A DNA stretch of 64,000 nt from positions 1-64,000 of the forward strand of contig JANYDG010000083.1 of NCBI GenBank assembly GCA_025359885.1. Reading direction: 5' to 3'. The DNA is from Acidobacteriota bacterium (GTDB lineage Bacteria; Acidobacteriota; Terriglobia; Terriglobales; Acidobacteriaceae). Positions 1 through 64,000 of the stretch are shown in pieces. Under the pieces are notes generated by a model, which saw only the letters and a list, made by a program, of their open reading frames with translations, was not told where the DNA came from and searched no databases. How positions within the stretch are numbered: the first letter of the stretch is position 1; every line of letters begins with the position of its first letter. Position numbers and translations under genes: made by a program.

Positions 1-267
1 GGAAGAAGGGAAGGCTCCTCATGATGCGATTTTTCAAGCCTGCCTGTTACGCTTCCGACCGATCATGATGACAACAATGGCGACGCTGCTGGGCGGATTG
101 CCGCTGACGCTAGGGTCGGAAGTGGGTTCGGAACTGCGCAAGCCGCCCCCGACCCCAGCGCCAGCGGCAACCCGCCCAGCAGCGCCGCCATTGTCGTCAT
201 CATGATCGGCCGGAAGCGCAACAGGCAGGCCTGAAAAATCGCATCATGAGGAGCCTTCCCTTCTTCC
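1..267. repeat. Imperfect inverted repeat at window edge
   Basis: Base i pairs with base 268-i, so the stretch folds back on itself around position 134. The outer 117 bases of each arm align without gaps and differ at eight sites. At all eight the left arm has A where the reverse complement of the right arm has G; two further G-to-A differences lie at 120-121. Both arms encode the same C-terminal part of an RND permease (residues [10 protein letters not shown]), once on each strand. This looks like a fold-back junction at a contig end, or a real inversion between two diverged copies. Confidence 0.85.
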
Positions 268-3107
268 CGCTCAGCCGCAAGCGCAAAGTCGATCATCATG
301 ATCGCGTTTTTCTTTACAATGCCGATCAGCAGAATCACCCCGATCAGCGCGATGACACTGAAATCCGTCTTCGTTATCAGCAGCGCAAGGATCGCCCCCA
401 CGCCCGCCGAGGGCAGGGTTGAAATAATCGTAATGGGGTGAATGAAGCTCTCATACAGGACCCCCAGCACGATATACACCGTGATCAGCGCGGCCAGAAT
501 CAGCAGCGGCTCATTGACCAGCGAAGCCTGAAAGGCGGCCGCCGTGCCTTGAAACGTCCCGTTGATGCTTGCCGGCAACTGAATCGCCGCCTCTACCCGC
601 TGGGTCGCCGCCACGGCGTCGCCCAGGCTCCTGCCCGGCGCAACGTTAAAGCTCACCACCGTAGCCGGGAACTGGCCCTGGTGGCCGATCGCAAGCTGCG
701 TCCGCGACTGCTCCCAGTGCGCCAGGTTGCCGAGCGGCACCTGTGTCCCGTTGGCCGACTTTACAAAGAGGTGCTCGAGCACCGAGGGGTCGGTCTGGAA
801 GTCTGGCCCAACCTCCATGACCACGTGGTACTGGTTCAGCTGTGTAAAGATGGTCGAAACCTGCCGCTGCCCAAATGCGTCATAGAGCGTGTTATCGATG
901 TCCGCTACCGCAATTCCCAGCCGCGAGGCGGTATCGCGATCAATCACAAGCTGCGCGCCGAGCCCCTGGTCCTGCAAATCGCTGGCCACGTCGCGCAGCT
1001 CAGGCTGTTTGCTCAGCTCCGTGACCATCTTGCGCGTGTAGGTCGCCAGTTCCTGCTGGTTGGGGTCTTCGAGCGAATACTGGAACTGCGTCCGGCTCAC
1101 CCGGTCTTCGACTGTCAGGTCCTGCAGCGGCTGCAAGAAGAGCTGAATATCTTCAATGGCCGAGAACTGCGGCTGCAGGCGCGCAATCACGTCGCTTGCG
1201 GAGATTTTTCGCTGTTCGAGCGGCTTCAAATTGATCTGGATGCGCCCACTGTTCAGCGTCGTATTGGCCCCATCCACCCCGATGAAGGAAGAAATACTCT
1301 CAACCGCCGGGTCCTTGAGCAGAATGTCCACGAGCTTCTGCTGCCGCGCCGCCATGCTGGCAAACGAAACCGTCTGCGGCGCCTCTGAAATCCCCAGAAT
1401 CACGCCCGTATCCTGGACCGGAAAGAAGCCCTTGGGCACGATAAGAAACAGCACAATGGTCGCCACCAGGGTGCCAAACGTCACCACCAGCGTCAACAAC
1501 TGGTGGCGCAGAATGACCTCAAGCGTGCGCCCGTAAAAGGCAATCACCGACTCAAAAACCTTCTCCGATTTCCGGAAGAACCAGCCCTGCTCCGACTCCG
1601 GCTTGTGCTTCAACAGCCGCGCGCACATCATCGGCGTCAGCGTGAGCGAAACCACGGCCGACACCAGGATCGTAATCGCCAGCGTGACCGCAAATTCGCG
1701 GAACAAGCGCCCCACCACGTCGCCCATGAAAAGCAGCGGAATCAGCACCGCAATCAGCGAAACCGTGAGTGAAACAATGGTGAAGCCAATCTGCGCCGAT
1801 CCCTTCAGGGCCGCCTGCAGCGGGTCTTCCCCGGCCTCGATGTAGCGAGCGATGTTTTCAATCATCACGATCGCGTCGTCCACGACAAAGCCCGTCGAGA
1901 TGGTCAGCGCCATCAGCGTGAGGTTATTCAGGCTGTACCCCAGCAGATACATCACCGCAAACGTGCCTACCAGCGAGAGTGGCACCGCGACTGAAGGAAT
2001 AATTGTCGCCGCCAGATTCCTCAGAAAGAGGAAAATCACCATCACCACCAGCCCGATGGTCAGCATGAGCGAAAACTGCACATCTGCCACCGAGGCGCGA
2101 ATCACCGAAGTCCGGTCTGTGAGCACCCTGACTTGTACGGAGGCCGGCAGGCTTGCCCGCAGTTGCGGCAGCAGAGCCGTAATCCGGTCAACAACCGCAA
2201 TGATGTTCGCTCCCGGCTGGCGCTGAATATTGAGAATGACGGCCGGCTGCTGCGTCTCACCCTGTGACCCCGACGAGACTCCCATCCACGCTGCCTGCTG
2301 CGAATTTTCTGCCGCATCGACGATCGTCGCCACATCGGAGGCCCGCACCGCTGCCCCGTTCCGGTAGGCCACAATCACCGGCCTGTATTCGGCGCTCGAG
2401 AGCAACTGGTCGTTCGCGCCCACCGTATACGATTGGCGGGAGCCGTTCAGCGTCCCCTTCGCCTGGTCCACATTGGCCGCCGCCAGCGCCGCGCGCAGGT
2501 CTTCGAGGCTCAGGTTATAGCTGGCCAACTGCGCCGGGTTTGCCTGGATGCGCACCGACGGCTTCTGCCCGCCGGCAATTGAAACCAGCCCCACGCCTGT
2601 CACCTGAGAAATCTTCTGCGCCAGGTTTGTATCCGCCGCATCCTCGATCTTTTGCAGGGGCAGCGAGTCTGACGTCAGCGCCAGGGTCATGATCGGGGCA
2701 TCCGCCGGGTTTACCTTGCTGTACACCGGGGGATTGGGCAAATCCGCCGGCAAAAAGCTGTTCCCGGCATTGATCGCGGCCTGGACTTCCTGCTCGGCCA
2801 CGTCGATGTTTTCGTCCAGGTTAAACTCCAGCGTGATCACCGACCCGCCGCCAGAACTCACCGAGGTCATCTGCTTTAATCCCGGCATCTGCCCAAACTG
2901 CCGCTCGAGCGGTGCCGTCACCGAAGACGACATCACCTCTGGCCCGGCACCTGGATAAAACGTCAGCACCTGGATGATCGGGTAGTCCACCTCTGGCAGC
3001 GCTGAAACCGGCAACTGCTGGTAGCCAACCAACCCCGCCAGCACAATCGCCACCATCAGCAGCGAAGTCGCTACCGGGCGCACAATAAATGGTCGCGAAG
3101 GGTTCAA
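63..3107 (-). CDS. RND multidrug efflux permease, MdtB/MdtC-like, C-terminus disrupted
   Basis: This 1014-residue inner-membrane proton/drug antiporter belongs to the HAE1 branch of the RND superfamily. A first membrane helix lies at about residues 12-33, followed by a large periplasmic domain, a bundle of helices from about 340 with the Asp-Asp pair in FVVDDAIVM (proton relay in this family), and a second periplasmic domain. Its start overlaps the stop of the adaptor gene by 4 bp, so the two are co-translated. Homology stops after LPLALGSG: the last 27 residues come from the palindrome at 1-267, and the expected GSELRKP motif and final helix are missing on this strand. The gene is therefore broken or mis-assembled at its 3' end. 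Confidence 0.9.
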
Positions 3108-4432
3108 GGCTGGTTCCCCTTGGGCGAATTACCTGTGCCCGCGCTTCCGCTTCGCTGCTGCCGGGCCGCACTGACTAACACCGCAGCCCCTTGTCGGAGC
3201 CGGTCTGCCCCATCCACCACGATCTTCGAGCCGGCCCCAGGTCCGGAGTCCAGAATGGTCACCTGCCCCTCAGCCAGCGCAATCTTGACCGGCACCATCT
3301 TCACCGTGTTATCCGGCTCCACTGCCCAAACAAAAGTCCCTTGGAGACCCGTCTGAATAGCCGCCGATGAAACCACCAGCGCCGCCGGCCGTTGCTCGAG
3401 CACCAGGTGAATATTCACAAACTGATTCGGAAACAGCTTCTCATCCGTATTTTCAAATACCGCCTTCAGCTTTGCCGTACCGGTGGTCGTATCAATCTGG
3501 TTATCCGCTGTCATCAACTCGCCGGTCGCGAGGAGCGTTGTATCGCCCCGGTCAAACGCCTGGGCCACCATCCGTTGGCCGCCATGCATCCTGCCGAGCA
3601 CCTGCGGCAACTGGTTCTCTGGCAGGGTAAAGTACACCGCGATCGGCTGGAACTGATTCACAATCACCAGGTTGGTCGTATTGGCTGTAACAATGTTGCC
3701 GGGGTCCACCAGCCGCAGACCGATCTTGCCGGAAATCGGCGACTGAATCGAGCACCAGTCCAGAGAAAGCTGGGCCGTCTCGATCGCCGCCTTATCCGAT
3801 TCAATCGCGCCCTGGTACTGGCCAAAATTTGATTGCTGCAGATCGAGCTGCTCCTTGGAGGCAACGCCGGCGTCAAACAACGCCTTGTACCGGGTAAACT
3901 CCGCCTGCGAATTCTTGAGCAGTGCCTGGTCGTGCGCGAGGGCACCTTTAGCCTGGTTCAGCGCCGCCTGGTATGGCTTCGGGTCGATCATCATGATGGT
4001 CTGCCCGGCCTTGACCTGCTGGCCCTCGACAAAGTTCACCTTGTCGAGCTGGCCATTGACCCGCGCCTTCACCGTGACCGTGTAATAGGGGGTCACCGTG
4101 CCGAGGGCCGTCAGATAGATGGGCATCGGGCGCTGGTCTACAGGAGAAACCTGCACGGGCACGGGGCGGCTCATCAGCGCATTCGCCTGGTTGGCGGTCT
4201 GCTGCGCCGCGATCTGCCGGTTCGTGTACACCCGCCAGGCGACAAATCCCCCCACTGCCACCAGCAGCAAATAGAGCAGCGGACGCACCCAGCCCATCTT
4301 CTTGTGCGCGCGGGGCGCGGGAATCTGCGAAGTTTCACTACCCGGCAAGCCCGAACCGGGCGCATTTGAAGCAGAAGACGAGGGCATACTTTCCATTCCT
4401 GAGGTCTTTCCTGAGTGAGATCGTGAGTGCAA
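3104..4432 (-). CDS. RND efflux periplasmic adaptor (membrane fusion protein)
   Basis: The 442-residue protein is an MdtA/AcrA-type adaptor that bridges an RND permease and an outer-membrane channel. One N-terminal membrane anchor lies at about residues 48-66. A lipoyl-like barrel half follows ([20 protein letters not shown]), then a coiled-coil hairpin at about 150-205, and beta-barrel and membrane-proximal domains. It is the first gene of a minus-strand pair and overlaps the permease gene by 4 bp. A second in-frame ATG at 4396 is a possible alternative start because the first 12 residues are not family-like. No outer-membrane factor lies next to it. Confidence 0.92.
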
Positions 4433-4638
4433 CCAAAGGTTTAACTAGAAGGAAGAACAGAGTCGCGATGAATGAAGACTGGCGCTCCTACCTTCGGACG
4501 GTCAAGCCGCTCAATTTGTTTCGCCACTGCGGCCGTCAAGGTCACTGTACAACCCTCAGGGGTATACCCGCAGCAGCACGGATATACTAACAGGGTCCCA
4601 CAGCCGGTCGGGAAGTCAGCAAAAGAAGGGTAAATCCA
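4433..4638. other. Intergenic region between divergent genes
   Basis: These 206 bases separate the minus-strand RND pair from the plus-strand UbiA gene and must hold promoters for both. An A+T-rich stretch with a TATACT-like hexamer lies near 4583-4588. No strong operator palindrome was recognised. Confidence 0.3.
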
Positions 4639-6099
4639 CTGAAATCAGCCGCGCAATCCGCGCCAAAGACCACCGACGACGATGCGAAGATTCCCCTCTG
4701 CGTTGATCTCGATGGCACGCTGGTGAAGTCCGATACCTTCCACGATTCGCTTTGCGTCCTGCTGCGAAACCACCCCGCAGCACTGCTCCGCTCACCCGGT
4801 TGGCTGCGGCAAGGCGGCAAAGCGCGCCTCAAGGCCGAGGTCGCTGCGGTGGCTCAACTTGACGCGACTCATCTGCCCTACAACAAGCCGGCCTTGCAGT
4901 TTTTGCAAGTCCAGCGCCGCCTCGGTCGCCCGCTCTACCTGGTCACGGGCGCGGATGCCTCACTCGCGCAGCGCGTCGCCGCACACCTCGGCCTCTTTAC
5001 CGACGTACTCGCTTCAGACGGAGCCACCAACCTCACCGGCTCCCACAAACTCGCCGCGCTTCAACAGCGATTTCCTGCCTTCGACTACATCGGCAACGCC
5101 ACCGCTGACCTTCCCGCTCTCGCCCACGCCCGGCTGGCTTACGTTGCCAACCCAACGGCAGGCCTGCGCCTGGGCCTCAAAGCCCGCTCGATTCCCGTAA
5201 CTGAATCTTTCCTGGACCACCAGCCCATCTTCCGCACCATTGTGAAGGCAATTCGTATCCACCAATGGGCCAAGAATGTCCTCCTCTTCCTGCCCCTGCT
5301 GCTCTCACACCGCATCAATTGGTATACCGGACTCTCGGTCTTCGCCGCCTTTTTCTGCTTCAGCTTCATTGCCTCAGCCAATTACCTGGTCAATGATCTG
5401 CTTGACATTGAGAACGACCGGCGGCATCTCCGGAAGCGATTTCGTCCCTTCGCGGCCGGCGAGCTTTCGATCTTCAACGGGCTCGCGATCGCCCTTCTGC
5501 TGGTCGCGGCGAGTTGCGCCGCATTGCCCTGGCTGCCGGGCAGCTTTGCCCTCTGGCTGCTGACCTACGCTGCCGTCACCTCGGCATATTCCTTCTATTT
5601 CAAACGGGTGCCGCTGGTCGATGTGCTGGTCCTCTCCGGCCTCTACACCCTGCGTATGTTGGCTGGCGGTGCCGCCACAGGCACCCTCATCTCGCCCTGG
5701 CTCTCCAGTTTTGCTGTCTTCCTCTTCCTCTCCCTTGCCATGGTCAAGCGATTCAGTGAGCTGGCCAACCTCCGCGAACGCGGCGTTGCAAACTCCCACG
5801 GTCGAGGCTACCTTGTCACCGACCTGGAACAGATCCGCGCCTTTGGCACCTCCAGCGCCTACGCCGCAGTCGTCGTATTTTCGCTCTATATCTCCCGGCC
5901 CGATGTCGATGCCCTCTACAAACACTCCGGAAGACTCTGGCTCATCGTCCCCTTCATGCTTTACTGGCTCAACCGCGTCTGGCTGCTCGCCTCCCGCGGT
6001 GACCTCGACGAAGACCCCGTCATCTTCGCCATCCGCGACCGCGTCAGCCTGGCCATTGCCTTTGCAATCGCTATCCTCGCCATCTTTGCCACGATCTGA
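4639..6099 (+). CDS. HAD-domain/UbiA-family prenyltransferase fusion
   Basis: The N-terminal third is a HAD-like hydrolase with motif I VDLDGTLV at 4702-4725 and a second HAD-like motif YLVTGAD. From about residue 185 a UbiA-type membrane prenyltransferase follows, with IHQWAKNVLLFLPL and the Mg-binding motif NDLLDIENDRRH, then repeated hydrophobic helices to the end. UbiA enzymes with this arrangement include decaprenyl-phosphate phosphoribosyltransferase-like proteins, but the substrate here is not proven. No ATG, GTG or TTG exists between the upstream in-frame TAA at 4588 and the HAD motif. CTG at 4639, 8 nt after an AGGG, is the best candidate; GTG at 4723 would delete the catalytic aspartate. 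Confidence 0.8.
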   Translation: MKSAAQSAPKTTDDDAKIPLCVDLDGTLVKSDTFHDSLCVLLRNHPAALLRSPGWLRQGGKARLKAEVAAVAQLDATHLPYNKPALQFLQVQRRLGRPLYLVTGADASLAQRVAAHLGLFTDVLASDGATNLTGSHKLAALQQRFPAFDYIGNATADLPALAHARLAYVANPTAGLRLGLKARSIPVTESFLDHQPIFRTIVKAIRIHQWAKNVLLFLPLLLSHRINWYTGLSVFAAFFCFSFIASANYLVNDLLDIENDRRHLRKRFRPFAAGELSIFNGLAIALLLVAASCAALPWLPGSFALWLLTYAAVTSAYSFYFKRVPLVDVLVLSGLYTLRMLAGGAATGTLISPWLSSFAVFLFLSLAMVKRFSELANLRERGVANSHGRGYLVTDLEQIRAFGTSSAYAAVVVFSLYISRPDVDALYKHSGRLWLIVPFMLYWLNRVWLLASRGDLDEDPVIFAIRDRVSLAIAFAIAILAIFATI

Positions 6100-6264
6100 C
6101 ACAAAATTTGCCTTTTGAATCTTCCGCAACACTTCTTCCGTCCTAGTGAAGGATGATTATTTCTGCCGCTCGCCGCGCATTCCTTCTTCGAATCCCTTCC
6201 CAGCCCTTAAACTGAACTCAACAGCGACTGCCTTTGGAGTCCCAGGGAGCGAAAAAAGAAACCT

Positions 6265-9200
6265 ATGTGGATTGTCCGGCTTGCGCTACGGCGGCCCTAT
6301 ACCTTCGCCGTGTTTGCGCTTTTATTGCTTCTGGTTGGTGCCTTCAGCATCCTTACGATGCCGACGGATATTTTTCCGAATATCAATATCCCGGTTGTCA
6401 CCGTCGTCTGGCAGTACGCCGGCCTCTCCGCCCAGGAGCTCTCCAACCGCATCGTCAGCAACAGCGAACGCAATATCACCACCACCGTCAACGACATCGA
6501 GCACATTGAGTCACAATCGCTGACCGGCATCGCCGTGATCAAGATCTACTTTCAGCCTCACGTCAATATCGGTGCCGCCATCGCCCAGGTCACCGCCGTC
6601 AGCCAGAGCACCCTGCGCCAGTTGCCTGCCGGAACCGTGCCGCCCTTCATCATCCAATACAACGCGTCGAGCGTCCCTGTTCTCCAACTGGGGCTTTCAG
6701 GCCAGGGCCTCTCAGAGCAGCAGGTTTATGACATCGGCACCAACCTGATCCGGACCCGACTTGCCACCGTCGAAGGCGCATCCATCCCCTTTCCCTACGG
6801 CGGCAAGCAGCGCCAGGTCCAGGTCGATATTGATATTCACGCCCTGCAGGCCCGCGGCCTTTCTGCAGCCGATGTCGTCAACGCGGTCTCCGCGCAAAAC
6901 ATCATCGCCCCCTCCGGCACGATGAAAATAGGCGGCCTCGAATACGCCGTCGAAACCAACTCCGCTCCGACCGTAGTCAACGACCTGAACAACCTGCCCA
7001 TCCGCTCGATCAACGGCACCGTCGTCTACATCCGCGACGTCGCCCACGTCCGCGACGGATTCCCCCCTCAGACCAACATGGTCCGCGTTGACGGCCAGCG
7101 CGCCACCCTGCTCTCCATCATGAAAACCGGCTCCTCCTCTACCCTGGATATCATCGCCGGCATTCATGAGAAACTGCCCGTCATCCTCAAGCAATTGCGT
7201 GTTCAGTACCCCTCACTGAACGTCAGCTCACTCTCTGACCAATCCATCTTCGTCCGCTCCGCGATCAACGGCGTGGTCCGCGAAGCCATCATCGCCGCCT
7301 GCCTCACCGGCATGATGATCCTCATCTTCCTCGGCAGTTGGCGCTCCACGATCATCATTGCCGTCTCGATTCCGCTTTCCATTCTCAGCTCGCTCATCAT
7401 GCTCTCGGTGCTCGGCGAAACGATCAACATCATGACCCTCGGCGGCCTCGCCCTCGCTGTCGGCATCCTTGTCGATGACGCCACGGTCGAAATTGAAAAC
7501 ATCAATCGCAATCTCGAATCAGGCAAGGAAATCGAACAGGCCATCCTCGACGGCGCAGCACAAATCGCGATTCCCGCCCTGGTTTCGACCCTCGCGATCT
7601 GCATCGTCTTCGTCCCCATGTTCTTCCTGAGCGGCGTCTCCCGCTACCTCTTTGTTCCCCTCGCTGAAGCCGTCGTCTTTGCCATGCTGGCCAGCTACCT
7701 GCTCTCCCGCACCGTGGTCCCTACCATGGCCAAATACCTTCTCAAAGAGCACAGCGACGCGGACGCGATCAAACGCGCACGCAGCCGCAATCCCTTCGTC
7801 GTCTTTCAGCGTGGCTTTGAATACTCCTTCGAAAAGGTCCGTGGCAGCTACATCCGCGTGCTCACCTTTTGCGTCGATCATGCCACCCCAGTCGTCGTCT
7901 GCTTCCTGCTGGTCTGCGTCGCGTCGGTCGCAGCCATTGCTCCCTGGCTTGGGCAAGACTTTTTCCCCACCGTCGACTCCGGCGCCTTTAAAATTCACGT
8001 CCGCGCCCACACCGGTACGCGCATTGAAGAAACCGCCGCCCTCTGCGACCACATCGACAACGCCATCCGCCAGCACATTCCACAAAAAGAAGTCACCACC
8101 ATCATCGACAACATTGGTCTGCCCTACTCCGGCTATAACCTCTCCTACTCGACCTCCGCGCCCATCGGCTCAGCCGACGCAGACATCTTCGTCCAGCTCA
8201 CTGAAGACCACCACCCTACCGGCGAATACGTCAACCGCCTCCGCGAAGTGCTCAGCCGCCAGTTCCCGGGCGTTACCTTTTACGTGCTGCCGGTTGACAT
8301 CGTCACGCAGATCCTCAACTTTGGCCTATCAGCGCCCATTGACATCCAGATCATCGGTCCGGATCTTGATCACAATCGCACCTACGCCGAGCACCTGCTC
8401 AATGAGGTCAAGTACGTAGCCGGAACCGCCGATACCCACATCCAGCAGCCCTTTGATGCGCCGAAACTCTCGGTGAACGTTGACCGCACCCGAGCCTCAG
8501 AGGTCGGCCTCACCCAGCGAGATGTAACCAGCAGCCTGCTTGTCGCCCTCAGCGGGAGCTTCCAGACCACTCCAAATTTTTACCTCGACCCGCGCAACAA
8601 CGTCTCCTACAACATCGCCGTCCAGTCGCCGCAATACAACCTGGATTCACTGCCCGCTCTCGAAAGCCTGCCCATCACTTCATCCTCGGGCGGCATTCAG
8701 CCGGGAATGACTGAAGGTCAGCCCGGGTCACCGCAGGTGCTCGGCAACCTCTCAACCATCGTGGTCGGCACTGAACTCGGCACGGTCAGCCACTACGACA
8801 TCCAGCCCGTCCTCGATATCTACGCCAACGTCGATGGCACTGACCTCGGCTCCGTGACCCACCAGATCGACGCCATCATCAAAAGGCACGAAGGCGAATT
8901 GCCCAAGGGCACCCAGGTAGTGCTGCGCGGCCAAAGCGAAACGATGATCAAGTCCTACATCGGTCTGCTCGCCGGCCTCGCGTTCTCAATCCTGCTCGTC
9001 TACCTGCTGATCGTCGTCAATTTCCAATCCTGGCTCGACCCCTTCCTGATCATCTCGGCGCTGCCCGCCGCCATCACCGGCATTGTCTGGTTTCTCTTTC
9101 TGACCAACACCCGCCTGAGCGTGCCCGCCCTTACCGGCACCATCATGTGCATGGGCGTGGCGACGGCCAACTCCATCCTCATCGTGAGCTTTGCCCGGGA

Positions 9201-9528
9201 ACAGCTCGAAATCCTCGTCGGCGACGCCCGTAAGGCCGCGCTCAACGCTGGATTCGTCCGCTTCCGCCCCGTCCTCATGACCGCCCTCGCCATGATCATC
9301 GGCATGGTTCCCATGGCGCTTGGCCTGGGCGATGGCGGCGAGCAGAACGCGCCTCTGGGCCGCGCCGTCATTGGCGGCCTTTTGCTGGCCACCGTCGCCA
9401 CACTCTTCTTTGTGCCGACGTTCTTCTCTGCGCTCCACGGGCATCTCGAAAAAGTCGCCCGCCGCAAGCGCGCTGCATTCGAGCACAACGCACCTACCCT
9501 CGACGAACCGTTCCCGGAGTCTCTATGA
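6265..9528 (+). CDS. RND efflux permease (HAE1 family)
   Basis: The protein has 1087 residues, the normal RND length, and is complete. It opens with the cytoplasmic RRPYTFAVFALLLLLVGAFS helix and the typical DIFPNINIPVV stretch. Two periplasmic domains alternate with two six-helix bundles, and the TM4 proton-relay pair is seen in AVGILVDDATVEIEN. It is the first gene of a three-gene plus-strand operon with an adaptor (4-bp ATGA overlap) and an outer-membrane factor, giving a full tripartite pump. It differs clearly from the permease at 63-3107, so the window holds two distinct RND systems. The substrate cannot be read from sequence. Confidence 0.95.
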   Translation: MWIVRLALRRPYTFAVFALLLLLVGAFSILTMPTDIFPNINIPVVTVVWQYAGLSAQELSNRIVSNSERNITTTVNDIEHIESQSLTGIAVIKIYFQPHVNIGAAIAQVTAVSQSTLRQLPAGTVPPFIIQYNASSVPVLQLGLSGQGLSEQQVYDIGTNLIRTRLATVEGASIPFPYGGKQRQVQVDIDIHALQARGLSAADVVNAVSAQNIIAPSGTMKIGGLEYAVETNSAPTVVNDLNNLPIRSINGTVVYIRDVAHVRDGFPPQTNMVRVDGQRATLLSIMKTGSSSTLDIIAGIHEKLPVILKQLRVQYPSLNVSSLSDQSIFVRSAINGVVREAIIAACLTGMMILIFLGSWRSTIIIAVSIPLSILSSLIMLSVLGETINIMTLGGLALAVGILVDDATVEIENINRNLESGKEIEQAILDGAAQIAIPALVSTLAICIVFVPMFFLSGVSRYLFVPLAEAVVFAMLASYLLSRTVVPTMAKYLLKEHSDADAIKRARSRNPFVVFQRGFEYSFEKVRGSYIRVLTFCVDHATPVVVCFLLVCVASVAAIAPWLGQDFFPTVDSGAFKIHVRAHTGTRIEETAALCDHIDNAIRQHIPQKEVTTIIDNIGLPYSGYNLSYSTSAPIGSADADIFVQLTEDHHPTGEYVNRLREVLSRQFPGVTFYVLPVDIVTQILNFGLSAPIDIQIIGPDLDHNRTYAEHLLNEVKYVAGTADTHIQQPFDAPKLSVNVDRTRASEVGLTQRDVTSSLLVALSGSFQTTPNFYLDPRNNVSYNIAVQSPQYNLDSLPALESLPITSSSGGIQPGMTEGQPGSPQVLGNLSTIVVGTELGTVSHYDIQPVLDIYANVDGTDLGSVTHQIDAIIKRHEGELPKGTQVVLRGQSETMIKSYIGLLAGLAFSILLVYLLIVVNFQSWLDPFLIISALPAAITGIVWFLFLTNTRLSVPALTGTIMCMGVATANSILIVSFAREQLEILVGDARKAALNAGFVRFRPVLMTALAMIIGMVPMALGLGDGGEQNAPLGRAVIGGLLLATVATLFFVPTFFSALHGHLEKVARRKRAAFEHNAPTLDEPFPESL

Positions 9529-10745
9529 GCCCTGAAAACCCCACGCCTGAATCGGCCAATCACCACGAAACCGCGCCCGACCAGAAGCCGATCCGCCCCG
9601 CCCATGCCCTCATCGCTGTCGGCATCGTGCTGCTCGCGCTCGTGGTGCTCGCCGTCATCGGCATCCTGCCCCGCCAGCATGCTCTCGCCGCACTCGCAGA
9701 GCGGACCAACGACCTCGCCGAGCCCTCCGTCATTACCGTCGCTCCTAAACCCGGCGAACCCATCCAGGAACTCGTCCTCCCCGGCAACGTCACCGCCTAC
9801 ACCGACGCGCCCATCTACGCCCGCACGACCGGCTACCTGACCCACTGGTACTTTGACATGGGCGCAAAGGTGAAACAAGGCGCCCTGCTCGCCGAAATCG
9901 CCAGCCCTGAAATCGACCAGCAGCTTGCCCAGGCCCAAGCCGAACTCGCCACCTCCCAGGCCACGGCAAACAACGCCCGCATCCAGGCTGAACGCTACAA
10001 AGGCCTCGTCGCTTCCAACGCTGTCTCCCAGCAAGATACCGACACCTTCACCAACCAGGCCGCCTCTACGGCCGCCCAGGTCCACTCCGCCGAAGCCAAC
10101 GTGCAGCGAATCAAAGAGCTGCAAGCCTTTGAAAAGGTCTACGCCCCCTTCGACGGCGTCATTACCGCGCGCAACGTCGACACCGGCCAACTCATCGACT
10201 CCGGCGCAGCGGGCGTAAGCAGAGAACTCTTCCGCCTCCAGGCCGTCCAGACTTTGCGCATCTACACCAGCCTCCCCGGTGCCTACTCCGCGTCGGCGAA
10301 AAAAGGCAGCTCCATCGACATGACCTTTGTCGAACACCCCGGCCAGGTAACCCACGGCAAACTGGTTCGAACCGCAGACTCGATCGACCCAGCCACCCGC
10401 ACCCTGCTGGTTGAAATTGATGTCGACAACCGCAAAGGTGAGCTCCTCGCCGGAACTCTCGCCCAGGTCCACTTCAAAGTCGCGCCCATCACCTCCGCCT
10501 TCGTACTGCCTGTGTCCGCCCTCATTTTTCGCAGCGAAGGACTCCGCGTAGCCACAGTCAAAGACTCCGTCGCGCACCTCAATGCCGTCACCATCGGCCA
10601 GGACGACGGGCGCACCGTGCAGATCATCACCGGCCTCAGCAAAGACGACAAAGTCATCCAGTCCCCGCCCGACTCTCTGATCGACGGAGAAAAGGTCCAC
10701 GTGCTCTCCCCGGAAGAGGTTAAAGTCGCCCAGGGAGGCAACTGA
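9525..10745 (+). CDS. RND efflux periplasmic adaptor subunit
   Basis: The 406-residue adaptor has a cytoplasmic N-terminal tail, one membrane anchor at about residues 28-48 (HALIAVGIVLLALVVLAVIG) and a lipoyl domain split around an alpha-helical hairpin (residues about 125-200, rich in Ala, Gln and Glu). A beta-barrel region follows with VDTGQLIDSGAAG and the membrane-proximal domain. The start ATG overlaps the TGA of the upstream permease, and the outer-membrane factor starts 3 bp after its stop. This tight spacing shows one operon and a dedicated pump. Confidence 0.93.
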   Translation: MSPENPTPESANHHETAPDQKPIRPAHALIAVGIVLLALVVLAVIGILPRQHALAALAERTNDLAEPSVITVAPKPGEPIQELVLPGNVTAYTDAPIYARTTGYLTHWYFDMGAKVKQGALLAEIASPEIDQQLAQAQAELATSQATANNARIQAERYKGLVASNAVSQQDTDTFTNQAASTAAQVHSAEANVQRIKELQAFEKVYAPFDGVITARNVDTGQLIDSGAAGVSRELFRLQAVQTLRIYTSLPGAYSASAKKGSSIDMTFVEHPGQVTHGKLVRTADSIDPATRTLLVEIDVDNRKGELLAGTLAQVHFKVAPITSAFVLPVSALIFRSEGLRVATVKDSVAHLNAVTIGQDDGRTVQIITGLSKDDKVIQSPPDSLIDGEKVHVLSPEEVKVAQGGN

Positions 10746-10747
10746 GC

Positions 10748-12295
10748 ATGCCCCTCCCCAAAAAATCTGAAGAACGGGTGGCCCGGGTTTCGCTCTTGAG
10801 ACCGGGGATAGCGATTTCCACACTCACACTCACACTCTTCTTCACCGGCTGCAAACCCGTCGGCCCGAACTATCAGCGCCCGGGCTACTCCGCGCCCCCC
10901 GCCTATAAAGAAACCGGCGCGACGGCCGTCACCTTTCCCCCGCCGCCACCGCCCTCTGGAGGAGGCTGGCAACCCGCTTCGCCCTCCGACGGCATGCTCC
11001 GCGGCAAATGGTGGGAGATCTACAACGACCCCAAACTCGACGAGCTCGAAGAGCGCGTCACCACCTACAACCAGACTATCCGCGCCGCACTCTTCACCTA
11101 CCAGGCCGCCCTCGAACAGGTCCACGCAGATCGCGCCGATTTCTCGCCAACTCTCTTGGCCGGGCCGTCCTTCGCCCACGAAAAGGTCTCGGCCCACCGG
11201 CCCTTTTCCTCGGATTTTTCGCATTCTGCCAGCAATTACAACAACATCCAGCTCACCGGCCAGGCTTCCTGGGAACCCGACTTCTGGGGCCGAATCCGCC
11301 GCACAGTCGAGGCCGCTAACGCCAGCGCCCAGGCCAGCAACGCCGAGATGGCCAGCGTCGACCTCAGCCTCCACGCCGAGTTAGCCGAGGCCTACTTTGA
11401 ACTGCGCGGCCTCGACACCCAGGCCCAGCTGCTGCAATCCGACATTGAAAAGCTGTCTGCCCAGCTCGACCTGACCCACCGCCGCCTCGCCGGGGGCATC
11501 GGCACCGAAGCCGACGTCGCCCAGGCCCAGACCCTGCTCGACTCGACCCGCGCCCAGCTCATCGAGGTCAGCGTCACCCGCACCGAGCTTGAACACCTGG
11601 TAGGCTCGATCGCCATCATCAAGGTGCCCTTCTTCAGCCTGCCCCCGATCCCCTTTGTTCTCGATTCGCCGGCCGGCCCCGGCACGACCCTACCAAAAAT
11701 CCCCATTGGTATCCCCTCGCAGCTGCTCGAGCGCCGCCCCGACATCGCCGCCGCCGAGCGCCGCGCTGCCCAGGCCAACGCCCAGATCGGCATCGCCGTC
11801 AGCGCTTTCTACCCGACTCTCTCCCTCACCGGCACCGGAGGCTTCCAAAGCACCCACGGCGGCACCTGGATTCAGGGCCCCTCCGCCCTCTGGTCCCTCG
11901 GTGCCCAGGCGGCACAGTTGCTGCTGGACGGCGGCCGCCGCAAGGCCTATTCCAACCAGGCGCGCGACCTCTGGGAAGCCAGCGCCTCCACCTACAAGGG
12001 CACCGTCTTCCTCGCGTTCAATGAAGTGGAAAACAAGCTTGGCGACCTCCGCATCCTGGAGCAGGAAGAAACCGCCCAGCGCGCCGCCGTCCAATCCGCG
12101 CAGCACTCGCTCGACATCGCAAACACCCGCTACAAAGGCGGCGTGACTGGTTATTTAGAAGTTTTGACCGCTGAAAACGCACTCATCCAGGCCGAGCGCA
12201 CCCTCGCCGCCCTGCGTAGTCGCCAGTTCGCCTCGAGCGTTGAACTCATTCGTGCCCTGGGCGGCGGCTGGGACACCTCCCAAATCCCCAAATAG
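10748..12295 (+). CDS. RND outer-membrane factor lipoprotein (NodT/OprM family)
   Basis: The 515-residue protein is the outer-membrane channel of the tripartite efflux system. It has an N-terminal signal sequence ending in the lipobox FTGC (lipidated Cys at about residue 36), then the family hallmark KPVGPNYQRP. Two OEP repeats follow, each with long helices and paired strands, including LLERRPDIAAAERR and, near the C-terminus, RYKGGVTGYLEVLTAE. It is the last gene of the operon, 3 bp after the adaptor. No intrinsic terminator with a U-tract is obvious directly downstream. Confidence 0.94.
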   Translation: MPLPKKSEERVARVSLLRPGIAISTLTLTLFFTGCKPVGPNYQRPGYSAPPAYKETGATAVTFPPPPPPSGGGWQPASPSDGMLRGKWWEIYNDPKLDELEERVTTYNQTIRAALFTYQAALEQVHADRADFSPTLLAGPSFAHEKVSAHRPFSSDFSHSASNYNNIQLTGQASWEPDFWGRIRRTVEAANASAQASNAEMASVDLSLHAELAEAYFELRGLDTQAQLLQSDIEKLSAQLDLTHRRLAGGIGTEADVAQAQTLLDSTRAQLIEVSVTRTELEHLVGSIAIIKVPFFSLPPIPFVLDSPAGPGTTLPKIPIGIPSQLLERRPDIAAAERRAAQANAQIGIAVSAFYPTLSLTGTGGFQSTHGGTWIQGPSALWSLGAQAAQLLLDGGRRKAYSNQARDLWEASASTYKGTVFLAFNEVENKLGDLRILEQEETAQRAAVQSAQHSLDIANTRYKGGVTGYLEVLTAENALIQAERTLAALRSRQFASSVELIRALGGGWDTSQIPK

Positions 12296-12354
12296 CCTGG
12301 CAGCAGTTCAAGCCCTGGCTTGTGCACGGCAGTTCATACCCCTGCGTTGCTTTT

Positions 12355-12430
12355 CAGTCTGTCAATCCTGAAGAGAATCTTCTGTAAAACCGATCTTGTC
12401 ATCCTGAAAGAAGTGAGGGACCTGCTTTTC
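12355..12430 (+). repeat. Two degenerate copies of a GTCAT-CTGA interspersed repeat
   Basis: Two adjacent fragments (12360-12384 and 12395-12430) read GTCAATCCTGAAGAGAATCT and CTTGTCATCCTGAAAGAAG. Similar text recurs at 23729-23763 (GTCATGCTGAGTACAGCAAG) and its 5' end at 14805-14815 (CTTGTCATTCT). They lie outside genes and resemble a dispersed non-coding repeat with the form GTCAT(N)CTGA...GAATCTGC. Function is unknown. Confidence 0.5.
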
Positions 12431-12458
12431 ACACTGGCACTTGACACTCACAGCGGCA

Positions 12459-14786
12459 TCAAAGCCGAAACGTCCACCGGATCTTCGCCGTCAGCCCCTC
12501 TGCCGAAGGGTCCAGATTGAGCCCGGGCCGCGCAATATTGCGTGTCCACGTCCGGTCCCAGATCACAAAAAAGTCGTCTCCCGGCCGAAACGTCCACCGC
12601 AGCCGCGTATTGCTGCTTAGGCCCTGCGAAATATTGTCGTACTGCACCAGAGTGCTCACCGAAAGATCCGGGCTCCACGACAATGCCCCCTTGAACTGCC
12701 ACAGCCGCTCGACAAATCGCCCATTATGGGCATGCCCAAAGTACTGGTCCGCCGTCACCCCAGCCTGCGCCTTGCCATGCAGCGCGGCAAAGTTCAGCGT
12801 ATTCATCGTGTGAAACAGGTGGCCCTGGTAAAACCCGCCAAAGTACGTCAAGTTAGAGAACTGCACCGGCCGCTGCAGGCTCGACGTAAACTGCGCCCCG
12901 TACCGCTGAAAGTCATACGACCCTGGGTCATACGACACCGTCGGCACAATCGGAAACGGTTGCGTCAGGGTTTCATGCCGCACATACGCATACAAAATGA
13001 ATGTGTCGCCGGAATTGAAAATCAGATGCAGCGGATTCATCAGGAACTCCTGCGTCTGCACGTTCCCCTTCGTATCCGTCACGCGGTTGAACATCAGGTC
13101 ATGCCCCGACTGGCGAATCGCCCGAAACCGTCCTTTCGGGTCAGGCCGCGGCTTGTATGAGCACCAGACGTTGGTCTGATGCGTCGCAGGGCGTGGCAGA
13201 TAACCCAGCAGCGGCTCAAACCCATCACCGAAGTGGTTCACATCCACTGAGCAGTCCACCAGGTCATTGGGATACTCTGCCTTGAGCCCCCACGCCTCCC
13301 GCTCACCCTTCGGCACATCCCCCTGCGTGGTCGCCGCCCACCCGCCAAAGGCCAGGCTATGTTTCCCCATGAAATTCGGCGTGTTCCATACCGCATCCAC
13401 CCCGGCCAGCGTGTTTGATGTCAGCGCCTCGGGGTCTCCATGGGTCAGAATCGTCCCCAGCCGCAATCGCTTGTCCAGGTCATACGCCACGCGGCTTGCC
13501 AGCATGTTCGTCCCCGACACCCTGGCCGAAGGCAAACCCAGCGCATCAACCACGGTCTGCGGAACGGTCGTCGTCCGTGTCTCCACATCCAGCAGGGCCA
13601 GGCTCCAGCGCCCCACGTGCCCGTTCAGCTTCACCCCGCCATCCAGAGGAATGTTGTACCCATCCAGCAAACCGACGTTCCGGCTGAAAAAAGGAATAAA
13701 GGTTGAAGTCGTATCCAGGTCGAGCCCAAACACGTACTGATTCGCCCCCTCCAAAAAGAAGGACCGCTTCTCAGGAAACAGAAGCGGAAAGGGCGTCACG
13801 TTCAACTGCCGCGAATCCACCTCGGTCTCGGCAAAATCCGTGTTCACGGTCAGAATCCCCGCCAACTGCGGCGTAATCCGCCAGGTAAACTCGCCCCCGC
13901 CCGTCCCCAGCCAGTTTGAAGCCGGCCGCGTAAAGTCCCTGACTTTTTTCCCACCCAGATAAGGCGCCAGCTCAAACCCATGCCCCTGCTTCAGCGGCTC
14001 CGTCAGTTCCAGGTCCCCGGCTCGGCTCATATCAAACAGGCTCGCATCCAGGCTTGGCGAAGCCCAGCGCAGCTCCGTCTGGTCGCGCACAATCGAGCGG
14101 TCTAACTGGAGCCCCCAATGCCCGTTCCTGCCCGCAAAGTTCAGCGTCTGCGCGGGAATCCAGATCTCCGCTGTCCATCCATCTGCGGTCCGCGCCGTCC
14201 GCGCATTCCAGATGCCGTCCCAGTCGTTTGAAACACTCATCGCCCCGGCCACCAGCCCATCCACCCGCGCCGCCGCCGTGTTGATTTGAAAGTAATATCC
14301 CGTCCGCTTGTCGCCAAATGTGTCCAACAGAATCGAAACCGTGTCGTCCCCATCCTGCATCCCATCCCGCTGCAAGGTGTGCGTCTCAATTTTCGCCGGA
14401 TTCGGGTCGTGGCAGGTAAATCCAAAGACCAGCGCGTCGCCCACAATCAGCACTCGCACCTCGGTTGCATAGGGCGTCGGCTCGCCCGGATGCGGCGACT
14501 GCTGCGTCAGCGTCATCACCTCGGCCTGCTGCCAGGCCGGCTCACTCAGCCTGCCATCAATGGTGATCGCCCCGGTCGCCACCCGCGCCCTCACCGCAGG
14601 CAGGCCGTCCACGGCCAGGCTGTTCACGGCCGGCGTCTGCGCCTCAGCCGGCAACCCGACCGCCATCAAAGCCAGCAGCAACCCCAACTGCGCCCAGACA
14701 CCCCTGGGCATCGTGCCCGCCTGGGATTGCTTCCTGCTCATGGAGCGTCGCACCGGTCGCTGCATCGACTTCAAGGCTCTCCTCAA
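12459..14786 (-). CDS. DUF5916 family outer-membrane protein with CBM9-like domain
   Basis: The protein has up to 775 residues with a signal peptide around residues 28-49 (LGLLLALMAVGLPAEAQ). A carbohydrate-binding/DOMON-like module at about residues 65-230 contains ITIDGRLSEPAWQQAE and DDTVSILLDTFGD, characteristic of the DUF5916 architecture. The remaining 500 residues alternate short beta strands and end in a strand with aromatic residues (IRWTFRL), as in outer-membrane barrels. Several in-frame Met codons (1, 8, 16, 26) precede the signal peptide, so the exact start is open. It is a single gene facing the RND operon. Role unknown; family members occur near secreted carbohydrate or peptide enzymes. 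Confidence 0.8.
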   Translation of the reverse strand: MRRALKSMQRPVRRSMSRKQSQAGTMPRGVWAQLGLLLALMAVGLPAEAQTPAVNSLAVDGLPAVRARVATGAITIDGRLSEPAWQQAEVMTLTQQSPHPGEPTPYATEVRVLIVGDALVFGFTCHDPNPAKIETHTLQRDGMQDGDDTVSILLDTFGDKRTGYYFQINTAAARVDGLVAGAMSVSNDWDGIWNARTARTADGWTAEIWIPAQTLNFAGRNGHWGLQLDRSIVRDQTELRWASPSLDASLFDMSRAGDLELTEPLKQGHGFELAPYLGGKKVRDFTRPASNWLGTGGGEFTWRITPQLAGILTVNTDFAETEVDSRQLNVTPFPLLFPEKRSFFLEGANQYVFGLDLDTTSTFIPFFSRNVGLLDGYNIPLDGGVKLNGHVGRWSLALLDVETRTTTVPQTVVDALGLPSARVSGTNMLASRVAYDLDKRLRLGTILTHGDPEALTSNTLAGVDAVWNTPNFMGKHSLAFGGWAATTQGDVPKGEREAWGLKAEYPNDLVDCSVDVNHFGDGFEPLLGYLPRPATHQTNVWCSYKPRPDPKGRFRAIRQSGHDLMFNRVTDTKGNVQTQEFLMNPLHLIFNSGDTFILYAYVRHETLTQPFPIVPTVSYDPGSYDFQRYGAQFTSSLQRPVQFSNLTYFGGFYQGHLFHTMNTLNFAALHGKAQAGVTADQYFGHAHNGRFVERLWQFKGALSWSPDLSVSTLVQYDNISQGLSSNTRLRWTFRPGDDFFVIWDRTWTRNIARPGLNLDPSAEGLTAKIRWTFRL

Positions 14787-15136
14787 AGGCGCACACGCGC
14801 CTTGTCATTCTCGATTTTGTGGTCTCCGCCGACGGCGGAAAAGCTTTTCATGCAAAGGGTTGGCGAGGGGGCGAGAGAAGCTCTCCACCATCCTAACCGC
14901 TGCCATGCCACCACGGCCAGCCAGAGAGCTGTCGGGGCAATCCCCGCCAATCGTGGAGTGTACCGCCGCCACTGGCCAGGCTTGCCCATAACTCCAAGGG
15001 GTTTCATTCCATAAGAAACGATAAGACTGCCTAAGTCTATAACTACTTTGGGTCATTCGAGTTACATGCGCAGAAACACTGGATGGACCAGCCAATCGCT
15101 CAATCGAGCCATGGTTCGGGTTCAGTTCAGCTTCAA
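14787..15136. other. Intergenic region upstream of DUF5916 gene
   Basis: This gap holds the leader of the minus-strand DUF5916 gene. It contains a fragment of the GTCAT repeat at 14805-14815, a small GC hairpin CCGCC/GGCGG at 14828-14840, and a hairpin AGACT/AGTCT near 15026-15040. No convincing gene was found. Confidence 0.3.
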
Positions 15137-15187
15137 TCCAGTTTTAGTCCAGCTCTAGTTTAGTTTTAGTCCAGCTTTAGTCCAGCC
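15137..15187. repeat. Period-11 degenerate tandem repeat over a stop codon
   Basis: Four full units and one partial unit follow the form TCCAGTTTTAG, TCCAGCTCTAG, TTTAGTTTTAG, TCCAGCTTTAG, TCCAGCC. The last units cover the TAA stop codon of the minus-strand DUF429 gene at 15177-15179. It belongs to a set of similar boundary arrays in this window (24081, 31773, 53218). Confidence 0.8.
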
Positions 15188-15971
15188 ACTGCATCCTTCG
15201 CTCCCGGGGCGGCAGCGGCAGGGCAATGAACCCCTCCCGCCAATACCCATCCACCCAGCGCGGCGGCTCTCCCACAATCCGCGTTTCAGGAATCGACCCC
15301 AACCCGGCAACCACCCCTTCGCTCGCGTCCTGAGAAAACACCCGCTCCTCAATCGCCAAACCTGGCAACCCACCCACAATCGCCTGCATCTGGTTGTGAT
15401 TCGGAGGCTGGCTCGTGGTCAGTGGCAACAGCGCCGTCAGTGCCGCATAGGCCTCAGCTAAATCGCTCACCCGGCAGCGCCGCTTCGACGGCAACGGCAC
15501 AATCCCCAAAGACTTCCACGCCGCCTGAGGATAGCTCTCGACCAGAATCTTCCCCGGCAGACTCGCCCCGGCCGCCGCCCGCTCCCGCGTCGCCAGCCGC
15601 TGCCACCCCAGCCGGCCCAGAGCGTCATACAGCGCCAGGCAATACCCCACAAACCGCTCATAGGTCCCGGGCAGCACCGTCCCCGGCAAGCCCATCTTTG
15701 CCGAAGTGTTCACCACCCGCTCGGCCACCCGCGAAAAGGCCTGCCCATTGTCCTCCGACTTCCAGGCCTGCGGCCCATCGAGCATCAGCACCCCGGCGCC
15801 CCGCTGCTCGCACAGTGCGTTCAGCCGCAGCGCCAGCTCCACCACCGGGGGCGGGTAGGGGTCGGCCCACCGAATCACGTCACAGCAAATCCGCTGCCCC
15901 TTTTGTTCAAGCAGCACCACTCCCAAATCGGACCAACTACGGCAGGCAAGGTCAACACTCAGCACAGACAT
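15177..15971 (-). CDS. DUF429 domain protein (RNase H-like predicted nuclease)
   Basis: The 264-residue soluble protein matches the DUF429 pattern: an N-terminal SVDLACRSWSDLGVV strand-turn with an acidic residue, then LMLDGPQAWKS, a central segment with TYERFVGYCLALYDALG, and the motif LVESYPQAAWKSLG. DUF429 proteins are predicted to have a ribonuclease H-like fold, but no substrate is known. The gene is divergent from rpmI and its stop codon lies inside a period-11 tandem repeat. Family assignment is from motif pattern; function is inference. Confidence 0.7.
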   Translation of the reverse strand: MSVLSVDLACRSWSDLGVVLLEQKGQRICCDVIRWADPYPPPVVELALRLNALCEQRGAGVLMLDGPQAWKSEDNGQAFSRVAERVVNTSAKMGLPGTVLPGTYERFVGYCLALYDALGRLGWQRLATRERAAAGASLPGKILVESYPQAAWKSLGIVPLPSKRRCRVSDLAEAYAALTALLPLTTSQPPNHNQMQAIVGGLPGLAIEERVFSQDASEGVVAGLGSIPETRIVGEPPRWVDGYWREGFIALPLPPRERRMQWLD

Positions 15972-16160
15972 GGCCCAAATCTACCCCCACCCTTTGCAAA
16001 CAGGCAAGATGAATGGCAACAAAATCCGACCTGCGCTATACTGAAATGGTTCTCTCTGAGGTCAGGCCTCGCCTGTTCCCAAAGTGGACCGCAATGCAAA
16101 TGAGTTTCGGCGGCCCCGCATGCTGTTTGGCGATGCCCGCTGAAAAGACACGAGAAAAAA

Positions 16161-16358
16161 ATGCCCAAACTCAAGACCCACAAGGGCGCGGCCAAGCGCT
16201 TCTCTAAGACTGGCACCGGCAAAATCAAACGCGGCCAGACCAAGACGCGCCATATCCTTACGTCCAAGCTACCCAAGACGAAGCGCAAGCTGGGCAAGAC
16301 CCTCATCGTCTCCGATGCTGACCACGATAAGGTCGCCCGCATGATCCCGTACGCCTGA
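16161..16358 (+). CDS. rpmI: 50S ribosomal protein L35
   Basis: The 65-residue basic protein begins [14 protein letters not shown] and carries the [12 protein letters not shown] block typical of bL35, a protein of the large ribosomal subunit. It has normal length. It is followed 219 bp later by rplT, the usual partner. The third classical member, infC, is not upstream but lies 47 kb away on the other strand. The spacer to rplT can form a large hairpin that may carry ribosomal-protein feedback control. Confidence 0.98.
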
Positions 16359-16402
16359 TACCAACCACCTGATAGGTTTTCCTTCCGCAAGGATTGAAGC
16401 AA

Positions 16403-16508
16403 CCGGCCAGCGCAAATGCGTCGCGCAGCCCCCCGAAAGCCACACGGCTTTCCCGGATTGAAGGTTCGAAAAGCGAGTGAAGAGGTTCCAAAGCGTCGTC
16501 CTGGCCGG
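16403..16508 (+). promoter_or_regulatory. Structured rpmI-rplT spacer, candidate L20-responsive leader
   Basis: A 106-nt segment is closed by a perfect 8-bp stem, CCGGCCAG (16403-16410) with CTGGCCGG (16501-16508). Inside lies a perfect 7-bp hairpin, GAAAGCC (16435-16441), ACAC loop, GGCTTTC (16446-16452). L20 autoregulates its own operon through an RNA structure in other bacteria, and the position just before rplT fits such a role. Pairing is seen directly; the regulatory function is inference. Confidence 0.45.
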
Positions 16509-16577
16509 TATACCCGGTAAGACACACGCCTCCTGCCTCCAGCCGCCAACACAGCAACGCAAAAAGGAGCAAACACT

Positions 16578-16952
16578 ATGCCTCGCGTCAAACGTGGGAC
16601 AAAACGGTCTGACCGCCGTAAAAAGATTCTGAAGCGCGCAAGCGGCTACTTCCTCACCAAATCCAAGCTTTACCAGGCCGCTCAGGAAGCAGTCGAGCGC
16701 GGACTCAAGTTTGCCTACACCGGCCGTCGCCAAAAGAAGCGCCAGTACCGCGCCCTTTGGATTGTGCGCATCTCGGCCGCCTGCAAGCTGAACAACTTCA
16801 GCTACTCGCAGCTGATTAACGGCCTCAAAAAGGCTGGTATCGAACTGGATCGCAAGATTCTCTCCGATATCGCCATCCAGGACGCACCCGGCTTCACCCG
16901 CCTCGTCGAGCAGGCCCAGGCCGCCCTCGCCGCGGAAAAAGCGGCGAAGTAA
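16578..16952 (+). CDS. rplT: 50S ribosomal protein L20
   Basis: The 124-residue basic protein starts [20 protein letters not shown] and contains the bL20 core with [20 protein letters not shown] and [21 protein letters not shown]20 binds 23S rRNA and is needed for early large-subunit assembly; in several bacteria it also represses its own mRNA. An AAGGAG Shine-Dalgarno lies a few bases before the ATG (16563-16568). A strong intrinsic terminator follows the stop codon by 15 bp. Confidence 0.98.
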
Positions 16953-16967
16953 GGATTCTTCGTCCGC

Positions 16968-17009
16968 AACACTACGGCCCGGAGCGTTGCTCCGGGCCGT
17001 AGTGTTTTT
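16968..17009 (+). terminator. Intrinsic terminator of rpmI-rplT
   Basis: A perfect 18-bp stem, AACACTACGGCCCGGAGC pairing with 16989-17006, has a GTT loop and is followed by a T tract. The stop codon of the convergent minus-strand gene (17008-17010) sits inside the T tract. Confidence 0.95.
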
Positions 17010-17322
17010 ACATCCGCTTCTGGATTTCTTCCTCTTCAGTCCATTCTTCGGCCACAGCGCGTACTTCTTCCCGGCTCCTGCCAAACACCCAAAAGTCTTC
17101 AGATTCCACGAAAATTCCAAAGCCGACTAATATCGCGAAATCCGTCGGACTATTTGCCATAACGAACTCCAGGCGTTGCAACGTTGTCCACTCTGGATAC
17201 TCGAATAAGTCTTCGACTGGGTAGAAGCCGATATCATCTCTGAAACGAAGAGAATAAAACCGCTCTGGACCCCTGATTTCATGCCCTTGTCGACTTTTCC
17301 GGGAATTCGGAATTAAGGCCAT
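17008..17322 (-). CDS. Hypothetical small acidic protein
   Basis: The 104-residue protein is not recognised. It is rich in acidic residues at its C-terminus (AEEWTEEEEIQKRM) and has aromatic-rich segments (YSLRFRDDIGFYPVEDLFEY, VESEDFWVFG). No signal peptide or membrane helix is visible. Its start overlaps the end of the upstream 84-residue gene by 10 bp, so the two are likely co-translated. Both lie downstream of a DpnI-like nuclease gene on the same strand, in an island between rplT and pheS. A role as a nuclease accessory or immunity-like protein is only a possibility. Confidence 0.6.
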   Translation of the reverse strand: MALIPNSRKSRQGHEIRGPERFYSLRFRDDIGFYPVEDLFEYPEWTTLQRLEFVMANSPTDFAILVGFGIFVESEDFWVFGRSREEVRAVAEEWTEEEEIQKRM

Positions 17323-17567
17323 GGATATTCCTCTTCGGCGATTGCGTCAGAAAGGACCAATTCCTTCGTTTTTGTGCCATTTTCAGATGTCCACTCGAGT
17401 AAAGCAATTCTCGCGAGTGGCAGGCCGTCTGGAAACACAATTGTCGTTTGTTCAAGGCTGAACATTTTGTCGAAGTACTGAATGGCGGTGTGCAAGTCTT
17501 TAGCAGACTCGATTTTGAGCGTTTCTTTTACGACCGAAGTAGTCATCCTGGTTCGTCGGCGCATCAA
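17313..17567 (-). CDS. Hypothetical small protein
   Basis: The 84-residue protein is not recognised. The middle reads SAKDLHTAIQYFDKMFSLEQ followed by TTIVFPDGLPLARIALLEW, a helix-then-strand pattern, and the end is acidic (DAIAEEEYPWP). ATG at 17546 is an alternative start that would remove seven mostly basic residues. It overlaps the next minus-strand gene by 10 bp and starts 74 bp after the DpnI-like gene's stop. GC content is lower than in flanking housekeeping genes, which suggests acquisition. Confidence 0.55.
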   Translation of the reverse strand: MMRRRTRMTTSVVKETLKIESAKDLHTAIQYFDKMFSLEQTTIVFPDGLPLARIALLEWTSENGTKTKELVLSDAIAEEEYPWP

Positions 17568-17641
17568 CGCTCTGACTCCGCACCTCTCTGCACCTGATTC
17601 CTTTCTGGCGATGTGTAGGATCGATCAAGTGCGCCGTTAAG

Positions 17642-18409
17642 TCAATTCAATAATTTATATGTGCCACGCCTTTCGAACCTGAGAACACCCAGATCTCGCA
17701 GGAATTGCAGTTGCTGCCGAATCTTGTCTCGAATGTGCCGGTTATTTGGATAAGCCCGCGCGAACTCGTCTTCCATCGCATACATGTCTTGAAGGTTGAA
17801 CGAACCCCTTTTCAATTTGCGAACCATCTTCAAGGTGAGTAGCGTCCAGCCACGTTGAGTCGTGGACTTTTCGGCAAGCGGCAGGAAGCGCTGGAACCGA
17901 GTGCGCACGTCCTGGAATGGGTGGACGATACCATCGGAAACAACTGAAATTTCACCGTCAATTGGAAGCAGATTCAGGCGGATGTTGCATCCGACCCACC
18001 CGGCTCTCTTTGCCCTGGGACCGAGTGGACGCCGTCGTTCCACTACTTCAGGAATGAGAAAGCTGGAATGAATGGCTGTCAGTGAACTGATTCTCCAATC
18101 GTCGGAGCGCTCAAGCAGGCAGAGTGTGGGTGCCGTCCCCTGTTGGACACGCTGTATCATCGAATCGAAGGCTCCATCGACAAGTCTGCCTCGCGGTCGC
18201 CGCCGAAAAGTCTTCAACTCGTAACGATGGCTGCATCGTTCGCAAACGAAGTCGGTAGCCCGCGTATTGGCACCTGTCCGTTGAACCGAATCGGCCTCGC
18301 AAGCCAAACAATAGACATTTCGGGCAAACCAGTCTTCCGATATAACTCGGGCCTGCTGTGACGCGCTCTTGTAGCCAGTGGCAAGGCTGACATCGCAGAC
18401 GAGATTCAT
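17642..18409 (-). CDS. DpnI-like methyl-directed type IIM restriction endonuclease
   Basis: With the start at 18409 the protein has 255 residues, almost the length of DpnI (254). A PD-(D/E)XK-type active site is seen as Asp53, Glu64 and Lys66 (TDFVCERCSHRYELK), the same numbering as I recall for DpnI. Two CxxC pairs, YCLACE and FVCERC, form a zinc site. The stretch RRPLGPRAKRAGWVGCNI and the C-terminal winged-helix end (IRDKIRQQLQFLRDLGVLRF) also match the DpnI pattern. DpnI cuts G-methyl-A-TC, so the enzyme should attack Dam-methylated incoming DNA and the host should lack Dam methylation. An upstream in-frame ATG at 18460 adds 17 residues not in the family. Assignment rests on recalled family sequence. 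Confidence 0.88.
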   Translation of the reverse strand: MNLVCDVSLATGYKSASQQARVISEDWFARNVYCLACEADSVQRTGANTRATDFVCERCSHRYELKTFRRRPRGRLVDGAFDSMIQRVQQGTAPTLCLLERSDDWRISSLTAIHSSFLIPEVVERRRPLGPRAKRAGWVGCNIRLNLLPIDGEISVVSDGIVHPFQDVRTRFQRFLPLAEKSTTQRGWTLLTLKMVRKLKRGSFNLQDMYAMEDEFARAYPNNRHIRDKIRQQLQFLRDLGVLRFERRGTYKLLN

Positions 18410-18498
18410 GAATGGATGCCCGGTAAAGTGGAGAGCGTGACGTCTGGTGAGGCAATGCAATTTGAAGAGGTAGCAATCATGCTGACCATCCTATGCGA

Positions 18499-18535
18499 TT
18501 GACCCGATAGTGGACGCGATGTGTATAATTACACA
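18499..18535 (+). promoter_or_regulatory. hicA promoter with palindromic operator over the -10 box
   Basis: A -35-like TTGACC (18499-18504) and a perfect -10 TATAAT (18524-18529) are 19 bp apart. The palindrome TGTGTATAATTACACA (18520-18535, 6-bp arms) covers the -10 box and ends one base before the hicA GTG. Such a site is where the ribbon-helix-helix domain of HicB would be expected to bind for autorepression. Transcription would start close to the GTG, so the hicA message may be leaderless. Confidence 0.65.
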
Positions 18536-18536
18536 C

Positions 18537-18728
18537 GTGGACAGCCGCGCGATTGTCAAAGCCCTTGAAGCCGACGGATGGACGCTCAAGCGCATCACCG
18601 GCAGCCATCACCACTACACCCATCCAACCAAACCCGGCCTTACCACCGTGCCCCACCCCAAAAAAGACCTGCCGGTCGGCACAGTGAAGGCGATTGAAAG
18701 GCAAAGCGGCCTATCGCTTCTGAGGTAA
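18537..18728 (+). CDS. hicA: HicA family mRNA-interferase toxin
   Basis: The 63-residue protein has the HicA double-stranded RNA-binding-like fold signature: LEADGWTLKRITGSHHHY with the catalytic His in GSHHHYTHP, then VPHPKKDLPVGTVKAI. HicA toxins cleave mRNA and stop growth until bound by HicB. GTG at 18537 gives the normal N-terminus MDSRAIVKAL; a GTG at 18510 would add residues encoded by the promoter itself. The antitoxin gene begins 4 bp after the stop. The pair is divergent from the DpnI-like gene. Confidence 0.93.
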   Translation: MDSRAIVKALEADGWTLKRITGSHHHYTHPTKPGLTTVPHPKKDLPVGTVKAIERQSGLSLLR

Positions 18729-18732
18729 CCCC

Positions 18733-19119
18733 ATGGCATCCTACATTGCCTATCTCCGCAAAGAGCCCGACAGCGACTACGGCGTCGAATTCCCTGACCT
18801 GCCCGGCTGTTTCAGCGCTGGCAGCACCCTTGAAGAGGCCAAAGCCATGGCCGCCGAGGCGCTGGCCGGGCATGTCTCCGTCCTCGAATCCGAAGGGATG
18901 CCGATCCCAGCCCCCTCCACCCTCGACCAATTAGCAGGCGACCCGCACCGCGGCGACGCCCTGCTGCTGCTTGTCGAACTCGACCCCTCCCTGCTCAAAT
19001 CGGAGCGCGTCAACATCATGATTCCGCGGCACCTGCTGGGGCGCATTGATGCTGTAGCCGGGAGCGGAAATCGATCCCGCTTTCTGGTGGAGGCCGCAGA
19101 AAAGCGTCTTGCCGGTTAG
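18733..19119 (+). CDS. hicB: HicB family antitoxin
   Basis: The 128-residue protein has an N-terminal partial RNase H fold typical of HicB (EPDSDYGVEFPDLPGCFSAG) at residues 10-60. Its C-terminus is a ribbon-helix-helix-like DNA-binding segment (VNIMIPRHLLGRIDAVAG). HicB binds and blocks HicA and represses the operon. The DNA-binding end fits the palindrome found over the hicA -10 box. It is the last gene of the two-gene operon, and pheS follows after about 65 bp. Confidence 0.93.
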   Translation: MASYIAYLRKEPDSDYGVEFPDLPGCFSAGSTLEEAKAMAAEALAGHVSVLESEGMPIPAPSTLDQLAGDPHRGDALLLLVELDPSLLKSERVNIMIPRHLLGRIDAVAGSGNRSRFLVEAAEKRLAG

Positions 19120-19185
19120 CTCACTGAACTGGGTTGTTGCCCGGTTCGCCCCGAGCGCAGCCGTGGTTTATCCTGACAGTTGCGC

Positions 19186-20259
19186 ATGATGAACCCCGAT
19201 TTAGACCAATCCTTTGCCCAGCTCGAGGCTGAAGCCCGTCAGGGCGCGGCCAGTCTTGGCTCGCCTGAGGCTGTAGAAAACTTTCGCCTCGACTGGCTGG
19301 GCCGCAAGCAGGGCCGGCTGAAGCAGCTCTCTGACCAGTGGCTCAAGGCTGCTCCCGCCGAGGCCAAACGCGAGCTCGGGCAGCGTTTCAACGCGCTCAA
19401 GACGCTCGTAGAATCCCTGCTCGACGAAGCCTCGAGTGCAGGCCCGTCTGACGCCGTGCTGGCCGCCCAAGCCCTCGACATCACCCTGCCCGGCACACGC
19501 CGCCTGCAAGGGGCCGAGCACCCGATCACACGCACCATGAACGAGCTGATTGGCATCTTTGCTGCGCTCGGCTACTCGGTTGGCGTGGGGCCGGAGGTCG
19601 AGACCGATTACTACAACTTCGAGTGCATGAACTTTCCTCCCGGCCACCCGGCGCGCGACACCCAGGACACGCTGGTGATCGCCAACCAGGAGCGGCGCAG
19701 CCTGCGCGACCGCCTGCTGCTGCGCACCCACACCTCGCCGGTGCAGATGCGGACGATGGAGCAATTCGCGCCACCGGTGCGCATCGTCATTCCCGGCAAG
19801 GTGCACCGCAACGATGCCGCCGACGCGACGCATTCGCCGGTCTTCCACCAGGTGGAGGGGCTGTGCGTTGACAGCAACATCACCTTCAGTGACCTCAAGG
19901 GCACGCTGGACCACGCGATGAAGGCGCTCTTCGGCTCAAGCGTGAAGACGCGCTTCTTCCCATCGTTTTTCCCATTCACCGAGCCGAGCGCCGACGTACA
20001 GATTAGCTGCATCTTCTGCGCCGGCAAGGGCTGCCGCAAGTGCAAGCACTCCGGCTGGATTGAGCTGCTCGGCTGCGGCATGGTTGACCCCGCCGTCTTT
20101 GCCTTTGCGGCAGAAAAGCAGCCCGCGTACGACCCCAGAAAGATCAGCGGCTTCGCCTTTGGCATGGGTGTCGAACGCATTGCCATGATGAAGTACGGCG
20201 TCAGCGATATTGGCCAGTTCTACTCGGGAGATATGCGGTTTTTGGAGCAGTTCTCGTAA
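19186..20259 (+). CDS. pheS: Phenylalanine--tRNA ligase alpha subunit
   Basis: The protein of about 357 residues has the N-terminal coiled-coil tRNA-binding arm (LEAEARQGAASLGSPEAVENFRLDWLGRKQGRL) and the class II catalytic core. Motif 2 is seen near HNDAADATHSPVFHQVEGL and motif 3 in FGMGVERIAMMKYG. It forms an alpha2-beta2 enzyme with PheT in the cytoplasm. Possible starts are TTG 19180 and ATG 19186 or 19189; an ATG is preferred. A four-cysteine cluster (CIFCAGKGCRKCKHSGW) is present, as in many bacterial PheS. pheT follows after 46 bp containing a strong hairpin. Confidence 0.97.
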   Translation: MMNPDLDQSFAQLEAEARQGAASLGSPEAVENFRLDWLGRKQGRLKQLSDQWLKAAPAEAKRELGQRFNALKTLVESLLDEASSAGPSDAVLAAQALDITLPGTRRLQGAEHPITRTMNELIGIFAALGYSVGVGPEVETDYYNFECMNFPPGHPARDTQDTLVIANQERRSLRDRLLLRTHTSPVQMRTMEQFAPPVRIVIPGKVHRNDAADATHSPVFHQVEGLCVDSNITFSDLKGTLDHAMKALFGSSVKTRFFPSFFPFTEPSADVQISCIFCAGKGCRKCKHSGWIELLGCGMVDPAVFAFAAEKQPAYDPRKISGFAFGMGVERIAMMKYGVSDIGQFYSGDMRFLEQFS

Positions 20260-20260
20260 A

Positions 20261-20287
20261 AGCACCGGAGCTAGCGGTGCTAGCTCC
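20261..20287 (+). promoter_or_regulatory. Two mutually exclusive hairpins between pheS and pheT
   Basis: A perfect 9-bp stem, GGAGCTAGC (20267-20275) with GCTAGCTCC (20279-20287), has a 3-nt loop. It competes with AGCACC (20261-20266) pairing with GGTGCT (20276-20281). No U-tract follows, so it is not an intrinsic terminator. It may tune pheT translation or mRNA processing; this is inference. Confidence 0.5.
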
Positions 20288-20305
20288 GCTCTACCAAAGG
20301 TCCCA

Positions 20306-22438
20306 ATGAACATACTCACCACCTGGCTTCGCGCCCTGCTCCCCGCAATCCCTGCCGACGACCACCAGCTCGCCGAGGCCCTGACCCTGCGCGGCATCGC
20401 TGTTGAAGGCATCCACTCGCTCGGCGAAGGCAACGGTCATCTCTACGAGATGGACATCACGACTAACCGCGTCGACGCTATGAACCACTTTGGCGTGGCG
20501 CGCGAAGTGGCGGCGATTTATGGACTCAATCTGCCGCCGGGAGCTGCTCCGCTGCCGGAGGCTCAGCCTGCCGCCTTGCCATTTTCGATTCGCATTGAGG
20601 CGGAAGACGCCTGCGGGCGGTTCACGGCGCGCGTTCTCCGCGGCATTACGGTTCAGCCAATCGCGAACAGCACTGGGCCCATCTCCAGGCTGGCGACGCG
20701 CTTCTTTACGCTGCTGGAGCAGAAGCAGATTTCGAACGCCGTGGATGCCTCCAACTTCGCATGGCTCGCTATGGGCCAGCCCACGCATGCGTTTGACCTG
20801 GACAAGATTCAAGGCGGCATCGTCGTTCGCCGCGCAGTGAAGGGCGAAACGCTCAAGACCCTCGATGGTGTCGAACGTGTTCTCGACCCCGAGGACCTGA
20901 TCGTGGCCGACCACGCCAAGCCCCTCGCGCTGGCTGGCGTCATGGGCGGGTGGGACACGATGATTACCCCCGAAACGCGTAACGTGCTGGTCGAGGCGGC
21001 CTGGTTTGACCCGGTCGCCGTGCGCCGAACGGCTCGCCGTCATGGCCTGCACACGGATGCCAGCCATCGCTTCGAGCGCGGAGCTGACATCAGCGCGGCC
21101 CCGCTGGCCTCGGATATCGTTTCGGCCATCATCCTCGAGTCCGGCGGGCACATCGAGGGCGAACTGGTTGACGTAACCGTGGCGGCCATTCTCGAGAAAA
21201 CGGCTCACCGGTCCGCAGTTGCTCTGGCTCTCAACGAGGTTCACCGCCTGCTTGGGACCACGCTTGACCCGGAGGGCATCTCTGCATCGACCGTAGAGAC
21301 GGTTCTCAAGGCGCTCGGCTGCGGACTTGTCTCTGAAGGAAGCGAGAGCTGGCAGGTGACACTGCCCAGTTGGAGACTGGATCTTGCGCGTGAAATCGAC
21401 CTTATCGAAGAGGTGGCCCGCGTCTATGGCTACAACCGCTTCGCCAACACGCTCCCCGCTTTTTCAGGAGCAATCCGCGAGCTGCCCAACGCCGCTGCCG
21501 ACTCTGCGATACGCCGTACGCTGCTCGCCGCCGGGTGGAATGAAGCCATCTCCAGCACCTTTACCTCCGCCACCGACGCGACCCTCACTGCGCCGCAGCC
21601 CGGCCTGGTCGTCCCGCTCGGCAACCCGCTGAGCGAAGAGGCCGGCGTGATGCGGCCCTCGCTCGTCCCCGGCATGCTCAACATGATCGCCGCCAACCTG
21701 CACCGGGACACCAGCGATGTGCGGCTTTTTGAACTCGGCACTGTCTTCTCTGGCAGCACTGAAAAAGTGGACGAGCGCCCCGCCCTGGCGATAGGTCTGA
21801 GCGGCAACCTGCCACAGACCGGAGTGCAGATCGGCCTCGGCGCGCCGTCAAAACGGCTCGATTTCTACGACCTGAAGGGCCTCGTCGAGCAACTCCTGAG
21901 CCGCTTCAAAACCAAATCAGTCTACTTTGACAACTTCGCCGTTGGCTCTGGCATCACCCCTGAGTGGCTGCACCCCTACCGTGCCGCCCGCGTGGTCGTC
22001 GAAGGCACAACTGTCGGCTGGCTCGGCCAGCTTCACCCTCGCCAGGCCACTTCACGCAAGCTTAAAGACCCGGTACTCGTGGCTGAACTCTACCTCGACC
22101 GCCTTTACCCGCTGCCGCTGCACAAGCCAGCCGTCCGCGAACTCTCACGCTTTCAGCCCGTCCGCCGCGACTTTTCTCTGCTCGTGCCCACCAAGACCGC
22201 CTGGGCCGAAATCGACGCCTCGCTTGCCACCCTCGCCCGCACAGCCCTCCCCGACCTCACCCACTGGCAGGTCCGCGAAGTCCTCGGTAGTCAGTCCGCA
22301 CCCGAGCAGGGTTATTCCCTCCTGCTCAGCACCACTTTTCAGGCGCCTGACCGAACCCTGCGCGACGAAGAACTCCAGGCCTACGCCCAACACGTCCTGG
22401 CGGCTGTGTCGAACGTCGGCGCGAGGCTCAGAACCTAA
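20306..22438 (+). CDS. pheT: Phenylalanine--tRNA ligase beta subunit
   Basis: The protein has 710 residues from ATG 20306. It has the N-terminal LTLRGIAVEGIHSLGEGNGH region, the B3/B4 editing domain (ANFAWLAMGQPTHAFDLDKI), the B5 domain, the catalytic-like core and a C-terminal ferredoxin-fold anticodon-binding domain (SRFQPVRRDFSLLVPTKTAW). It lacks the long EMAP/tRNA-binding insertion of the 790-residue form. PheT pairs with PheS, encoded just upstream. The longer open frame from 20210 runs into pheS and is not used. Confidence 0.96.
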   Translation: MNILTTWLRALLPAIPADDHQLAEALTLRGIAVEGIHSLGEGNGHLYEMDITTNRVDAMNHFGVAREVAAIYGLNLPPGAAPLPEAQPAALPFSIRIEAEDACGRFTARVLRGITVQPIANSTGPISRLATRFFTLLEQKQISNAVDASNFAWLAMGQPTHAFDLDKIQGGIVVRRAVKGETLKTLDGVERVLDPEDLIVADHAKPLALAGVMGGWDTMITPETRNVLVEAAWFDPVAVRRTARRHGLHTDASHRFERGADISAAPLASDIVSAIILESGGHIEGELVDVTVAAILEKTAHRSAVALALNEVHRLLGTTLDPEGISASTVETVLKALGCGLVSEGSESWQVTLPSWRLDLAREIDLIEEVARVYGYNRFANTLPAFSGAIRELPNAAADSAIRRTLLAAGWNEAISSTFTSATDATLTAPQPGLVVPLGNPLSEEAGVMRPSLVPGMLNMIAANLHRDTSDVRLFELGTVFSGSTEKVDERPALAIGLSGNLPQTGVQIGLGAPSKRLDFYDLKGLVEQLLSRFKTKSVYFDNFAVGSGITPEWLHPYRAARVVVEGTTVGWLGQLHPRQATSRKLKDPVLVAELYLDRLYPLPLHKPAVRELSRFQPVRRDFSLLVPTKTAWAEIDASLATLARTALPDLTHWQVREVLGSQSAPEQGYSLLLSTTFQAPDRTLRDEELQAYAQHVLAAVSNVGARLRT

Positions 22439-22573
22439 CCCGATCATTCACCCGGAAAACCGGCTAACTGTGCCCAGTTTTCCGCATCCAACAGGCATAT
22501 ACTCGCCAAAAGGCATTTCGCACCGCAACGCTGCACGCGGCGGTACTGAGAGCCGTGTGCTACGGAGGAACAA

Positions 22574-23308
22574 ATGGCAATTCTCCCCATGGGGCCCGCT
22601 TCCCAACACCGCGATTCAGCCCAGGATTCTATGCAGGACTCCATGTTTGACCTCCGCCCGCCGCAACTCCGCCGGCAAGAAGACGACCCGGAACCCAGGC
22701 TCCAGGCCTACTCTCAAACTCGGGAAGAACTCCGGGATGAGGTCCACGCCGTCCATGAACCAACCGTCTATGAACCGGTCACCGATGAACCAGTTTATGA
22801 CCAGACTGATGCCACCTTTGCAGACCCCGATTTCGATCACGACGCGCCTTCCCCCATGCTCGCGGCGACGGTCGCGGCTACAGTCGCCGTGGCCGTCACG
22901 GCACCCGAGCCAGCTCATGCCGTAAGGGACACGAACGCTCCATGGGCAGAATCGGCCCAGGAGCCAGCGCACGAAACAGAATTCGAGCCAGCCCACGAGC
23001 CGGCCCACGCAACAGCCGCCGCAGCTGAGCCACAAACCGCGGCGCTCACTCTGATCTCCGTCGACGACTTTGCCGCCCTGGAAGACCGCATTCTCCGGGC
23101 CGTTAGTCTCGTGCGCACTGAGCGCCAATCCCGGCTCGACGCCGAGGCGCGCACCGCTGCACTGGAAGCGCAGATCCTGGCCCTCGACGCCCAGGCCTCG
23201 ACCATTGAGACTCTGCAAAAGGAAATCGACTCCCTCCGCACCGAGCGCGAACAGGTCCGCAACCGCGTCGAACGACTGCTCGGTCAGCTTGACGCGCTGG
23301 AACTCTAG
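22574..23308 (+). CDS. Hypothetical coiled-coil protein upstream of zapA
   Basis: The 244-residue protein has a strong GGAGGAAC ribosome-binding site just before its ATG. The N-terminal half is acidic, Pro/Glu/His-rich and repetitive, including HEPT, YEPV, DEPV units every five residues and PAHE units. The C-terminal third (about residues 165-243) is a long heptad-type coiled coil, ALEAQILALDAQASTIETLQ and onward. It lies 8 bp upstream of zapA and downstream of pheT, so it may be a ZapB-like or TonB-unrelated division accessory protein. No enzyme domain is visible. Confidence 0.7.
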   Translation: MAILPMGPASQHRDSAQDSMQDSMFDLRPPQLRRQEDDPEPRLQAYSQTREELRDEVHAVHEPTVYEPVTDEPVYDQTDATFADPDFDHDAPSPMLAATVAATVAVAVTAPEPAHAVRDTNAPWAESAQEPAHETEFEPAHEPAHATAAAAEPQTAALTLISVDDFAALEDRILRAVSLVRTERQSRLDAEARTAALEAQILALDAQASTIETLQKEIDSLRTEREQVRNRVERLLGQLDALEL

Positions 23309-23316
23309 ACCCCGCC

Positions 23317-23685
23317 ATGACTACGCCCACCCGGACTCCCCCATCCACGCCGCAGCCCCGCTCGCCGCAACCTGACCAGCCCTACGTCACCGTCTCAATC
23401 TACGACCAGGCCTACCACCTTTCCGGTGAAGATATCTCCCAGGTGCAGCAACTCGCTGCCCGCGTTGACGCCCGCATGAGGGCCGTCGCCTCCCATGGCC
23501 GCACGGCAGACTCGCTCCGTGTCGCCGTCCTCGCCGCCCTCAATCTGGCCGACGAACTAGCCCGCGCCGAGCAGCGCCTCCGGGTCCTTGAAGACTCCCG
23601 CGAAGTCACCGAGTCAGACAACCTCCGCATCCGCGCTGCTAATCTCCGCGGACTGCTCGACTCTGTCCTCGACGATGAGGCATAG
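23317..23685 (+). CDS. zapA: Cell division protein ZapA
   Basis: The 122-residue protein has the ZapA N-terminal strand motif YVTVSIYDQAYHLSGEDISQ, an Ala-rich helix (VQQLAARVDARMRAVA) and a C-terminal coiled coil (LADELARAEQRLRVLEDSRE). ZapA tetramers crosslink FtsZ filaments at the Z-ring. The first 20 residues are Pro/Thr-rich and not conserved. It follows a coiled-coil gene by 8 bp, probably in one transcription unit with it. The 6S RNA gene that follows zapA in some bacteria is not visible here. Confidence 0.88.
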   Translation: MTTPTRTPPSTPQPRSPQPDQPYVTVSIYDQAYHLSGEDISQVQQLAARVDARMRAVASHGRTADSLRVAVLAALNLADELARAEQRLRVLEDSREVTESDNLRIRAANLRGLLDSVLDDEA

Positions 23686-23728
23686 GGCCGGTTTTGAACG
23701 GCGACCAAATCCTGGATCAAAAACTGGC

Positions 23729-23763
23729 TTGTCATGCTGAGTACAGCAAGGAATCTGCATTCG
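23729..23763 (+). repeat. Degenerate GTCAT-CTGA interspersed repeat
   Basis: The text GTCATGCTGAGTACAGCAAG followed by GAATCTGCAT matches the repeat fragments at 12355-12430. It lies between zapA and the convergent small gene at 23774. Confidence 0.5.
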
Positions 23764-23773
23764 ACGATCCGCT

Positions 23774-24037
23774 TTACTTTCCACCCAGCATCACCGGCGA
23801 CCCGCAAAACGACTCAAACCATCGGCTGATGTAGACCTGCGCGTGTCCTTCGCCGCAAAAGTGCAACGCATGCGCTTTGTCTGCCTGAGCGGGGTCCCAT
23901 TTGTAGATTCCGAGGCGCAGATCGCTGCAGTGAATCACAAACCAACGCACCGGTGCCGCGCTCTCGGTTCCGCAAATCTCGCATTTATAGATTGTTCCAA
24001 TCAAGGGGCCTCCTCCAACCGTCTCAAGTCCCATCAC
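23774..24037 (-). CDS. Hypothetical small Cys-rich protein
   Basis: The 87-residue protein has a CEICG pair near the N-terminus and later Cys/His residues (HFCGEGHAQVYISRWF), suggesting a small zinc-binding fold. No signal peptide or membrane segment is visible. It is convergent with zapA. Its family is not recognised, and function is unknown. Confidence 0.6.
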   Translation of the reverse strand: MMGLETVGGGPLIGTIYKCEICGTESAAPVRWFVIHCSDLRLGIYKWDPAQADKAHALHFCGEGHAQVYISRWFESFCGSPVMLGGK

Positions 24038-24080
24038 AGTGCATGGACAGGCTTATTGTAGCGGTCTCTGGAAGTTACCC

Positions 24081-24164
24081 GGCATCGATCGTGGCTTCGA
24101 TGTTGGCTTCGATCTTGGCTTCGATCGGGGATTCGATCATGGTTTGGATCATGGCCTCGATGTC
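24081..24164. repeat. Seven-unit 12-nt degenerate tandem repeat over a stop codon
   Basis: Seven contiguous 12-nt units run without gaps: GGCATCGATCGT, GGCTTCGATGTT, GGCTTCGATCTT, GGCTTCGATCGG, GGATTCGATCAT, GGTTTGGATCAT, GGCCTCGATGTC. The core is GGYTTCGAT. The TGA stop of the minus-strand membrane protein gene (24149-24151) lies within the array, and the last few residues of that protein come from it. Confidence 0.92.
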
Positions 24165-25246
24165 AGCCCGCCAGCGGTCGACCCGCCACCCTGCCCGCCA
24201 CCCGGCACGCTTTTGGTGAACGTGCGGATCAGCCCTTCAAGGAACGAGAAAAATACCTCCACGGCATACCCCACCAGGAACGCAATTGCCAGCGGAGACG
24301 CTGAGGCCTGCGCCGTAAACCCGCCAAATAGACCGATGACAGTGCCCCCGATTGCCGCAATGACAAATCGCGCTGAATTTGCCGCCGAAGGGACAAACGT
24401 ACGGTTGCTCATCTGGTCTTCAAATGTCCGGAGCAGATACGCGCATGTACCCAGCAGGGCATACAAAATCGGCAGAATGCAGGAGTTCAGAGCTCCGTAG
24501 AACGTGCCTGAATCGCTCATGATGTTCTGCGCAAAAAAACGCACATCCTGGTACGTCAAGGTGAGCGAATCCCGCGCTGCAGGCAAATCGTCAAGTGGAA
24601 TCTGCAACTCGAATTTCGACTTTAGATACTGCGCCCGGTCCTCGGCCTTATCCCCCGGGCCTAACAACTGCGGCGGGACATTGACATGCGGCAACACAAA
24701 CTGGTTCAGTCGTCGCGCCCGCGCGTAGAGCGCACGCACGGTCGCGGCATACTCCTGCAACTCTGCGATTTCAGTCGTCTTGCCCACATCGGCGCGCGCT
24801 GGCGGACCAAGTTCTGAGGTCAGCTTGACCGCCAGCGCATTCGCCGTAGTGACATCTGCCCGCATTGAATCCGAGATCGCAGAAGTCACAAACGTGAAAA
24901 TCGATGCCGGAATAATCACCGCCGAAAGAATAATCGCCCAGATCAGGTACACATGCATGGTGGGCCGTGTGTCGGAGTGGCATGCCTCCAGGCTGCCCGC
25001 CGTCACCGGTCTCAGCCTATCCGCCAGATCCGTGAGCGCCAGCAGCAGTTTCGCGGCCACATCTTCGCTCCAGCCGCCCTCGAACTCCGCTCGCGCGTGC
25101 AAGATCGCCGACCGCGACTCGGGCGCTATGCTCACCCCGGTTTCGGCCGCATACTTCATCAGCCGCTCCGCATCTTCTAATGCGTCCAAGAAATAGCGGG
25201 GCGACTTCAGGCCCTCCGCCGGGTTGTTTGCCGCTTCCTGTGTCAT
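24149..25246 (-). CDS. Hypothetical membrane protein with four predicted helices
   Basis: The 365-residue protein has a soluble N-terminal helical domain (residues 1-97), a first membrane helix at about 98-122 (YLIWAIILSAVIIPASIFTF), and a long probably extracytoplasmic helical region (about 125-250). Three further helices lie at about 255-275, 293-313 and 318-338, with a Gly-rich tail. No family is recognised. Its stop codon and last residues are inside a 12-nt tandem repeat. Sensor or channel-like roles are possible but unsupported. Confidence 0.7.
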   Translation of the reverse strand: MTQEAANNPAEGLKSPRYFLDALEDAERLMKYAAETGVSIAPESRSAILHARAEFEGGWSEDVAAKLLLALTDLADRLRPVTAGSLEACHSDTRPTMHVYLIWAIILSAVIIPASIFTFVTSAISDSMRADVTTANALAVKLTSELGPPARADVGKTTEIAELQEYAATVRALYARARRLNQFVLPHVNVPPQLLGPGDKAEDRAQYLKSKFELQIPLDDLPAARDSLTLTYQDVRFFAQNIMSDSGTFYGALNSCILPILYALLGTCAYLLRTFEDQMSNRTFVPSAANSARFVIAAIGGTVIGLFGGFTAQASASPLAIAFLVGYAVEVFFSFLEGLIRTFTKSVPGGGQGGGSTAGGLTSRP

Positions 25247-25646
25247 CTCACCCGCTCATTCTGTCCAGTGCCGAGACCTCCGCAAGAGCTGCGGTACAAA
25301 GCATGGAAGTCAATCAGACCCATCAAAAGAGTCCGAAGTCTACTGGAATGACATCGCGTATTGCAATCAAAGAAAAATCCCACTCGGGCTTTGGGAATAA
25401 ACCAAGGGCAAACTCGCCGGCGCATTGCAGAGCCCTGGCCCTGGCGATTGCCCGCCAGACTGAGCAGAATCAAACACTGACTCAAGACACCTGGATTTAG
25501 AATCGCTACGGCTGCGTGGTCCAGACTTCATCCGGGCTGGCCTCGAGCGCGAAATTGCGAACCTAACTCTCAGGAACCGCACGTCAGAGACGTCAAACAA
25601 ATCAAGCACATCAAGCACATCAAGCACATTCAGGAGATGAGCCAAC
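25247..25646. other. Intergenic region with a 9-nt triplicate repeat
   Basis: The 400-bp gap lies between a divergent membrane protein gene and the catalase-like gene. ATCAAGCAC is repeated three times exactly at 25601-25627, ending 20 bp before the downstream ATG. No gene was supported elsewhere in the gap. Confidence 0.5.
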
Positions 25647-26588
25647 ATGCCCCTTCCCAGCGACGAAAAGCTCCTCGCCCTCGCCAACGACCTCATTGAA
25701 CAGTTTGATCAGATCTTTGGCTTAAACCCAGGCATGCGTCCTGCCCATGCCAAGGGCGCCTTGCTTACAGGCACCTTCACGCCTACAGACTCCGCCAGCG
25801 CCCTGTGTACAGCGCCACATTTCAGACGCGCCTCGACGCCAGTTACCGCTCGGTTCTCGAACTCGACCGGCATTCCCATGATCCCCGATAACGATCCCAA
25901 AGCTGACCCGCGCGGATTCGCCATTCGCTTTCACCTTGGCGAGCGGGTCCACACCGATATCATCAGCCACTCCACCGACGGCTTCCCTACCCACACCGGG
26001 GCGGAATTTCTCGACTTCCTGCGCGCCGTTGCCGCCACGAGCCCCGACTCCATCTCACCCACTCCGATGGAGGTCTTTCTGGGCAGCTATCCCGCAGCTC
26101 AGGCCTTCGTCCAGACCCCCAAACCTGCCCCATCCAGCTTTGCCCGCGAAACCTACTACGGCGTTACCGCGATGAAGTTCATCAACGCCAGCGGGGAAAG
26201 CCGCTTTGGCCGGTATCGCATTCTGCCCGTTGCAGGCAATGACTTTCTGGACGCAGTGACTCTCGCGGCCAAAGAGCCGAATTTCCTCTTTGACGAGCTC
26301 GCCAGTCGCGTCGCAGCCGGTCCGATCCAGTTCAAGATCGCCGTCCAGCTCGCTGGTCCCGACGATGAAGTCAACGACGCCACCGTACACTGGCCTGAAG
26401 ACCGTACCCTGCTCGAACTCGGAACTCTTGAATTGACCGCACCCGTCCCTGATGACCATGCTCAACAAAAGCACCTCATCTTTGACCCCATCGCTCGAGT
26501 CGAAGGCATTGAACCCTCCGACGACCCATTGCTTGAACTGCGCGCCGCCATTTACTTGTTGAGTGGCCGTCGCCGTCGCAACGCCTGA
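25647..26588 (+). CDS. Catalase-related peroxidase (SrpA-like minimal catalase)
   Basis: The 313-residue protein is a short catalase-fold heme enzyme. The distal His is in RPAHAKGALLTGTF, the conserved strand is VTARFSNSTG, and DPRGFAIRFH follows. Near the C-terminus, DPLLELRAAIYLLSGRR contains the Arg-x-x-x-Tyr that supplies the proximal heme ligand. Short members of this family mostly use organic peroxides or have peroxidase rather than full catalase activity. No signal peptide is seen, so it is cytoplasmic. It stands alone. Confidence 0.88.
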   Translation: MPLPSDEKLLALANDLIEQFDQIFGLNPGMRPAHAKGALLTGTFTPTDSASALCTAPHFRRASTPVTARFSNSTGIPMIPDNDPKADPRGFAIRFHLGERVHTDIISHSTDGFPTHTGAEFLDFLRAVAATSPDSISPTPMEVFLGSYPAAQAFVQTPKPAPSSFARETYYGVTAMKFINASGESRFGRYRILPVAGNDFLDAVTLAAKEPNFLFDELASRVAAGPIQFKIAVQLAGPDDEVNDATVHWPEDRTLLELGTLELTAPVPDDHAQQKHLIFDPIARVEGIEPSDDPLLELRAAIYLLSGRRRRNA

Positions 26589-26666
26589 GCCAGAATTTGT
26601 TCCCTGTCGTAGTTCCGGAGACTGCCCAAGTGACCCGGAACTACGCCAGCATGTATCGTATGGACT

Positions 26667-28187
26667 ATGCAAACCGCAATTTTCCGCACCCCTGCCACAA
26701 CCCTGCTGCTGGTCTGCCTCGCCTTCGGTTCCTTTGGTCTCAACGCTCTGGCCGAGACAGATAAAGAAAAGCCATCTGAAAAGCCGGCGACCGCCGATGA
26801 GAAAACTCCCCAACCGCCCCTGCCCGCCGACGCGCACGTGCTCCAAAGCATGCAGTTTGCCGGCAAGGCGCTGGCCTACACGGTCACCGTTGGTACTCTG
26901 CCGGTGCGCGACAAAGAGGGCAAGACCAGCGGACAGGTGGTCTTCACCGCTTACACGGTTGAGGGTGCCAACCGGCCCGTTACCTTTGCCATGAACGGTG
27001 GACCCGGAGCGGCTTCGGTGTATCTCAACTTTGGCGCCATCGGCCCCAAGACCCTGAAGGTCGGCAACGAAGGTGACAGTCCCTCTGACCCGGCCACGCT
27101 CAATGACAATCCCGGCACGTGGCTCGACTTCACTGACCTCGTCTTCATTGACCCGATTGGCACCGGTTTCAGCCGCTCGCTGGTTTCACGCGAGGAAGCG
27201 AAAAAGCAGTTCTACTCAACGACTGCCGATATCGAATATCTTTCGCGCGCCATCTACGACTGGCTTGTCAAAAATGACCGGCTCAGCAGCCGCAAGTACC
27301 TGGTTGGCGAAAGCTATGGCGGCTTCCGTGGACCGCGCATCACCCACTTTTTGCAGTCCCAGCTAGGGGTTGCGATGAATGGCGTCGTGCTGGTTTCGCC
27401 CTATCTGAATCCGTCGATTGAAGACAATGGCGAGCTTTCGCCGATCCCCTGGATGGCGACGTTGCCCTCGATCGCTGCTGCGCATCTGGAGCGCGAAAAC
27501 AAGCTCACACCTGCGGCCATGGCAGACGTGATCGCCTACACCCGCGGCGAATATGCTACCGACCTGCTCAAGGGCCACAGCGACCCCGAAGCGACACCGC
27601 GCCTGATCAAAAAAGTCACTGACCTGACCGGTCTCGATCCAGCGTTTGTGAAGTACGCGGGTGGACGCATCGAGACCGGAGCCTACCTGCGCGAAGCGCA
27701 TCGCGAGTCGGGCAAACTGAGTTCGGTTTATGACTCGAATGTCACTTCGTTTGACCCGTTTCCGTTTGCGCCGGAGCAGCGGGCCAATGACCCGATCCTG
27801 GCCAGCATCATCGCGCCGACGACGACGGCGATGGTTGATTTTGTGACCCGCACGGTGGGCTGGAGGGTCGAAGCCCGCTACAACGCGCTGAGCTATGAAG
27901 TGAACAACGACTGGGACCGCGGCGACGACCTGCGCAGCGGTGCGGTGCCGCAATTGCGTGCCGCCGTCGCTGCTGACCCCAAGCTGCGGGTGTTGATCGT
28001 TCATGGCTGGAACGACCTGTCATGCCCGTTCATGGGCTCGGTACTCACGGTGGACCAGATGCCGGTGATGGGCGATGCGAGCCGTGTGGCGGTGAAGGAA
28101 TACCCAGGTGGACACATGTTTTATACGCGCCCGGCAAGCCGGGATCTGCTCCACACCGACGTCAAGGCTCTCTTTAACGCCCACTAA
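26667..28187 (+). CDS. Secreted S10 family serine carboxypeptidase-like protein
   Basis: The 506-residue protein has an N-terminal signal peptide (TLLLVCLAFGSFGLNALA). The peptidase S10 signature is clear: FAMNGGPGAASVYLNFGAIGP oxyanion strand, VFIDPIGTGFSRS, nucleophile Ser in LVGESYGGFRGP, Asp in VHGWNDLSCP, and His in YPGGHMFYTRP. These give a complete catalytic triad on an alpha/beta-hydrolase fold. It is probably periplasmic and trims peptides from the C-terminus. It is convergent with the NHL-repeat gene. Confidence 0.92.
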   Translation: MQTAIFRTPATTLLLVCLAFGSFGLNALAETDKEKPSEKPATADEKTPQPPLPADAHVLQSMQFAGKALAYTVTVGTLPVRDKEGKTSGQVVFTAYTVEGANRPVTFAMNGGPGAASVYLNFGAIGPKTLKVGNEGDSPSDPATLNDNPGTWLDFTDLVFIDPIGTGFSRSLVSREEAKKQFYSTTADIEYLSRAIYDWLVKNDRLSSRKYLVGESYGGFRGPRITHFLQSQLGVAMNGVVLVSPYLNPSIEDNGELSPIPWMATLPSIAAAHLERENKLTPAAMADVIAYTRGEYATDLLKGHSDPEATPRLIKKVTDLTGLDPAFVKYAGGRIETGAYLREAHRESGKLSSVYDSNVTSFDPFPFAPEQRANDPILASIIAPTTTAMVDFVTRTVGWRVEARYNALSYEVNNDWDRGDDLRSGAVPQLRAAVAADPKLRVLIVHGWNDLSCPFMGSVLTVDQMPVMGDASRVAVKEYPGGHMFYTRPASRDLLHTDVKALFNAH

Positions 28188-28222
28188 GCGGACCGATCCG
28201 GCCGTCTCGCTCCCCTCCGCGA

Positions 28223-30058
28223 CTAGCGTCTGCTGGTCGACACCGCGGACGAGTCGGCGCTCCAGCCGCTGATCTGTCCATCGATCGGGCTCACGATCGT
28301 CACCAGCGCGGCAGCGTTGATCGAAATCGCCGAGCCCACGGAAAACTGGCCGGTGTAAAGCGTCGGGTGCGAGGTGGGATAGGTTGGATTGGAGCCATCT
28401 GTCGTGTAGTAGATCTGCGCGGCCGGGTTGTCATCGGTGATCGTAACCGGAGTCGTTCCGCCCCCGCCTTTGCCGCCCAGGGTCACGACCGGCGTGGGCG
28501 TGTAGAAATAGTCCGCAACCGCAGCATCCGAGTTCGGTGCTCCAGGAACCACCGCGAAGGCAGTCACGATGGCCGACTTGACGTTGGCGATTGGCCCCTT
28601 ATAGAGGGGCGAATTCGTCGTCGGGATCGAGCCATCCAGCGTGTAGTGAATATGCGAGCCGGCAATCGGAGCCTGGATGGTGACCGTGATCGCGGCACTA
28701 TTGTTGCCACCCTGCGGGGAAATCACCGGCGTCTCCACAGGGGAGGTTCCGCTGAAGCTCACTTTCCGGACTAAGCAATTATTTTGATCCGCAACGAAGA
28801 GGTTGCCCGACGCATCGACGGCCACTCCGGTCACATAGGAGAGGTGTGCGTGCGTGGCCGGTCCTCCATCTCCTGAGTAGCCCGAGATTCCATAGTTCGT
28901 CGTCCCCTGGAAGGTGATCTGCGACGCAAAACTCCCCGCAACGGTGTAGATTTTGCCATTGGCCTTGACCACCTCACGAACGGCGTAATTGTTGCTGTCA
29001 GCGAGGAAGAGGTTGCCTGCCCGGTCTAAGGCGATCTGCGTCACCGCGCCAATCTGAGCCTTCGCCACCGGACCTCCGTCCCCGGCAAGACCGCACACGC
29101 CCCCGTAACCGTGGTTGGGTGCTGGCTGGCCGATGTAGGAGGTCACGATGCCGGTCGACACCGTCACTTTTCGGATGGCGCAGTTGAAATCATCCGGAAT
29201 ATACAGGTTCCCCGCCTTGTCCAGTGCCGGAGCCCGGGGAGAATTGAACTCTGCGTTCACTGCCAGACCGCCGTCGCCGGAGTAGCCTGTGCTCCCGTTG
29301 CCCGCGACCGTCGTGATCAGCCCGGTCGCAGCCGTCACCTTGCGGATCACTTCGTTTCCCGAGTCGGCAATGTACAGATCGCCGTTGGCCGCCACCGTCA
29401 GCCCCTCGGGACCGCAAAGAGAGCTCTTCGTAGCCAGAATGCCGTCGGTGCGAATCCCGCAAACTCTGGGAAAGGCCGAATTTCCAGCGCCGTAGCCATT
29501 GCCCGCCACCGTCGTAATGATGCCGGTCGCGACCGTCACCTTGCGAATCACATTGTTGAGGTAATCCGCAATGTAGAGGTTCCCCGCCGCATCCACCGCC
29601 ACGCCGACGGGTAAATCGAGCCGGGCAGAAGTCGCCGGGCCCCCATCGCCCGTATACCCGCCCGCCCCGGTCCCCGCATAGTCTGAGATGATCCCCGTGG
29701 CAGCCGTCACCTTGTGGATCACCTGTCCGTAGCCGTCGGTGAAATACAGATTGCCCGCTCCGTCGACCGCGACGCTCTGGGGATAGATGATCTCCGCCTG
29801 GTTCGCAGGACCGCCGTTGCCACTCTCCCCTAGGTAGCCATTGCCTGCGTAGGTCGTGATAATGCCGCTCGGGCCCGACGGTGCATGGGCCACAGGCCGC
29901 TGAATTACCCCGGCAATCGCGTCGGCCACGGGCACCTCGCCCGCAGGACTCTGCGCGGGGGCGGAAGGGCTGAAGCTCATCGAAGCAAGCAAAGACAACA
30001 GAACGACGGAACGAACGCGGATCATAACCCTCCAGACACTGCGGGATAACGGAAACAA
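28223..30058 (-). CDS. Secreted NHL-repeat protein with chitobiase-type C-terminal domain
   Basis: The 611-residue protein has a signal peptide (VVLLSLLASMSFSPSAPAQ). About six NHL beta-propeller repeats follow, each with the pattern VAVDGAGNLYFTDGYGQVI then KVTAATGIITTVAGNG and a GYSGDGGPA loop. From about residue 455 a chitobiase/beta-hexosaminidase C-terminal-like module appears (HIHYTLDGSIPTTNSPLYKG), repeated once more near the end (IYYTTDGSNPTYPTS). Such proteins are secreted, probably binding ligands or other proteins; no catalytic site is visible. ATG at 30025 is an alternative start. Confidence 0.88.
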   Translation of the reverse strand: MFPLSRSVWRVMIRVRSVVLLSLLASMSFSPSAPAQSPAGEVPVADAIAGVIQRPVAHAPSGPSGIITTYAGNGYLGESGNGGPANQAEIIYPQSVAVDGAGNLYFTDGYGQVIHKVTAATGIISDYAGTGAGGYTGDGGPATSARLDLPVGVAVDAAGNLYIADYLNNVIRKVTVATGIITTVAGNGYGAGNSAFPRVCGIRTDGILATKSSLCGPEGLTVAANGDLYIADSGNEVIRKVTAATGLITTVAGNGSTGYSGDGGLAVNAEFNSPRAPALDKAGNLYIPDDFNCAIRKVTVSTGIVTSYIGQPAPNHGYGGVCGLAGDGGPVAKAQIGAVTQIALDRAGNLFLADSNNYAVREVVKANGKIYTVAGSFASQITFQGTTNYGISGYSGDGGPATHAHLSYVTGVAVDASGNLFVADQNNCLVRKVSFSGTSPVETPVISPQGGNNSAAITVTIQAPIAGSHIHYTLDGSIPTTNSPLYKGPIANVKSAIVTAFAVVPGAPNSDAAVADYFYTPTPVVTLGGKGGGGTTPVTITDDNPAAQIYYTTDGSNPTYPTSHPTLYTGQFSVGSAISINAAALVTIVSPIDGQISGWSADSSAVSTSRR

Positions 30059-30614
30059 AGCCGAATGGACCGGGTGAGTCGAGCCACCACAAACAAAGCG
30101 ATCGCGGCGACCTCTCCGCTTCCTGCCTCACCTTATCTTTCCTCGCAAGAGTCGTCCCCAGGATAGCAAAGAGCTTCAACTCTCCGTCGGCATCGGAAAA
30201 GTCAACTTACATGCAACTCATCCGAAGAGTCTTAGCCATCCTTCGATTCTTCTAGGGAACTGGCTCTTCAGTGTCCGGTCTTCTCGCTTCTCGTCTTCAG
30301 ACTTCGGCCCCCTCCCGGAAAGCAGACCGCCCCGCCAGCCTCTCGAATTTACCTGGATTGCCGTAGCATGCAATCCGAACACAGAAATCAGAGTCATTAA
30401 GCTCCTAAGTCATCGGAATCATGGGCAGAAAGTCGCCCTGTGTCAGCAAACTTAGCGGAGTTTCTCCAGGTACAAACAATGCATGGGCAAACTCGCAGCC
30501 TGAGGATAGAAACTCGGCATAGCCCTTCCTTCATGCCTCTGCAAACATCGCGCAAAAAGGCGTAACGACGGCGCAAAGCAAGCATGGTACAGTGGTTGGA
30601 ATCGCGGAGGCGGT
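30059..30614. other. Long intergenic region
   Basis: This 556-bp gap separates divergent genes. A GGAGG ribosome-binding site stands just upstream of 30615. No gene, tRNA or strong hairpin was recognised. Confidence 0.3.
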
Positions 30615-31730
30615 ATGGTGAGTCCTCGTCTGCTTTTTTCCTTCGCTGCGGCAGCTGCTTTCTTTCTTTCCAGCCCTGCCAGCCTGAGTACGGCATTCGC
30701 TCAGGCCGCGCCGTCAGCGACAACGTCAGCGGCAACCGCGCCCGTAGCCACAAGAGCTACGCAGACTCCAACCGATGCGAAGGCGAAGGCTACTTTTGCC
30801 GATGCGCAGATCTTGATGAAAGGGCATAACTTCGTGTTTGCGCTGGAGGGTTTTCAGAAGGCAGACAAACAGGATGGCGGGCATTGCATTCCGTGCGAAA
30901 TGGCGGCGTACAAGGCGGCGGGGCAGATCAATGACTTCAAGGCAGAGAGAGAGGCGGCTGCGGCGCTGCTGGAGCATGTTACGAGCGCGGTCGACAAGGC
31001 AACGGCGCACTATATGGCGGGCGCAGCCTGCCTCGCGGATGGGGTGGCGAACCATCACGAAAAGCAACTGGAGGCAGCCGATGGGGAGTTTCGGGCCGCG
31101 CTTCAAATGCAGCCGGAGAATGCGACCTGCCTGTTTGGGGATGGAAGGACGTTGGCGTATCTAAAGCAGGATGGTGCGGCGCGGGAACGGTTTCAGGAGT
31201 TTTTGAGAGTGGTCTCGCCGAGCGACGTGGACTACGCCCGGGCACAGCGTTTTGCGGAGCGGCCAGAGTTGGCGAGGGCACGCGTGGCACCGAACTTTCG
31301 CCTGACAACGATGGATGGGCAAACGGTGACTTTGGAGAGCCTGACAGGCAAGGTGGTGCTGATTGATTTCTGGGCAACATGGTGCGGGCCGTGCCGCGAG
31401 GCGTTGCCGCATGTGCGGGAGATTGCGAAAAAATTTGCAGGGCAGCCGTTTGTGGTGCTGAGCATCAGCCTGGACCGGGAAGACGGCAAGTGGAAAGACT
31501 TTGTTGCGAAGAACGATATGACATGGATGCAGTACCGCGATGGATATTTTGAGGGGCCGATTGCGACGCTGTTTGGAGTGCGCGCAATTCCATCGACGTT
31601 TACGATTGATTCCGATGGCGTGCTGCAGGACCAGCATGTAGGCGACGCGGAGATTGAAGGCAAGCTGAAAAAGCTGATTGCGCGGGCCAACGAGGCTGCG
31701 CAGAAGAAGACCGTGGCGGAGTTACGTTAA
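30615..31730 (+). CDS. TPR-containing thioredoxin-like (TlpA family) protein
   Basis: The 371-residue exported protein starts with a signal sequence (LLFSFAAAAAFFLSSPA). A helical TPR-like region covers about residues 65-215 (ALEGFQKADKQ, EFRAALQMQPENATCLFGDG). A thioredoxin-fold domain of the TlpA/ResA type fills about residues 230-360, with the redox motif FWATWCGPCREALPH. It likely reduces or isomerises disulfides outside the cytoplasm. A GGAGG site precedes the ATG. An extra CxxC (HCIPCEM) lies in the TPR part. Confidence 0.9.
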   Translation: MVSPRLLFSFAAAAAFFLSSPASLSTAFAQAAPSATTSAATAPVATRATQTPTDAKAKATFADAQILMKGHNFVFALEGFQKADKQDGGHCIPCEMAAYKAAGQINDFKAEREAAAALLEHVTSAVDKATAHYMAGAACLADGVANHHEKQLEAADGEFRAALQMQPENATCLFGDGRTLAYLKQDGAARERFQEFLRVVSPSDVDYARAQRFAERPELARARVAPNFRLTTMDGQTVTLESLTGKVVLIDFWATWCGPCREALPHVREIAKKFAGQPFVVLSISLDREDGKWKDFVAKNDMTWMQYRDGYFEGPIATLFGVRAIPSTFTIDSDGVLQDQHVGDAEIEGKLKKLIARANEAAQKKTVAELR

Positions 31731-31757
31731 GCGAACGAAGGATGGAGAGCTGGGCTT

Positions 31758-32930
31758 ATGCTTGTGACGATGAATCAGAGATTGAATCAGAGACTGAACC
31801 ACAGACCGAGTCAAAGACTGAATCACAGATGGATGGGAGTTGCATGGCTCGGGTTGATGGGCGCGGGGCTGTTGTCGTTTGCGACGGGCCAGGCTGCGCA
31901 GGGCCAGGGTCCGGCTCAGGCTGCGACGGGCCAGGCTGCGGCTTGGAGCTTTGCCGTTTCGGGCGATAGCCGCAACTGCGGAGATTTTGTGATGCCGGCC
32001 ATCGCTTCAAGGGTGAAGGCGGAGGGCGATGCGTTTTATTGGCACCTTGGCGACTTTCGCTGGATGAGCCAGCCAGACGAAGACCTGATCGCGATGAGCG
32101 CCGACAATCCGTTGACTGTAAGCGCCTATCCCGAAATAGCCTGGGATGACTTTCTGGCTCACCAGATGGCTCCCTTTGGAGATTTGCCCGTCTTTCTGGG
32201 CCGGGGTAATCATGAGGCGATTTCACCGATGACCCGAGACCGGTATACCGCCAAGTTCTCTGCCTATCTCAATCGCCCTGAGATCCTGGCGCAGAACAAA
32301 GTGGACAAGTATGGTGCCGCGCCAAAGTCGAGCCCATGGTTTCATTTTGTCAAGAACGGGGTCGACTTTATTACGCTCGATAACTCGACGGTAGATGAGT
32401 TTTCGTATGCGCAACAAACATGGTTGCGTGGTGTGTTGCAGCGGGATGAGGCGGATGGCTCTGGCGTGACGACGATCATTGCCGGGATGCACGAAGCCAT
32501 GCCGCACTCTTTCAGCGCAAGTCATGCGATGGATGACTCAGTCTGGGGAACAGAGAGTGGCGAAAAGGTATACAGATGGTTTGCAGACGCTCAGGCGTTG
32601 GGCAAGCATGTGTATCTGGTGGCGAGCCATTCGCACTATTTCTCGCCGGCGCTCTACGACACGCCCTACTGGCGAAAGGCGGGTGCTGTGGTGCCCGGAG
32701 CACTCATCGGCTTAGCCGGAGCGCACCGCTACCTGCTGCCAGACGCTCATCCGGCTGAAGCGGTCGAACACCAGTATGGCTACCTGCAGGGAATGGTGAA
32801 GGCGGATGGGACGATTGATTTTGCCTTCAGGCAGATTGACGAGCAGCAGATGAAGGACCATGCATGGCCGCAGGCAACGGTAGCGGCGATTGAGGATTGC
32901 GTTCAAAACAATTCAGATGTCAGAAAGTGA
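31758..32930 (+). CDS. Secreted metallophosphoesterase family protein
   Basis: The 390-residue protein has calcineurin-like metal-binding motifs in order: FAVSGDSRNCG, WHLGDFRWM, FLGRGNHEAI, AGMHEAMPHS and ASHSHYFS, consistent with a di-metal phosphoesterase. A hydrophobic export segment at residues 26-43 (MGVAWLGLMGAGLLSFATG) is preceded by basic NQRL-type repeats encoded by a 12-nt tandem array. If translation starts at ATG 31833 the repeats would be leader only. It is 27 bp after the TlpA-like gene and may share its transcript. The substrate is unknown. Confidence 0.83.
   Translation: MLVTMNQRLNQRLNHRPSQRLNHRWMGVAWLGLMGAGLLSFATGQAAQGQGPAQAATGQAAAWSFAVSGDSRNCGDFVMPAIASRVKAEGDAFYWHLGDFRWMSQPDEDLIAMSADNPLTVSAYPEIAWDDFLAHQMAPFGDLPVFLGRGNHEAISPMTRDRYTAKFSAYLNRPEILAQNKVDKYGAAPKSSPWFHFVKNGVDFITLDNSTVDEFSYAQQTWLRGVLQRDEADGSGVTTIIAGMHEAMPHSFSASHAMDDSVWGTESGEKVYRWFADAQALGKHVYLVASHSHYFSPALYDTPYWRKAGAVVPGALIGLAGAHRYLLPDAHPAEAVEHQYGYLQGMVKADGTIDFAFRQIDEQQMKDHAWPQATVAAIEDCVQNNSDVRK
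31773..31832 (+). repeat. Five-unit 12-nt tandem repeat encoding NQRL-like units
   Basis: Five units AATCAGAGATTG, AATCAGAGACTG, AACCACAGACCG, AGTCAAAGACTG, AATCACAGATGG lie in frame just after the metallophosphoesterase start. They encode N-Q-R-L, N-Q-R-L, N-H-R-P, S-Q-R-L, N-H-R-W. Confidence 0.92.
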
Positions 32931-33313
32931 TCGGCTGGAAGGCGAGTTGAAAGGGTGCTTGCCAATTTGAGGCGTATGCCCTAGCATCCAGCTTAGAGAC
33001 CGGCCTGCGGAGCAGGTGAGCTGGTTAACGCTGGTTGAACCAACATTCATTGAACAGGGACTCGACTCGACAAATCGCTTTTGTGTGCAGTGCCCGCCAG
33101 TCCGGGATGCCTAATGAAGCGCGGAGAGTCCCGCCGTCTTAGGACGGGTTCACCAGCGCATTAGCTCACGGCCGAGCGGGTCGGTTTTCTGCCCCCCTCC
33201 GGGGACATGATCGCTTCGCCCCTCCAAGGCTTTGGTCGCTTCGCTCAGGCCGTTGGGATGTTGCCGGTCGCCAGGATGTTTGTGACCGGTCCGCGAGAGG
33301 CTTCTTCCAACAG
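32931..33313 (+). other. Intergenic region with possible structured RNA
   Basis: The 383-bp gap before the lgt-like gene contains self-complementary text. GCATCC (32979-32984) can pair with GGGATGC (about 33104-33110), enclosing about 120 nt with inner pairing GGC-CTGC with GCAG-T-GCC and a TGGT/ACCA hairpin. Two short hairpins follow: CCGTC/GACGG near 33132-33147 and CCGA/TCGG before TTTT near 33172-33188. Length and layout resemble a 6S-type RNA, but no diagnostic consensus was recognised. Confidence 0.25.
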
Positions 33314-34123
33314 ATGCATCCAGTTTTATTTCAGATCGGTTCGCTGGTGGTGCCGAGCTATGGCGCGCTGGCGGCCCTTGGATTGCTCGTGGCTCTGGGG
33401 CTGGCGCAGGGAACGGCTCGCCGGGTTGGGTTAAACGCGCGCCATGGGTGGAACCTGGTAGTGCTCGCGGCGCTGGCCGGGCTGGCGGTAGAGCGACTGC
33501 TGCTGATTCTGTTGAATTTGAGTGATTTGCGCAGGCATCCTGTCTGGCTGCTGGCTTTGGCGATGGTGCATCATCCGCTGCTGGCGGCGGCGGGCATGGC
33601 GGGCGGCGGGGGTGCAGTGCTGCTGTATGCGCGCTGGGCCAGGCTTTCGTTGCGATCGGTGGGGGATTGCCTGACGCTGCCGCTTTCAATGGGTCTTGCG
33701 GTGGAGCAGGTCGGTGCGTTGATGGCCGGGAGCGACTTTGGCCGGGACAGTGATGGCGGCTGGGCCGTGACCTATACGAGCGAGTTGGCGGCGCGGTGGA
33801 GTGGCACTCCGTTGGGCGTGGCGCTGGTACCGGTGCAGGTGTACGCGGCCCTGGGGTGGCTGCTGCTGGCAGCGATTTGCGCGGCTGTACTTTGGCTGCC
33901 ACGGCTGTCGCGATTGCGGCGCGCAGGGGATTTGGCAGGGATCTGGCTGATCGGCGCAGGCACTCTGCTCACCGTGACGGAGATGTTTCGGGATTGGGAA
34001 GGACGGGGCGCGCTGCTGAGGGGTGCGGTTGATTCTCCACAACTGGTAGGCTTGGGATTGGTGTTGCTGGGCGGGGTGGTACTCGGAGAGTGGAAGCTGC
34101 TCTCCGCTGGCCCGAAAGGTTGA
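33314..34123 (+). CDS. Lgt-like membrane protein lacking key catalytic residues
   Basis: The 269-residue multi-helix protein starts HPVLFQIGSLVVPSYGALAA, the normal opening of prolipoprotein diacylglyceryl transferase, and ends with the family's last helices. The active-site motifs are altered. The HGG motif (His103 in E. coli) reads GMAGGGG. The GRIGNFINGELWG signature reads EQVGALMAGSDFG, losing the essential Arg143 and Asn146 while keeping the final Gly. PVQVYAALG keeps part of the PSQxYEA motif. It may be an Lgt paralogue with another role. It is followed 3 bp later by a pseudouridine synthase gene. Confidence 0.75.
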   Translation: MHPVLFQIGSLVVPSYGALAALGLLVALGLAQGTARRVGLNARHGWNLVVLAALAGLAVERLLLILLNLSDLRRHPVWLLALAMVHHPLLAAAGMAGGGGAVLLYARWARLSLRSVGDCLTLPLSMGLAVEQVGALMAGSDFGRDSDGGWAVTYTSELAARWSGTPLGVALVPVQVYAALGWLLLAAICAAVLWLPRLSRLRRAGDLAGIWLIGAGTLLTVTEMFRDWEGRGALLRGAVDSPQLVGLGLVLLGGVVLGEWKLLSAGPKG

Positions 34124-34126
34124 CGG

Positions 34127-35188
34127 ATGTCTGATGTAGAAGAACTCGTGGTGCCAGTGGAAGCGGCGGGTTGGCGTCTGGACCAATTCCTGGCCGGCGC
34201 GCTGGATGGCGTGAGCCGTTCGCGGGTGCAGCAGTTGGTCGAGCAGGGCGATGTGCTGGTCGAGGGCAAGCGGGAAAAGGCCAGCCTGAAGCTGCGCGGC
34301 GGAGAAACGGTTTCAGTGCAGGGCGAGCAAAACATCAACCCTCTTGAAGCGCGGCCTGAAGCGATTCCGCTGGAGATTGTGTACGAGGATGAGGACCTTG
34401 CGGTCTTGAACAAGCCTGCCGGAATGATGGTGCATGCGGGGTCTGGCGCTACCGACGAGGCGCGCAGTGGAGGCACGCTGGTGAATGCGCTGCTGCACCG
34501 CTTCCCGGATGGTCTTTCAACGATAGGCGGAGAATTGCGGCCGGGCATTGTGCATCGTCTGGACAAAGAGACCAGCGGTTTGATTCTGATTGCCAAAAAC
34601 GACCCCACACATGAGGCATTGGCGGAGATGTTCGCTACCCGCCAGGTAACCAAGACCTATATTGCCCTGACGCAGGGCCGATTGCCGGAAGACGGAGCGA
34701 CGATTGTTGCGCCGATCAGCCGCGACTCAGTGCGCCGGACTCGGATGACGACACGTCGGCTTGAGGGTGCGCGTCCGGCGGTTTCGCATTACCGCGTGGT
34801 GGAGCGAATTGAGACGCGCTTTGGCGCGTTCACGCTGGCGCGGGTGCGGATTGAGACTGGGCGTACGCACCAGATTCGGGTGCACATGGCTTCGATTTCG
34901 CATCCAGTGGTCGGAGACACACTGTACGGGGCTCCGGCGAAGATTATTGCGCTGCCCTTGAGCACGACGCGCAAGGCTCCCAGGGAAGTGCTGGAGCTTG
35001 GGCGGAATTTCCTGCATTCAGCCGAACTGGAGTTTGCGCATCCGACGACGGGGAAGGTGATTTCGCTGACTTCGCCGCTTCCAGAAGAGCTGGGGGAGTT
35101 TCTGAAGCGTCTAAGGGATGATGGAGACGGTCCTCGAACCGAGTTGACGACGGTGCGCGACCCGCGTGAAGACGATGTTCGCGGTTAG
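34127..35188 (+). CDS. RluA/RluD family 23S rRNA pseudouridine synthase
   Basis: The 353-residue protein has an N-terminal S4 RNA-binding domain (RLDQFLAGALDGVSRSRVQQ) and a catalytic pseudouridine synthase domain. The catalytic Asp is in IVHRLDKETSGLILIAK, and RTHQIRVHMASISHPVVGD is the second family motif. It isomerises uridine in RNA, most likely 23S rRNA as RluD does. It starts 3 bp after the lgt-like gene, so the two are translationally linked. The last 20 residues are not conserved. Confidence 0.93.
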   Translation: MSDVEELVVPVEAAGWRLDQFLAGALDGVSRSRVQQLVEQGDVLVEGKREKASLKLRGGETVSVQGEQNINPLEARPEAIPLEIVYEDEDLAVLNKPAGMMVHAGSGATDEARSGGTLVNALLHRFPDGLSTIGGELRPGIVHRLDKETSGLILIAKNDPTHEALAEMFATRQVTKTYIALTQGRLPEDGATIVAPISRDSVRRTRMTTRRLEGARPAVSHYRVVERIETRFGAFTLARVRIETGRTHQIRVHMASISHPVVGDTLYGAPAKIIALPLSTTRKAPREVLELGRNFLHSAELEFAHPTTGKVISLTSPLPEELGEFLKRLRDDGDGPRTELTTVRDPREDDVRG

Positions 35189-35215
35189 GATGCATAGACG
35201 GGGTGCATTGATAGA

Positions 35216-36268
35216 ATGAAGGCTGCTATGAACAAACAAGGATTTTCCGCAGCCGCCATGGCTTGCATGCTCACTTTTTGTATTGTCTCGCTGCCGCCAC
35301 CGATGGTCGCGCAGCAGGCGGCACCCGCGACTGCGCCAGCGACGACGACCGCGCCGAGTCTGACGCCAAATCAGGCACCTGGACAAAACCAGGCTCCGAC
35401 TGCCCAGACCGGCAGCGCCGATGAACCGGGATTCAAGATTACGACGACGGTCAACGAAGTCAACCTGATCTTTACCGTGACGGACAAGCATGGAAGCTTT
35501 ATCCCAAACCTGAAGCAGAGCGACTTTGCACTGCTGGATGACCGCAAGGCTCCGGCGCGTGTTTCTTCGTTTACGCAGCAGACCAATCTGCCGCTTCGAG
35601 TGGGCATCGTGATTGACGCGAGCACTTCGATTCGGACGCGGTTCAAGTTTGAGCAGCAGGCAGCGACTGAATTTCTGTTGCAGGTGTTGAAATCCAAGAG
35701 TGATCGCGCGTTTGTGATGGGTTTTGATTCGACCCCGACGGTGACCCAGGACTGGACGAATAATCTTGATGGTCTTGAAACCGGCGTAAACAAGTTGCGG
35801 CCAGGTGGCGGTACGGCAATGTTCGACGCAGTGTATACGGCATGCCGCGATAAGTTGCTGGATATTTCGCGTGGCCAGGAGCCGGTGCGCCGGGCGATGG
35901 TGCTTGTCTCTGACGGCAATGACAACCAGAGCCGCGCCTACATGGACGATGCGATCAAGATGTGCCAACGGTCTGAGACGATTATTTATGCGATCAGCAC
36001 AAACTGGACTCCCAGCCGTGGCAAGGGCGATGATGTGCTGGAAAAGATGGCCGGTGAGACGGGTGGCCGGGCGTTCTTTCCTCCATCTGTCGAGGAGATT
36101 TCGGTTGGCTTCACGAGTATCGAAGAGGAGCTTCGCAGCCAGTATGCGCTGACCTATACGCCGGCAGACTTCAAGGCAGACGGAGCTTTTCGAACCATCT
36201 ATCTCTTTGCCAACGACCGGCGGTACTCGGTGCGGGCGCGCAAGGGCTACTTTTCACCGAAGCAGTAG
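35216..36268 (+). CDS. Secreted VWFA domain protein of acidobacterial type
   Basis: The 350-residue protein has a signal peptide (MACMLTFCIVSLPPPMVAQQ region), a Pro/Thr/Gln-rich linker to about residue 70, and a leading strand domain (TTVNEVNLIFTVTDKHGSFI, then LKQSDFALLDD). A von Willebrand A domain follows with the MIDAS motif DASTS in LRVGIVIDASTSIRT. The N-terminal module plus VWA matches the VWFA-related family that is expanded in Acidobacteriota. It probably mediates metal-dependent protein binding outside the cytoplasm. ATG at 35228 is an alternative start. Confidence 0.9.
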   Translation: MKAAMNKQGFSAAAMACMLTFCIVSLPPPMVAQQAAPATAPATTTAPSLTPNQAPGQNQAPTAQTGSADEPGFKITTTVNEVNLIFTVTDKHGSFIPNLKQSDFALLDDRKAPARVSSFTQQTNLPLRVGIVIDASTSIRTRFKFEQQAATEFLLQVLKSKSDRAFVMGFDSTPTVTQDWTNNLDGLETGVNKLRPGGGTAMFDAVYTACRDKLLDISRGQEPVRRAMVLVSDGNDNQSRAYMDDAIKMCQRSETIIYAISTNWTPSRGKGDDVLEKMAGETGGRAFFPPSVEEISVGFTSIEEELRSQYALTYTPADFKADGAFRTIYLFANDRRYSVRARKGYFSPKQ

Positions 36269-36311
36269 TGGACCCCTCACCAACCGCAGCTGAAAAGGGA
36301 TAAGCCGACTC

Positions 36312-37622
36312 ATGGACGTCGATTCATCGAAGCCGCCGGTTCGAGGACTGGCGGCTTTTGCATCCCGGGACTTCAGACGCTACCAGATGGCGCGCATGGC
36401 GGTGATTGTAGGAGCCGAGGCCCAGACGGTGGCGGTGGCTTGGCAGGTTTATTCCATCACACATCGGGCGCTGGACCTTGGGTATACGGGTCTGGCGCTT
36501 TTTCTTCCCGGACTCTTCTTTCTGCTGCCTGCTGGCCATGTCGCTGACCGGTACGACCGGCGGACGATTATCCTGATCTGCTATGCGCTGCAGATTGTAT
36601 GCACCAGCGCGCTGCTGGCGATAGCGGTGCTGGGTCTGCGCAATGTCTGGCTGGTCTACGCCGTGCTGGTACTGATTGGCACGGGACGGTCATTTTCTGG
36701 GCCAGCGAGCTCGGCGCTGATTCCGCACCTGGTTCCCGAGGGCCACTTTGTGAACGCAGTGACCTGGGGGGCGGCGATTTTCCAACTTGCAAACATAGCC
36801 GGGCCGGCTCTGGGGGGCATTCTGTTTACGCTGCCGCTGGCCTGGCTGCTTGGCGGAGTGCTGTCAGGGGCGGGGATTGTGTACTGTGCGACGCTGCTGA
36901 GCCTGGTGAGTTTTTTAATTCTGGTGAGTGGGCTTTCGGTACGGCTGGGACGGATGGAGCACCGGGAGCTTTCGCTGCGGGTGGTGCTGGCGGGCTTTGA
37001 GTATGTGCGGCGGTCGCCGATTCTGCTTGGTTCGTTTTCGCTGGATCTGTTTGTGGTGCTGCTGGGCGGCGCGGTGGCGCTGATGCCTATTTTTGCTCAG
37101 GAGATATTGCATACGGGGCCGCGGGGACTGGGTCTGCTGCGGGCGGCCCCTGCGATGGGTGCGCTGCTGGTTTCACTCATGCTGGCGCGTTTTCCGCTGC
37201 GCAAAAACGCGGGCTTGCGGCTGTTTGTCTGCGTGGGGCTGTTTGGGCTTGCGACGATCCTGTTTGGGCTGTCGCATAGCCTGATGCTGAGCCTGTTGGC
37301 GCTGGCATTTGGCGGTGCGGTGGACATGGTGAGCGTAGTGATTCGCAGCTCGGTGTTGCAACTGGCCACGCCGCCGGAGATGCGGGGGCGAGTGAGTGCG
37401 GTGAATTCGCTGTTCCTTGGAGCTTCAAACGAGTTGGGCGAGTTCGAAAGCGGATTGACCGCGCATTGGATGGGCGCGGTGCGGGCGACGGTGGCGGGCG
37501 GGGTAGGCGCGCTGATGGTCACCGGGCTCTGGGCGGTGATGTTTCCTGGCCTGCGACGGGCGGATGAGCTGACGGCGAAGGCGCTGCGGAGTGATTGGCA
37601 GAGCCCAGCGCGGGACGCCTGA
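36312..37622 (+). CDS. MFS transporter, EntS/DHA3-like
   Basis: The 436-residue integral membrane protein has about 12 hydrophobic helices. The first half carries the MFS loop motif LPAGHVADRYDRRTIIL between helices 2 and 3. The opening FASRDFRRYQMARMAVIVGAEAQ and the wide spread of small residues are like the EntS/drug-H+ antiporter DHA3 group. It probably exports a small molecule. The gene is alone between the VWFA gene and the convergent STAS gene. Confidence 0.9.
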   Translation: MDVDSSKPPVRGLAAFASRDFRRYQMARMAVIVGAEAQTVAVAWQVYSITHRALDLGYTGLALFLPGLFFLLPAGHVADRYDRRTIILICYALQIVCTSALLAIAVLGLRNVWLVYAVLVLIGTGRSFSGPASSALIPHLVPEGHFVNAVTWGAAIFQLANIAGPALGGILFTLPLAWLLGGVLSGAGIVYCATLLSLVSFLILVSGLSVRLGRMEHRELSLRVVLAGFEYVRRSPILLGSFSLDLFVVLLGGAVALMPIFAQEILHTGPRGLGLLRAAPAMGALLVSLMLARFPLRKNAGLRLFVCVGLFGLATILFGLSHSLMLSLLALAFGGAVDMVSVVIRSSVLQLATPPEMRGRVSAVNSLFLGASNELGEFESGLTAHWMGAVRATVAGGVGALMVTGLWAVMFPGLRRADELTAKALRSDWQSPARDA

Positions 37623-37634
37623 CCGAGCGACCTG

Positions 37635-37985
37635 TCAGACCAGGTGCGTCGGGATATTTCCAGCAAAGAGTTCGAGGAGATTGGTGAGGAGCAGCATCTT
37701 TTCAATGCGCGGCATGAGATTGACCAACTCGAACCGGCAATTGCCTCGATTGAGAGCCGAAACTTTGAAAGAAACGATGGTTCCGAGGCCGGAGCTGTCG
37801 AGGAACTTGAGGTCGGTGAAGTCCAGCACGACAGAGCCGCCTCGGTCGATGAGCGGCTGGATGAGGGCGCGCAACTCGGCGGTATTTTCAGCGATGATTC
37901 TGCCGTGGCAATAAACGGTGCTCATGGGCCAGCCTGCGGCATCGGCTGTTTGCTGCATTTCGTAGTGGAATGGCTCGAAGGGCAT
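37635..37985 (-). CDS. STAS domain anti-anti-sigma factor-like protein
   Basis: With ATG 37985 the protein has 116 residues and a single STAS domain. VVLDFTDLKFLDSSGLGTIV contains the DSSGL site whose Ser is phosphorylated by an anti-sigma kinase in SpoIIAA/RsbV systems. MSTVYCHGRIIAENTAELRA forms the first part. PP2C-type phosphatases that act on such proteins are encoded at 41684-45879. The upstream frame to 38081 adds 32 residues without family match. Confidence 0.88.
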   Translation of the reverse strand: MPFEPFHYEMQQTADAAGWPMSTVYCHGRIIAENTAELRALIQPLIDRGGSVVLDFTDLKFLDSSGLGTIVSFKVSALNRGNCRFELVNLMPRIEKMLLLTNLLELFAGNIPTHLV

Positions 37986-38038
37986 GGCTGCTTTGGTCTC
38001 CTGCTGGACTGAACGTGATAGGTGCTTACCCGGTGATT

Positions 38039-38061
38039 CTAGAGCATTGCAGGGAATACTG
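38039..38061 (+). repeat. Half-copy of the MITE-like terminal repeat
   Basis: CTAGAGCATT (38039-38048) and AATACTG (38055-38061) match the left end of the element at 56107-56226 with the same spacing. No matching right end was found nearby. Confidence 0.5.
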
Positions 38062-38189
38062 CGGTCGAGAACATTGTGCACTTCGCTGGTTGGTTGTACA
38101 CCTTTGCGGAAGATACGGTCAGCGAGGGCAGGCGCTGACCGGGGCTGTGCTCGATCGCGTATGGATCAAAGAATGAACCGCTAGGTTTG

Positions 38190-38231
38190 AAAATAAACAG
38201 GGGGGAGGCGGGGTACCTGATTTATTTTTTT
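38190..38231. terminator. Candidate bidirectional intrinsic terminator
   Basis: AAAATAAACAGG (38190-38201) pairs with CCTG (38216-38219) and TTTATTTT (38221-38228), leaving one bulged A. A T tract follows on the plus strand and A/T-rich sequence flanks the other side. It could end transcripts from the minus-strand YXWGXW gene. Confidence 0.5.
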
Positions 38232-38480
38232 CCAGGGGCAGATGATCGCGATTTGCAATTCTCTGGGGTCCTCTGGCGGCATGGGTTGGCTGAATTGAGC
38301 AGCGGTTGGCTTTGCGGTTTTTCCCTCCTGCGGTCCTTTGGGTGCCGCAAGGCCGGTTGATCTGATTGTGCGCCTCAGGGGAATCATTGCCGGCAAAGGA
38401 TGATGGCTGGGAAGGTTTGATGATGCGCCCTGCACTCATTCGTTTCGAGGCGATGCTTGACATTTTCAGAGGACGCCGGC

Positions 38481-38540
38481 CCCATGTCTGTGAAACAAAA
38501 CCAGACATGGGACCGGGACGGCAAGGGACCGGGACGGCAA
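38481..38540. repeat. Perfect hairpin followed by a 16-bp tandem duplication
   Basis: CCCATGTCTG (38481-38490) and CAGACATGGG (38502-38511) form a perfect 10-bp stem with an 11-nt loop. GGGACCGGGACGGCAA occurs twice in tandem at 38509-38524 and 38525-38540. Both sit just downstream of the stop of the minus-strand YXWGXW gene. No U-tract is present. Confidence 0.8.
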
Positions 38541-38554
38541 GGCGTTGCGACGGG

Positions 38555-40171
38555 CTACTGGGGCTTGGGGTGCTCGTTCTGGTTAGCTGGATTGTTCGAC
38601 TGCGGCTTAGGGGCGGGGTGCGCGGCCTCTGGCTTGGCTGCGGGATGGGCTTGAGGAGCCGGGGCTGGCCGATTTTGAGGTTGGGTCTGGGGATGGGGCT
38701 GACTTTGAGGGTGTGGCTGAGGCGCAATTTGCGGGCGCGGCTGAGGTGCGGCTGGCTGGGAATGAGCCTGAGGTGCTGGCTGGGCGTGCTGTGGAGGTGA
38801 GTTTGGCTGGTTGGGGCGAACGACAGGCGCGGGATGCGGAGCCAGAGCAGGACGCAGGACAGGCGCCGGGGCCGGATGCGTGTTGTTCATGATTGGGTGA
38901 TTATTGACCGGCGGAGGAATATTGCCCTGCGGATGAGGACCAGGCTGGGGACCAGGCTGAGGGCGGTTGATGACCGGCTGGGGCTGGTTGCCCGGCTGCG
39001 GCTGCGGACTGGGCTGCGGACTGGGCTGCGGTCGCGGCGCAAGCACGACCGGGCGCATGACAGGGGCGGGGCGAATGCCGCGATCGGCCTGCATCGGCTT
39101 GACTTCAACGACCTGGGCGGGACGGCCCTTATTGACGGCGACGAACTGGGCGCGGTTCGTAGAGGCGACGCGCGCCAGTTGCACCTGGGCTGTCATCGGC
39201 GGTGCATGAGGTGCGCGGTAGGCAGCCACTTCAGCAGCGATGGGCCTGGCCTGTACGCCTCGCGGACCGCCGTTATAGCTCACCCGGGTGTTGTTGTTGA
39301 TGATGGTGGTGTTGGTGATGACGGTGCGGTTATAGACGGTGGTGATGCGGGTATCGCTGATGTTGTTGACGGCACGGTTGTAGTTGAAGTCATTGTCGTG
39401 CCAGTAGCCGCCCTGGTATCCGCGGCCTACATAGCCGAAGCCATAGTTGACGCCGCCGTAGAAGCCGACGTAGCGGCCCCAGTAGCCGTGAAAGAATCCG
39501 TATCGGCCAGAGGAGAAGGCCCAGTAGCCGGGGGTCCAGAGTGCTCCCTGATAGGGGGGAGCGGTCCACGCGCCGGGCACCCAATAGTAGCCTTGCTGGC
39601 TATAGCTCCAGTAACCGGGGGTCCAGAGGTAGCCGGGGCCGGGGATGGGTGGCTGCTGATACTGAGGCAACTCGGGGGGCGGCTCGGAGGCATAGTAGGC
39701 AGGGGCCGGATTGTAGCTGGCTTCGCTGTAATCCTGATTGGGGTACTGGTTCCCCTGATCGTAATTCTGGCCGCTGTATTGACCGCCGCTGCGGTCGTAG
39801 TTGGCAGGGGGAGGATTGTCGCGGTACCGGGAGTCGCGATATTCAGTATCGCGGGGACGGCTGTTGCCACGGGGCTCTTCTCGGGGTGTGGAGGAGCTGG
39901 GAGCATATTGGGGTTGAGCCTGAGGCTGCGATGGGGCGGGCGCGGTGGAAGCCTGTCCTGAGCCGGCGACTGGAGCCAGATTGGCGTTGGCGGGGTCATT
40001 GGGGTCAGTGCCGGTAGGATTCTGCGTTGTGGAGAGCTGATTGGGATCTTGCGGGTTCGCGGGATTGGCCGCGTCTGTGGCTTTTTTACAGCCGGCAGCG
40101 GCGAGGAGCAGGATGAAGACGAGCAGGTGGAAGATCGAAGGCATTTTCTGAGGTCGATTGGGGATGGTCAT
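38555..40171 (-). CDS. YXWGXW-repeat lipoprotein with Pro/Gln/His-rich tail
   Basis: From ATG 40171 the protein has 538 residues. A signal peptide ends in the lipobox AAAGC (LVFILLLAAAGCKKATDAAN). A Pro/Asn/Gln-rich linker leads to Tyr/Trp repeats of the YXWGXW type (WTPGYWSYSQQGYYWVPGAW, then LWTPGYWAFSSGRYGFFHGY). After about residue 300 the sequence is low-complexity and rich in Pro, Gln, His and Asn. It is probably an outer-membrane or periplasmic surface protein. ATG 40144 is an alternative start. The antisense frame is open for 375 codons but is a compositional shadow. Confidence 0.82.
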   Translation of the reverse strand: MTIPNRPQKMPSIFHLLVFILLLAAAGCKKATDAANPANPQDPNQLSTTQNPTGTDPNDPANANLAPVAGSGQASTAPAPSQPQAQPQYAPSSSTPREEPRGNSRPRDTEYRDSRYRDNPPPANYDRSGGQYSGQNYDQGNQYPNQDYSEASYNPAPAYYASEPPPELPQYQQPPIPGPGYLWTPGYWSYSQQGYYWVPGAWTAPPYQGALWTPGYWAFSSGRYGFFHGYWGRYVGFYGGVNYGFGYVGRGYQGGYWHDNDFNYNRAVNNISDTRITTVYNRTVITNTTIINNNTRVSYNGGPRGVQARPIAAEVAAYRAPHAPPMTAQVQLARVASTNRAQFVAVNKGRPAQVVEVKPMQADRGIRPAPVMRPVVLAPRPQPSPQPSPQPQPGNQPQPVINRPQPGPQPGPHPQGNIPPPVNNHPIMNNTHPAPAPVLRPALAPHPAPVVRPNQPNSPPQHAQPAPQAHSQPAAPQPRPQIAPQPHPQSQPHPQTQPQNRPAPAPQAHPAAKPEAAHPAPKPQSNNPANQNEHPKPQ

Positions 40172-40377
40172 TGGGTAGTTTCTCCGGGGTTGTGGCGAGT
40201 GAGAGCGGTGTGCGGCAATGCGGCTGGAGCGAAGGTGCGTTATGCCTCTGCCTGCATAGAATTGAAAGGACACTGACAGGCTCTCACCGGGAGGGAGATT
40301 TCGCTGGGCAGTTTTGCTCAGGGGATCCTGCGATGGCTGGCTGCAGGTTCCACGTTCAAATTTATACTTGAGGAGAT

Positions 40378-41652
40378 ATGGCTGACTTGATGAGTGGTAA
40401 GGATCGGTTTTTGAGTGTGGATGAGCAGATGGACCTGCTGCTGAAGGGTGCAGCGGAGATTATTCGTGTCGCTGATTTGCGTGAGCGACTGGAAGACTCG
40501 CGGAAGACGGGGCGACCGCTACGGGTGAAGGCGGGCTTTGACCCGACCGCGCCGGACCTGCATCTGGGGCATACGGTACTGATGCGGAAGCTGCGGCACT
40601 TTCAGCAGCTGGGGCACCAGGTGATTTTCCTGGTGGGCGACTTCACTTCGCTGATTGGCGACCCGACCGGGCGTAACATCACGCGGAAGCCACTGACGCG
40701 GGAGCAGATTGCCGAGAACGCTGAAACCTACCAGGCGCAAGTCTTCAAGATACTGGACAGGGATCGGACCGAGGTCAGGTTCAACTCGGAGTGGCTGGAC
40801 AAGCTGGGCTTTGAGGGGACGATACGGCTGGCTGCGCGGTTTACGGTTTCGCAGATGCTTGAGCGGGACGATTTTCACAAGCGGTATGAGGCTGAGCAGC
40901 CGATTGGGCTGCACGAATTCCTGTACCCGGTGATGCAGGGCTACGACTCGGTGGCGCTGGAGTGTGACGTGGAGCTGGGCGGGACCGACCAGAAGTTTAA
41001 CCTGCTGTGCGGGCGCGAACTGCAGCGGCACTATGGGCAGAAGCCACAGATCGTGCTGATGACCCCCATTCTGGAGGGTCTTGACGGCGTGCAGAAGATG
41101 TCAAAGTCGCTGGGCAATGCGATTGGCATCAACGAGGCTCCAGGCGAAATGTACGGCAAGCTGATGAGCATCTCTGATGAGGTGATGTGGAAGTACTGGA
41201 CTTACCTGACGGACCTGAAGCAGTCGGAAGTGGACGGGCTGCGGGCCGAGGTCGCCGGGGGGACGCTGCATCCGATGGAGGCCAAGAAGCGGCTGGCGCG
41301 CGGGATTGTCGCAGATTTTCATTCGCAGGAAGAGGCGGCACGGGCGGACGAGAATTGGGCACGCATGTTCCAACAGAAGTCAGCAAGCGAGGATCTGGAA
41401 GAGGTCGCCCTGGCCTATGCCGACCTGGTGGGGCCGTCGGGGTTGCCGGGATTGCTTGCGGTCCGGCTGCCGAAGCTGCTGGTGCAACTGGGGTTGGCTG
41501 CTTCAGGAGCTGAGGCAAGCCGCAAAATCGCCGAAAAAGCCGTAAAGCTGGATGGCGAGACGGCGACGCAGGCGCTGATTTCGCTGGAGAAGCTGCCGGC
41601 GCAGATGACCGTCCGGTTGGGCAAACGTGCCAAGGTGGCCGTGATCAGCTAG
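40378..41652 (+). CDS. tyrS: Tyrosine--tRNA ligase
   Basis: The 424-residue class I synthetase has the HIGH-like motif in [15 protein letters not shown] and the KMSKS motif in [15 protein letters not shown]. The Tyr-binding region with [21 protein letters not shown] and a C-terminal S4-like RNA-binding domain ([20 protein letters not shown]) complete it. It matches the TyrZ-type subfamily of bacterial TyrRS. A strong TGAGGAGAT ribosome-binding site lies just before the ATG. It is convergent with the phosphatase gene. Confidence 0.97.
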
Positions 41653-41683
41653 CCCTGAGGCTATGCGTGATGCGCGGCACCAG

Positions 41684-43825
41684 TCAGCTGGCGGTCGCCA
41701 GGCGGCTGAGAGTAAGCACAGTGACATCGTCGTCCTGGCCAAAGTCGGCGGCAGCCTGAGCGGCTTGTGAGGCATTGGGGCGAAAGGCGAAGAGCGTCTG
41801 GATGCGTTCGAAGCCGAACAGCTCGCCTTTATGGTTGCGTGCCTCGAGGAGGCCGTCTGTGTAGAGGGCCAGAGTATCGTGATGGCCGAGTTGGAGGCTG
41901 GTTTCGTCGTAGGTAGCGATCGGTTCAAGGCCGAGGGGAAAGGCACCGGGCAAGGCTATTTCTGCGCCGTTCAGGAACGGGGCAGGGTGCCCGGCCGTCG
42001 CGAGAATGCAGCTGCCATCGGCAGCGACGAGCAGAGCGATTGCGGTGGTAAATCCACCGGGAGAGCGGTCGTAGAGCCGGCGGTTGAGGCCGGCGAGTAT
42101 CTCGGCGGGTCGGGAAGTTGTTTCTGCAAGGGTACGAATCGCCCCGATGATGAGGGAGACGGACATGGCCGCTTTCAATCCTTTGCCGCTCACGTCGCCT
42201 AGAACGATCAGGGTCTCGCCCTCTCCAATCTGCATGATCTGGAAGAAGTCTCCGCCGACCTCGTCAGCGGGTCGATAGGCGCTGGTGACAGCGTAGCCGG
42301 GAATCACGGGCGGCGTCTCTGGAATCATCGCCTGCTGCATCTGCTGGGCGTGCTTGAGTTCCACCATCAGAACCCGCTGGCGATGGATGGATATCAGAAG
42401 CCTGCGCAGCAGCAGCACGGTAAGGGCAATGACCAGCAACAGGTCGGCAATTTGCCCGACGAATATGTCGTATCCAAAGGGATGCCAGAGTACCGGCAGG
42501 TGCAGGACGATGAGCTCCGAAGTAAACATCGCAAGTCCCAGGGGCACGATGACGGTGAAAACCAGCCAGCCTTCCCTGCCCTGCTTGCGAATGCCTGCGG
42601 TAACAATCAGCACGGTAAAAACGAGCAGAACCAGGCGCACGATGGCCGGGGTAAAGCGGAAGACGAAGCCGAGCGACGACGGAACAGGCCCGTAGAAAAG
42701 AAAGTTTTCGCGCAGTGCCTCTGATGTCATGTAAGCCACGGTCAGCGCTGCGACGGCAGCCGGCACCCAGGTTGGGCGCTTGAGACGGAACCACCTCCAC
42801 CAGACCATGACCCAGCCAGCGAGATAAGTGGGGATGATGAAGACTTCCCAGATGGTAAAGTAGGCGCGGCTGCTGAGGACGAAGGTGAGCGCTGCCAGCA
42901 CGAGGGCGATGTCGGCGCAGGCGGCGATGAACAGGATGGCGGCAGCCCACAAGTAGACGGGGTCAGAGCGATCAAAGAAGAAGAGACTGGCAAGCAGAAG
43001 GGACAGCAGGAGGAGCAGCGCCGCCTCGATGGGGGGGTAGGTGAGTTCGCGGAGGCGGACCTGCCACTGAAGCTGAAACTGGCTGTGGATGGCTTGGGCG
43101 TCGCCAAACAGCGGAGCAAAGTTGAGTCCGCCGGCGTCCGGCTGATGCAGCAATCCTTCTGGCCCCATCCAGACTCGGATAGCGATCGTCTGGGGGACAG
43201 GGGTGGGGCTGAGGATGGCCGTGTTTTGGAGTGGGAACTCTGCCGGATGGGTGAAGTAGGCGACGGGTGTGCCAGCGTCGGCAGGAAAGTCGCCAAAGCT
43301 GCCTACAAGATGCCCATTGACGTAGAACTGGTAGGCATCAGTCATGCGCATAGGGCCGAGTAGGGCGAGTTTCTGGCCTGGCAGAACGGCCAGCGGCACT
43401 TGCATCCGATACCAGGCCCAGCCGATGTAGTCAGGATGGGCGGAAACAGTCCAGCCGGGAACGAAGGCGGGGTCGCCGTTGTAGGGGTCAGAGAGGCCGG
43501 GCCGCGGCGTCAGGTCGACGGTCTCCCAGGCACTGTCGTTGAAGTTCGGATCAGTCCAGAGCAGGTTGCCCTGCGTCCGGGGCGAGTCGCCCAGGCTGAA
43601 GCGCCACGGGCCATTGAGTGGAATGTAGCCGGGGCCTGACAGTCCGTTGAACTGGGCAGGTTTCACACCGGACGCCTCGGTGGACGTAGCTGCGCTCAGC
43701 GCGGTCTGCTCCAGGCAGCCGGCTGCAAGACACAACCCCAGCACAGCGGGAACGAGGTTGCGCAGCCCTCGTGACCCAGCCATTTCTCTCTTCGGATCAG
43801 TCATATCTTGCACTACTATACCCAC
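41684..43825 (-). CDS. Membrane-anchored SpoIIE family protein phosphatase (copy 1)
   Basis: The 713-residue protein has a signal peptide with an AAGC lipobox-like end (LGLCLAAGC) and a periplasmic galactose-binding-like sensor domain at about residues 50-235 (GPWRFSLGDSP, AWYRMQVPLAV, DAYQFYVNGHLVGSFGD). Seven hydrophobic segments follow from about 260 to 480. A cytoplasmic PP2C-type domain ends it, with VLGDVSGKGLKAAMSVSLI, ALYTDGLLEARN and GQDDDVTVLTL as metal-site motifs. Such phosphatases dephosphorylate STAS anti-anti-sigma factors. It is tandem with a paralogue 44 bp upstream. Confidence 0.9.
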   Translation of the reverse strand: MGIVVQDMTDPKREMAGSRGLRNLVPAVLGLCLAAGCLEQTALSAATSTEASGVKPAQFNGLSGPGYIPLNGPWRFSLGDSPRTQGNLLWTDPNFNDSAWETVDLTPRPGLSDPYNGDPAFVPGWTVSAHPDYIGWAWYRMQVPLAVLPGQKLALLGPMRMTDAYQFYVNGHLVGSFGDFPADAGTPVAYFTHPAEFPLQNTAILSPTPVPQTIAIRVWMGPEGLLHQPDAGGLNFAPLFGDAQAIHSQFQLQWQVRLRELTYPPIEAALLLLLSLLLASLFFFDRSDPVYLWAAAILFIAACADIALVLAALTFVLSSRAYFTIWEVFIIPTYLAGWVMVWWRWFRLKRPTWVPAAVAALTVAYMTSEALRENFLFYGPVPSSLGFVFRFTPAIVRLVLLVFTVLIVTAGIRKQGREGWLVFTVIVPLGLAMFTSELIVLHLPVLWHPFGYDIFVGQIADLLLVIALTVLLLRRLLISIHRQRVLMVELKHAQQMQQAMIPETPPVIPGYAVTSAYRPADEVGGDFFQIMQIGEGETLIVLGDVSGKGLKAAMSVSLIIGAIRTLAETTSRPAEILAGLNRRLYDRSPGGFTTAIALLVAADGSCILATAGHPAPFLNGAEIALPGAFPLGLEPIATYDETSLQLGHHDTLALYTDGLLEARNHKGELFGFERIQTLFAFRPNASQAAQAAADFGQDDDVTVLTLSRLATAS

Positions 43826-43869
43826 CTGGGCCGCAGGGCGTCGGCACTGATTTGGCTCCGGAACAGAAC

Positions 43870-45879
43870 CTATACGGCCATTGCTGCGAGGCGGGTCAGG
43901 GTCAGCACAGTGATGTCATCATCCTGCCCGAAGGCAACGGCGGCGGCGGTGGCCTGCTCAGCGCTGGGTTTGGAAGCGAAGAGCAACTTGAGACGGTCGA
44001 AACTGTAGAGTTCGCCAGATGGGTTGCGGGCCTCGAGCAGGCCGTCGGTGTAGAGCGAGAGCTGATCGGTGGCGCCGATGTGCGTAGTCAGTTCTTCATA
44101 AAGGATTCCGGTGGTGAGCCCGAGTGGTAGTGAGCCTGGCAGGTCAAATTCGCTGCCATTGATAAACGGCGGGGTGTGGCCGGCACTGGCCATGGTGCAT
44201 CGGCCGTCCGCGTCGATGAGAATCGCAATGGCGGTGGCGAACCCGCCCTGGAGGCGGCCAAGCAGTTGCTCATTGAGGGCAGTCAGCAGTTCTCCGGGAC
44301 CAGACACGGACATGGCAAGAGTGCGCACGGTGCCTACGATAAGAGACACGGCCATGGATGCCTTCAAGCCCTTGCCACTGACATCGCCGAGGATAGTCAG
44401 GGTCTGTTTTTGGTCGATTGCAATGACCTGGAAGAAGTCACCACCGACTTCAAGGGCGGGCTTATACGCGCTGGTAAGGGTGAAGCCGGGGATGGTGGGC
44501 AGGGCGTCGGGGATGAGGACGTGCTGGAGCTCGCGGGCGTGGGCAAACTCCTGCTCAAGCTGGAGGCGGCGGGTGTTGGACTCCTGCTGAAAGCGGAAGA
44601 CCGAGTAGATGATGGTCAGCAGAAGCAGGGTATTGGCTAGAATTTCGACCGTGAATGAGTTGCCGTTGATGGTGAAAAGGGATGCGTCGAGGCTGTTGCC
44701 AAAAGTCCAGTTAGTGAATCTGGAACCCTGGATGCTGGCCACGCGAACGGCCTGAATCATGCCGGTAAGGAAGGCAGCGACGGCGACCGGCCAGCGCGTC
44801 GCGTCAAGGCGCTTGCGCAGGGCAAATCCGACGAGGACGAGGGGGAATATCTCGAGGGTGGTTGAAACGGTCGTGAGAAGGGCATCGGTCCCCGACACCC
44901 AGGCTTTGCTGGCGTCAAAGGTGTTGACCAACCCGTCGAGGCAAGTGGTGACGAACTGGACGCTGGAGAGGATACGTGTCCAGCGGGCAAGACCACGCCG
45001 CTCATTGAGCATGAGGAGGTAGAGGAGCAGGAACCAGACAGAAATATCCTGGAGACCGAGCCATGGCTGCATCCACGCGAGTGCGCCGTCGTACGAGATG
45101 GGCAAGCGGCTTTCGGCCAGAATTTTTACCGCCACTGCACTCAAGGAGAAAATCGCCATCCAGAACGGCACGGGTTGGGTGCGATTGCGCAGCCACGTGA
45201 GCAGGCTGAGCACCATGACAAGGGCGTACAGGGCCTGTAATCCATAGTTGAATTGATTGCGGCGCAGCCAGCTGTAGTTCAGCTCTGCCTGACGGCTGGC
45301 AATGGCAGAGGGGCTGCCGACAACAGGCGCATCGTAGAGCCCGCCCATTTCAGAGGAATCAAACGAGTTGAGCGGTCCCTTCCAGACGCGAATGGCGAGT
45401 ACGCCGTCGCGGACAGGCCCGAGGCCGAAGGTCTGCGGCGGCTGCGGATAGTAGAAGACAGGGTGAGGCGGCAACTTGCCATTTCTTCCGACGAGGATGC
45501 CGTTCCAGTAGAGCTCGTAGGCATCGTCGATGCGGAGGATGAGAAGCGAGGTGTCGGGCGAGGCTCCCGGTGCCTGTTCAATATGCAGGCGGCGGCGGTA
45601 CCAGGCGTAGCCGGTGTAGGAGGGATGCCCCTGCGCGCCCCAGGGGTCCGTGGGGCGGATTGTCTCCCAGCCGGCCTGCCCTGCCGTGTCATGGATGTTG
45701 GGTGCGGCCCACGCCAGATCGTCCCCGATGTGAAATTGCCAGGGACCATCGAGGGGAGCCAGCCCTTTGCCCAGGCCGGTGATCGACAGAACGGGTGGGG
45801 GCGACGGGGCAGTCGCAAAAGACACGCTCGCGCCGACGATCCACAGCAACAGGAGGAGGCGGACACGACGCAAAGGCAT
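43870..45879 (-). CDS. Membrane-anchored SpoIIE family protein phosphatase (copy 2)
   Basis: The 669-residue paralogue of the downstream gene has the same order: signal peptide, periplasmic sensor-like domain (GPWQFHIGDDL, AWYRRRLHIEQ, DAYELYWNGILVGRNGKLP), a seven-helix membrane part, a short coiled coil and a PP2C domain (ILGDVSGKGLKASMAVSLI, SLYTDGLLEARN, GQDDDITVLTL). The sensor domains have diverged most, suggesting different input signals but a common type of target. It is the first gene of a two-gene minus-strand unit and is divergent from folD. Confidence 0.9.
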   Translation of the reverse strand: MPLRRVRLLLLLWIVGASVSFATAPSPPPVLSITGLGKGLAPLDGPWQFHIGDDLAWAAPNIHDTAGQAGWETIRPTDPWGAQGHPSYTGYAWYRRRLHIEQAPGASPDTSLLILRIDDAYELYWNGILVGRNGKLPPHPVFYYPQPPQTFGLGPVRDGVLAIRVWKGPLNSFDSSEMGGLYDAPVVGSPSAIASRQAELNYSWLRRNQFNYGLQALYALVMVLSLLTWLRNRTQPVPFWMAIFSLSAVAVKILAESRLPISYDGALAWMQPWLGLQDISVWFLLLYLLMLNERRGLARWTRILSSVQFVTTCLDGLVNTFDASKAWVSGTDALLTTVSTTLEIFPLVLVGFALRKRLDATRWPVAVAAFLTGMIQAVRVASIQGSRFTNWTFGNSLDASLFTINGNSFTVEILANTLLLLTIIYSVFRFQQESNTRRLQLEQEFAHARELQHVLIPDALPTIPGFTLTSAYKPALEVGGDFFQVIAIDQKQTLTILGDVSGKGLKASMAVSLIVGTVRTLAMSVSGPGELLTALNEQLLGRLQGGFATAIAILIDADGRCTMASAGHTPPFINGSEFDLPGSLPLGLTTGILYEELTTHIGATDQLSLYTDGLLEARNPSGELYSFDRLKLLFASKPSAEQATAAAVAFGQDDDITVLTLTRLAAMAV

Positions 45880-45970
45880 GCGGCAAGCATACCTTGCTCC
45901 CTGTCATGCCAAGCAAGAGCATTCTGCCGGAGTAGTTGGTAGGATTGCTAGTTGGGAGTGGGAGATTTCG

Positions 45971-46915
45971 ATGAGCAGAATTCTGGACGGAGCGGCCATT
46001 GCGGCGGAGATCAAGGCTGAGGTTGCCGCGGAGGTGAGTCAGCTTGCGGCGCAGGGCATTCGGCCCGGCCTGGCAGCGGTGCTGGTGGGCAACGTGGCGG
46101 CCTCTCAGATTTATGTCCGCAGCAAGGTGAAGACCTGCGCCGACCTCGGCATCTACAGCGAAATGATCACTCCCCCTGAAACCGTGACCACAGAAGAGAT
46201 GCTGGCGCTGATTGCGGATTTGAATGCGCGCGACGACATCGACGGCATCCTGATCCAGTTGCCGCTGCCAGGGCATGTCGATACCAAGCGACTGCTCGAT
46301 GCCGTCAGCCCGGATAAAGATGTCGATGGTTTTCATCCCGTAAATGCGGGTCGTTTGCAGGCTGGTCGACTTTCCGGAAAAGACTCGGCTCTGGCTCCGT
46401 GCACGCCGGCCGGGGTGATCGAGATTCTCAAGCGCAGCGGCATCGCGATCGCAGGGAAACACGCAGTCGTTGTGGGGCGCAGCGATATTGTGGGCAAGCC
46501 GGCGGCGATGCTGCTGCTGCACGAGAACGCGACGGTGACCATTTGCCACTCCAAAACGCAGGACCTGCCCTCGATCACGCGTCAGGCCGATATCCTGGTG
46601 GCGGCGATCGGGCGGGCGGGCTTTATTACGCCGGAGATGATCAAGACTGAAAAGACGGGGCCGGGCGCGACGGTGATTGATGTGGGCATCAACCGAATCA
46701 CGGAGCCTGCGGAATTTGAGCGCTTCTTTGCCGGGGACAGCAAGCGGGCGGAGAGTTTTGCAAAGCGCGGCTCGACGCTTGTGGGCGACGTGCATCCGAA
46801 GGCTTTTGCGGTAGCGGGGGCGTATACGCCGGTGCCGGGGGGTGTGGGTCCGCTGACGATTGCGATGCTGATGGCCAATACCGTGCGGGCAGCCCGCATG
46901 CGGCGGGGGCAATAG
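45971..46915 (+). CDS. folD: Bifunctional methylenetetrahydrofolate dehydrogenase/cyclohydrolase
   Basis: From ATG 45971 the protein has 314 residues. FolD motifs are present: GNVAASQIYVRSKVKTCADL with the catalytic Lys, DGILIQLPLPGHVDTKRLLD, and the Rossmann motif VVVGRSDIVGKPAAMLLLHENATVT. It interconverts methylene-, methenyl- and formyl-tetrahydrofolate in one-carbon metabolism, supplying purine synthesis (purN at 49.5 kb uses formyl-THF). A GGGAG site precedes the ATG. The longer upstream frame from 45767 has no family match. coaE follows after 4 bp. Confidence 0.97.
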   Translation: MSRILDGAAIAAEIKAEVAAEVSQLAAQGIRPGLAAVLVGNVAASQIYVRSKVKTCADLGIYSEMITPPETVTTEEMLALIADLNARDDIDGILIQLPLPGHVDTKRLLDAVSPDKDVDGFHPVNAGRLQAGRLSGKDSALAPCTPAGVIEILKRSGIAIAGKHAVVVGRSDIVGKPAAMLLLHENATVTICHSKTQDLPSITRQADILVAAIGRAGFITPEMIKTEKTGPGATVIDVGINRITEPAEFERFFAGDSKRAESFAKRGSTLVGDVHPKAFAVAGAYTPVPGGVGPLTIAMLMANTVRAARMRRGQ

Positions 46916-46919
46916 GCAG

Positions 46920-47591
46920 ATGCTGCGCGTTGGCTTGACAGGCGGTTTAGGGAGCGGCAAGAGCACAGTGGTGAAGATGCTGCGCAAGCTCGGCGCCGAT
47001 GTAATCGAGGCTGATGAGCTGGGCCGCGCGGTCATGGAGCCGGGACAGCATGTCTACGAAGAGATTGTGGCGGATTTCGGCCCAGAGGTGGTGCGCGCTG
47101 ACGGCACTTTGGACCGCGCGCGCCTGGCAGAAATGGCTTTTCGCGGCGGGCGACTGGATGAACTGAACGCGATTGTGCATCCGGCGGTGATTGCGGCCCA
47201 GGGGGACTGGATGCGGCAGATTTTCGCACGTAATCACGAGGCGATTGCCGTCGTCGAGTCGGCCTTGATCTTTGAAGTGGAGCGGGATGCGATACAGCGA
47301 GGCGATTCAGAGGGGCTGCTGACCTATTGGCGGCGCCGGTTTGACCGGGTAATCGTGGTGACAGCTCCGGATGAACTGAAAATTGCGCGGTATGTGGCTC
47401 GCCTATCGCCCTCGGGTTGGAGTGAGGCGATTGCTGCCGATGCGCGATCCCGACTATCACGGCAGATGACGGACGCAGAAAAGGTGGCCCGTGCCGACGA
47501 TGTGCTTGAAAATGCCGGTTCTCTCGCAGAATTGCAGAAAAAAGTTGACGTAGTGTGGGCGCAACTGCTGGCGGTCGGCAACAAATCCTGA
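46920..47591 (+). CDS. coaE: Dephospho-CoA kinase
   Basis: The 223-residue kinase has the P-loop GLTGGLGSGKSTVVKML, the acceptor-binding DELGR motif and an ATP-lid region (RARLAEMAFRGGRLDELNAI). It catalyses the last step of CoA synthesis, adding the 3'-phosphate to dephospho-CoA. panB and panC for the start of that pathway lie at 54.3-56.0 kb. It begins 4 bp after folD and is probably in the same transcript. Confidence 0.95.
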   Translation: MLRVGLTGGLGSGKSTVVKMLRKLGADVIEADELGRAVMEPGQHVYEEIVADFGPEVVRADGTLDRARLAEMAFRGGRLDELNAIVHPAVIAAQGDWMRQIFARNHEAIAVVESALIFEVERDAIQRGDSEGLLTYWRRRFDRVIVVTAPDELKIARYVARLSPSGWSEAIAADARSRLSRQMTDAEKVARADDVLENAGSLAELQKKVDVVWAQLLAVGNKS

Positions 47592-47691
47592 GCGAAAGAG
47601 TTATTACAATACAGTCAGGAAAATCCGCTTTTGGGCAGAAAATTTGCGCTCAGGAGATGCAGGCGGATTTCATGCAGGAACGGAAAGGTAA

Positions 47692-48852
47692 ATGGAGCCT
47701 ATGAGATTTCGTCGGTTTTTATTGATTGTTTTGCTGGTTGGTGGATTCTGGCTGGTGACGACTCATTTGCCGGAGGGGCTGAGCCACCTGCATTTCATGG
47801 GCGCGAGTGGAGTCAAGTCGCCGCTGGATTTGACGGAGGCACAGGCGGCTCCCGAATATGACGCCGAGGAACAAAACAATATCGCGGTCTACAAGAAGGC
47901 TCTGCCTTCGGTGGTGAATATCACCTCGACGGCGATGACCTTTAACTTTTTTTATGGGCAGGTGCCGCAGCAAGGTCAGGGGTCAGGATTCATTCTCGAC
48001 AAGGCGGGGCACGTGCTGACCAATTTTCATGTGATTGCCGACGCCAACCGGATTGAAGTGATGACCAGCGACAAGCATCACTACAAGGCCACAATCGTGG
48101 GCAAGGATACGGTGCACGACCTGGCGCTGTTGCAGATCAACGCGCCAAATCTGCAGCCGGTGACGCTTTCTGATTCGACGGGGCTGGTAGTGGGGCAAAA
48201 GGTGTATGCGATCGGGAACCCGTTTGGGCTGAGCGGAACGATGACGCGGGGCATCATCAGCTCGATCCGGTCGATTCGAGGGCCGGAGGGAGCGCCGATT
48301 GAGGACGCGATCCAAACGGACGCGGCGATCAACCCGGGAAACTCAGGCGGGCCGCTGCTCAATTCTCGCGGCGAAGTGATTGGCATCAACACGCTCATCG
48401 CGTCGAACGGGGCTGAGCAGAGCTCGGGAATTGGGTTTGCGATTCCAGTGAACACGGCGAAAGCGGTGCTGGGCGATCTGACCAAATATGGGCGCGTGCG
48501 GCGGCCTTCGCTCGGCATTGTGTCGCTGGCCATCAGCCCTGAACTTGCAGACCAGATGGGTTTGCCGGCGGAGTCTGGGGTGCTGGTGCAAAAGGTGGTT
48601 CCGGGAGGGGCGGCGGATCGGGCAGGGCTGAAAGGCGGCAACCAGCAGGCGTATCTGGGCAATGAGCCCATCATGCTGGGTGGCGACCTGATCGTCGACA
48701 TCGACGGCAAAGAGGTCACCGATACCTCTGACATCACCGTGATTACCGACAAGCACCAGCCCGGCGATACGGTAAGCGTGACCGTGTATCGAGGCCGCAA
48801 AAAGCTTACGGTGCGGTTGACCCTTGGGGATACGAAGGAAGTGAATACATAA
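47692..48852 (+). CDS. HtrA/DegP-type trypsin-like serine protease with PDZ domain
   Basis: The 386-residue protein has an N-terminal membrane anchor or uncleaved signal (FLLIVLLVGGFWLVTTHL) and a chymotrypsin-fold protease domain. The triad is His in VLTNFHVIADANR, Asp in DTVHDLALLQI and Ser in NPGNSGGPLLN. One PDZ domain fills the last 110 residues (GVLVQKVVPGGAADRAGLKG). It is a periplasmic quality-control protease. ATG at 47701 is an alternative start. Confidence 0.94.
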   Translation: MEPMRFRRFLLIVLLVGGFWLVTTHLPEGLSHLHFMGASGVKSPLDLTEAQAAPEYDAEEQNNIAVYKKALPSVVNITSTAMTFNFFYGQVPQQGQGSGFILDKAGHVLTNFHVIADANRIEVMTSDKHHYKATIVGKDTVHDLALLQINAPNLQPVTLSDSTGLVVGQKVYAIGNPFGLSGTMTRGIISSIRSIRGPEGAPIEDAIQTDAAINPGNSGGPLLNSRGEVIGINTLIASNGAEQSSGIGFAIPVNTAKAVLGDLTKYGRVRRPSLGIVSLAISPELADQMGLPAESGVLVQKVVPGGAADRAGLKGGNQQAYLGNEPIMLGGDLIVDIDGKEVTDTSDITVITDKHQPGDTVSVTVYRGRKKLTVRLTLGDTKEVNT

Positions 48853-48860
48853 AATCCGAA

Positions 48861-48894
48861 TGCCGGGCGGCTCCTGGTTTGAAGCGGCCCGGCA
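48861..48894. terminator. Hairpin after the htrA-like gene
   Basis: TGCCGGGC (48861-48868) pairs with GCCCGGCA (48887-48894), extended by GCT/AGC inside. No clear T tract follows, so terminator activity is uncertain. Confidence 0.4.
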
Positions 48895-48907
48895 GTTCCC
48901 TGCCCCC

Positions 48908-49186
48908 TTAGAACTTGACGCCGAGGGACTCAAGGAATTTCTTGACGTCGGGCCAGACGACTTTGAGGTCGTTGGCGGTTTGAATATCCAGTGCGATATT
49001 CAGTGGGTTTGTGATCACGCCCGAGAGCTCCACCAGCGGCCTCTCGGCGGCCGAAACCAGCGTAGCCAGTGCGGCGACCACGGCGGGTGCTGCGTTCAGC
49101 GCACCGTGCGCATTGCCCAGCCACTTGAGCATGTCAGATGCGGCAATTTCAATTCCCTTTTCAACATTCACCAGGATGTTGGCCAT
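48908..49186 (-). CDS. Hypothetical small Ala/Val-rich protein
   Basis: The 92-residue protein opens MANILVNVEKGIEIAASDML and continues with a helix-forming Ala/Val stretch (ALNAAPAVVAALATLVSAAE) and a C-terminal VWPDVKKFLESLGVKF. No family is recognised. It is convergent with the htrA-like gene and separated from purN by a 336-bp gap. Codon positions look like a real gene, but function is unknown. Confidence 0.55.
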   Translation of the reverse strand: MANILVNVEKGIEIAASDMLKWLGNAHGALNAAPAVVAALATLVSAAERPLVELSGVITNPLNIALDIQTANDLKVVWPDVKKFLESLGVKF

Positions 49187-49522
49187 CGCGATTTGTACCT
49201 CATTCTGCCGAAGCGAACCCTCTTGGAGTTGTTCCGGCCTTCATTTCAAGTTTTGATTTCCTGCCTTGTTTCCCGCCTTGATTTGGCCGTGGACACACGC
49301 ACGTCAGTCGGCTCTTCAGCTCCTGGTGTCGCACACCGATTCAAGCACTTTTGGGGGAGGGCTCAGGAGCTGCCAGCTTGCGGCTAGGATTGTGTGTCGC
49401 CGGCCAGTTCCTAGAGTAGGCTGAACGCGAATATAATCGGCAACGTCACGCAATCAATTTAAGTCTATTGCTTTGTTCTATTTAAGTGACAATTCGAGGG
49501 ACTCTCAGCTTGACAAGAAAGC
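49187..49522. other. Intergenic region with inverted and direct repeats
   Basis: AGCTCCTG (49318-49325) and CAGGAGCT (49364-49371) form an inverted repeat. ATTTAAGT occurs twice, near 49457 and 49480. A degenerate CCTGCCTTGTTT/CCCGCCTTGATT repeat lies near 49260-49283. No gene was supported. Confidence 0.35.
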
Positions 49523-50170
49523 CTATGCTTCGGGATTGAGGACGTAGCGACGTCCCGCAAAACCATATTTGCCGGAGACGACCCTGAGAATGGCCTCAGG
49601 ATAGGCCTGGTGTTCTTCGATGAGGATGCGTTCGGCGAGGGTATGCGCGTCGTCGGTTTCGTGTACATGGATGACGCGCTGGAGGATGATGACGCCGTGG
49701 TCGAGATGCTCATCGACGAAGTGAACGGTACATCCGGCGACCTTGCAGCCGTAGTCAAAGGCCTGGGTCTGGGCGTCGAGGCCGGGAAAGGCGGGCAGCA
49801 GCGAAGGATGGATATTGAGGATTTTGTTGGGGAAGGCAGCAATAAACTCCGGCGAGAGCAGGCGCATATAGCCGGCGAGAATCACGAAATCGACTCCATG
49901 GTGGCGGAGGCGGGCCGCAACGTCGGCGTCATGGTCTACCCGCCTGCGGCCTTTGGAGACAAGAAGCTCGGTAGGCAGCCCCAGTGAGCGGGCAGCGGCG
50001 AGACCGGGGGCATCTTCAACGTTGGCGATGACAACGGCAATTTCAGCCAGTCCGTGGAGGCTGCCGATTTCGATGCTGCGGGCGATGGCCAGGAAGTTGG
50101 AGCCGCGGCCAGAGAGCAGGATGCCCAGCTTATGCACTGCGGCCCGGCTCATGGAAGCGGAAGCGCTCAT
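49523..50170 (-). CDS. purN: Phosphoribosylglycinamide formyltransferase
   Basis: The 215-residue enzyme transfers a formyl group from 10-formyl-THF to GAR in purine synthesis. ILLSGRGSNFLAIARS is the N-terminal phosphate-binding loop. The catalytic Asn-His-Asp set lies in ILNIHPSLLPAFPG and HFVDEHLDHGVII. Its ATG overlaps the purM stop by 4 bp, so the two genes are translationally coupled. Confidence 0.96.
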   Translation of the reverse strand: MSASASMSRAAVHKLGILLSGRGSNFLAIARSIEIGSLHGLAEIAVVIANVEDAPGLAAARSLGLPTELLVSKGRRRVDHDADVAARLRHHGVDFVILAGYMRLLSPEFIAAFPNKILNIHPSLLPAFPGLDAQTQAFDYGCKVAGCTVHFVDEHLDHGVIILQRVIHVHETDDAHTLAERILIEEHQAYPEAILRVVSGKYGFAGRRYVLNPEA

Positions 50171-51270
50171 GCGAAGTGGACCTTGGGGCCAGCCTTGTCG
50201 GTTTTGTCGCCCCTGGTGACGCGGCCGATGACATGGAATTTCTCTTCGGCACGGTTAAGCAGCGCCTTTGCCTTGGCAAACTTGTCGGCGGGCACGACGA
50301 CGATGAGGCCGATGCCCATGTTAAACGTGCGGAGCATTTCATCCTGCGGGACCTGGCCGAGTGCCTGGAGATGTTCAAAGAGGGGAAGAACAGGCCACGA
50401 ACCCAGCTCAACCTGGGCCGAAGTGCCCTTGGGCAGGATGCGAGGCAGATTTTCTGTGATGCCGCCGCCTGTGATGTGCGCCATGCCAGCAGCGAGGCCG
50501 GCATTGACCAGCTTTTGGGTGATGGCGAGATAGCTGCGATGCACCTTCATCAGGGCGGCACCAGCCTTGTCACCGATGGGTCCAACATAAGAGCTGGCCT
50601 TGTATCCAGCGACCTCAAAGAAGAGCTTGCGGGCGAGCGAATAGCCGTTGGTGTGCAGGCCGGTCGAGGGCAGGCCGATGAGCACGTCCCCGGGGACAAT
50701 GGTCGAGCCGGTGATGAGTTTAGCCTTGTCGACTGCACCGACGATGAAGCCCGCCAGATCATACTCGCCATCCTGATAGAAGCCGGGCATCTGCGCGGTT
50801 TCGCCGCCGATGAGGGCGCAGCCGTTGGCCTTGCAGCCCTCAGCGAGGCCGGTAACGACCTGTTCGATGACCGAGGGGTCGAGCTTGCCAGTGGCGAGAT
50901 AGTCGAGAAAGAAGAGCGGAGTTGCGCCCTGCACGGCGATGTCATTGACACAATGGTTCACCAGGTCTTGCCCGACCGTGTTGTGAACGCCGAGATCGAA
51001 TGCCAGCTTGAGCTTGGTTCCGACACCGTCGGCTGAGCTCACCAGGATGGGTTCAGCCCATTTCTTCAGGTCGAGCTGAAAGAGGGCTCCGAAGCCGCCG
51101 ATGCCGCCAAGGACGCTGCGGTTGAAGGTGCGCTTGGCGAGGTACTTGATGCGGTCTTTCGTACGGTCGCCCGAGGAGATATCGACCCCGGCATCGGCGT
51201 AAGTGATGGGCTTGGCGGAGGCAACAGAAGTTTTGGCAGGGACGCCGGATTTCGGGGTGGCTTTGGGCAA
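50167..51270 (-). CDS. purM: Phosphoribosylformylglycinamidine cyclo-ligase
   Basis: The 367-residue AIR synthetase has the N-terminal ATP-grasp-like fold signature YADAGVDISSGDRTKDRIKY and a glycine-rich lid (GGIGGFGALFQLDLKKW). Later motifs include DGVGTKLKLAFDLGVHNTVG, GGETAQMPGFYQDGEYDLAG and HITGGGITENLPRILP. It closes the imidazole ring in purine synthesis. The first 20 residues are Lys/Ala/Ser-rich and not conserved. It is upstream of purN in the same operon. Confidence 0.97.
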   Translation of the reverse strand: MPKATPKSGVPAKTSVASAKPITYADAGVDISSGDRTKDRIKYLAKRTFNRSVLGGIGGFGALFQLDLKKWAEPILVSSADGVGTKLKLAFDLGVHNTVGQDLVNHCVNDIAVQGATPLFFLDYLATGKLDPSVIEQVVTGLAEGCKANGCALIGGETAQMPGFYQDGEYDLAGFIVGAVDKAKLITGSTIVPGDVLIGLPSTGLHTNGYSLARKLFFEVAGYKASSYVGPIGDKAGAALMKVHRSYLAITQKLVNAGLAAGMAHITGGGITENLPRILPKGTSAQVELGSWPVLPLFEHLQALGQVPQDEMLRTFNMGIGLIVVVPADKFAKAKALLNRAEEKFHVIGRVTRGDKTDKAGPKVHFA

Positions 51271-51377
51271 GGCGGGCCTTCAGAAAACGGAGTGGATTGC
51301 GGCGCGGCAGAGCAGGCCGGAAACACTGATTCTAGCAGGTGCCTCAGTTGTAACGATGGGACGAGTGGCGCTTGAAT

Positions 51378-51848
51378 CTAGAGAAAATGCCGTCGTTCAG
51401 CGGGTGTAGGCAGAGGGCAACTGGCGTATTTTCCCCAGATGCGGTAGCGGATCCTCGCGACGAAGCGGTAGACAAGATCGCGTAATGGGCGCGGAACAAT
51501 CCGCAGGAGCACACTGATGGTCGGCCAGGGTCTCGGCAGTTCGCGCAGCATGGCAACGATGCCTGTGGTACGAACGAGAAGTCGCTCATCCGGCAGACCG
51601 GGGTGGAGAACGACGAGCAGGGTGTTGGGGCTGAGTGCGCCAAAGTTGAAGCGAGCGAGCAGCGCCGCGACCAGGGGTGATTCTGAAGGGGTAAAACGCA
51701 GGCGGTCATTCTTGTCGCGCTGAATGAACCAACGAATGGAGCGATTGCAGAAGCCGCAATAGCCGTCATAGATCACGAGTAGGCGGTCTTCGAGACCGGG
51801 GAACTCGGGCGGCTTCGGTTGGCGGGTTGGCTGCGCAATCACCATCAC
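51378..51848 (-). CDS. DCC (DUF393) family thiol-disulfide oxidoreductase-like protein
   Basis: The 156-residue protein has the family signature [20 protein letters not shown], which contains a thioredoxin-like CxxC (YCGFC), and a second block [23 protein letters not shown] proteins are small predicted redox enzymes of unknown substrate. It lies upstream of purM on the same strand but with 107 bp between, and is divergent from hemL. Confidence 0.85.
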
Positions 51849-51920
51849 TTGATTGATGGTAGCCGAGTTGCTCAGGATTCAGCATGGCAAGCTTTTATAG
51901 TGATGAAAGGTGAATCGAGA

Positions 51921-53219
51921 ATGAGCGAAATGAATCGAGAGCAGTCACGGGCGTTGCAGACGCGGGCCGAGGGGTTGTTTCCGGGCGGAGTCAATTCGCC
52001 GGTGCGGGGATTCCGGTCAGTTGGAGGGGAGCCGCCCTTTGTGGCGCGGGCCGAAGGGGCCTATCTCTTTGATGCTGACGGCAATCGTTACATTGACTAC
52101 TTCGGGTCGTGGGGACCGATGATTCTGGGTCACGCGTTTCCAGCGGCGGTTGAAGCGATCGAGCTTGCGGCGCGGCATTCGGCGAGTTTTGGGGCTTCGA
52201 CAGCCGCTGAGGGCGATTTGGCTGAGCTGGTCATGGCATGTTACCCGGCGATTGAGCGAATGCGCTTTGTCAGCTCGGGAACCGAGGCAACGATGTCGGC
52301 TATCCGGCTGGCGCGGGCTGCGACGGGGCGCAAGCTGATTTTGAAATTTGAAGGCTGCTATCACGGGCACTCTGACGGGCTGCTGGTCAAGGCCGGTTCG
52401 GGAGTGGCGACCCTGGGAATTCCCGGCTCGGCGGGGGTGCCGGAAGAGATTGCGCAACTGACGCTGGCCTTGCCGTACAACGATCTCGCGGTTGTGGAGA
52501 CGGCTTTCGCCGAGCATCCCGACGAAATTGCCTGCATTATTCTGGAGCCGGTCGTGGGCAACGCTGGATGCATTGCACCCGCAGATGGGTACCTCCAGGG
52601 CTTGCGGCGGATTACTGCCGAAAATGGCGCGCTGTTGATTGTGGACGAAGTGATGACCGGCTTCCGCCTCGCTCTCGGCGGCGCACTGGAGCTGTATGGC
52701 GTGGACGCCGATCTGGTTACGCTGGGCAAAATCATCGGTGGTGGGTTGCCCTGCGGCGCATTTGGCGGCAAACGCCAGTTCATGGAGCTGCTGGCGCCAC
52801 TCGGCCCGGTCTATCAGGCCGGAACACTGAGCGGTAACCCGCTGGCTATGGCTGCCGGGCTGGCCACGGTTGGCTATTTGCAGACAAACGCAATTTCGAT
52901 TTATCCACGGCTGGATGCAGTTTCAAAGGCGGTAGCCGAGGGGGTCGCAGCAGAGGCGGCGCGGGCCGGGGTGCCGATCACTCTCAATCGCGTGGGCTCG
53001 ATGTGGACATGGTTTTTCACCGGATCGCCGGTCGAGAATTACGACGACGCAGCGAAAAGCGATACGGCGGCCTTTGGGCGCTTTCACCGGGCGATGCTCG
53101 ATGCGGGAGTTTGGCTGCCGCCATCGCAGTTTGAAGCGATGTTTCTGGGGACGGCGCATGGGTCGGCTGAGGTGGAGGCGACACTTGCGGCGGCGCGGGG
53201 GGCGTTTGCAACGCTCTGA
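51921..53219 (+). CDS. hemL: Glutamate-1-semialdehyde 2,1-aminomutase
   Basis: From ATG 51921 the protein has 432 residues. PLP-enzyme motifs of GSA aminomutase are clear: [47 protein letters not shown], and the PLP-binding Lys in [17 protein letters not shown]. It makes 5-aminolevulinate for heme from glutamate semialdehyde. A GAAAGGTGA ribosome-binding site lies upstream; the longer frame from 51819 overlaps the DCC gene and is not family-like. The stop codon overlaps a 12-nt tandem repeat. Confidence 0.96.
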
Positions 53220-53253
53220 GTCCCAAATCGAGTCCCAGATCGAGTCCCCGATC
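53218..53253. repeat. Three-unit 12-nt tandem repeat at the hemL stop codon
   Basis: Units GAGTCCCAAATC, GAGTCCCAGATC and GAGTCCCCGATC begin inside the hemL TGA (53217-53219). A decayed CAAGCC unit follows. Confidence 0.85.
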
Positions 53254-53456
53254 CAAGCCGAGCAACGGGCGATCTGTACTCAATAGGCGGCGGAATTCAC
53301 GCCCGCAATCGCAGTTACCAGGACTGGGTTCGCAATCTCAACAAAGGGATTGCTCCCGATCAACGGCCGACGCCATCGGCCTACTTCAGAGACAACAGGA
53401 TGGTACATCGGGTGTGGAGAGTCGTTTTCAGCAAGAGGTCAGGAAGACTGGAGGCA

Positions 53457-54206
53457 CTATTCCGACCAGGCATCGAGGTTGACGAACTTGTGGTTAGCGT
53501 GGAGGCGATCGATGAGCTGCTGAGCAGTAGCAATGGAAGCAGCCCGGTTCACGTCCAGCGATAGGTGGCCGCCGTCATGGAGCACGAGATTGGTGGCCTG
53601 GCCCTGCCGCTGATGGCTCTCAATGAGGCGAGTAAACTGTGGCACCAGTTGCGCAGGATCGGTCGCCGTCCAGTCGGAGGTAATTGCGTTCCATAGCACG
53701 GGTGTCAACCCTAGTTCGCGAGCTATGCGCAGGGTTGCAGGGCGGCGAGCGCCAAACGGAGGACGAAAGTAGCGGACAGGCGCGCCGGTAATCTGCTCCA
53801 ACTCCAGACTGGTGCGGGCGAGTTCTTCGCGGGTTTTTTCCGCGCCGGAAAAGGCGAGATTGGGGTGATTCCAGGTGTGGTTGCCGACCAGGTGGCCTTC
53901 ACCGTGCATGCGCTGGATCAAGGGGTGCTGGGTCGCGGCGTAGCGGCCGACGAGAAAGAACGTGGCCTTGACGTTGTGGTCTGCGAGGATGTCGAGCAAC
54001 TCCGGAGTCCAGCGGGGATTGGGACCATCGTCAAAAGTGAGGGCAATTTCGCCGGGTCGTTTGGGTGCTCGCAATGCCGGTCCAAAGAGCCGCGCTGGCG
54101 GCCACATGGCCTGGTACATGTATCCGCCAAAGCCAAGGCCGGCGACGAGTGCGGCACCAAGGCTGGCTTCCACGATTTGGGACGGCGTCAACATCATCCC
54201 CATCAT
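53457..54206 (-). CDS. Polysaccharide deacetylase family protein (NodB-like)
   Basis: From ATG 54206 the protein has 249 residues, with a hydrophobic N-terminus (VEASLGAALVAGLGFGGYMY). The NodB homology domain carries IALTFDDGPNPRWTPELLDI (catalytic Asp pair) and VGNHTWNHPNLAFSG (metal-binding His residues), and RYFRPPFGARRPATL. It likely removes acetyl groups from an extracytoplasmic polysaccharide or peptidoglycan. The frame extends to 54416 but that part lies opposite the panB start. It is divergent from panB. Confidence 0.9.
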   Translation of the reverse strand: MMGMMLTPSQIVEASLGAALVAGLGFGGYMYQAMWPPARLFGPALRAPKRPGEIALTFDDGPNPRWTPELLDILADHNVKATFFLVGRYAATQHPLIQRMHGEGHLVGNHTWNHPNLAFSGAEKTREELARTSLELEQITGAPVRYFRPPFGARRPATLRIARELGLTPVLWNAITSDWTATDPAQLVPQFTRLIESHQRQGQATNLVLHDGGHLSLDVNRAASIATAQQLIDRLHANHKFVNLDAWSE

Positions 54207-54303
54207 TGTCGCTTGCAGCCTTTGCTTTGCGGAAGTGCCCGAGCGTAGACTTGTGAAGGAACGGGCCGCATTCTGAGCAAACGGAGCGGCACTGGAGACA
54301 ACC

Positions 54304-55206
54304 ATGAGCGTTACCCTGCCACCCGAAGGCCGCCAAGCAGCCGCGCCTACTTCCCAACTCAGAACCAAGGTCACCATGCCCGCGCTGGCAGGAATGAAGC
54401 GCGAAGGCAAACCCATTACAGCGCTAACGGCGTACGATTACGCCACTTCGCGCCTGGTGGATGAAGCTGGAATCGACCTGATTCTGGTTGGCGATTCGCT
54501 GGCCATGGTGGTGCTGGGCCATGACAACACCCTGGCCGTCACCGTCGACGAAATGCTGCATCACACCCGCGCGGTGCGCCGTGCAGTGCGCCGCGCGCTG
54601 GTTGTCGCCGATATGCCCTTTGGCAGCTACCACGGCAGGGTTTCTGAGGGTGTTGCCAATGCCGTTCGCTTCGTGAAGGAAGCCGGAGCCGAAGCGGTCA
54701 AGATTGAAGGGCCGCGTGTGGAGTTGGTGCGCGCCCTGGTGGCAGCAGAGATTCCCGTCGTGGGCCACCTGGGCCTGACGCCGCAGAGCGTGCATCGCAT
54801 GGGCGGTTACCGCGTTCAGGCCAGGACCATTGAGGCAGCAGTGCAACTTCGCAACGATGCTGCAGCCCTGGCCGAAGCGGGCGCGGGGGCCCTGGTGCTT
54901 GAAGGTGTGCCGCGCGAGGTGGCGGCGGCCATTACTGCTGAGTTGGAAATCCCTGTGATTGGTATTGGAGCGGGGCCAGAGTGCGACGGCCAGATTCTCG
55001 TGTTTCACGACATTCTGAACATGACTTTCGCGCCCCACGCAAAGTTTGTACGGCAGTATGCCGATGTTTCGGCGGTCATCCGGGGTGCGGTGGAGCAGTA
55101 CCGCGAGGACGTAGAGCAAAGGGCCTTCCCTACCGACGAGGAAAGCTACCATCTGCCTGCTCCTGAACGTGCCATCACCCAAGCCGCTTTGGCTTCAAAA
55201 GCCTGA
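54304..55206 (+). CDS. panB: 3-methyl-2-oxobutanoate hydroxymethyltransferase
   Basis: The 300-residue TIM-barrel enzyme has ITALTAYDYATSRLVDEAGI, VGDSLAMVVLGHDNTLAVTV and GHLGLTPQSVHRMGGYRVQA, all PanB signatures, and the GIGAGPECDGQILVFHD strand. It makes ketopantoate for pantothenate and CoA. panC starts one base after its stop. No panD is nearby. Confidence 0.97.
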   Translation: MSVTLPPEGRQAAAPTSQLRTKVTMPALAGMKREGKPITALTAYDYATSRLVDEAGIDLILVGDSLAMVVLGHDNTLAVTVDEMLHHTRAVRRAVRRALVVADMPFGSYHGRVSEGVANAVRFVKEAGAEAVKIEGPRVELVRALVAAEIPVVGHLGLTPQSVHRMGGYRVQARTIEAAVQLRNDAAALAEAGAGALVLEGVPREVAAAITAELEIPVIGIGAGPECDGQILVFHDILNMTFAPHAKFVRQYADVSAVIRGAVEQYREDVEQRAFPTDEESYHLPAPERAITQAALASKA

Positions 55207-55207
55207 A

Positions 55208-56050
55208 GTGCGCATCATCCAGACAATCGCGGAGCTTCGCCAGTGGTCGCGGGAGGCTCGTCGTGCCGGGAATCTCATTGGCCTCGTGCCGACGATGGGA
55301 GCACTGCATGCGGGGCATCTTTCGCTGGTGCATGCGGCAAAAGCTCAGTGCGGCCGGGTGGCTGTGAGCATTTTTGTGAATCCGACGCAGTTTGGCCCGA
55401 CCGAGGACCTGGCGAAATACCCGCGCACCTGGGACGCGGACTGCGCCGCTCTCGAAGCAGAGGGCGTGGATGTAGTTTTTGCGCCTGTTCCAGAGGAAAT
55501 CTACAGGCCCGGTTCAAGCACCTTCGTTGAGGTCGAGGGGTTAGGGAGTCGCCTGGACGGCCAGTCCCGGCCGGGGCACTTTCGCGGCGTGGCGACGGTG
55601 GTTGCCAAGCTGTTGATTGCGGCGGAACCGGATCGCGCTTACTTTGGCCAGAAGGACGCGGCGCAGGTGGCAGTGCTGCGACGGATGGTGGCGGACCTGG
55701 GGCTGCCTGTTGAACTGAAGATCTGCCCCATTGTCCGGGAGCCGGACGGGCTGGCAATGAGTTCGCGAAACCGCTATTTGAGCGCAGAAGAGCGACAGCG
55801 CGCGCTGGTACTCAGGCAGGCGATCGATGCTGTAGCAGCCTCGATCGCTGGGGGCGAGCGGGATTCCGAGGTGCTGAAGGCGGTAGCCAGGGCCAATTTT
55901 GCCGACCAGCCCTCGGTCCAAATCGACTACATCGCTGCCGTCGATTGGGCGACGCTTTTGCCGGTCGCAATCGTTGCGCCGGGAACTCTCTTTGCGGTGG
56001 CGGCGTGGGTGGGCGAAACGAGACTGCTGGACAATTTCATCGCGCCGTAA
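55208..56050 (+). CDS. panC: Pantothenate synthetase
   Basis: From GTG 55208 the protein has 280 residues. It has the ATP-binding VPTMGALHAGHLSLVHAAK (HxGH), VSIFVNPTQFGPTEDLAKYP, SRLDGQSRPGHFRGVATVV and MSSRNRYLSAEERQRALVL (KMSKS-like). It joins pantoate and beta-alanine. GTG 55208 lies one base after the panB stop; an ATG at 55169 inside panB would add 13 residues and is less likely. A terminator follows. Confidence 0.95.
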   Translation: MRIIQTIAELRQWSREARRAGNLIGLVPTMGALHAGHLSLVHAAKAQCGRVAVSIFVNPTQFGPTEDLAKYPRTWDADCAALEAEGVDVVFAPVPEEIYRPGSSTFVEVEGLGSRLDGQSRPGHFRGVATVVAKLLIAAEPDRAYFGQKDAAQVAVLRRMVADLGLPVELKICPIVREPDGLAMSSRNRYLSAEERQRALVLRQAIDAVAASIAGGERDSEVLKAVARANFADQPSVQIDYIAAVDWATLLPVAIVAPGTLFAVAAWVGETRLLDNFIAP

Positions 56051-56052
56051 GG

Positions 56053-56090
56053 AAAAGCCCACAAACCAAACCGGCCTTGTGGACTTTTAT
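56053..56090 (+). terminator. Intrinsic terminator of panB-panC
   Basis: AAAAGCCCACAA (56053-56064) pairs with TTGTGGACTTTT (56077-56088), 11 of 12 positions, and ends in a T-rich stretch 3 bp after panC. Confidence 0.75.
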
Positions 56091-56106
56091 CTTCTTTGCA
56101 TCGATG

Positions 56107-56226
56107 GCTAGAGCATTTTCAGGAATACTGTGAAGTGTCCAGCTTTCGCGAGGATGGATTTTTCTTGATGAAAAATCCAGTCAGCAGTGCGGCCTCGCTT
56201 TATACGAATCCTGAAAATGCTTTAGC
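56107..56226. mobile_element. MITE-like element with terminal inverted repeats
   Basis: GCTAGAGCATTTTCAGGA (56107-56124) and the reverse complement of 56209-56226 match at 17 of 18 positions. TA dinucleotides near both ends (56109 and 56223) could be a TA target duplication. Inside is a perfect 9-bp hairpin GGATTTTTC (56156-56164) with GAAAAATCC (56170-56178). The element is too small for a transposase and ends 4 bp from the cytochrome c stop codon. A half-copy lies at 38039-38061. Confidence 0.65.
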
Positions 56227-56230
56227 AGAA

Positions 56231-56788
56231 TTACTTCGCCGGGGGCGCAGGCGGGTGATCGTGATCATCCTTCTCTGGCTTTGGTACGAAGGGTTCCGGG
56301 CCCAGATGGCCGCGATGGCAGGTCCCGCAGGTGACCGGGTCGCCTGAACTGTCGATTTTCGAGACATAGTTGACATTGATGCTCTCAACCATCTGGACCA
56401 TCTTGCGCGCAGTCTGCTTTTCTTCCTTGGAGTCATCGGCAAAGTTGAGGCGGGGCTTGCCATTGGGCCCGATATTTTTGGGATCGACGGCGTGACAGGT
56501 CTTGCAGCCAGTGCCAAGTTCGCCTTCCCATTTCTCCATGATTTCGTGTACCTGCTCGCCGGTCAGGTTGCGGGGCAGCACTTTGAGGTTGGTGGGCGCG
56601 GGCGGCTTGAATCCCGGCGGCGGTCCACCGGGTCCACCGGAAGGTGGCGGCGGTGGTTGCTGAGAGATTGGCGCGGGCGTTACGGGAGCGTGAGCGGCAG
56701 CAAAAACGGAAGTAAAGCCAGTCGATAAAACAACGGACGCAACTGCGAGCATAGAGGCGGCAGCGAGCGTGAGGCGGGAAAATCTCAT
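56231..56788 (-). CDS. Reaction-centre-type multiheme cytochrome c subunit-like protein
   Basis: The 185-residue exported protein has a signal sequence (AAASMLAVASVVLSTGFTSV) and a Pro/Gly-rich linker. Two CxxCH heme motifs follow, GCKTCHAV and CGTCHRG, each preceded by a Met-containing helix (EQVHEIMEKWEGELG, MVQMVESINVNY), the pattern of photosynthetic reaction-centre cytochrome subunits. In non-phototrophic acidobacteria such proteins are electron carriers of unknown partner. The C-terminus is Lys/Asp/His/Pro-rich. Confidence 0.85.
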   Translation of the reverse strand: MRFSRLTLAAASMLAVASVVLSTGFTSVFAAAHAPVTPAPISQQPPPPPSGGPGGPPPGFKPPAPTNLKVLPRNLTGEQVHEIMEKWEGELGTGCKTCHAVDPKNIGPNGKPRLNFADDSKEEKQTARKMVQMVESINVNYVSKIDSSGDPVTCGTCHRGHLGPEPFVPKPEKDDHDHPPAPPAK

Positions 56789-56865
56789 GCGCAGGAATTC
56801 CTTTCAGCGATCAGGTTTATAAACAAGGACGGTCAGAGGAGTAGACGGCAGCGGCTGGGTCAAGT

Positions 56866-57525
56866 TTACACAGTCGTCTTTTTTGTTTTGAAATGTGAAA
56901 CGCAGGAATGATTGGAAAGCGCAAAGCGTAGCGGTAAATGAGCGGCGTGACGGATGCCGATCCTGGGAGTGACCTCGATTGGCGCAGCCTCAAAACCGTC
57001 CTCGCGGAGTTGCAGCGGCGAGGCGGGGTCGAGCAGGTCTAAACCGTTATGTGCCGCGCGGGTCAGCCCCAGAGCCTGGCAGAGAATGCCGGGGCCGGCC
57101 GTTAGTCTTGGATGGGGCACTGGGGCTGGGAGCTTGCGATGGGCGGCCATCGTGCTGAGGCCGAGCAGAGGTTCGAGTGCCCGAATGAGGATGCAACCGG
57201 CCCGGCCCTCGGGTTCACAGGTGACGTTGACGCAGTAGTGCATCCCGTAGATGAAGTAGACATAGGCATGGCCGGCTGGGCCGAACATGACCCGATTACG
57301 GTCAGTAATGCCGCGAAAACTGTGCGCGGCGGGGTCAGGCGGATGTGTCATGTGGGGGCCAAGGTAGGCCTCCACCTCCACGATGCGCCCGGCCAGCCAG
57401 CCTGACTCGGTTTGATGCGCGAGAATCTTGCCGAGCAGTTGCGGAGCAACGGATTCGGGCGGCTCCACGAAGAGCCGTCTGGAAAGAATCCGCCACTCCT
57501 TTGGCAGCTTCGCTGAGTTGGCCAC
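56866..57525 (-). CDS. DNA-3-methyladenine glycosylase (MPG/AAG family)
   Basis: The 219-residue base-excision repair enzyme starts with GTG at 57525, directly after the bcp stop. It has the AAG-family motifs RIVEVEAYLGPHMTHPPDPA with the catalytic Glu, GPAGHAYVYFIYGMHYCVNV and CILIRALEP. It removes alkylated purines from DNA. Its coupling to a peroxiredoxin gene suggests a small damage-response unit. Confidence 0.92.
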   Translation of the reverse strand: MANSAKLPKEWRILSRRLFVEPPESVAPQLLGKILAHQTESGWLAGRIVEVEAYLGPHMTHPPDPAAHSFRGITDRNRVMFGPAGHAYVYFIYGMHYCVNVTCEPEGRAGCILIRALEPLLGLSTMAAHRKLPAPVPHPRLTAGPGILCQALGLTRAAHNGLDLLDPASPLQLREDGFEAAPIEVTPRIGIRHAAHLPLRFALSNHSCVSHFKTKKTTV

Positions 57526-57526
57526 C

Positions 57527-57991
57527 TTAGCCCTTGTGAGCCTGAATCGCCGCCAGAACTTCCTCAGCGTGGCCCTCGGGCTTCACCTTGGGGAAGACTT
57601 GCAGCAGGCTCTGGTCCCCGCCGATCACAAACGTAGTCCGCTCGATGCCGATGACTTTTTTGCCGTACATATTCTTTTCCTTGAGTACGCCAAACTGATT
57701 GCAGACAACTTCGTCTACATCTGCAAGGAGCGGATAGGGAAGGCTGTATTTTTCGCGAAACTTGCGCTGCGCCTTTGGTGTGTCGCGGGAAATACCGAGG
57801 ACGATGGCACCAGCGGCTTGCAGCTTCTCAAAGGTATCGCGAAAGCCGCATGCCTCAATGGTGCAGCCAGGGGTGTCGGCCTTGGGATAAAAGAAGAGTA
57901 CGACGGGTTTTCCGGCAAAGTCGGTGAGGTTGACGGTGTTTTCCTGGTCGTCCTGGAGGGTGAAGTTGGCGACTTTTTCGTTCAGTTCCAT
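57527..57991 (-). CDS. bcp: Thioredoxin-dependent peroxiredoxin, BCP family
   Basis: From ATG 57991 the protein has 154 residues and begins MELNEKVANFTLQDDQE. The peroxidatic Cys is in PKADTPGCTIEACGFRD and the resolving Cys is five residues later, as in atypical 2-Cys BCP enzymes. It reduces peroxides using thioredoxin. The frame extends to 58084 without family match. The mpg gene starts one base after its stop. Confidence 0.95.
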   Translation of the reverse strand: MELNEKVANFTLQDDQENTVNLTDFAGKPVVLFFYPKADTPGCTIEACGFRDTFEKLQAAGAIVLGISRDTPKAQRKFREKYSLPYPLLADVDEVVCNQFGVLKEKNMYGKKVIGIERTTFVIGGDQSLLQVFPKVKPEGHAEEVLAAIQAHKG

Positions 57992-58139
57992 GGAATGGTC
58001 CTTTGGGAATGCTGGGCTGGGTGCGGGATGTGAGATGTGGGATGAAGCTTGAATGCAAGCATGTAGAAGTTGATCTGGTAACACTTTGGATTATTCCCGA
58101 CCAGGGGTGCCTGTGTCATGGTGGAAGCGGTGAGGAATT

Positions 58140-59660
58140 TTGATGGGCTGGAGAATTTTTACAGTTTGGGTCGGTCTGGCGGTCTGCACCGGTGCTGGTG
58201 CGCAGTATCCGGGACACGTTGCGAAGAAGAGTGACACAGCCCCGGTGCTGCGTGCGGTGTCGGTGTTGGAATGGGTGGGCGAGCCGGGAAGGCCCTCCTC
58301 CAGCCGCCTCGTGCCTGTGGCTGTTTATGACGGCGAGCAGTTGAACGATGGCACCATTTACATGACCAGGCCTGAGCCTCTCGCAGTGAGCGGCGGGGTG
58401 GAGTATGAGTTGCAGACCGCTGGCAGGGCAACGGGCATCTACGACGTCTTTGGCTCCGCTCAGGTTGGCGGGTTTTGGCGGGGGTTTGGCATCTGGAAGC
58501 CGCTTTCGACTTCGGCAAAGGCGGAGCAGGCTGGGGTGAATACGAGTTCGCTCTATGCCCCGGTTGACTTGAATGACGAGGACACACCGACTCTCAAACG
58601 GAAGCATCCCAAGGGCACCGACCTCGATGAAGACGACCCGGCCAAGCCGAAGGTTACTTCGGAGAGCGGGAAAGATGCCGAGGCGCAGAAGCCGGAAGCG
58701 GCGAACGTAGACCCAGACCGCCCGACGCTGAAGCGAAAGGCTTCAGACGACGCTACAGGCGCAAAATCCGATCAAGCAAAACCAGCTCCGGTGGCGGATA
58801 CGGACCCGGAACGGCCGACGATTCGTCGCAGCCGAAAGGCGGTGGATGCGGGGATGCTGGAAACCTCAGCGGCTGCTCCCGACCCGGATCGTCCTCGCTT
58901 GAAGCGCGGCAAGCCGGCCGAGTTGGAGGTAACGGAAACGCCGCGACTCTTTGGCATGCCACCCTCCATGCAGCAGGCAGTTGCGGTGTCAGACACTCGC
59001 AATCGTCCTGAGCATCCGTGGAAATACAGCTGGGCGGACCCGGTGGATGAAGAAAAAATGAAGAGCCTGCTTGAGGCCATTGCGCGCACGGAGCTGGGAC
59101 TGAATGGATCCGTCGCGCCCGTTGCGCCTGCGAAGCCGGTGCGCAGGACGGCTGGCAAACGCGCAGCAAGGCCGGCCCCGGATCAATCAGAAGAACCGGT
59201 TGCCCTGGCCGAGGAAAAATTCCGCGTCTTTGAGCTGGCCTATGGATCAACTGCCACGCTGGTACTGACCGCAGCCACTCCAAAACCAGACCCGGTCGCA
59301 AGCGCAGCGACCATGCCAGATGAAACACCGACGATCAAGCGTGGCAAGCCGACTGCCCGCGCCGCAAAGGCTGAGGCCCAAACGGAGCTGCCGCCGAAGC
59401 CCGTCGCGCAGAAATTTGTGACCCTGATCGCTCAGCCTGACTTGTATGGGGGTATCCTGGTGCTCTTCAAAAGCACGACCGATGCCGCCCATCTGGATGA
59501 AACTCCGCGGATGCGCCTGGTCGATGCAGTTGACGTGATGGGCGACAACCGCGGCGAGTTGCTCTTTGAACTGCGAGCAGATCAGCAGCGTCAATTTGCG
59601 CTGTATCGAGTGCTGCGCGGTTCAGCCGAGCCAATTTTTACGACGGTGGCGGTGCCTTGA
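58140..59660 (+). CDS. Hypothetical secreted protein with repeated DPDRPTLKR motifs
   Basis: The 506-residue protein has a short signal peptide (FTVWVGLAVCTGAGAQ) and a conserved N-terminal block (residues 35-125, RLVPVAVYDGEQLNDGTIYM, VGGFWRGFGIWKP). A disordered linker then carries five spaced copies of an acidic-then-basic motif: DEDTPTLKRK, DPDRPTLKRK, DPERPTIRRS, DPDRPRLKRG and DETPTIKRG. The last 100 residues form a second conserved domain. No enzyme motif is seen. It probably acts in the cell envelope. Confidence 0.75.
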   Translation: MMGWRIFTVWVGLAVCTGAGAQYPGHVAKKSDTAPVLRAVSVLEWVGEPGRPSSSRLVPVAVYDGEQLNDGTIYMTRPEPLAVSGGVEYELQTAGRATGIYDVFGSAQVGGFWRGFGIWKPLSTSAKAEQAGVNTSSLYAPVDLNDEDTPTLKRKHPKGTDLDEDDPAKPKVTSESGKDAEAQKPEAANVDPDRPTLKRKASDDATGAKSDQAKPAPVADTDPERPTIRRSRKAVDAGMLETSAAAPDPDRPRLKRGKPAELEVTETPRLFGMPPSMQQAVAVSDTRNRPEHPWKYSWADPVDEEKMKSLLEAIARTELGLNGSVAPVAPAKPVRRTAGKRAARPAPDQSEEPVALAEEKFRVFELAYGSTATLVLTAATPKPDPVASAATMPDETPTIKRGKPTARAAKAEAQTELPPKPVAQKFVTLIAQPDLYGGILVLFKSTTDAAHLDETPRMRLVDAVDVMGDNRGELLFELRADQQRQFALYRVLRGSAEPIFTTVAVP

Positions 59661-59716
59661 ATCCTGCGAGTCAGACGGAATGCTCCTGGCAAGCCCGAGG
59701 CACTCCGTTCTCTTCG

Positions 59717-61876
59717 CTACTTCGCTTCTTCTGCAAAAGCTTTCTGCAGAAACTGAACGATCCGCTGGCGGGCATCAAAGCCGTGCCAAGGTTCAGGGCT
59801 GGGATATCCGAAGATGCCGCGGGCGAGGGGTCCGTGATCTTCGCGAGGGTAGGTGACCAGGTCTACCGGTACGCCGGCCTGGCGCAAAGCGCGGTACATT
59901 TCGAGCGACTGGCCAAGTGGGTCGGTCTTATCCGATTCCCCCTGCAGCAGCAGAAACGGTGTCTTGGCTTTGCCGATGCCTGCGAGCGGACTCTGACGCC
60001 AGGCGTCCTCAATGTGTTCCCACGGCTTGCCAAAATACCAGCGGTCGTACCACGATTGGTCTTCAGTGCCGTATTCACTGAACTGATCAATGACCGGAGC
60101 ACCGCTGATAATGGCTTTGAAACGGTCAGTTTTACCCTCTGCAAAGCCGGCCATTTCGCCGCCATAGCTGTAGCCCATGAGGGCAAGCTTCTCCGCATCA
60201 AGGGGATAGCTCTTCAGAACCGAGTCGAGCCCGGCCATGATATCGCGGAAGTCGCCGCCGCCCAAATCATTCTTGTTGGCGGCTGCGAACGGTATGCCAT
60301 ACGCACTTGACCCGCGCGGGTTGGGTCGCAGGATGGCCCAGCCCTGGCTCAGCAGAAAATCAGCCCAGGGCTCGTAGCGGTCTTCCCATGCACCGAGCGG
60401 CCCCCCGTGAATATCCAGCAGCAGGGGCACCTTCTTTGTAGCAGCCGCTACCGGCAGATATAGCAAACCCTCGATGGTGAGACCATCGCTTTTCCATTGC
60501 ACGACCTGCGCCTTGATGCTGCGCAGGGGCTGCGGCACGATTGCCGGTATAGGCAGCGGCGAGCAGGGCGCGCCCAACGTTCGGGCGTAGCAGAGAGATG
60601 TCGGCAGACCACTGCTCTCAGCCAGCCAGACCCAGCCCGTCTGCTGCCGGTTGGAGCTGAGGCCGGCCACGATCGAGGTAGATTGAGGCAGCAATTCCGG
60701 AGCAGATTTGCCGTTCAGGTCGAGCTTCACCGCGGCGACGCGCGTACCCATCGAGGCCTGGAGCAGCAGCTTGCCCTCGGGCAGAAAAGTCGGCTGACTG
60801 AAACCAATCGTCCCTTTGAAACCCTCCAAAAGCCGCTTCACCCCGGCTTTTGACGCCGAGTTGGCGCTCGGCAGCGGCAGGACAAAAACTTCAGAATATC
60901 CAGGGGGCGCGTCCTCAGGGGTCTGCGCGCCGAAGGCGATTTTTGTTCCATCGTCACTCCACGCGATGTTTCCACCGACTGTCGGCGGAATTTCAGCGAG
61001 AGCGACTGGCTTGTCCAGACTGGCTGTGCTCACGAGCCATGCCGCTCCGGCCGGGCCAAGATCACCGGCACCGTTGGGCTGTTCGGTGACGGCGACGAGG
61101 CGGTCGCTTTGCGGAGACCACCATGCCCCGCGCACATCCGGCACCAGGCTGACAGGCTTCAGCGCACCATCCAGTGAACCATCGGGCTTGAGTGCGACGA
61201 GGTAAAGACGGTCGCCGTGACGCTCGTGATTGATCCAGACTGCATCTGCCTTCGCTTCATGAGCCTCCTTTTCGCCGGGCGTTTCGGGGTCGGCTGCCCA
61301 TAAAGCGAGCCAATGGTTGTCCAGCGAGGGCGCGTAGCCACTTACATCAATGGCGAGCAGTTCAGGCATTCCCTGGGCTTTCGCAGCATCCTCGGCCTTG
61401 GCAGGCGGCAATGCACCCTTTTCCCTGGAATCGTCTACCGCTGGGAGCACCTTCAGATCGTACGGACTGGCTTCGCCCCCTGCCATCGGCAGACGGAAGA
61501 GCTGCATATTCTCACCGCGTTTGGCCAGAAAAAGCACTGCGCTGCCGTCGGGTGCCCAGGTTACGTCGCGTTCACCGCGCTTATCAGCCTCGGGGGAATA
61601 GGTGAGTTGCCGCGCCGGGCCGCCGCTCGCCGGAACCACCCAGAGATGGGTCCTGGCTCCGTCTGCGGTGGCTTCAGTCAAGGTGAACACGACCAGCTTG
61701 CCATCAGGCGAGAGAACGGGTGCGCCGAGCGTTTTCAGGTGGCGTAGGTCTTCACTGGTGGGGAAGTGCGTCACAGCAGCAGGAGTGGAGGTTACGCCGG
61801 CTTGGCCCGAAGCAGGTAAAACGCGGGTTGAGCAGACCAGGAAGACGAGCAAAACAAGACGAAGCGATGACGGCAT
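59717..61876 (-). CDS. Secreted S9 family prolyl oligopeptidase
   Basis: From ATG 61876 the protein has 719 residues with a signal peptide (LRLVLLVFLVCSTRVLPASG). The first 430 residues form a beta-propeller with TolB-like repeats (SPDGKLVVFTL, WAPDGSAVLFLAKRG). The C-terminal alpha/beta-hydrolase has Ser in LALMGYSYGGEMAG, Asp near QGESDKTDPLGQSLEMY and His in PREDHGPLARG, a complete triad. It likely degrades small peptides outside the cytoplasm, like acylaminoacyl- or dipeptidyl-peptidases. The frame to 62044 overlaps the next gene and is not used. Confidence 0.92.
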   Translation of the reverse strand: MPSSLRLVLLVFLVCSTRVLPASGQAGVTSTPAAVTHFPTSEDLRHLKTLGAPVLSPDGKLVVFTLTEATADGARTHLWVVPASGGPARQLTYSPEADKRGERDVTWAPDGSAVLFLAKRGENMQLFRLPMAGGEASPYDLKVLPAVDDSREKGALPPAKAEDAAKAQGMPELLAIDVSGYAPSLDNHWLALWAADPETPGEKEAHEAKADAVWINHERHGDRLYLVALKPDGSLDGALKPVSLVPDVRGAWWSPQSDRLVAVTEQPNGAGDLGPAGAAWLVSTASLDKPVALAEIPPTVGGNIAWSDDGTKIAFGAQTPEDAPPGYSEVFVLPLPSANSASKAGVKRLLEGFKGTIGFSQPTFLPEGKLLLQASMGTRVAAVKLDLNGKSAPELLPQSTSIVAGLSSNRQQTGWVWLAESSGLPTSLCYARTLGAPCSPLPIPAIVPQPLRSIKAQVVQWKSDGLTIEGLLYLPVAAATKKVPLLLDIHGGPLGAWEDRYEPWADFLLSQGWAILRPNPRGSSAYGIPFAAANKNDLGGGDFRDIMAGLDSVLKSYPLDAEKLALMGYSYGGEMAGFAEGKTDRFKAIISGAPVIDQFSEYGTEDQSWYDRWYFGKPWEHIEDAWRQSPLAGIGKAKTPFLLLQGESDKTDPLGQSLEMYRALRQAGVPVDLVTYPREDHGPLARGIFGYPSPEPWHGFDARQRIVQFLQKAFAEEAK

Positions 61877-61944
61877 GGAGTCAGCATATATCAAGACCAC
61901 CACGCCTTTGTTTGGGGTTGTGAGCGCGGCGGGTGGTCTAAAGT

Positions 61945-62958
61945 CTAGGGGACTTTGGACCACGTGCCGGCGGTGGAATTGAGAGCCCACCGGTCGTACC
62001 ATGCAAGCGAAACAGACTTGCCGGAGATCGTCAGCGGAAGCCAAATGTAAGTGGAATTGGACAGGTTGCTCGGAACCCAGCGGTCACCCAAATAGATATA
62101 GGTGGTTCCTCCGGAGCCGGAGACAGGCAACACATAGGTCGTTTGCGAGTTGAAAGTATTCGATCCGGCTGGGGCGAAGTTGGCCAAAGTGGACCAGGGA
62201 CCCGCGAGCGAGACAGCGGTGGCGTATTGATTGTCGTTGGTATTCCAGCCCGAGAGATGAGAGCTGAAGAGGAAATAAACGCCGCCGGAATGGATGAGGG
62301 CAGGAGCCTCCATGTCGGGAAGGATCGCAATCGCGCGGGTTACGCTGAGGTAGTCGGCTGAAAGCGCATCGATGCGGAGTCCGTTGACACGATCTTCACT
62401 GAGCAGGTACGCGGAGCCATCTGAGTCCTGAAAGAGACCGATGTCCCGGCTCTGAAAGCCGAGTGGCCGGAAGCTCCCCACATAGCTGTAGTTCCCGCAG
62501 ACGGTGGGACTGGTGGCAACACCCACCTTGGCCTCAGCATAGGTGGGGTCGTCGATGTGCATGTACATGACGTACAAACGCGTCGTGGAGTTGTAGAGAA
62601 TCTTGGGCCGCTCGACAACGCGGTTTGGGCCCAGGTCGCCAGATGCCTGCAGCGTAAGCGTGTTATTCACGAAGGCCCAATGAACGAGGTCAGTCGAACT
62701 GTAACAGGAGTTGGCATAAAACGACCCGCCGTTGGTCTTGTTTTCGCCAATCCAGTACCAGGTTTTGCCCGACTGGATGATGCCACCTCCATGGGCCTGC
62801 AAACTGGAGCCGCCCACGGACCACGGCACACCGGGAAAGATGACCGAAGGAGACGGTGTGGGCTTAGGACCCGTGGCTGCGGCGCCCGCGCCACAGGCAA
62901 CAAGTATGGCTAGCGCTAAGAATACAAGGCCGGATTTGATGAGAGAACCTGCTCGCAT
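61945..62958 (-). CDS. GH43-like glycoside hydrolase lipoprotein
   Basis: From ATG 62958 the protein has 337 residues with the lipobox LVAC (VFLALAILVACGAGAAATG). A five-bladed propeller of the GH43 type follows, with QAHGGGIIQSGKTWYWIGEN, ERPKILYNSTTRLYVMYMHI, SRDIGLFQDSDGSAYLLSED and MEAPALIHSGGVYFLFSSH. The pattern resembles exo-beta-1,3-galactanase-type members. It probably trims arabinogalactan-like glycans at the cell surface. The longer frame to 63072 has no family match. It is downstream of infC. Confidence 0.82.
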   Translation of the reverse strand: MRAGSLIKSGLVFLALAILVACGAGAAATGPKPTPSPSVIFPGVPWSVGGSSLQAHGGGIIQSGKTWYWIGENKTNGGSFYANSCYSSTDLVHWAFVNNTLTLQASGDLGPNRVVERPKILYNSTTRLYVMYMHIDDPTYAEAKVGVATSPTVCGNYSYVGSFRPLGFQSRDIGLFQDSDGSAYLLSEDRVNGLRIDALSADYLSVTRAIAILPDMEAPALIHSGGVYFLFSSHLSGWNTNDNQYATAVSLAGPWSTLANFAPAGSNTFNSQTTYVLPVSGSGGTTYIYLGDRWVPSNLSNSTYIWLPLTISGKSVSLAWYDRWALNSTAGTWSKVP

Positions 62959-63015
62959 ACGGGTGCGCGGCTGCCGCTTTGTGCAACGACCAAAGACTAC
63001 CACGAAGCTATCCAC

Positions 63016-63041
63016 AAAAAGGCCGCCCGACTTGGGCGGCC
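63016..63041 (-). terminator. Intrinsic terminator of infC
   Basis: On the minus strand GGCCGCCC, loop AAGTC and GGGCGGCC form a perfect 8-bp stem, followed by TTTTT. It lies 28 bp after the infC stop. Confidence 0.95.
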
Positions 63042-63068
63042 CTTGCGTTCCACCATAAACTGGCAGTT

Positions 63069-63680
63069 TCACTGTGGTTGGGTAACAGGCACCTTGGGTG
63101 CGGCGGGCTGTGGCGGCGGAGCGGCAGGTTTGGGCTTCGGCGCTTCCTGCTTCTTTGACGGGGCGACGATGGCGTGAAGAATCGTGCCTTCCATGCGCGG
63201 CATGAATTCAACGAGGCCAGCCTCGCCAATATCCTGAATAAGCCGGTTGATGATGGCGTAGCCCAGTTCGCGGTGAGCCATCTGGCGGCCACGGAAGCGC
63301 AGACTTGCCTTGACCTTGTCGCCGTCGTTGAGGAAGCGAACAGCCTGATTCTTCTTGGTCTGGTAGTCGTGCTCGTCAACGGTCACAGAGAACTTGACCT
63401 CCTTGACGACGATCACCTTCTGCTTCTTGCGGGCGGCACTTTCGCTCTTGTCCTTCTCGTAGAGAAAGCGGCCGTAATCCTGAATGCGGCAGACCGGCGG
63501 GATGGCATTGGGTGAAACCTCAACCAGGTCGAGGCCACGCTCGCGGGCAATCTTCAACGCCTCAAACGGCGGAAGGATGCCCATTTGCTCCCCATTTTCG
63601 TCAATGACACGAATTTCGCGTGCGCGGATTCTTTCGTTGATGCGGATAAATGATTTTGCTGAACGCTTATCGAGTGCGAT
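63069..63680 (-). CDS. infC: Translation initiation factor IF-3
   Basis: The 203-residue protein has the IF3 N-domain (INERIRAREIRVIDENGEQM, then GLDLVEVSPNAIPPVCRIQD) and C-domain (KVKASLRFRGRQMAHRELGY). A Pro/Ala/Lys-rich tail of about 30 residues is extra. The best start is ATC at 63680, 6 nt after a perfect GGAGG (63687-63691). infC uses rare AUU/AUC starts in many bacteria, which lets IF3 repress its own translation. The upstream in-frame ATG at 63743 would add 21 non-conserved residues. It is far from rpmI-rplT. Confidence 0.95.
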   Translation of the reverse strand: MALDKRSAKSFIRINERIRAREIRVIDENGEQMGILPPFEALKIARERGLDLVEVSPNAIPPVCRIQDYGRFLYEKDKSESAARKKQKVIVVKEVKFSVTVDEHDYQTKKNQAVRFLNDGDKVKASLRFRGRQMAHRELGYAIINRLIQDIGEAGLVEFMPRMEGTILHAIVAPSKKQEAPKPKPAAPPPQPAAPKVPVTQPQ

Positions 63681-63691
63681 GGTTCTCCTCC
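63678..63691 (-). promoter_or_regulatory. infC ribosome-binding site with ATC start codon
   Basis: On the minus strand the text reads GGAGGAGAACC then ATC. The optimal Shine-Dalgarno combined with a rare start codon is the known arrangement for IF3 autoregulation. Confidence 0.85.
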
Positions 63692-63793
63692 GTGATGCAG
63701 CGGCGTCCTGTCTGAACGCAGGCTTGCGCTCCGAGTATACCATTGCTTCGATGCAACCTGCTTGCCCGGGGATGCGCGGATCAACTCCCCAAA

Positions 63794-64000
63794 TCAGCCA
63801 ATTGCCATCGTTGAATCCAATTTGAAAACAGATTCCAGAATGGTGGCTATTGAAATCTCAGCCAGATCCCTGTCCATCGCAGCATCGGCACGGGCGTACA
63901 CGCCCATCAGCACCCCACGAACTCCCTGCCCAACAACGCAATCCGGGTGAGGCGCATTCCGATGCAGCTTGACCGTTTCACCCTCATTCACCGCCTGCCG
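63794..64000 (-). CDS. Partial hypothetical protein, runs off the window
   Basis: The reading frame is open from the window end to a TGA at 63794 and gives about 68 residues. It has codon use like a real gene and a regular C-terminal helix (AEISIATILESVFKLDSTMA). No family is recognised from this fragment. It lies about 110 bp upstream of infC on the same strand. The gene's start is outside the window. Confidence 0.45.
   Translation of the reverse strand, partial: RQAVNEGETVKLHRNAPHPDCVVGQGVRGVLMGVYARADAAMDRDLAEISIATILESVFKLDSTMAIG

Follow-up and report, generated by a model that had tools for sequence, protein, structure and literature searches.

A gene for a probable DpnI-type endonuclease in a variable cargo slot between rplT and pheS of an Acidobacteriota bacterium

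Introduction

The DpnI locus of pneumococcus includes DpnD, and in Neisseria the Dam-replacing gene, drg, lies at the dam site. R.DpnI from Streptococcus pneumoniae is represented in the PDB (4esj, 4kyw), and the available part of PMC4117772 names Q18, D53, E64, K66, L129, R135, W138, G140, K229 and R231 as acting in DNA or methyl recognition or in catalysis; the same text gives position 138 as histidine or tyrosine in a number of homologues, predominantly those of Neisseria. The pneumococcal DpnI, DpnII and DpnIII cassettes are treated in PMC12707154, where DpnI is credited, in the portion of the article available to us, with contributing protection against DNA from distant sources. The 6mA-dependent endonucleases characterised in PMC11037411 (accessible text) are fusions of a methyl-reading winged helix with HNH, GIY-YIG or PLD nucleases. 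Literature searches for DpnI in Acidobacteria together with Dam methylation and restriction, for the genomic distribution of Dam-replacing/DpnI homologues and for rplT-pheS as a defence hotspot found no paper in the collection searched.

Here, we describe a dpnI homologue within a 64,000-nucleotide stretch of an Acidobacteriota genome (assembly GCA_025359885.1, contig JANYDG010000083.1, positions 1 to 64,000), referred to as the window. The encoded protein has in common with R.DpnI its length, two domains, zinc cysteines, D53/E64/K66, methyl pocket and winged helix, at an identity of 34–37% in structural alignments, whereas its gene, unlike that of R.DpnI, lies between rplT and pheS in the company of orf84, orf104 and hicAB. 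Pneumococcal DpnD was not recognised in the window, as the small ORFs downstream of dpnI (orf84 and orf104) have no Pfam match. The neisserial Dam-replacing product, whose name the Pfam family also carries, aligns with 99% of the window protein at 33.6% identity (two N. gonorrhoeae records); however, the window protein carries tryptophan at position 138, whereas the histidine or tyrosine described in the available part of PMC4117772 occurs in a number of homologues, most of them from Neisseria. In contrast to drg, the window dpnI is not found at a dam site. With the fusion endonucleases of PMC11037411, as far as these are covered in the accessible text, the window protein shares the methyl-reading winged helix, but its nuclease is the DpnI PD-(D/E)XK domain.

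The dpnI homologue and its neighbourhood

The rplT-pheS interval of the window contains dpnI, two small ORFs and a hicA-hicB pair, with the following features (window coordinates):

16578..16952 (+): rplT, encoding ribosomal protein L20; borders the slot on the left
16968..17006 (.): hairpin followed by a T run, 3' of rplT; probable terminator (18 pairs, -37 kcal/mol, z -8.58)
17008..17322 (-): orf104, small protein; shares 10 bp with the end of orf84
17313..17567 (-): orf84, small 84-aa protein; lies on the dpnI strand, 74 bp further downstream
17642..18409 (-): dpnI homologue, 255 aa; PD-(D/E)XK catalytic domain with a C-x2-C / C-x2-C zinc site and a C-terminal winged helix
18537..18728 (+): hicA toxin gene, GTG start (PF07927, E=1.3e-22); divergent from dpnI
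18733..19119 (+): hicB-like antitoxin gene (PF15919, E=9.9e-30)
about 19186..20259 (+): pheS, encoding the alpha subunit of phenylalanyl-tRNA synthetase; borders the slot on the right

A preliminary description of the gene had placed it, without a methyltransferase, in a translation locus. No methyltransferase was indeed recognised among the ORFs of the interval, and the position between rplT and pheS stands; the term translation locus does not, since dpnI is opposite in strand to rplT and pheS and is therefore no part of a translation operon, the interval instead being a variable cargo slot (see below). The cargo is bounded by the rplT hairpin, which was absent from the output of a simple terminator scan and just past which lies the stop codon of orf104, and by the pre-pheS stretch also present at empty sites. 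A search around dpnI for sigma-70-like promoters found none (0.9 expected by chance), this being a weak test for the phylum of the host. Elsewhere in the window, a 6S RNA gene was detected at 32999-33186, above the Rfam gathering score.

Family, predicted fold and functional residues

A sequence search of the PDB with the window protein returned a single distinct chain sequence, that of DpnI (E=2.7e-55, residues 4-253 of 255). Both Pfam domains of the DpnI/Dam-replacing family were found in the correct order and far above their curated cut-offs: DpnI (PF06044) with 168.8 bits (cut-off 26.7; E=1.3e-49) and DpnI_C (PF17726) with 86.9 bits (cut-off 23; E=1e-24) over residues 185-252. PADLOC assigned the protein to mREase_II (methyl-directed type II REase; 1.9e-67), and the NCBIfam scan gave no family above its cut-off. 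The AlphaFold2 model, calculated from a 24-row alignment, reached a pLDDT of 94.2 and recovered the solved DpnI fold: Foldseek reported three matches at E<=0.001, all of them DpnI chains (next match 8.8e-3), with TM scores of 0.88/0.93 for 4esj_B, 0.87/0.90 for 4esj_A and 0.67/0.67 for 4kyw_A, where the lower value may stem from a different domain arrangement. The preliminary description, which had proposed a DpnI-like endonuclease of near-identical length with a C-terminal winged helix, the residues Asp53, Glu64 and Lys66 and two CxxC zinc pairs, is thereby borne out: the match is very strong in both sequence and predicted fold, the length agrees with that of R.DpnI, the DpnI_C domain accounts for the winged helix, and D53, E64 and K66 are present at DpnI numbering, as are C34xxC37 and C56xxC59. 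All ten residues named in the available part of PMC4117772 are found in the window protein, including the methyl pocket L129/R135/W138/G140. The window dpnI is hence a true, intact-looking relative of DpnI, though an unremarkable one, as it belongs to a broad family of enzymes that are widespread across bacteria and archaea. In the slot dpnI of G102, a genome of the same genus (L081, 9530-10294), the methyl-sensing Trp138 is replaced by tyrosine and the adjoining Ala136 by lysine.

Carrying the mechanism over from DpnI, we consider it highly probable (roughly 0.88) that the gene encodes a functional DpnI-type endonuclease that would cut incoming GATC DNA m6A-marked on both strands. Once expressed, such an enzyme would hold both methyl groups in one cleft of its catalytic domain, with L129, R135 and W138 packed on G140, would cleave through D53/E64/K66 and would read the same methyl mark a second time through the winged helix. 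With GATC as its putative target it would act as a barrier when DNA arrives from Dam-positive bacteria, and the host would tolerate it because its own genome appears to be without adenine methylation at GATC; the role proposed is thus the protection role described for DpnI in the available portion of PMC12707154. An m6A-directed nuclease whose target has shifted or relaxed to another m6A context, and which acts on particular phages rather than on Dam-positive DNA in general, would be compatible with the 34–37% identity to DpnI, which leaves room for change, and with the tolerance of the DpnI winged helix for S6mATS given in the accessible text of PMC11037411; we nonetheless regard it as improbable, given that the window protein has every one of the contact residues checked, namely Q18, L129, R135, W138, G140, K229 and R231.

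D53, K66 and the four cysteines are invariant in relatives, both among the GTDB matches listed (80/80) and in proteins from the host's bacterial family (37/37), two sets that partly share genomes. Position 64, by comparison, is glutamate in 50 and glutamine in 30 of the 80 GTDB relatives listed, and glutamate in 23 and glutamine in 14 of the 37 family proteins. Three Glu/Gln changes are needed on the dpnI tree, three being forced by starred branches, and as the tree is unrooted their direction is not given; the window dpnI falls within an Acidobacteriota Glu clade, apart from the Glu clade that bears Streptococcus. No discussion of this alternation was found in the available parts of PMC4117772, PMC12707154 and PMC11037411.

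Methylases and GATC in the host

The host assembly (G000; 4.2 Mb, 125 contigs, 94.8% complete) contains a single dpnI. Its search for methylases gave no match to the D12 methylases (PF02086) at E<=10, to the N6_N4 methylases (PF01555) or phage-type Dam (PF05869) at E<=0.1, or to HsdM-type N6_Mtase (PF02384) at E<=0.01. By these four Pfam families a cognate GATC methylase is absent, an absence that is provisional since a methylase may be missed in an assembly of this completeness and contig number; as judged from sequence, it fits a host that appears to be without m6A at GATC. Avoidance of GATC in DpnI carriers was discarded as a signal, there being no usable difference between carrier and slot loci: the observed/expected ratio of GATC was 0.84 when 40 DpnI loci were pooled and 0.86 for a pool of 51 slot loci, and stood at 0.68 for the window itself, the slot set including at least one genome (G177) with dpnI elsewhere.

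The rplT-pheS interval in related bacteria

The genomes searched for pheS numbered 74, of which 15 belong to the genus of the window and 59 to another, g9, and 69 gave a match; 59 stretches from 58 of these genomes were examined (11 of the 69 being left out), and rplT and pheS were found together in 47. The gap between them measures 102-332 bp in 23 of the 47 and 407-5255 bp in the other 24. The interval is a variable cargo slot, in which related bacteria carry other cargo that includes defence genes. dpnI is present in six of the 47 slots, five times at full length and once cut; an Eco29kI-like R-M pair is found in G407, an AbiL-like AAA gene with an RloB-like gene in G391, a pair starting like that of G391 in G373 (RloB match just below cut-off, AAA gene not scanned) and a PIN-domain gene in G326. 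Matches to hicA- and hicB-like genes occur in the slots of G000, G102, G274, G312 and G379, and to a hicB-like gene alone in G364; ten slots carry an alpha/beta hydrolase (nine judged by eye, one, in G417, scanned), and several long gaps, for instance those of G144 and G402, are without recognised content.

Could the window gene be the endonuclease half of a DpnI/DpnII-like locus, in which an alternative cassette methylates GATC as in the pneumococcus? The slots of relatives do carry other cassettes, namely the Eco29kI-like R-M system in G407, a pair of D12 methylases plus a third gene in G367 and the AbiL-like genes in G391, and the best PDB match of the first G367 methylase is DpnM. However, the 47 linked slots include two that bear a methylase (G407 and G367), and neither is demonstrably GATC-specific. 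The second G367 methylase fits best to the C-terminal half of the 643-aa bifunctional model PDLC03261, and the N-terminal half of that model is the second-best for the first methylase (268 vs 282 bits); as the two thus fit the halves of a bifunctional model, an asymmetric target is indicated and GATC specificity is doubtful. On the same grounds we rejected a DpnI/DpnII swap in G367, which had looked pneumococcal at first, and we judge it extremely improbable that the window gene belongs to such a locus. The G367 pair is presumably FokI-like.

In the G367 slot (L082, 6914-10950), the cut dpnI precedes a small ORF, the pair of D12 methylases and a DUF7226 protein of 344 aa that looks like a nuclease on inspection by eye; the dpnI gene may here have been entered by an R-M system.

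Probable exchange of dpnI, and its small neighbours

Comparison of the window with G102 reveals identities of 100% for rplT, 95% for pheS, 89% for hicA and 97% for hicB, but 58% for dpnI and about 38% for orf84, whereas in G083, which belongs to another genus, rplT is 91%, pheS 83% and dpnI 72% identical. The dpnI tree groups the window with G083 and G229 (100/95), without G102. The slot dpnI thus appears to have been exchanged between genera, and this contrast in identity is most simply read as allelic replacement at the slot, the alternative being an unusually fast divergence of dpnI in G102. On the main reading, dpnI would have entered, along with one or two small genes, the stretch that separates the rplT terminator from the pheS leader.

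The 398 family genomes yielded homologues of orf84 in four (the window's included), each time beside a slot dpnI; as the search model was built from these same four, more distant homologues may have escaped it. In G102 the matched stretch contains one stop, and no orf84 match was obtained at the slot dpnI loci of G229 and G367. orf104 occurs in two loci, with the order kept in G131 at 35% identity. The predicted fold of orf84 was set aside as too poor to use (pLDDT 63.8), and any role alongside DpnI is a guess that rests on linkage. That rplT-pheS in Acidobacteriaceae is a defence-cargo slot in which the dpnI cassette travels with a dedicated, fast-diverging orf84, sometimes joined by orf104, that would modulate or protect against DpnI is a proposal that we regard as unlikely.

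In three loci (L083, L085 and L108), a small ORF of ~80 aa abuts the dpnI start on its upstream side, and dpnI is partial or split in all three; the scanned part of the L085 ORF has no Pfam match. A neighbour cluster of ten loci was dropped, as it resembled antisense ORFs over dpnI.

Distribution of DpnI

Within the host's bacterial family, PF06044 matches were obtained in 48 of 398 genomes (46 above cut-off), distributed over 24 of 79 genera. The protein aligned over >200 residues in 37 of the 48 (the window's included); in the other 11 dpnI is partial, two of these genes (in G052 and G181) being at the end of a contig and the other nine away from one, and dpnI may therefore decay often. This raises the question of whether the window copy is itself decaying or silent and kept in the cargo slot by chance, as would be in keeping with the nine partial genes away from contig ends (for which assembly error is possible) and with the slot dpnI of G367, which breaks off at about residue 140 next to a set of R-M-like genes. 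The window copy, however, is of full length, has the family-invariant residues and yields a high-confidence predicted fold, and we attach a very low probability to its being a remnant, preferring a functional DpnI-type endonuclease. Beyond the family, one scan of GTDB species genomes gave at least 522 confirmed relatives of DpnI, 80 of which span Acidobacteriota, Nitrospirota, Bacteroidota, Bacillota, Pseudomonadota, Patescibacteria groups, archaea and others.

Mutual exclusion of DpnI and Dam-family methylases was not seen in the 398 family genomes: TIGR00571 (Dam-family) exceeds its cut-off in 28 and DpnI is present in 48, and both occur in 3 genomes (G147, G270 and G367) vs 3.4 expected. 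dpnI is partial in G147 and G367, which is 2/3 given 11/48 partial overall (p about 0.13, by hand), and G270 has a near full-length dpnI with a methylase of the bifunctional 643-aa type. With all D12 matches, co-occurrence with DpnI amounts to 10 genomes vs about 11.5 expected. In G147, dpnI is cut at about residue 91 (L085, 9524-9808), and a further locus (L171, 504-3632) encodes a DpnM-like methylase (best PDB match 2dpm), a 208-aa ORF and a DndB-domain protein.

Carriage on phages or plasmids was considered and set aside: a single match, confined to the winged helix, was obtained in 50,697 phage records, and the 72,556 plasmid-collection records gave two, both of them 2.2-Mb N. gonorrhoeae records that resemble chromosomes. 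Viral contigs gave five matches, these being to the winged helix only. The DpnI_C-type winged helix accompanies a PLD nuclease in the viral contig L255 and HNH in L258, and in L256 and L257 it is found in short proteins with no nuclease domain (L256 by Pfam, L257 by eye).

Conclusions

The enzyme itself is of a familiar kind, and its setting is modestly interesting. The rplT-pheS slot provides a defined place in which to seek further defence genes, and the linkage of orf84 offers a concrete candidate partner for DpnI. If active, the window DpnI would act as a barrier against Dam-positive donor DNA in soil Acidobacteria, which are poorly tractable, and plasmid DNA for such hosts would therefore best be prepared free of Dam methylation.
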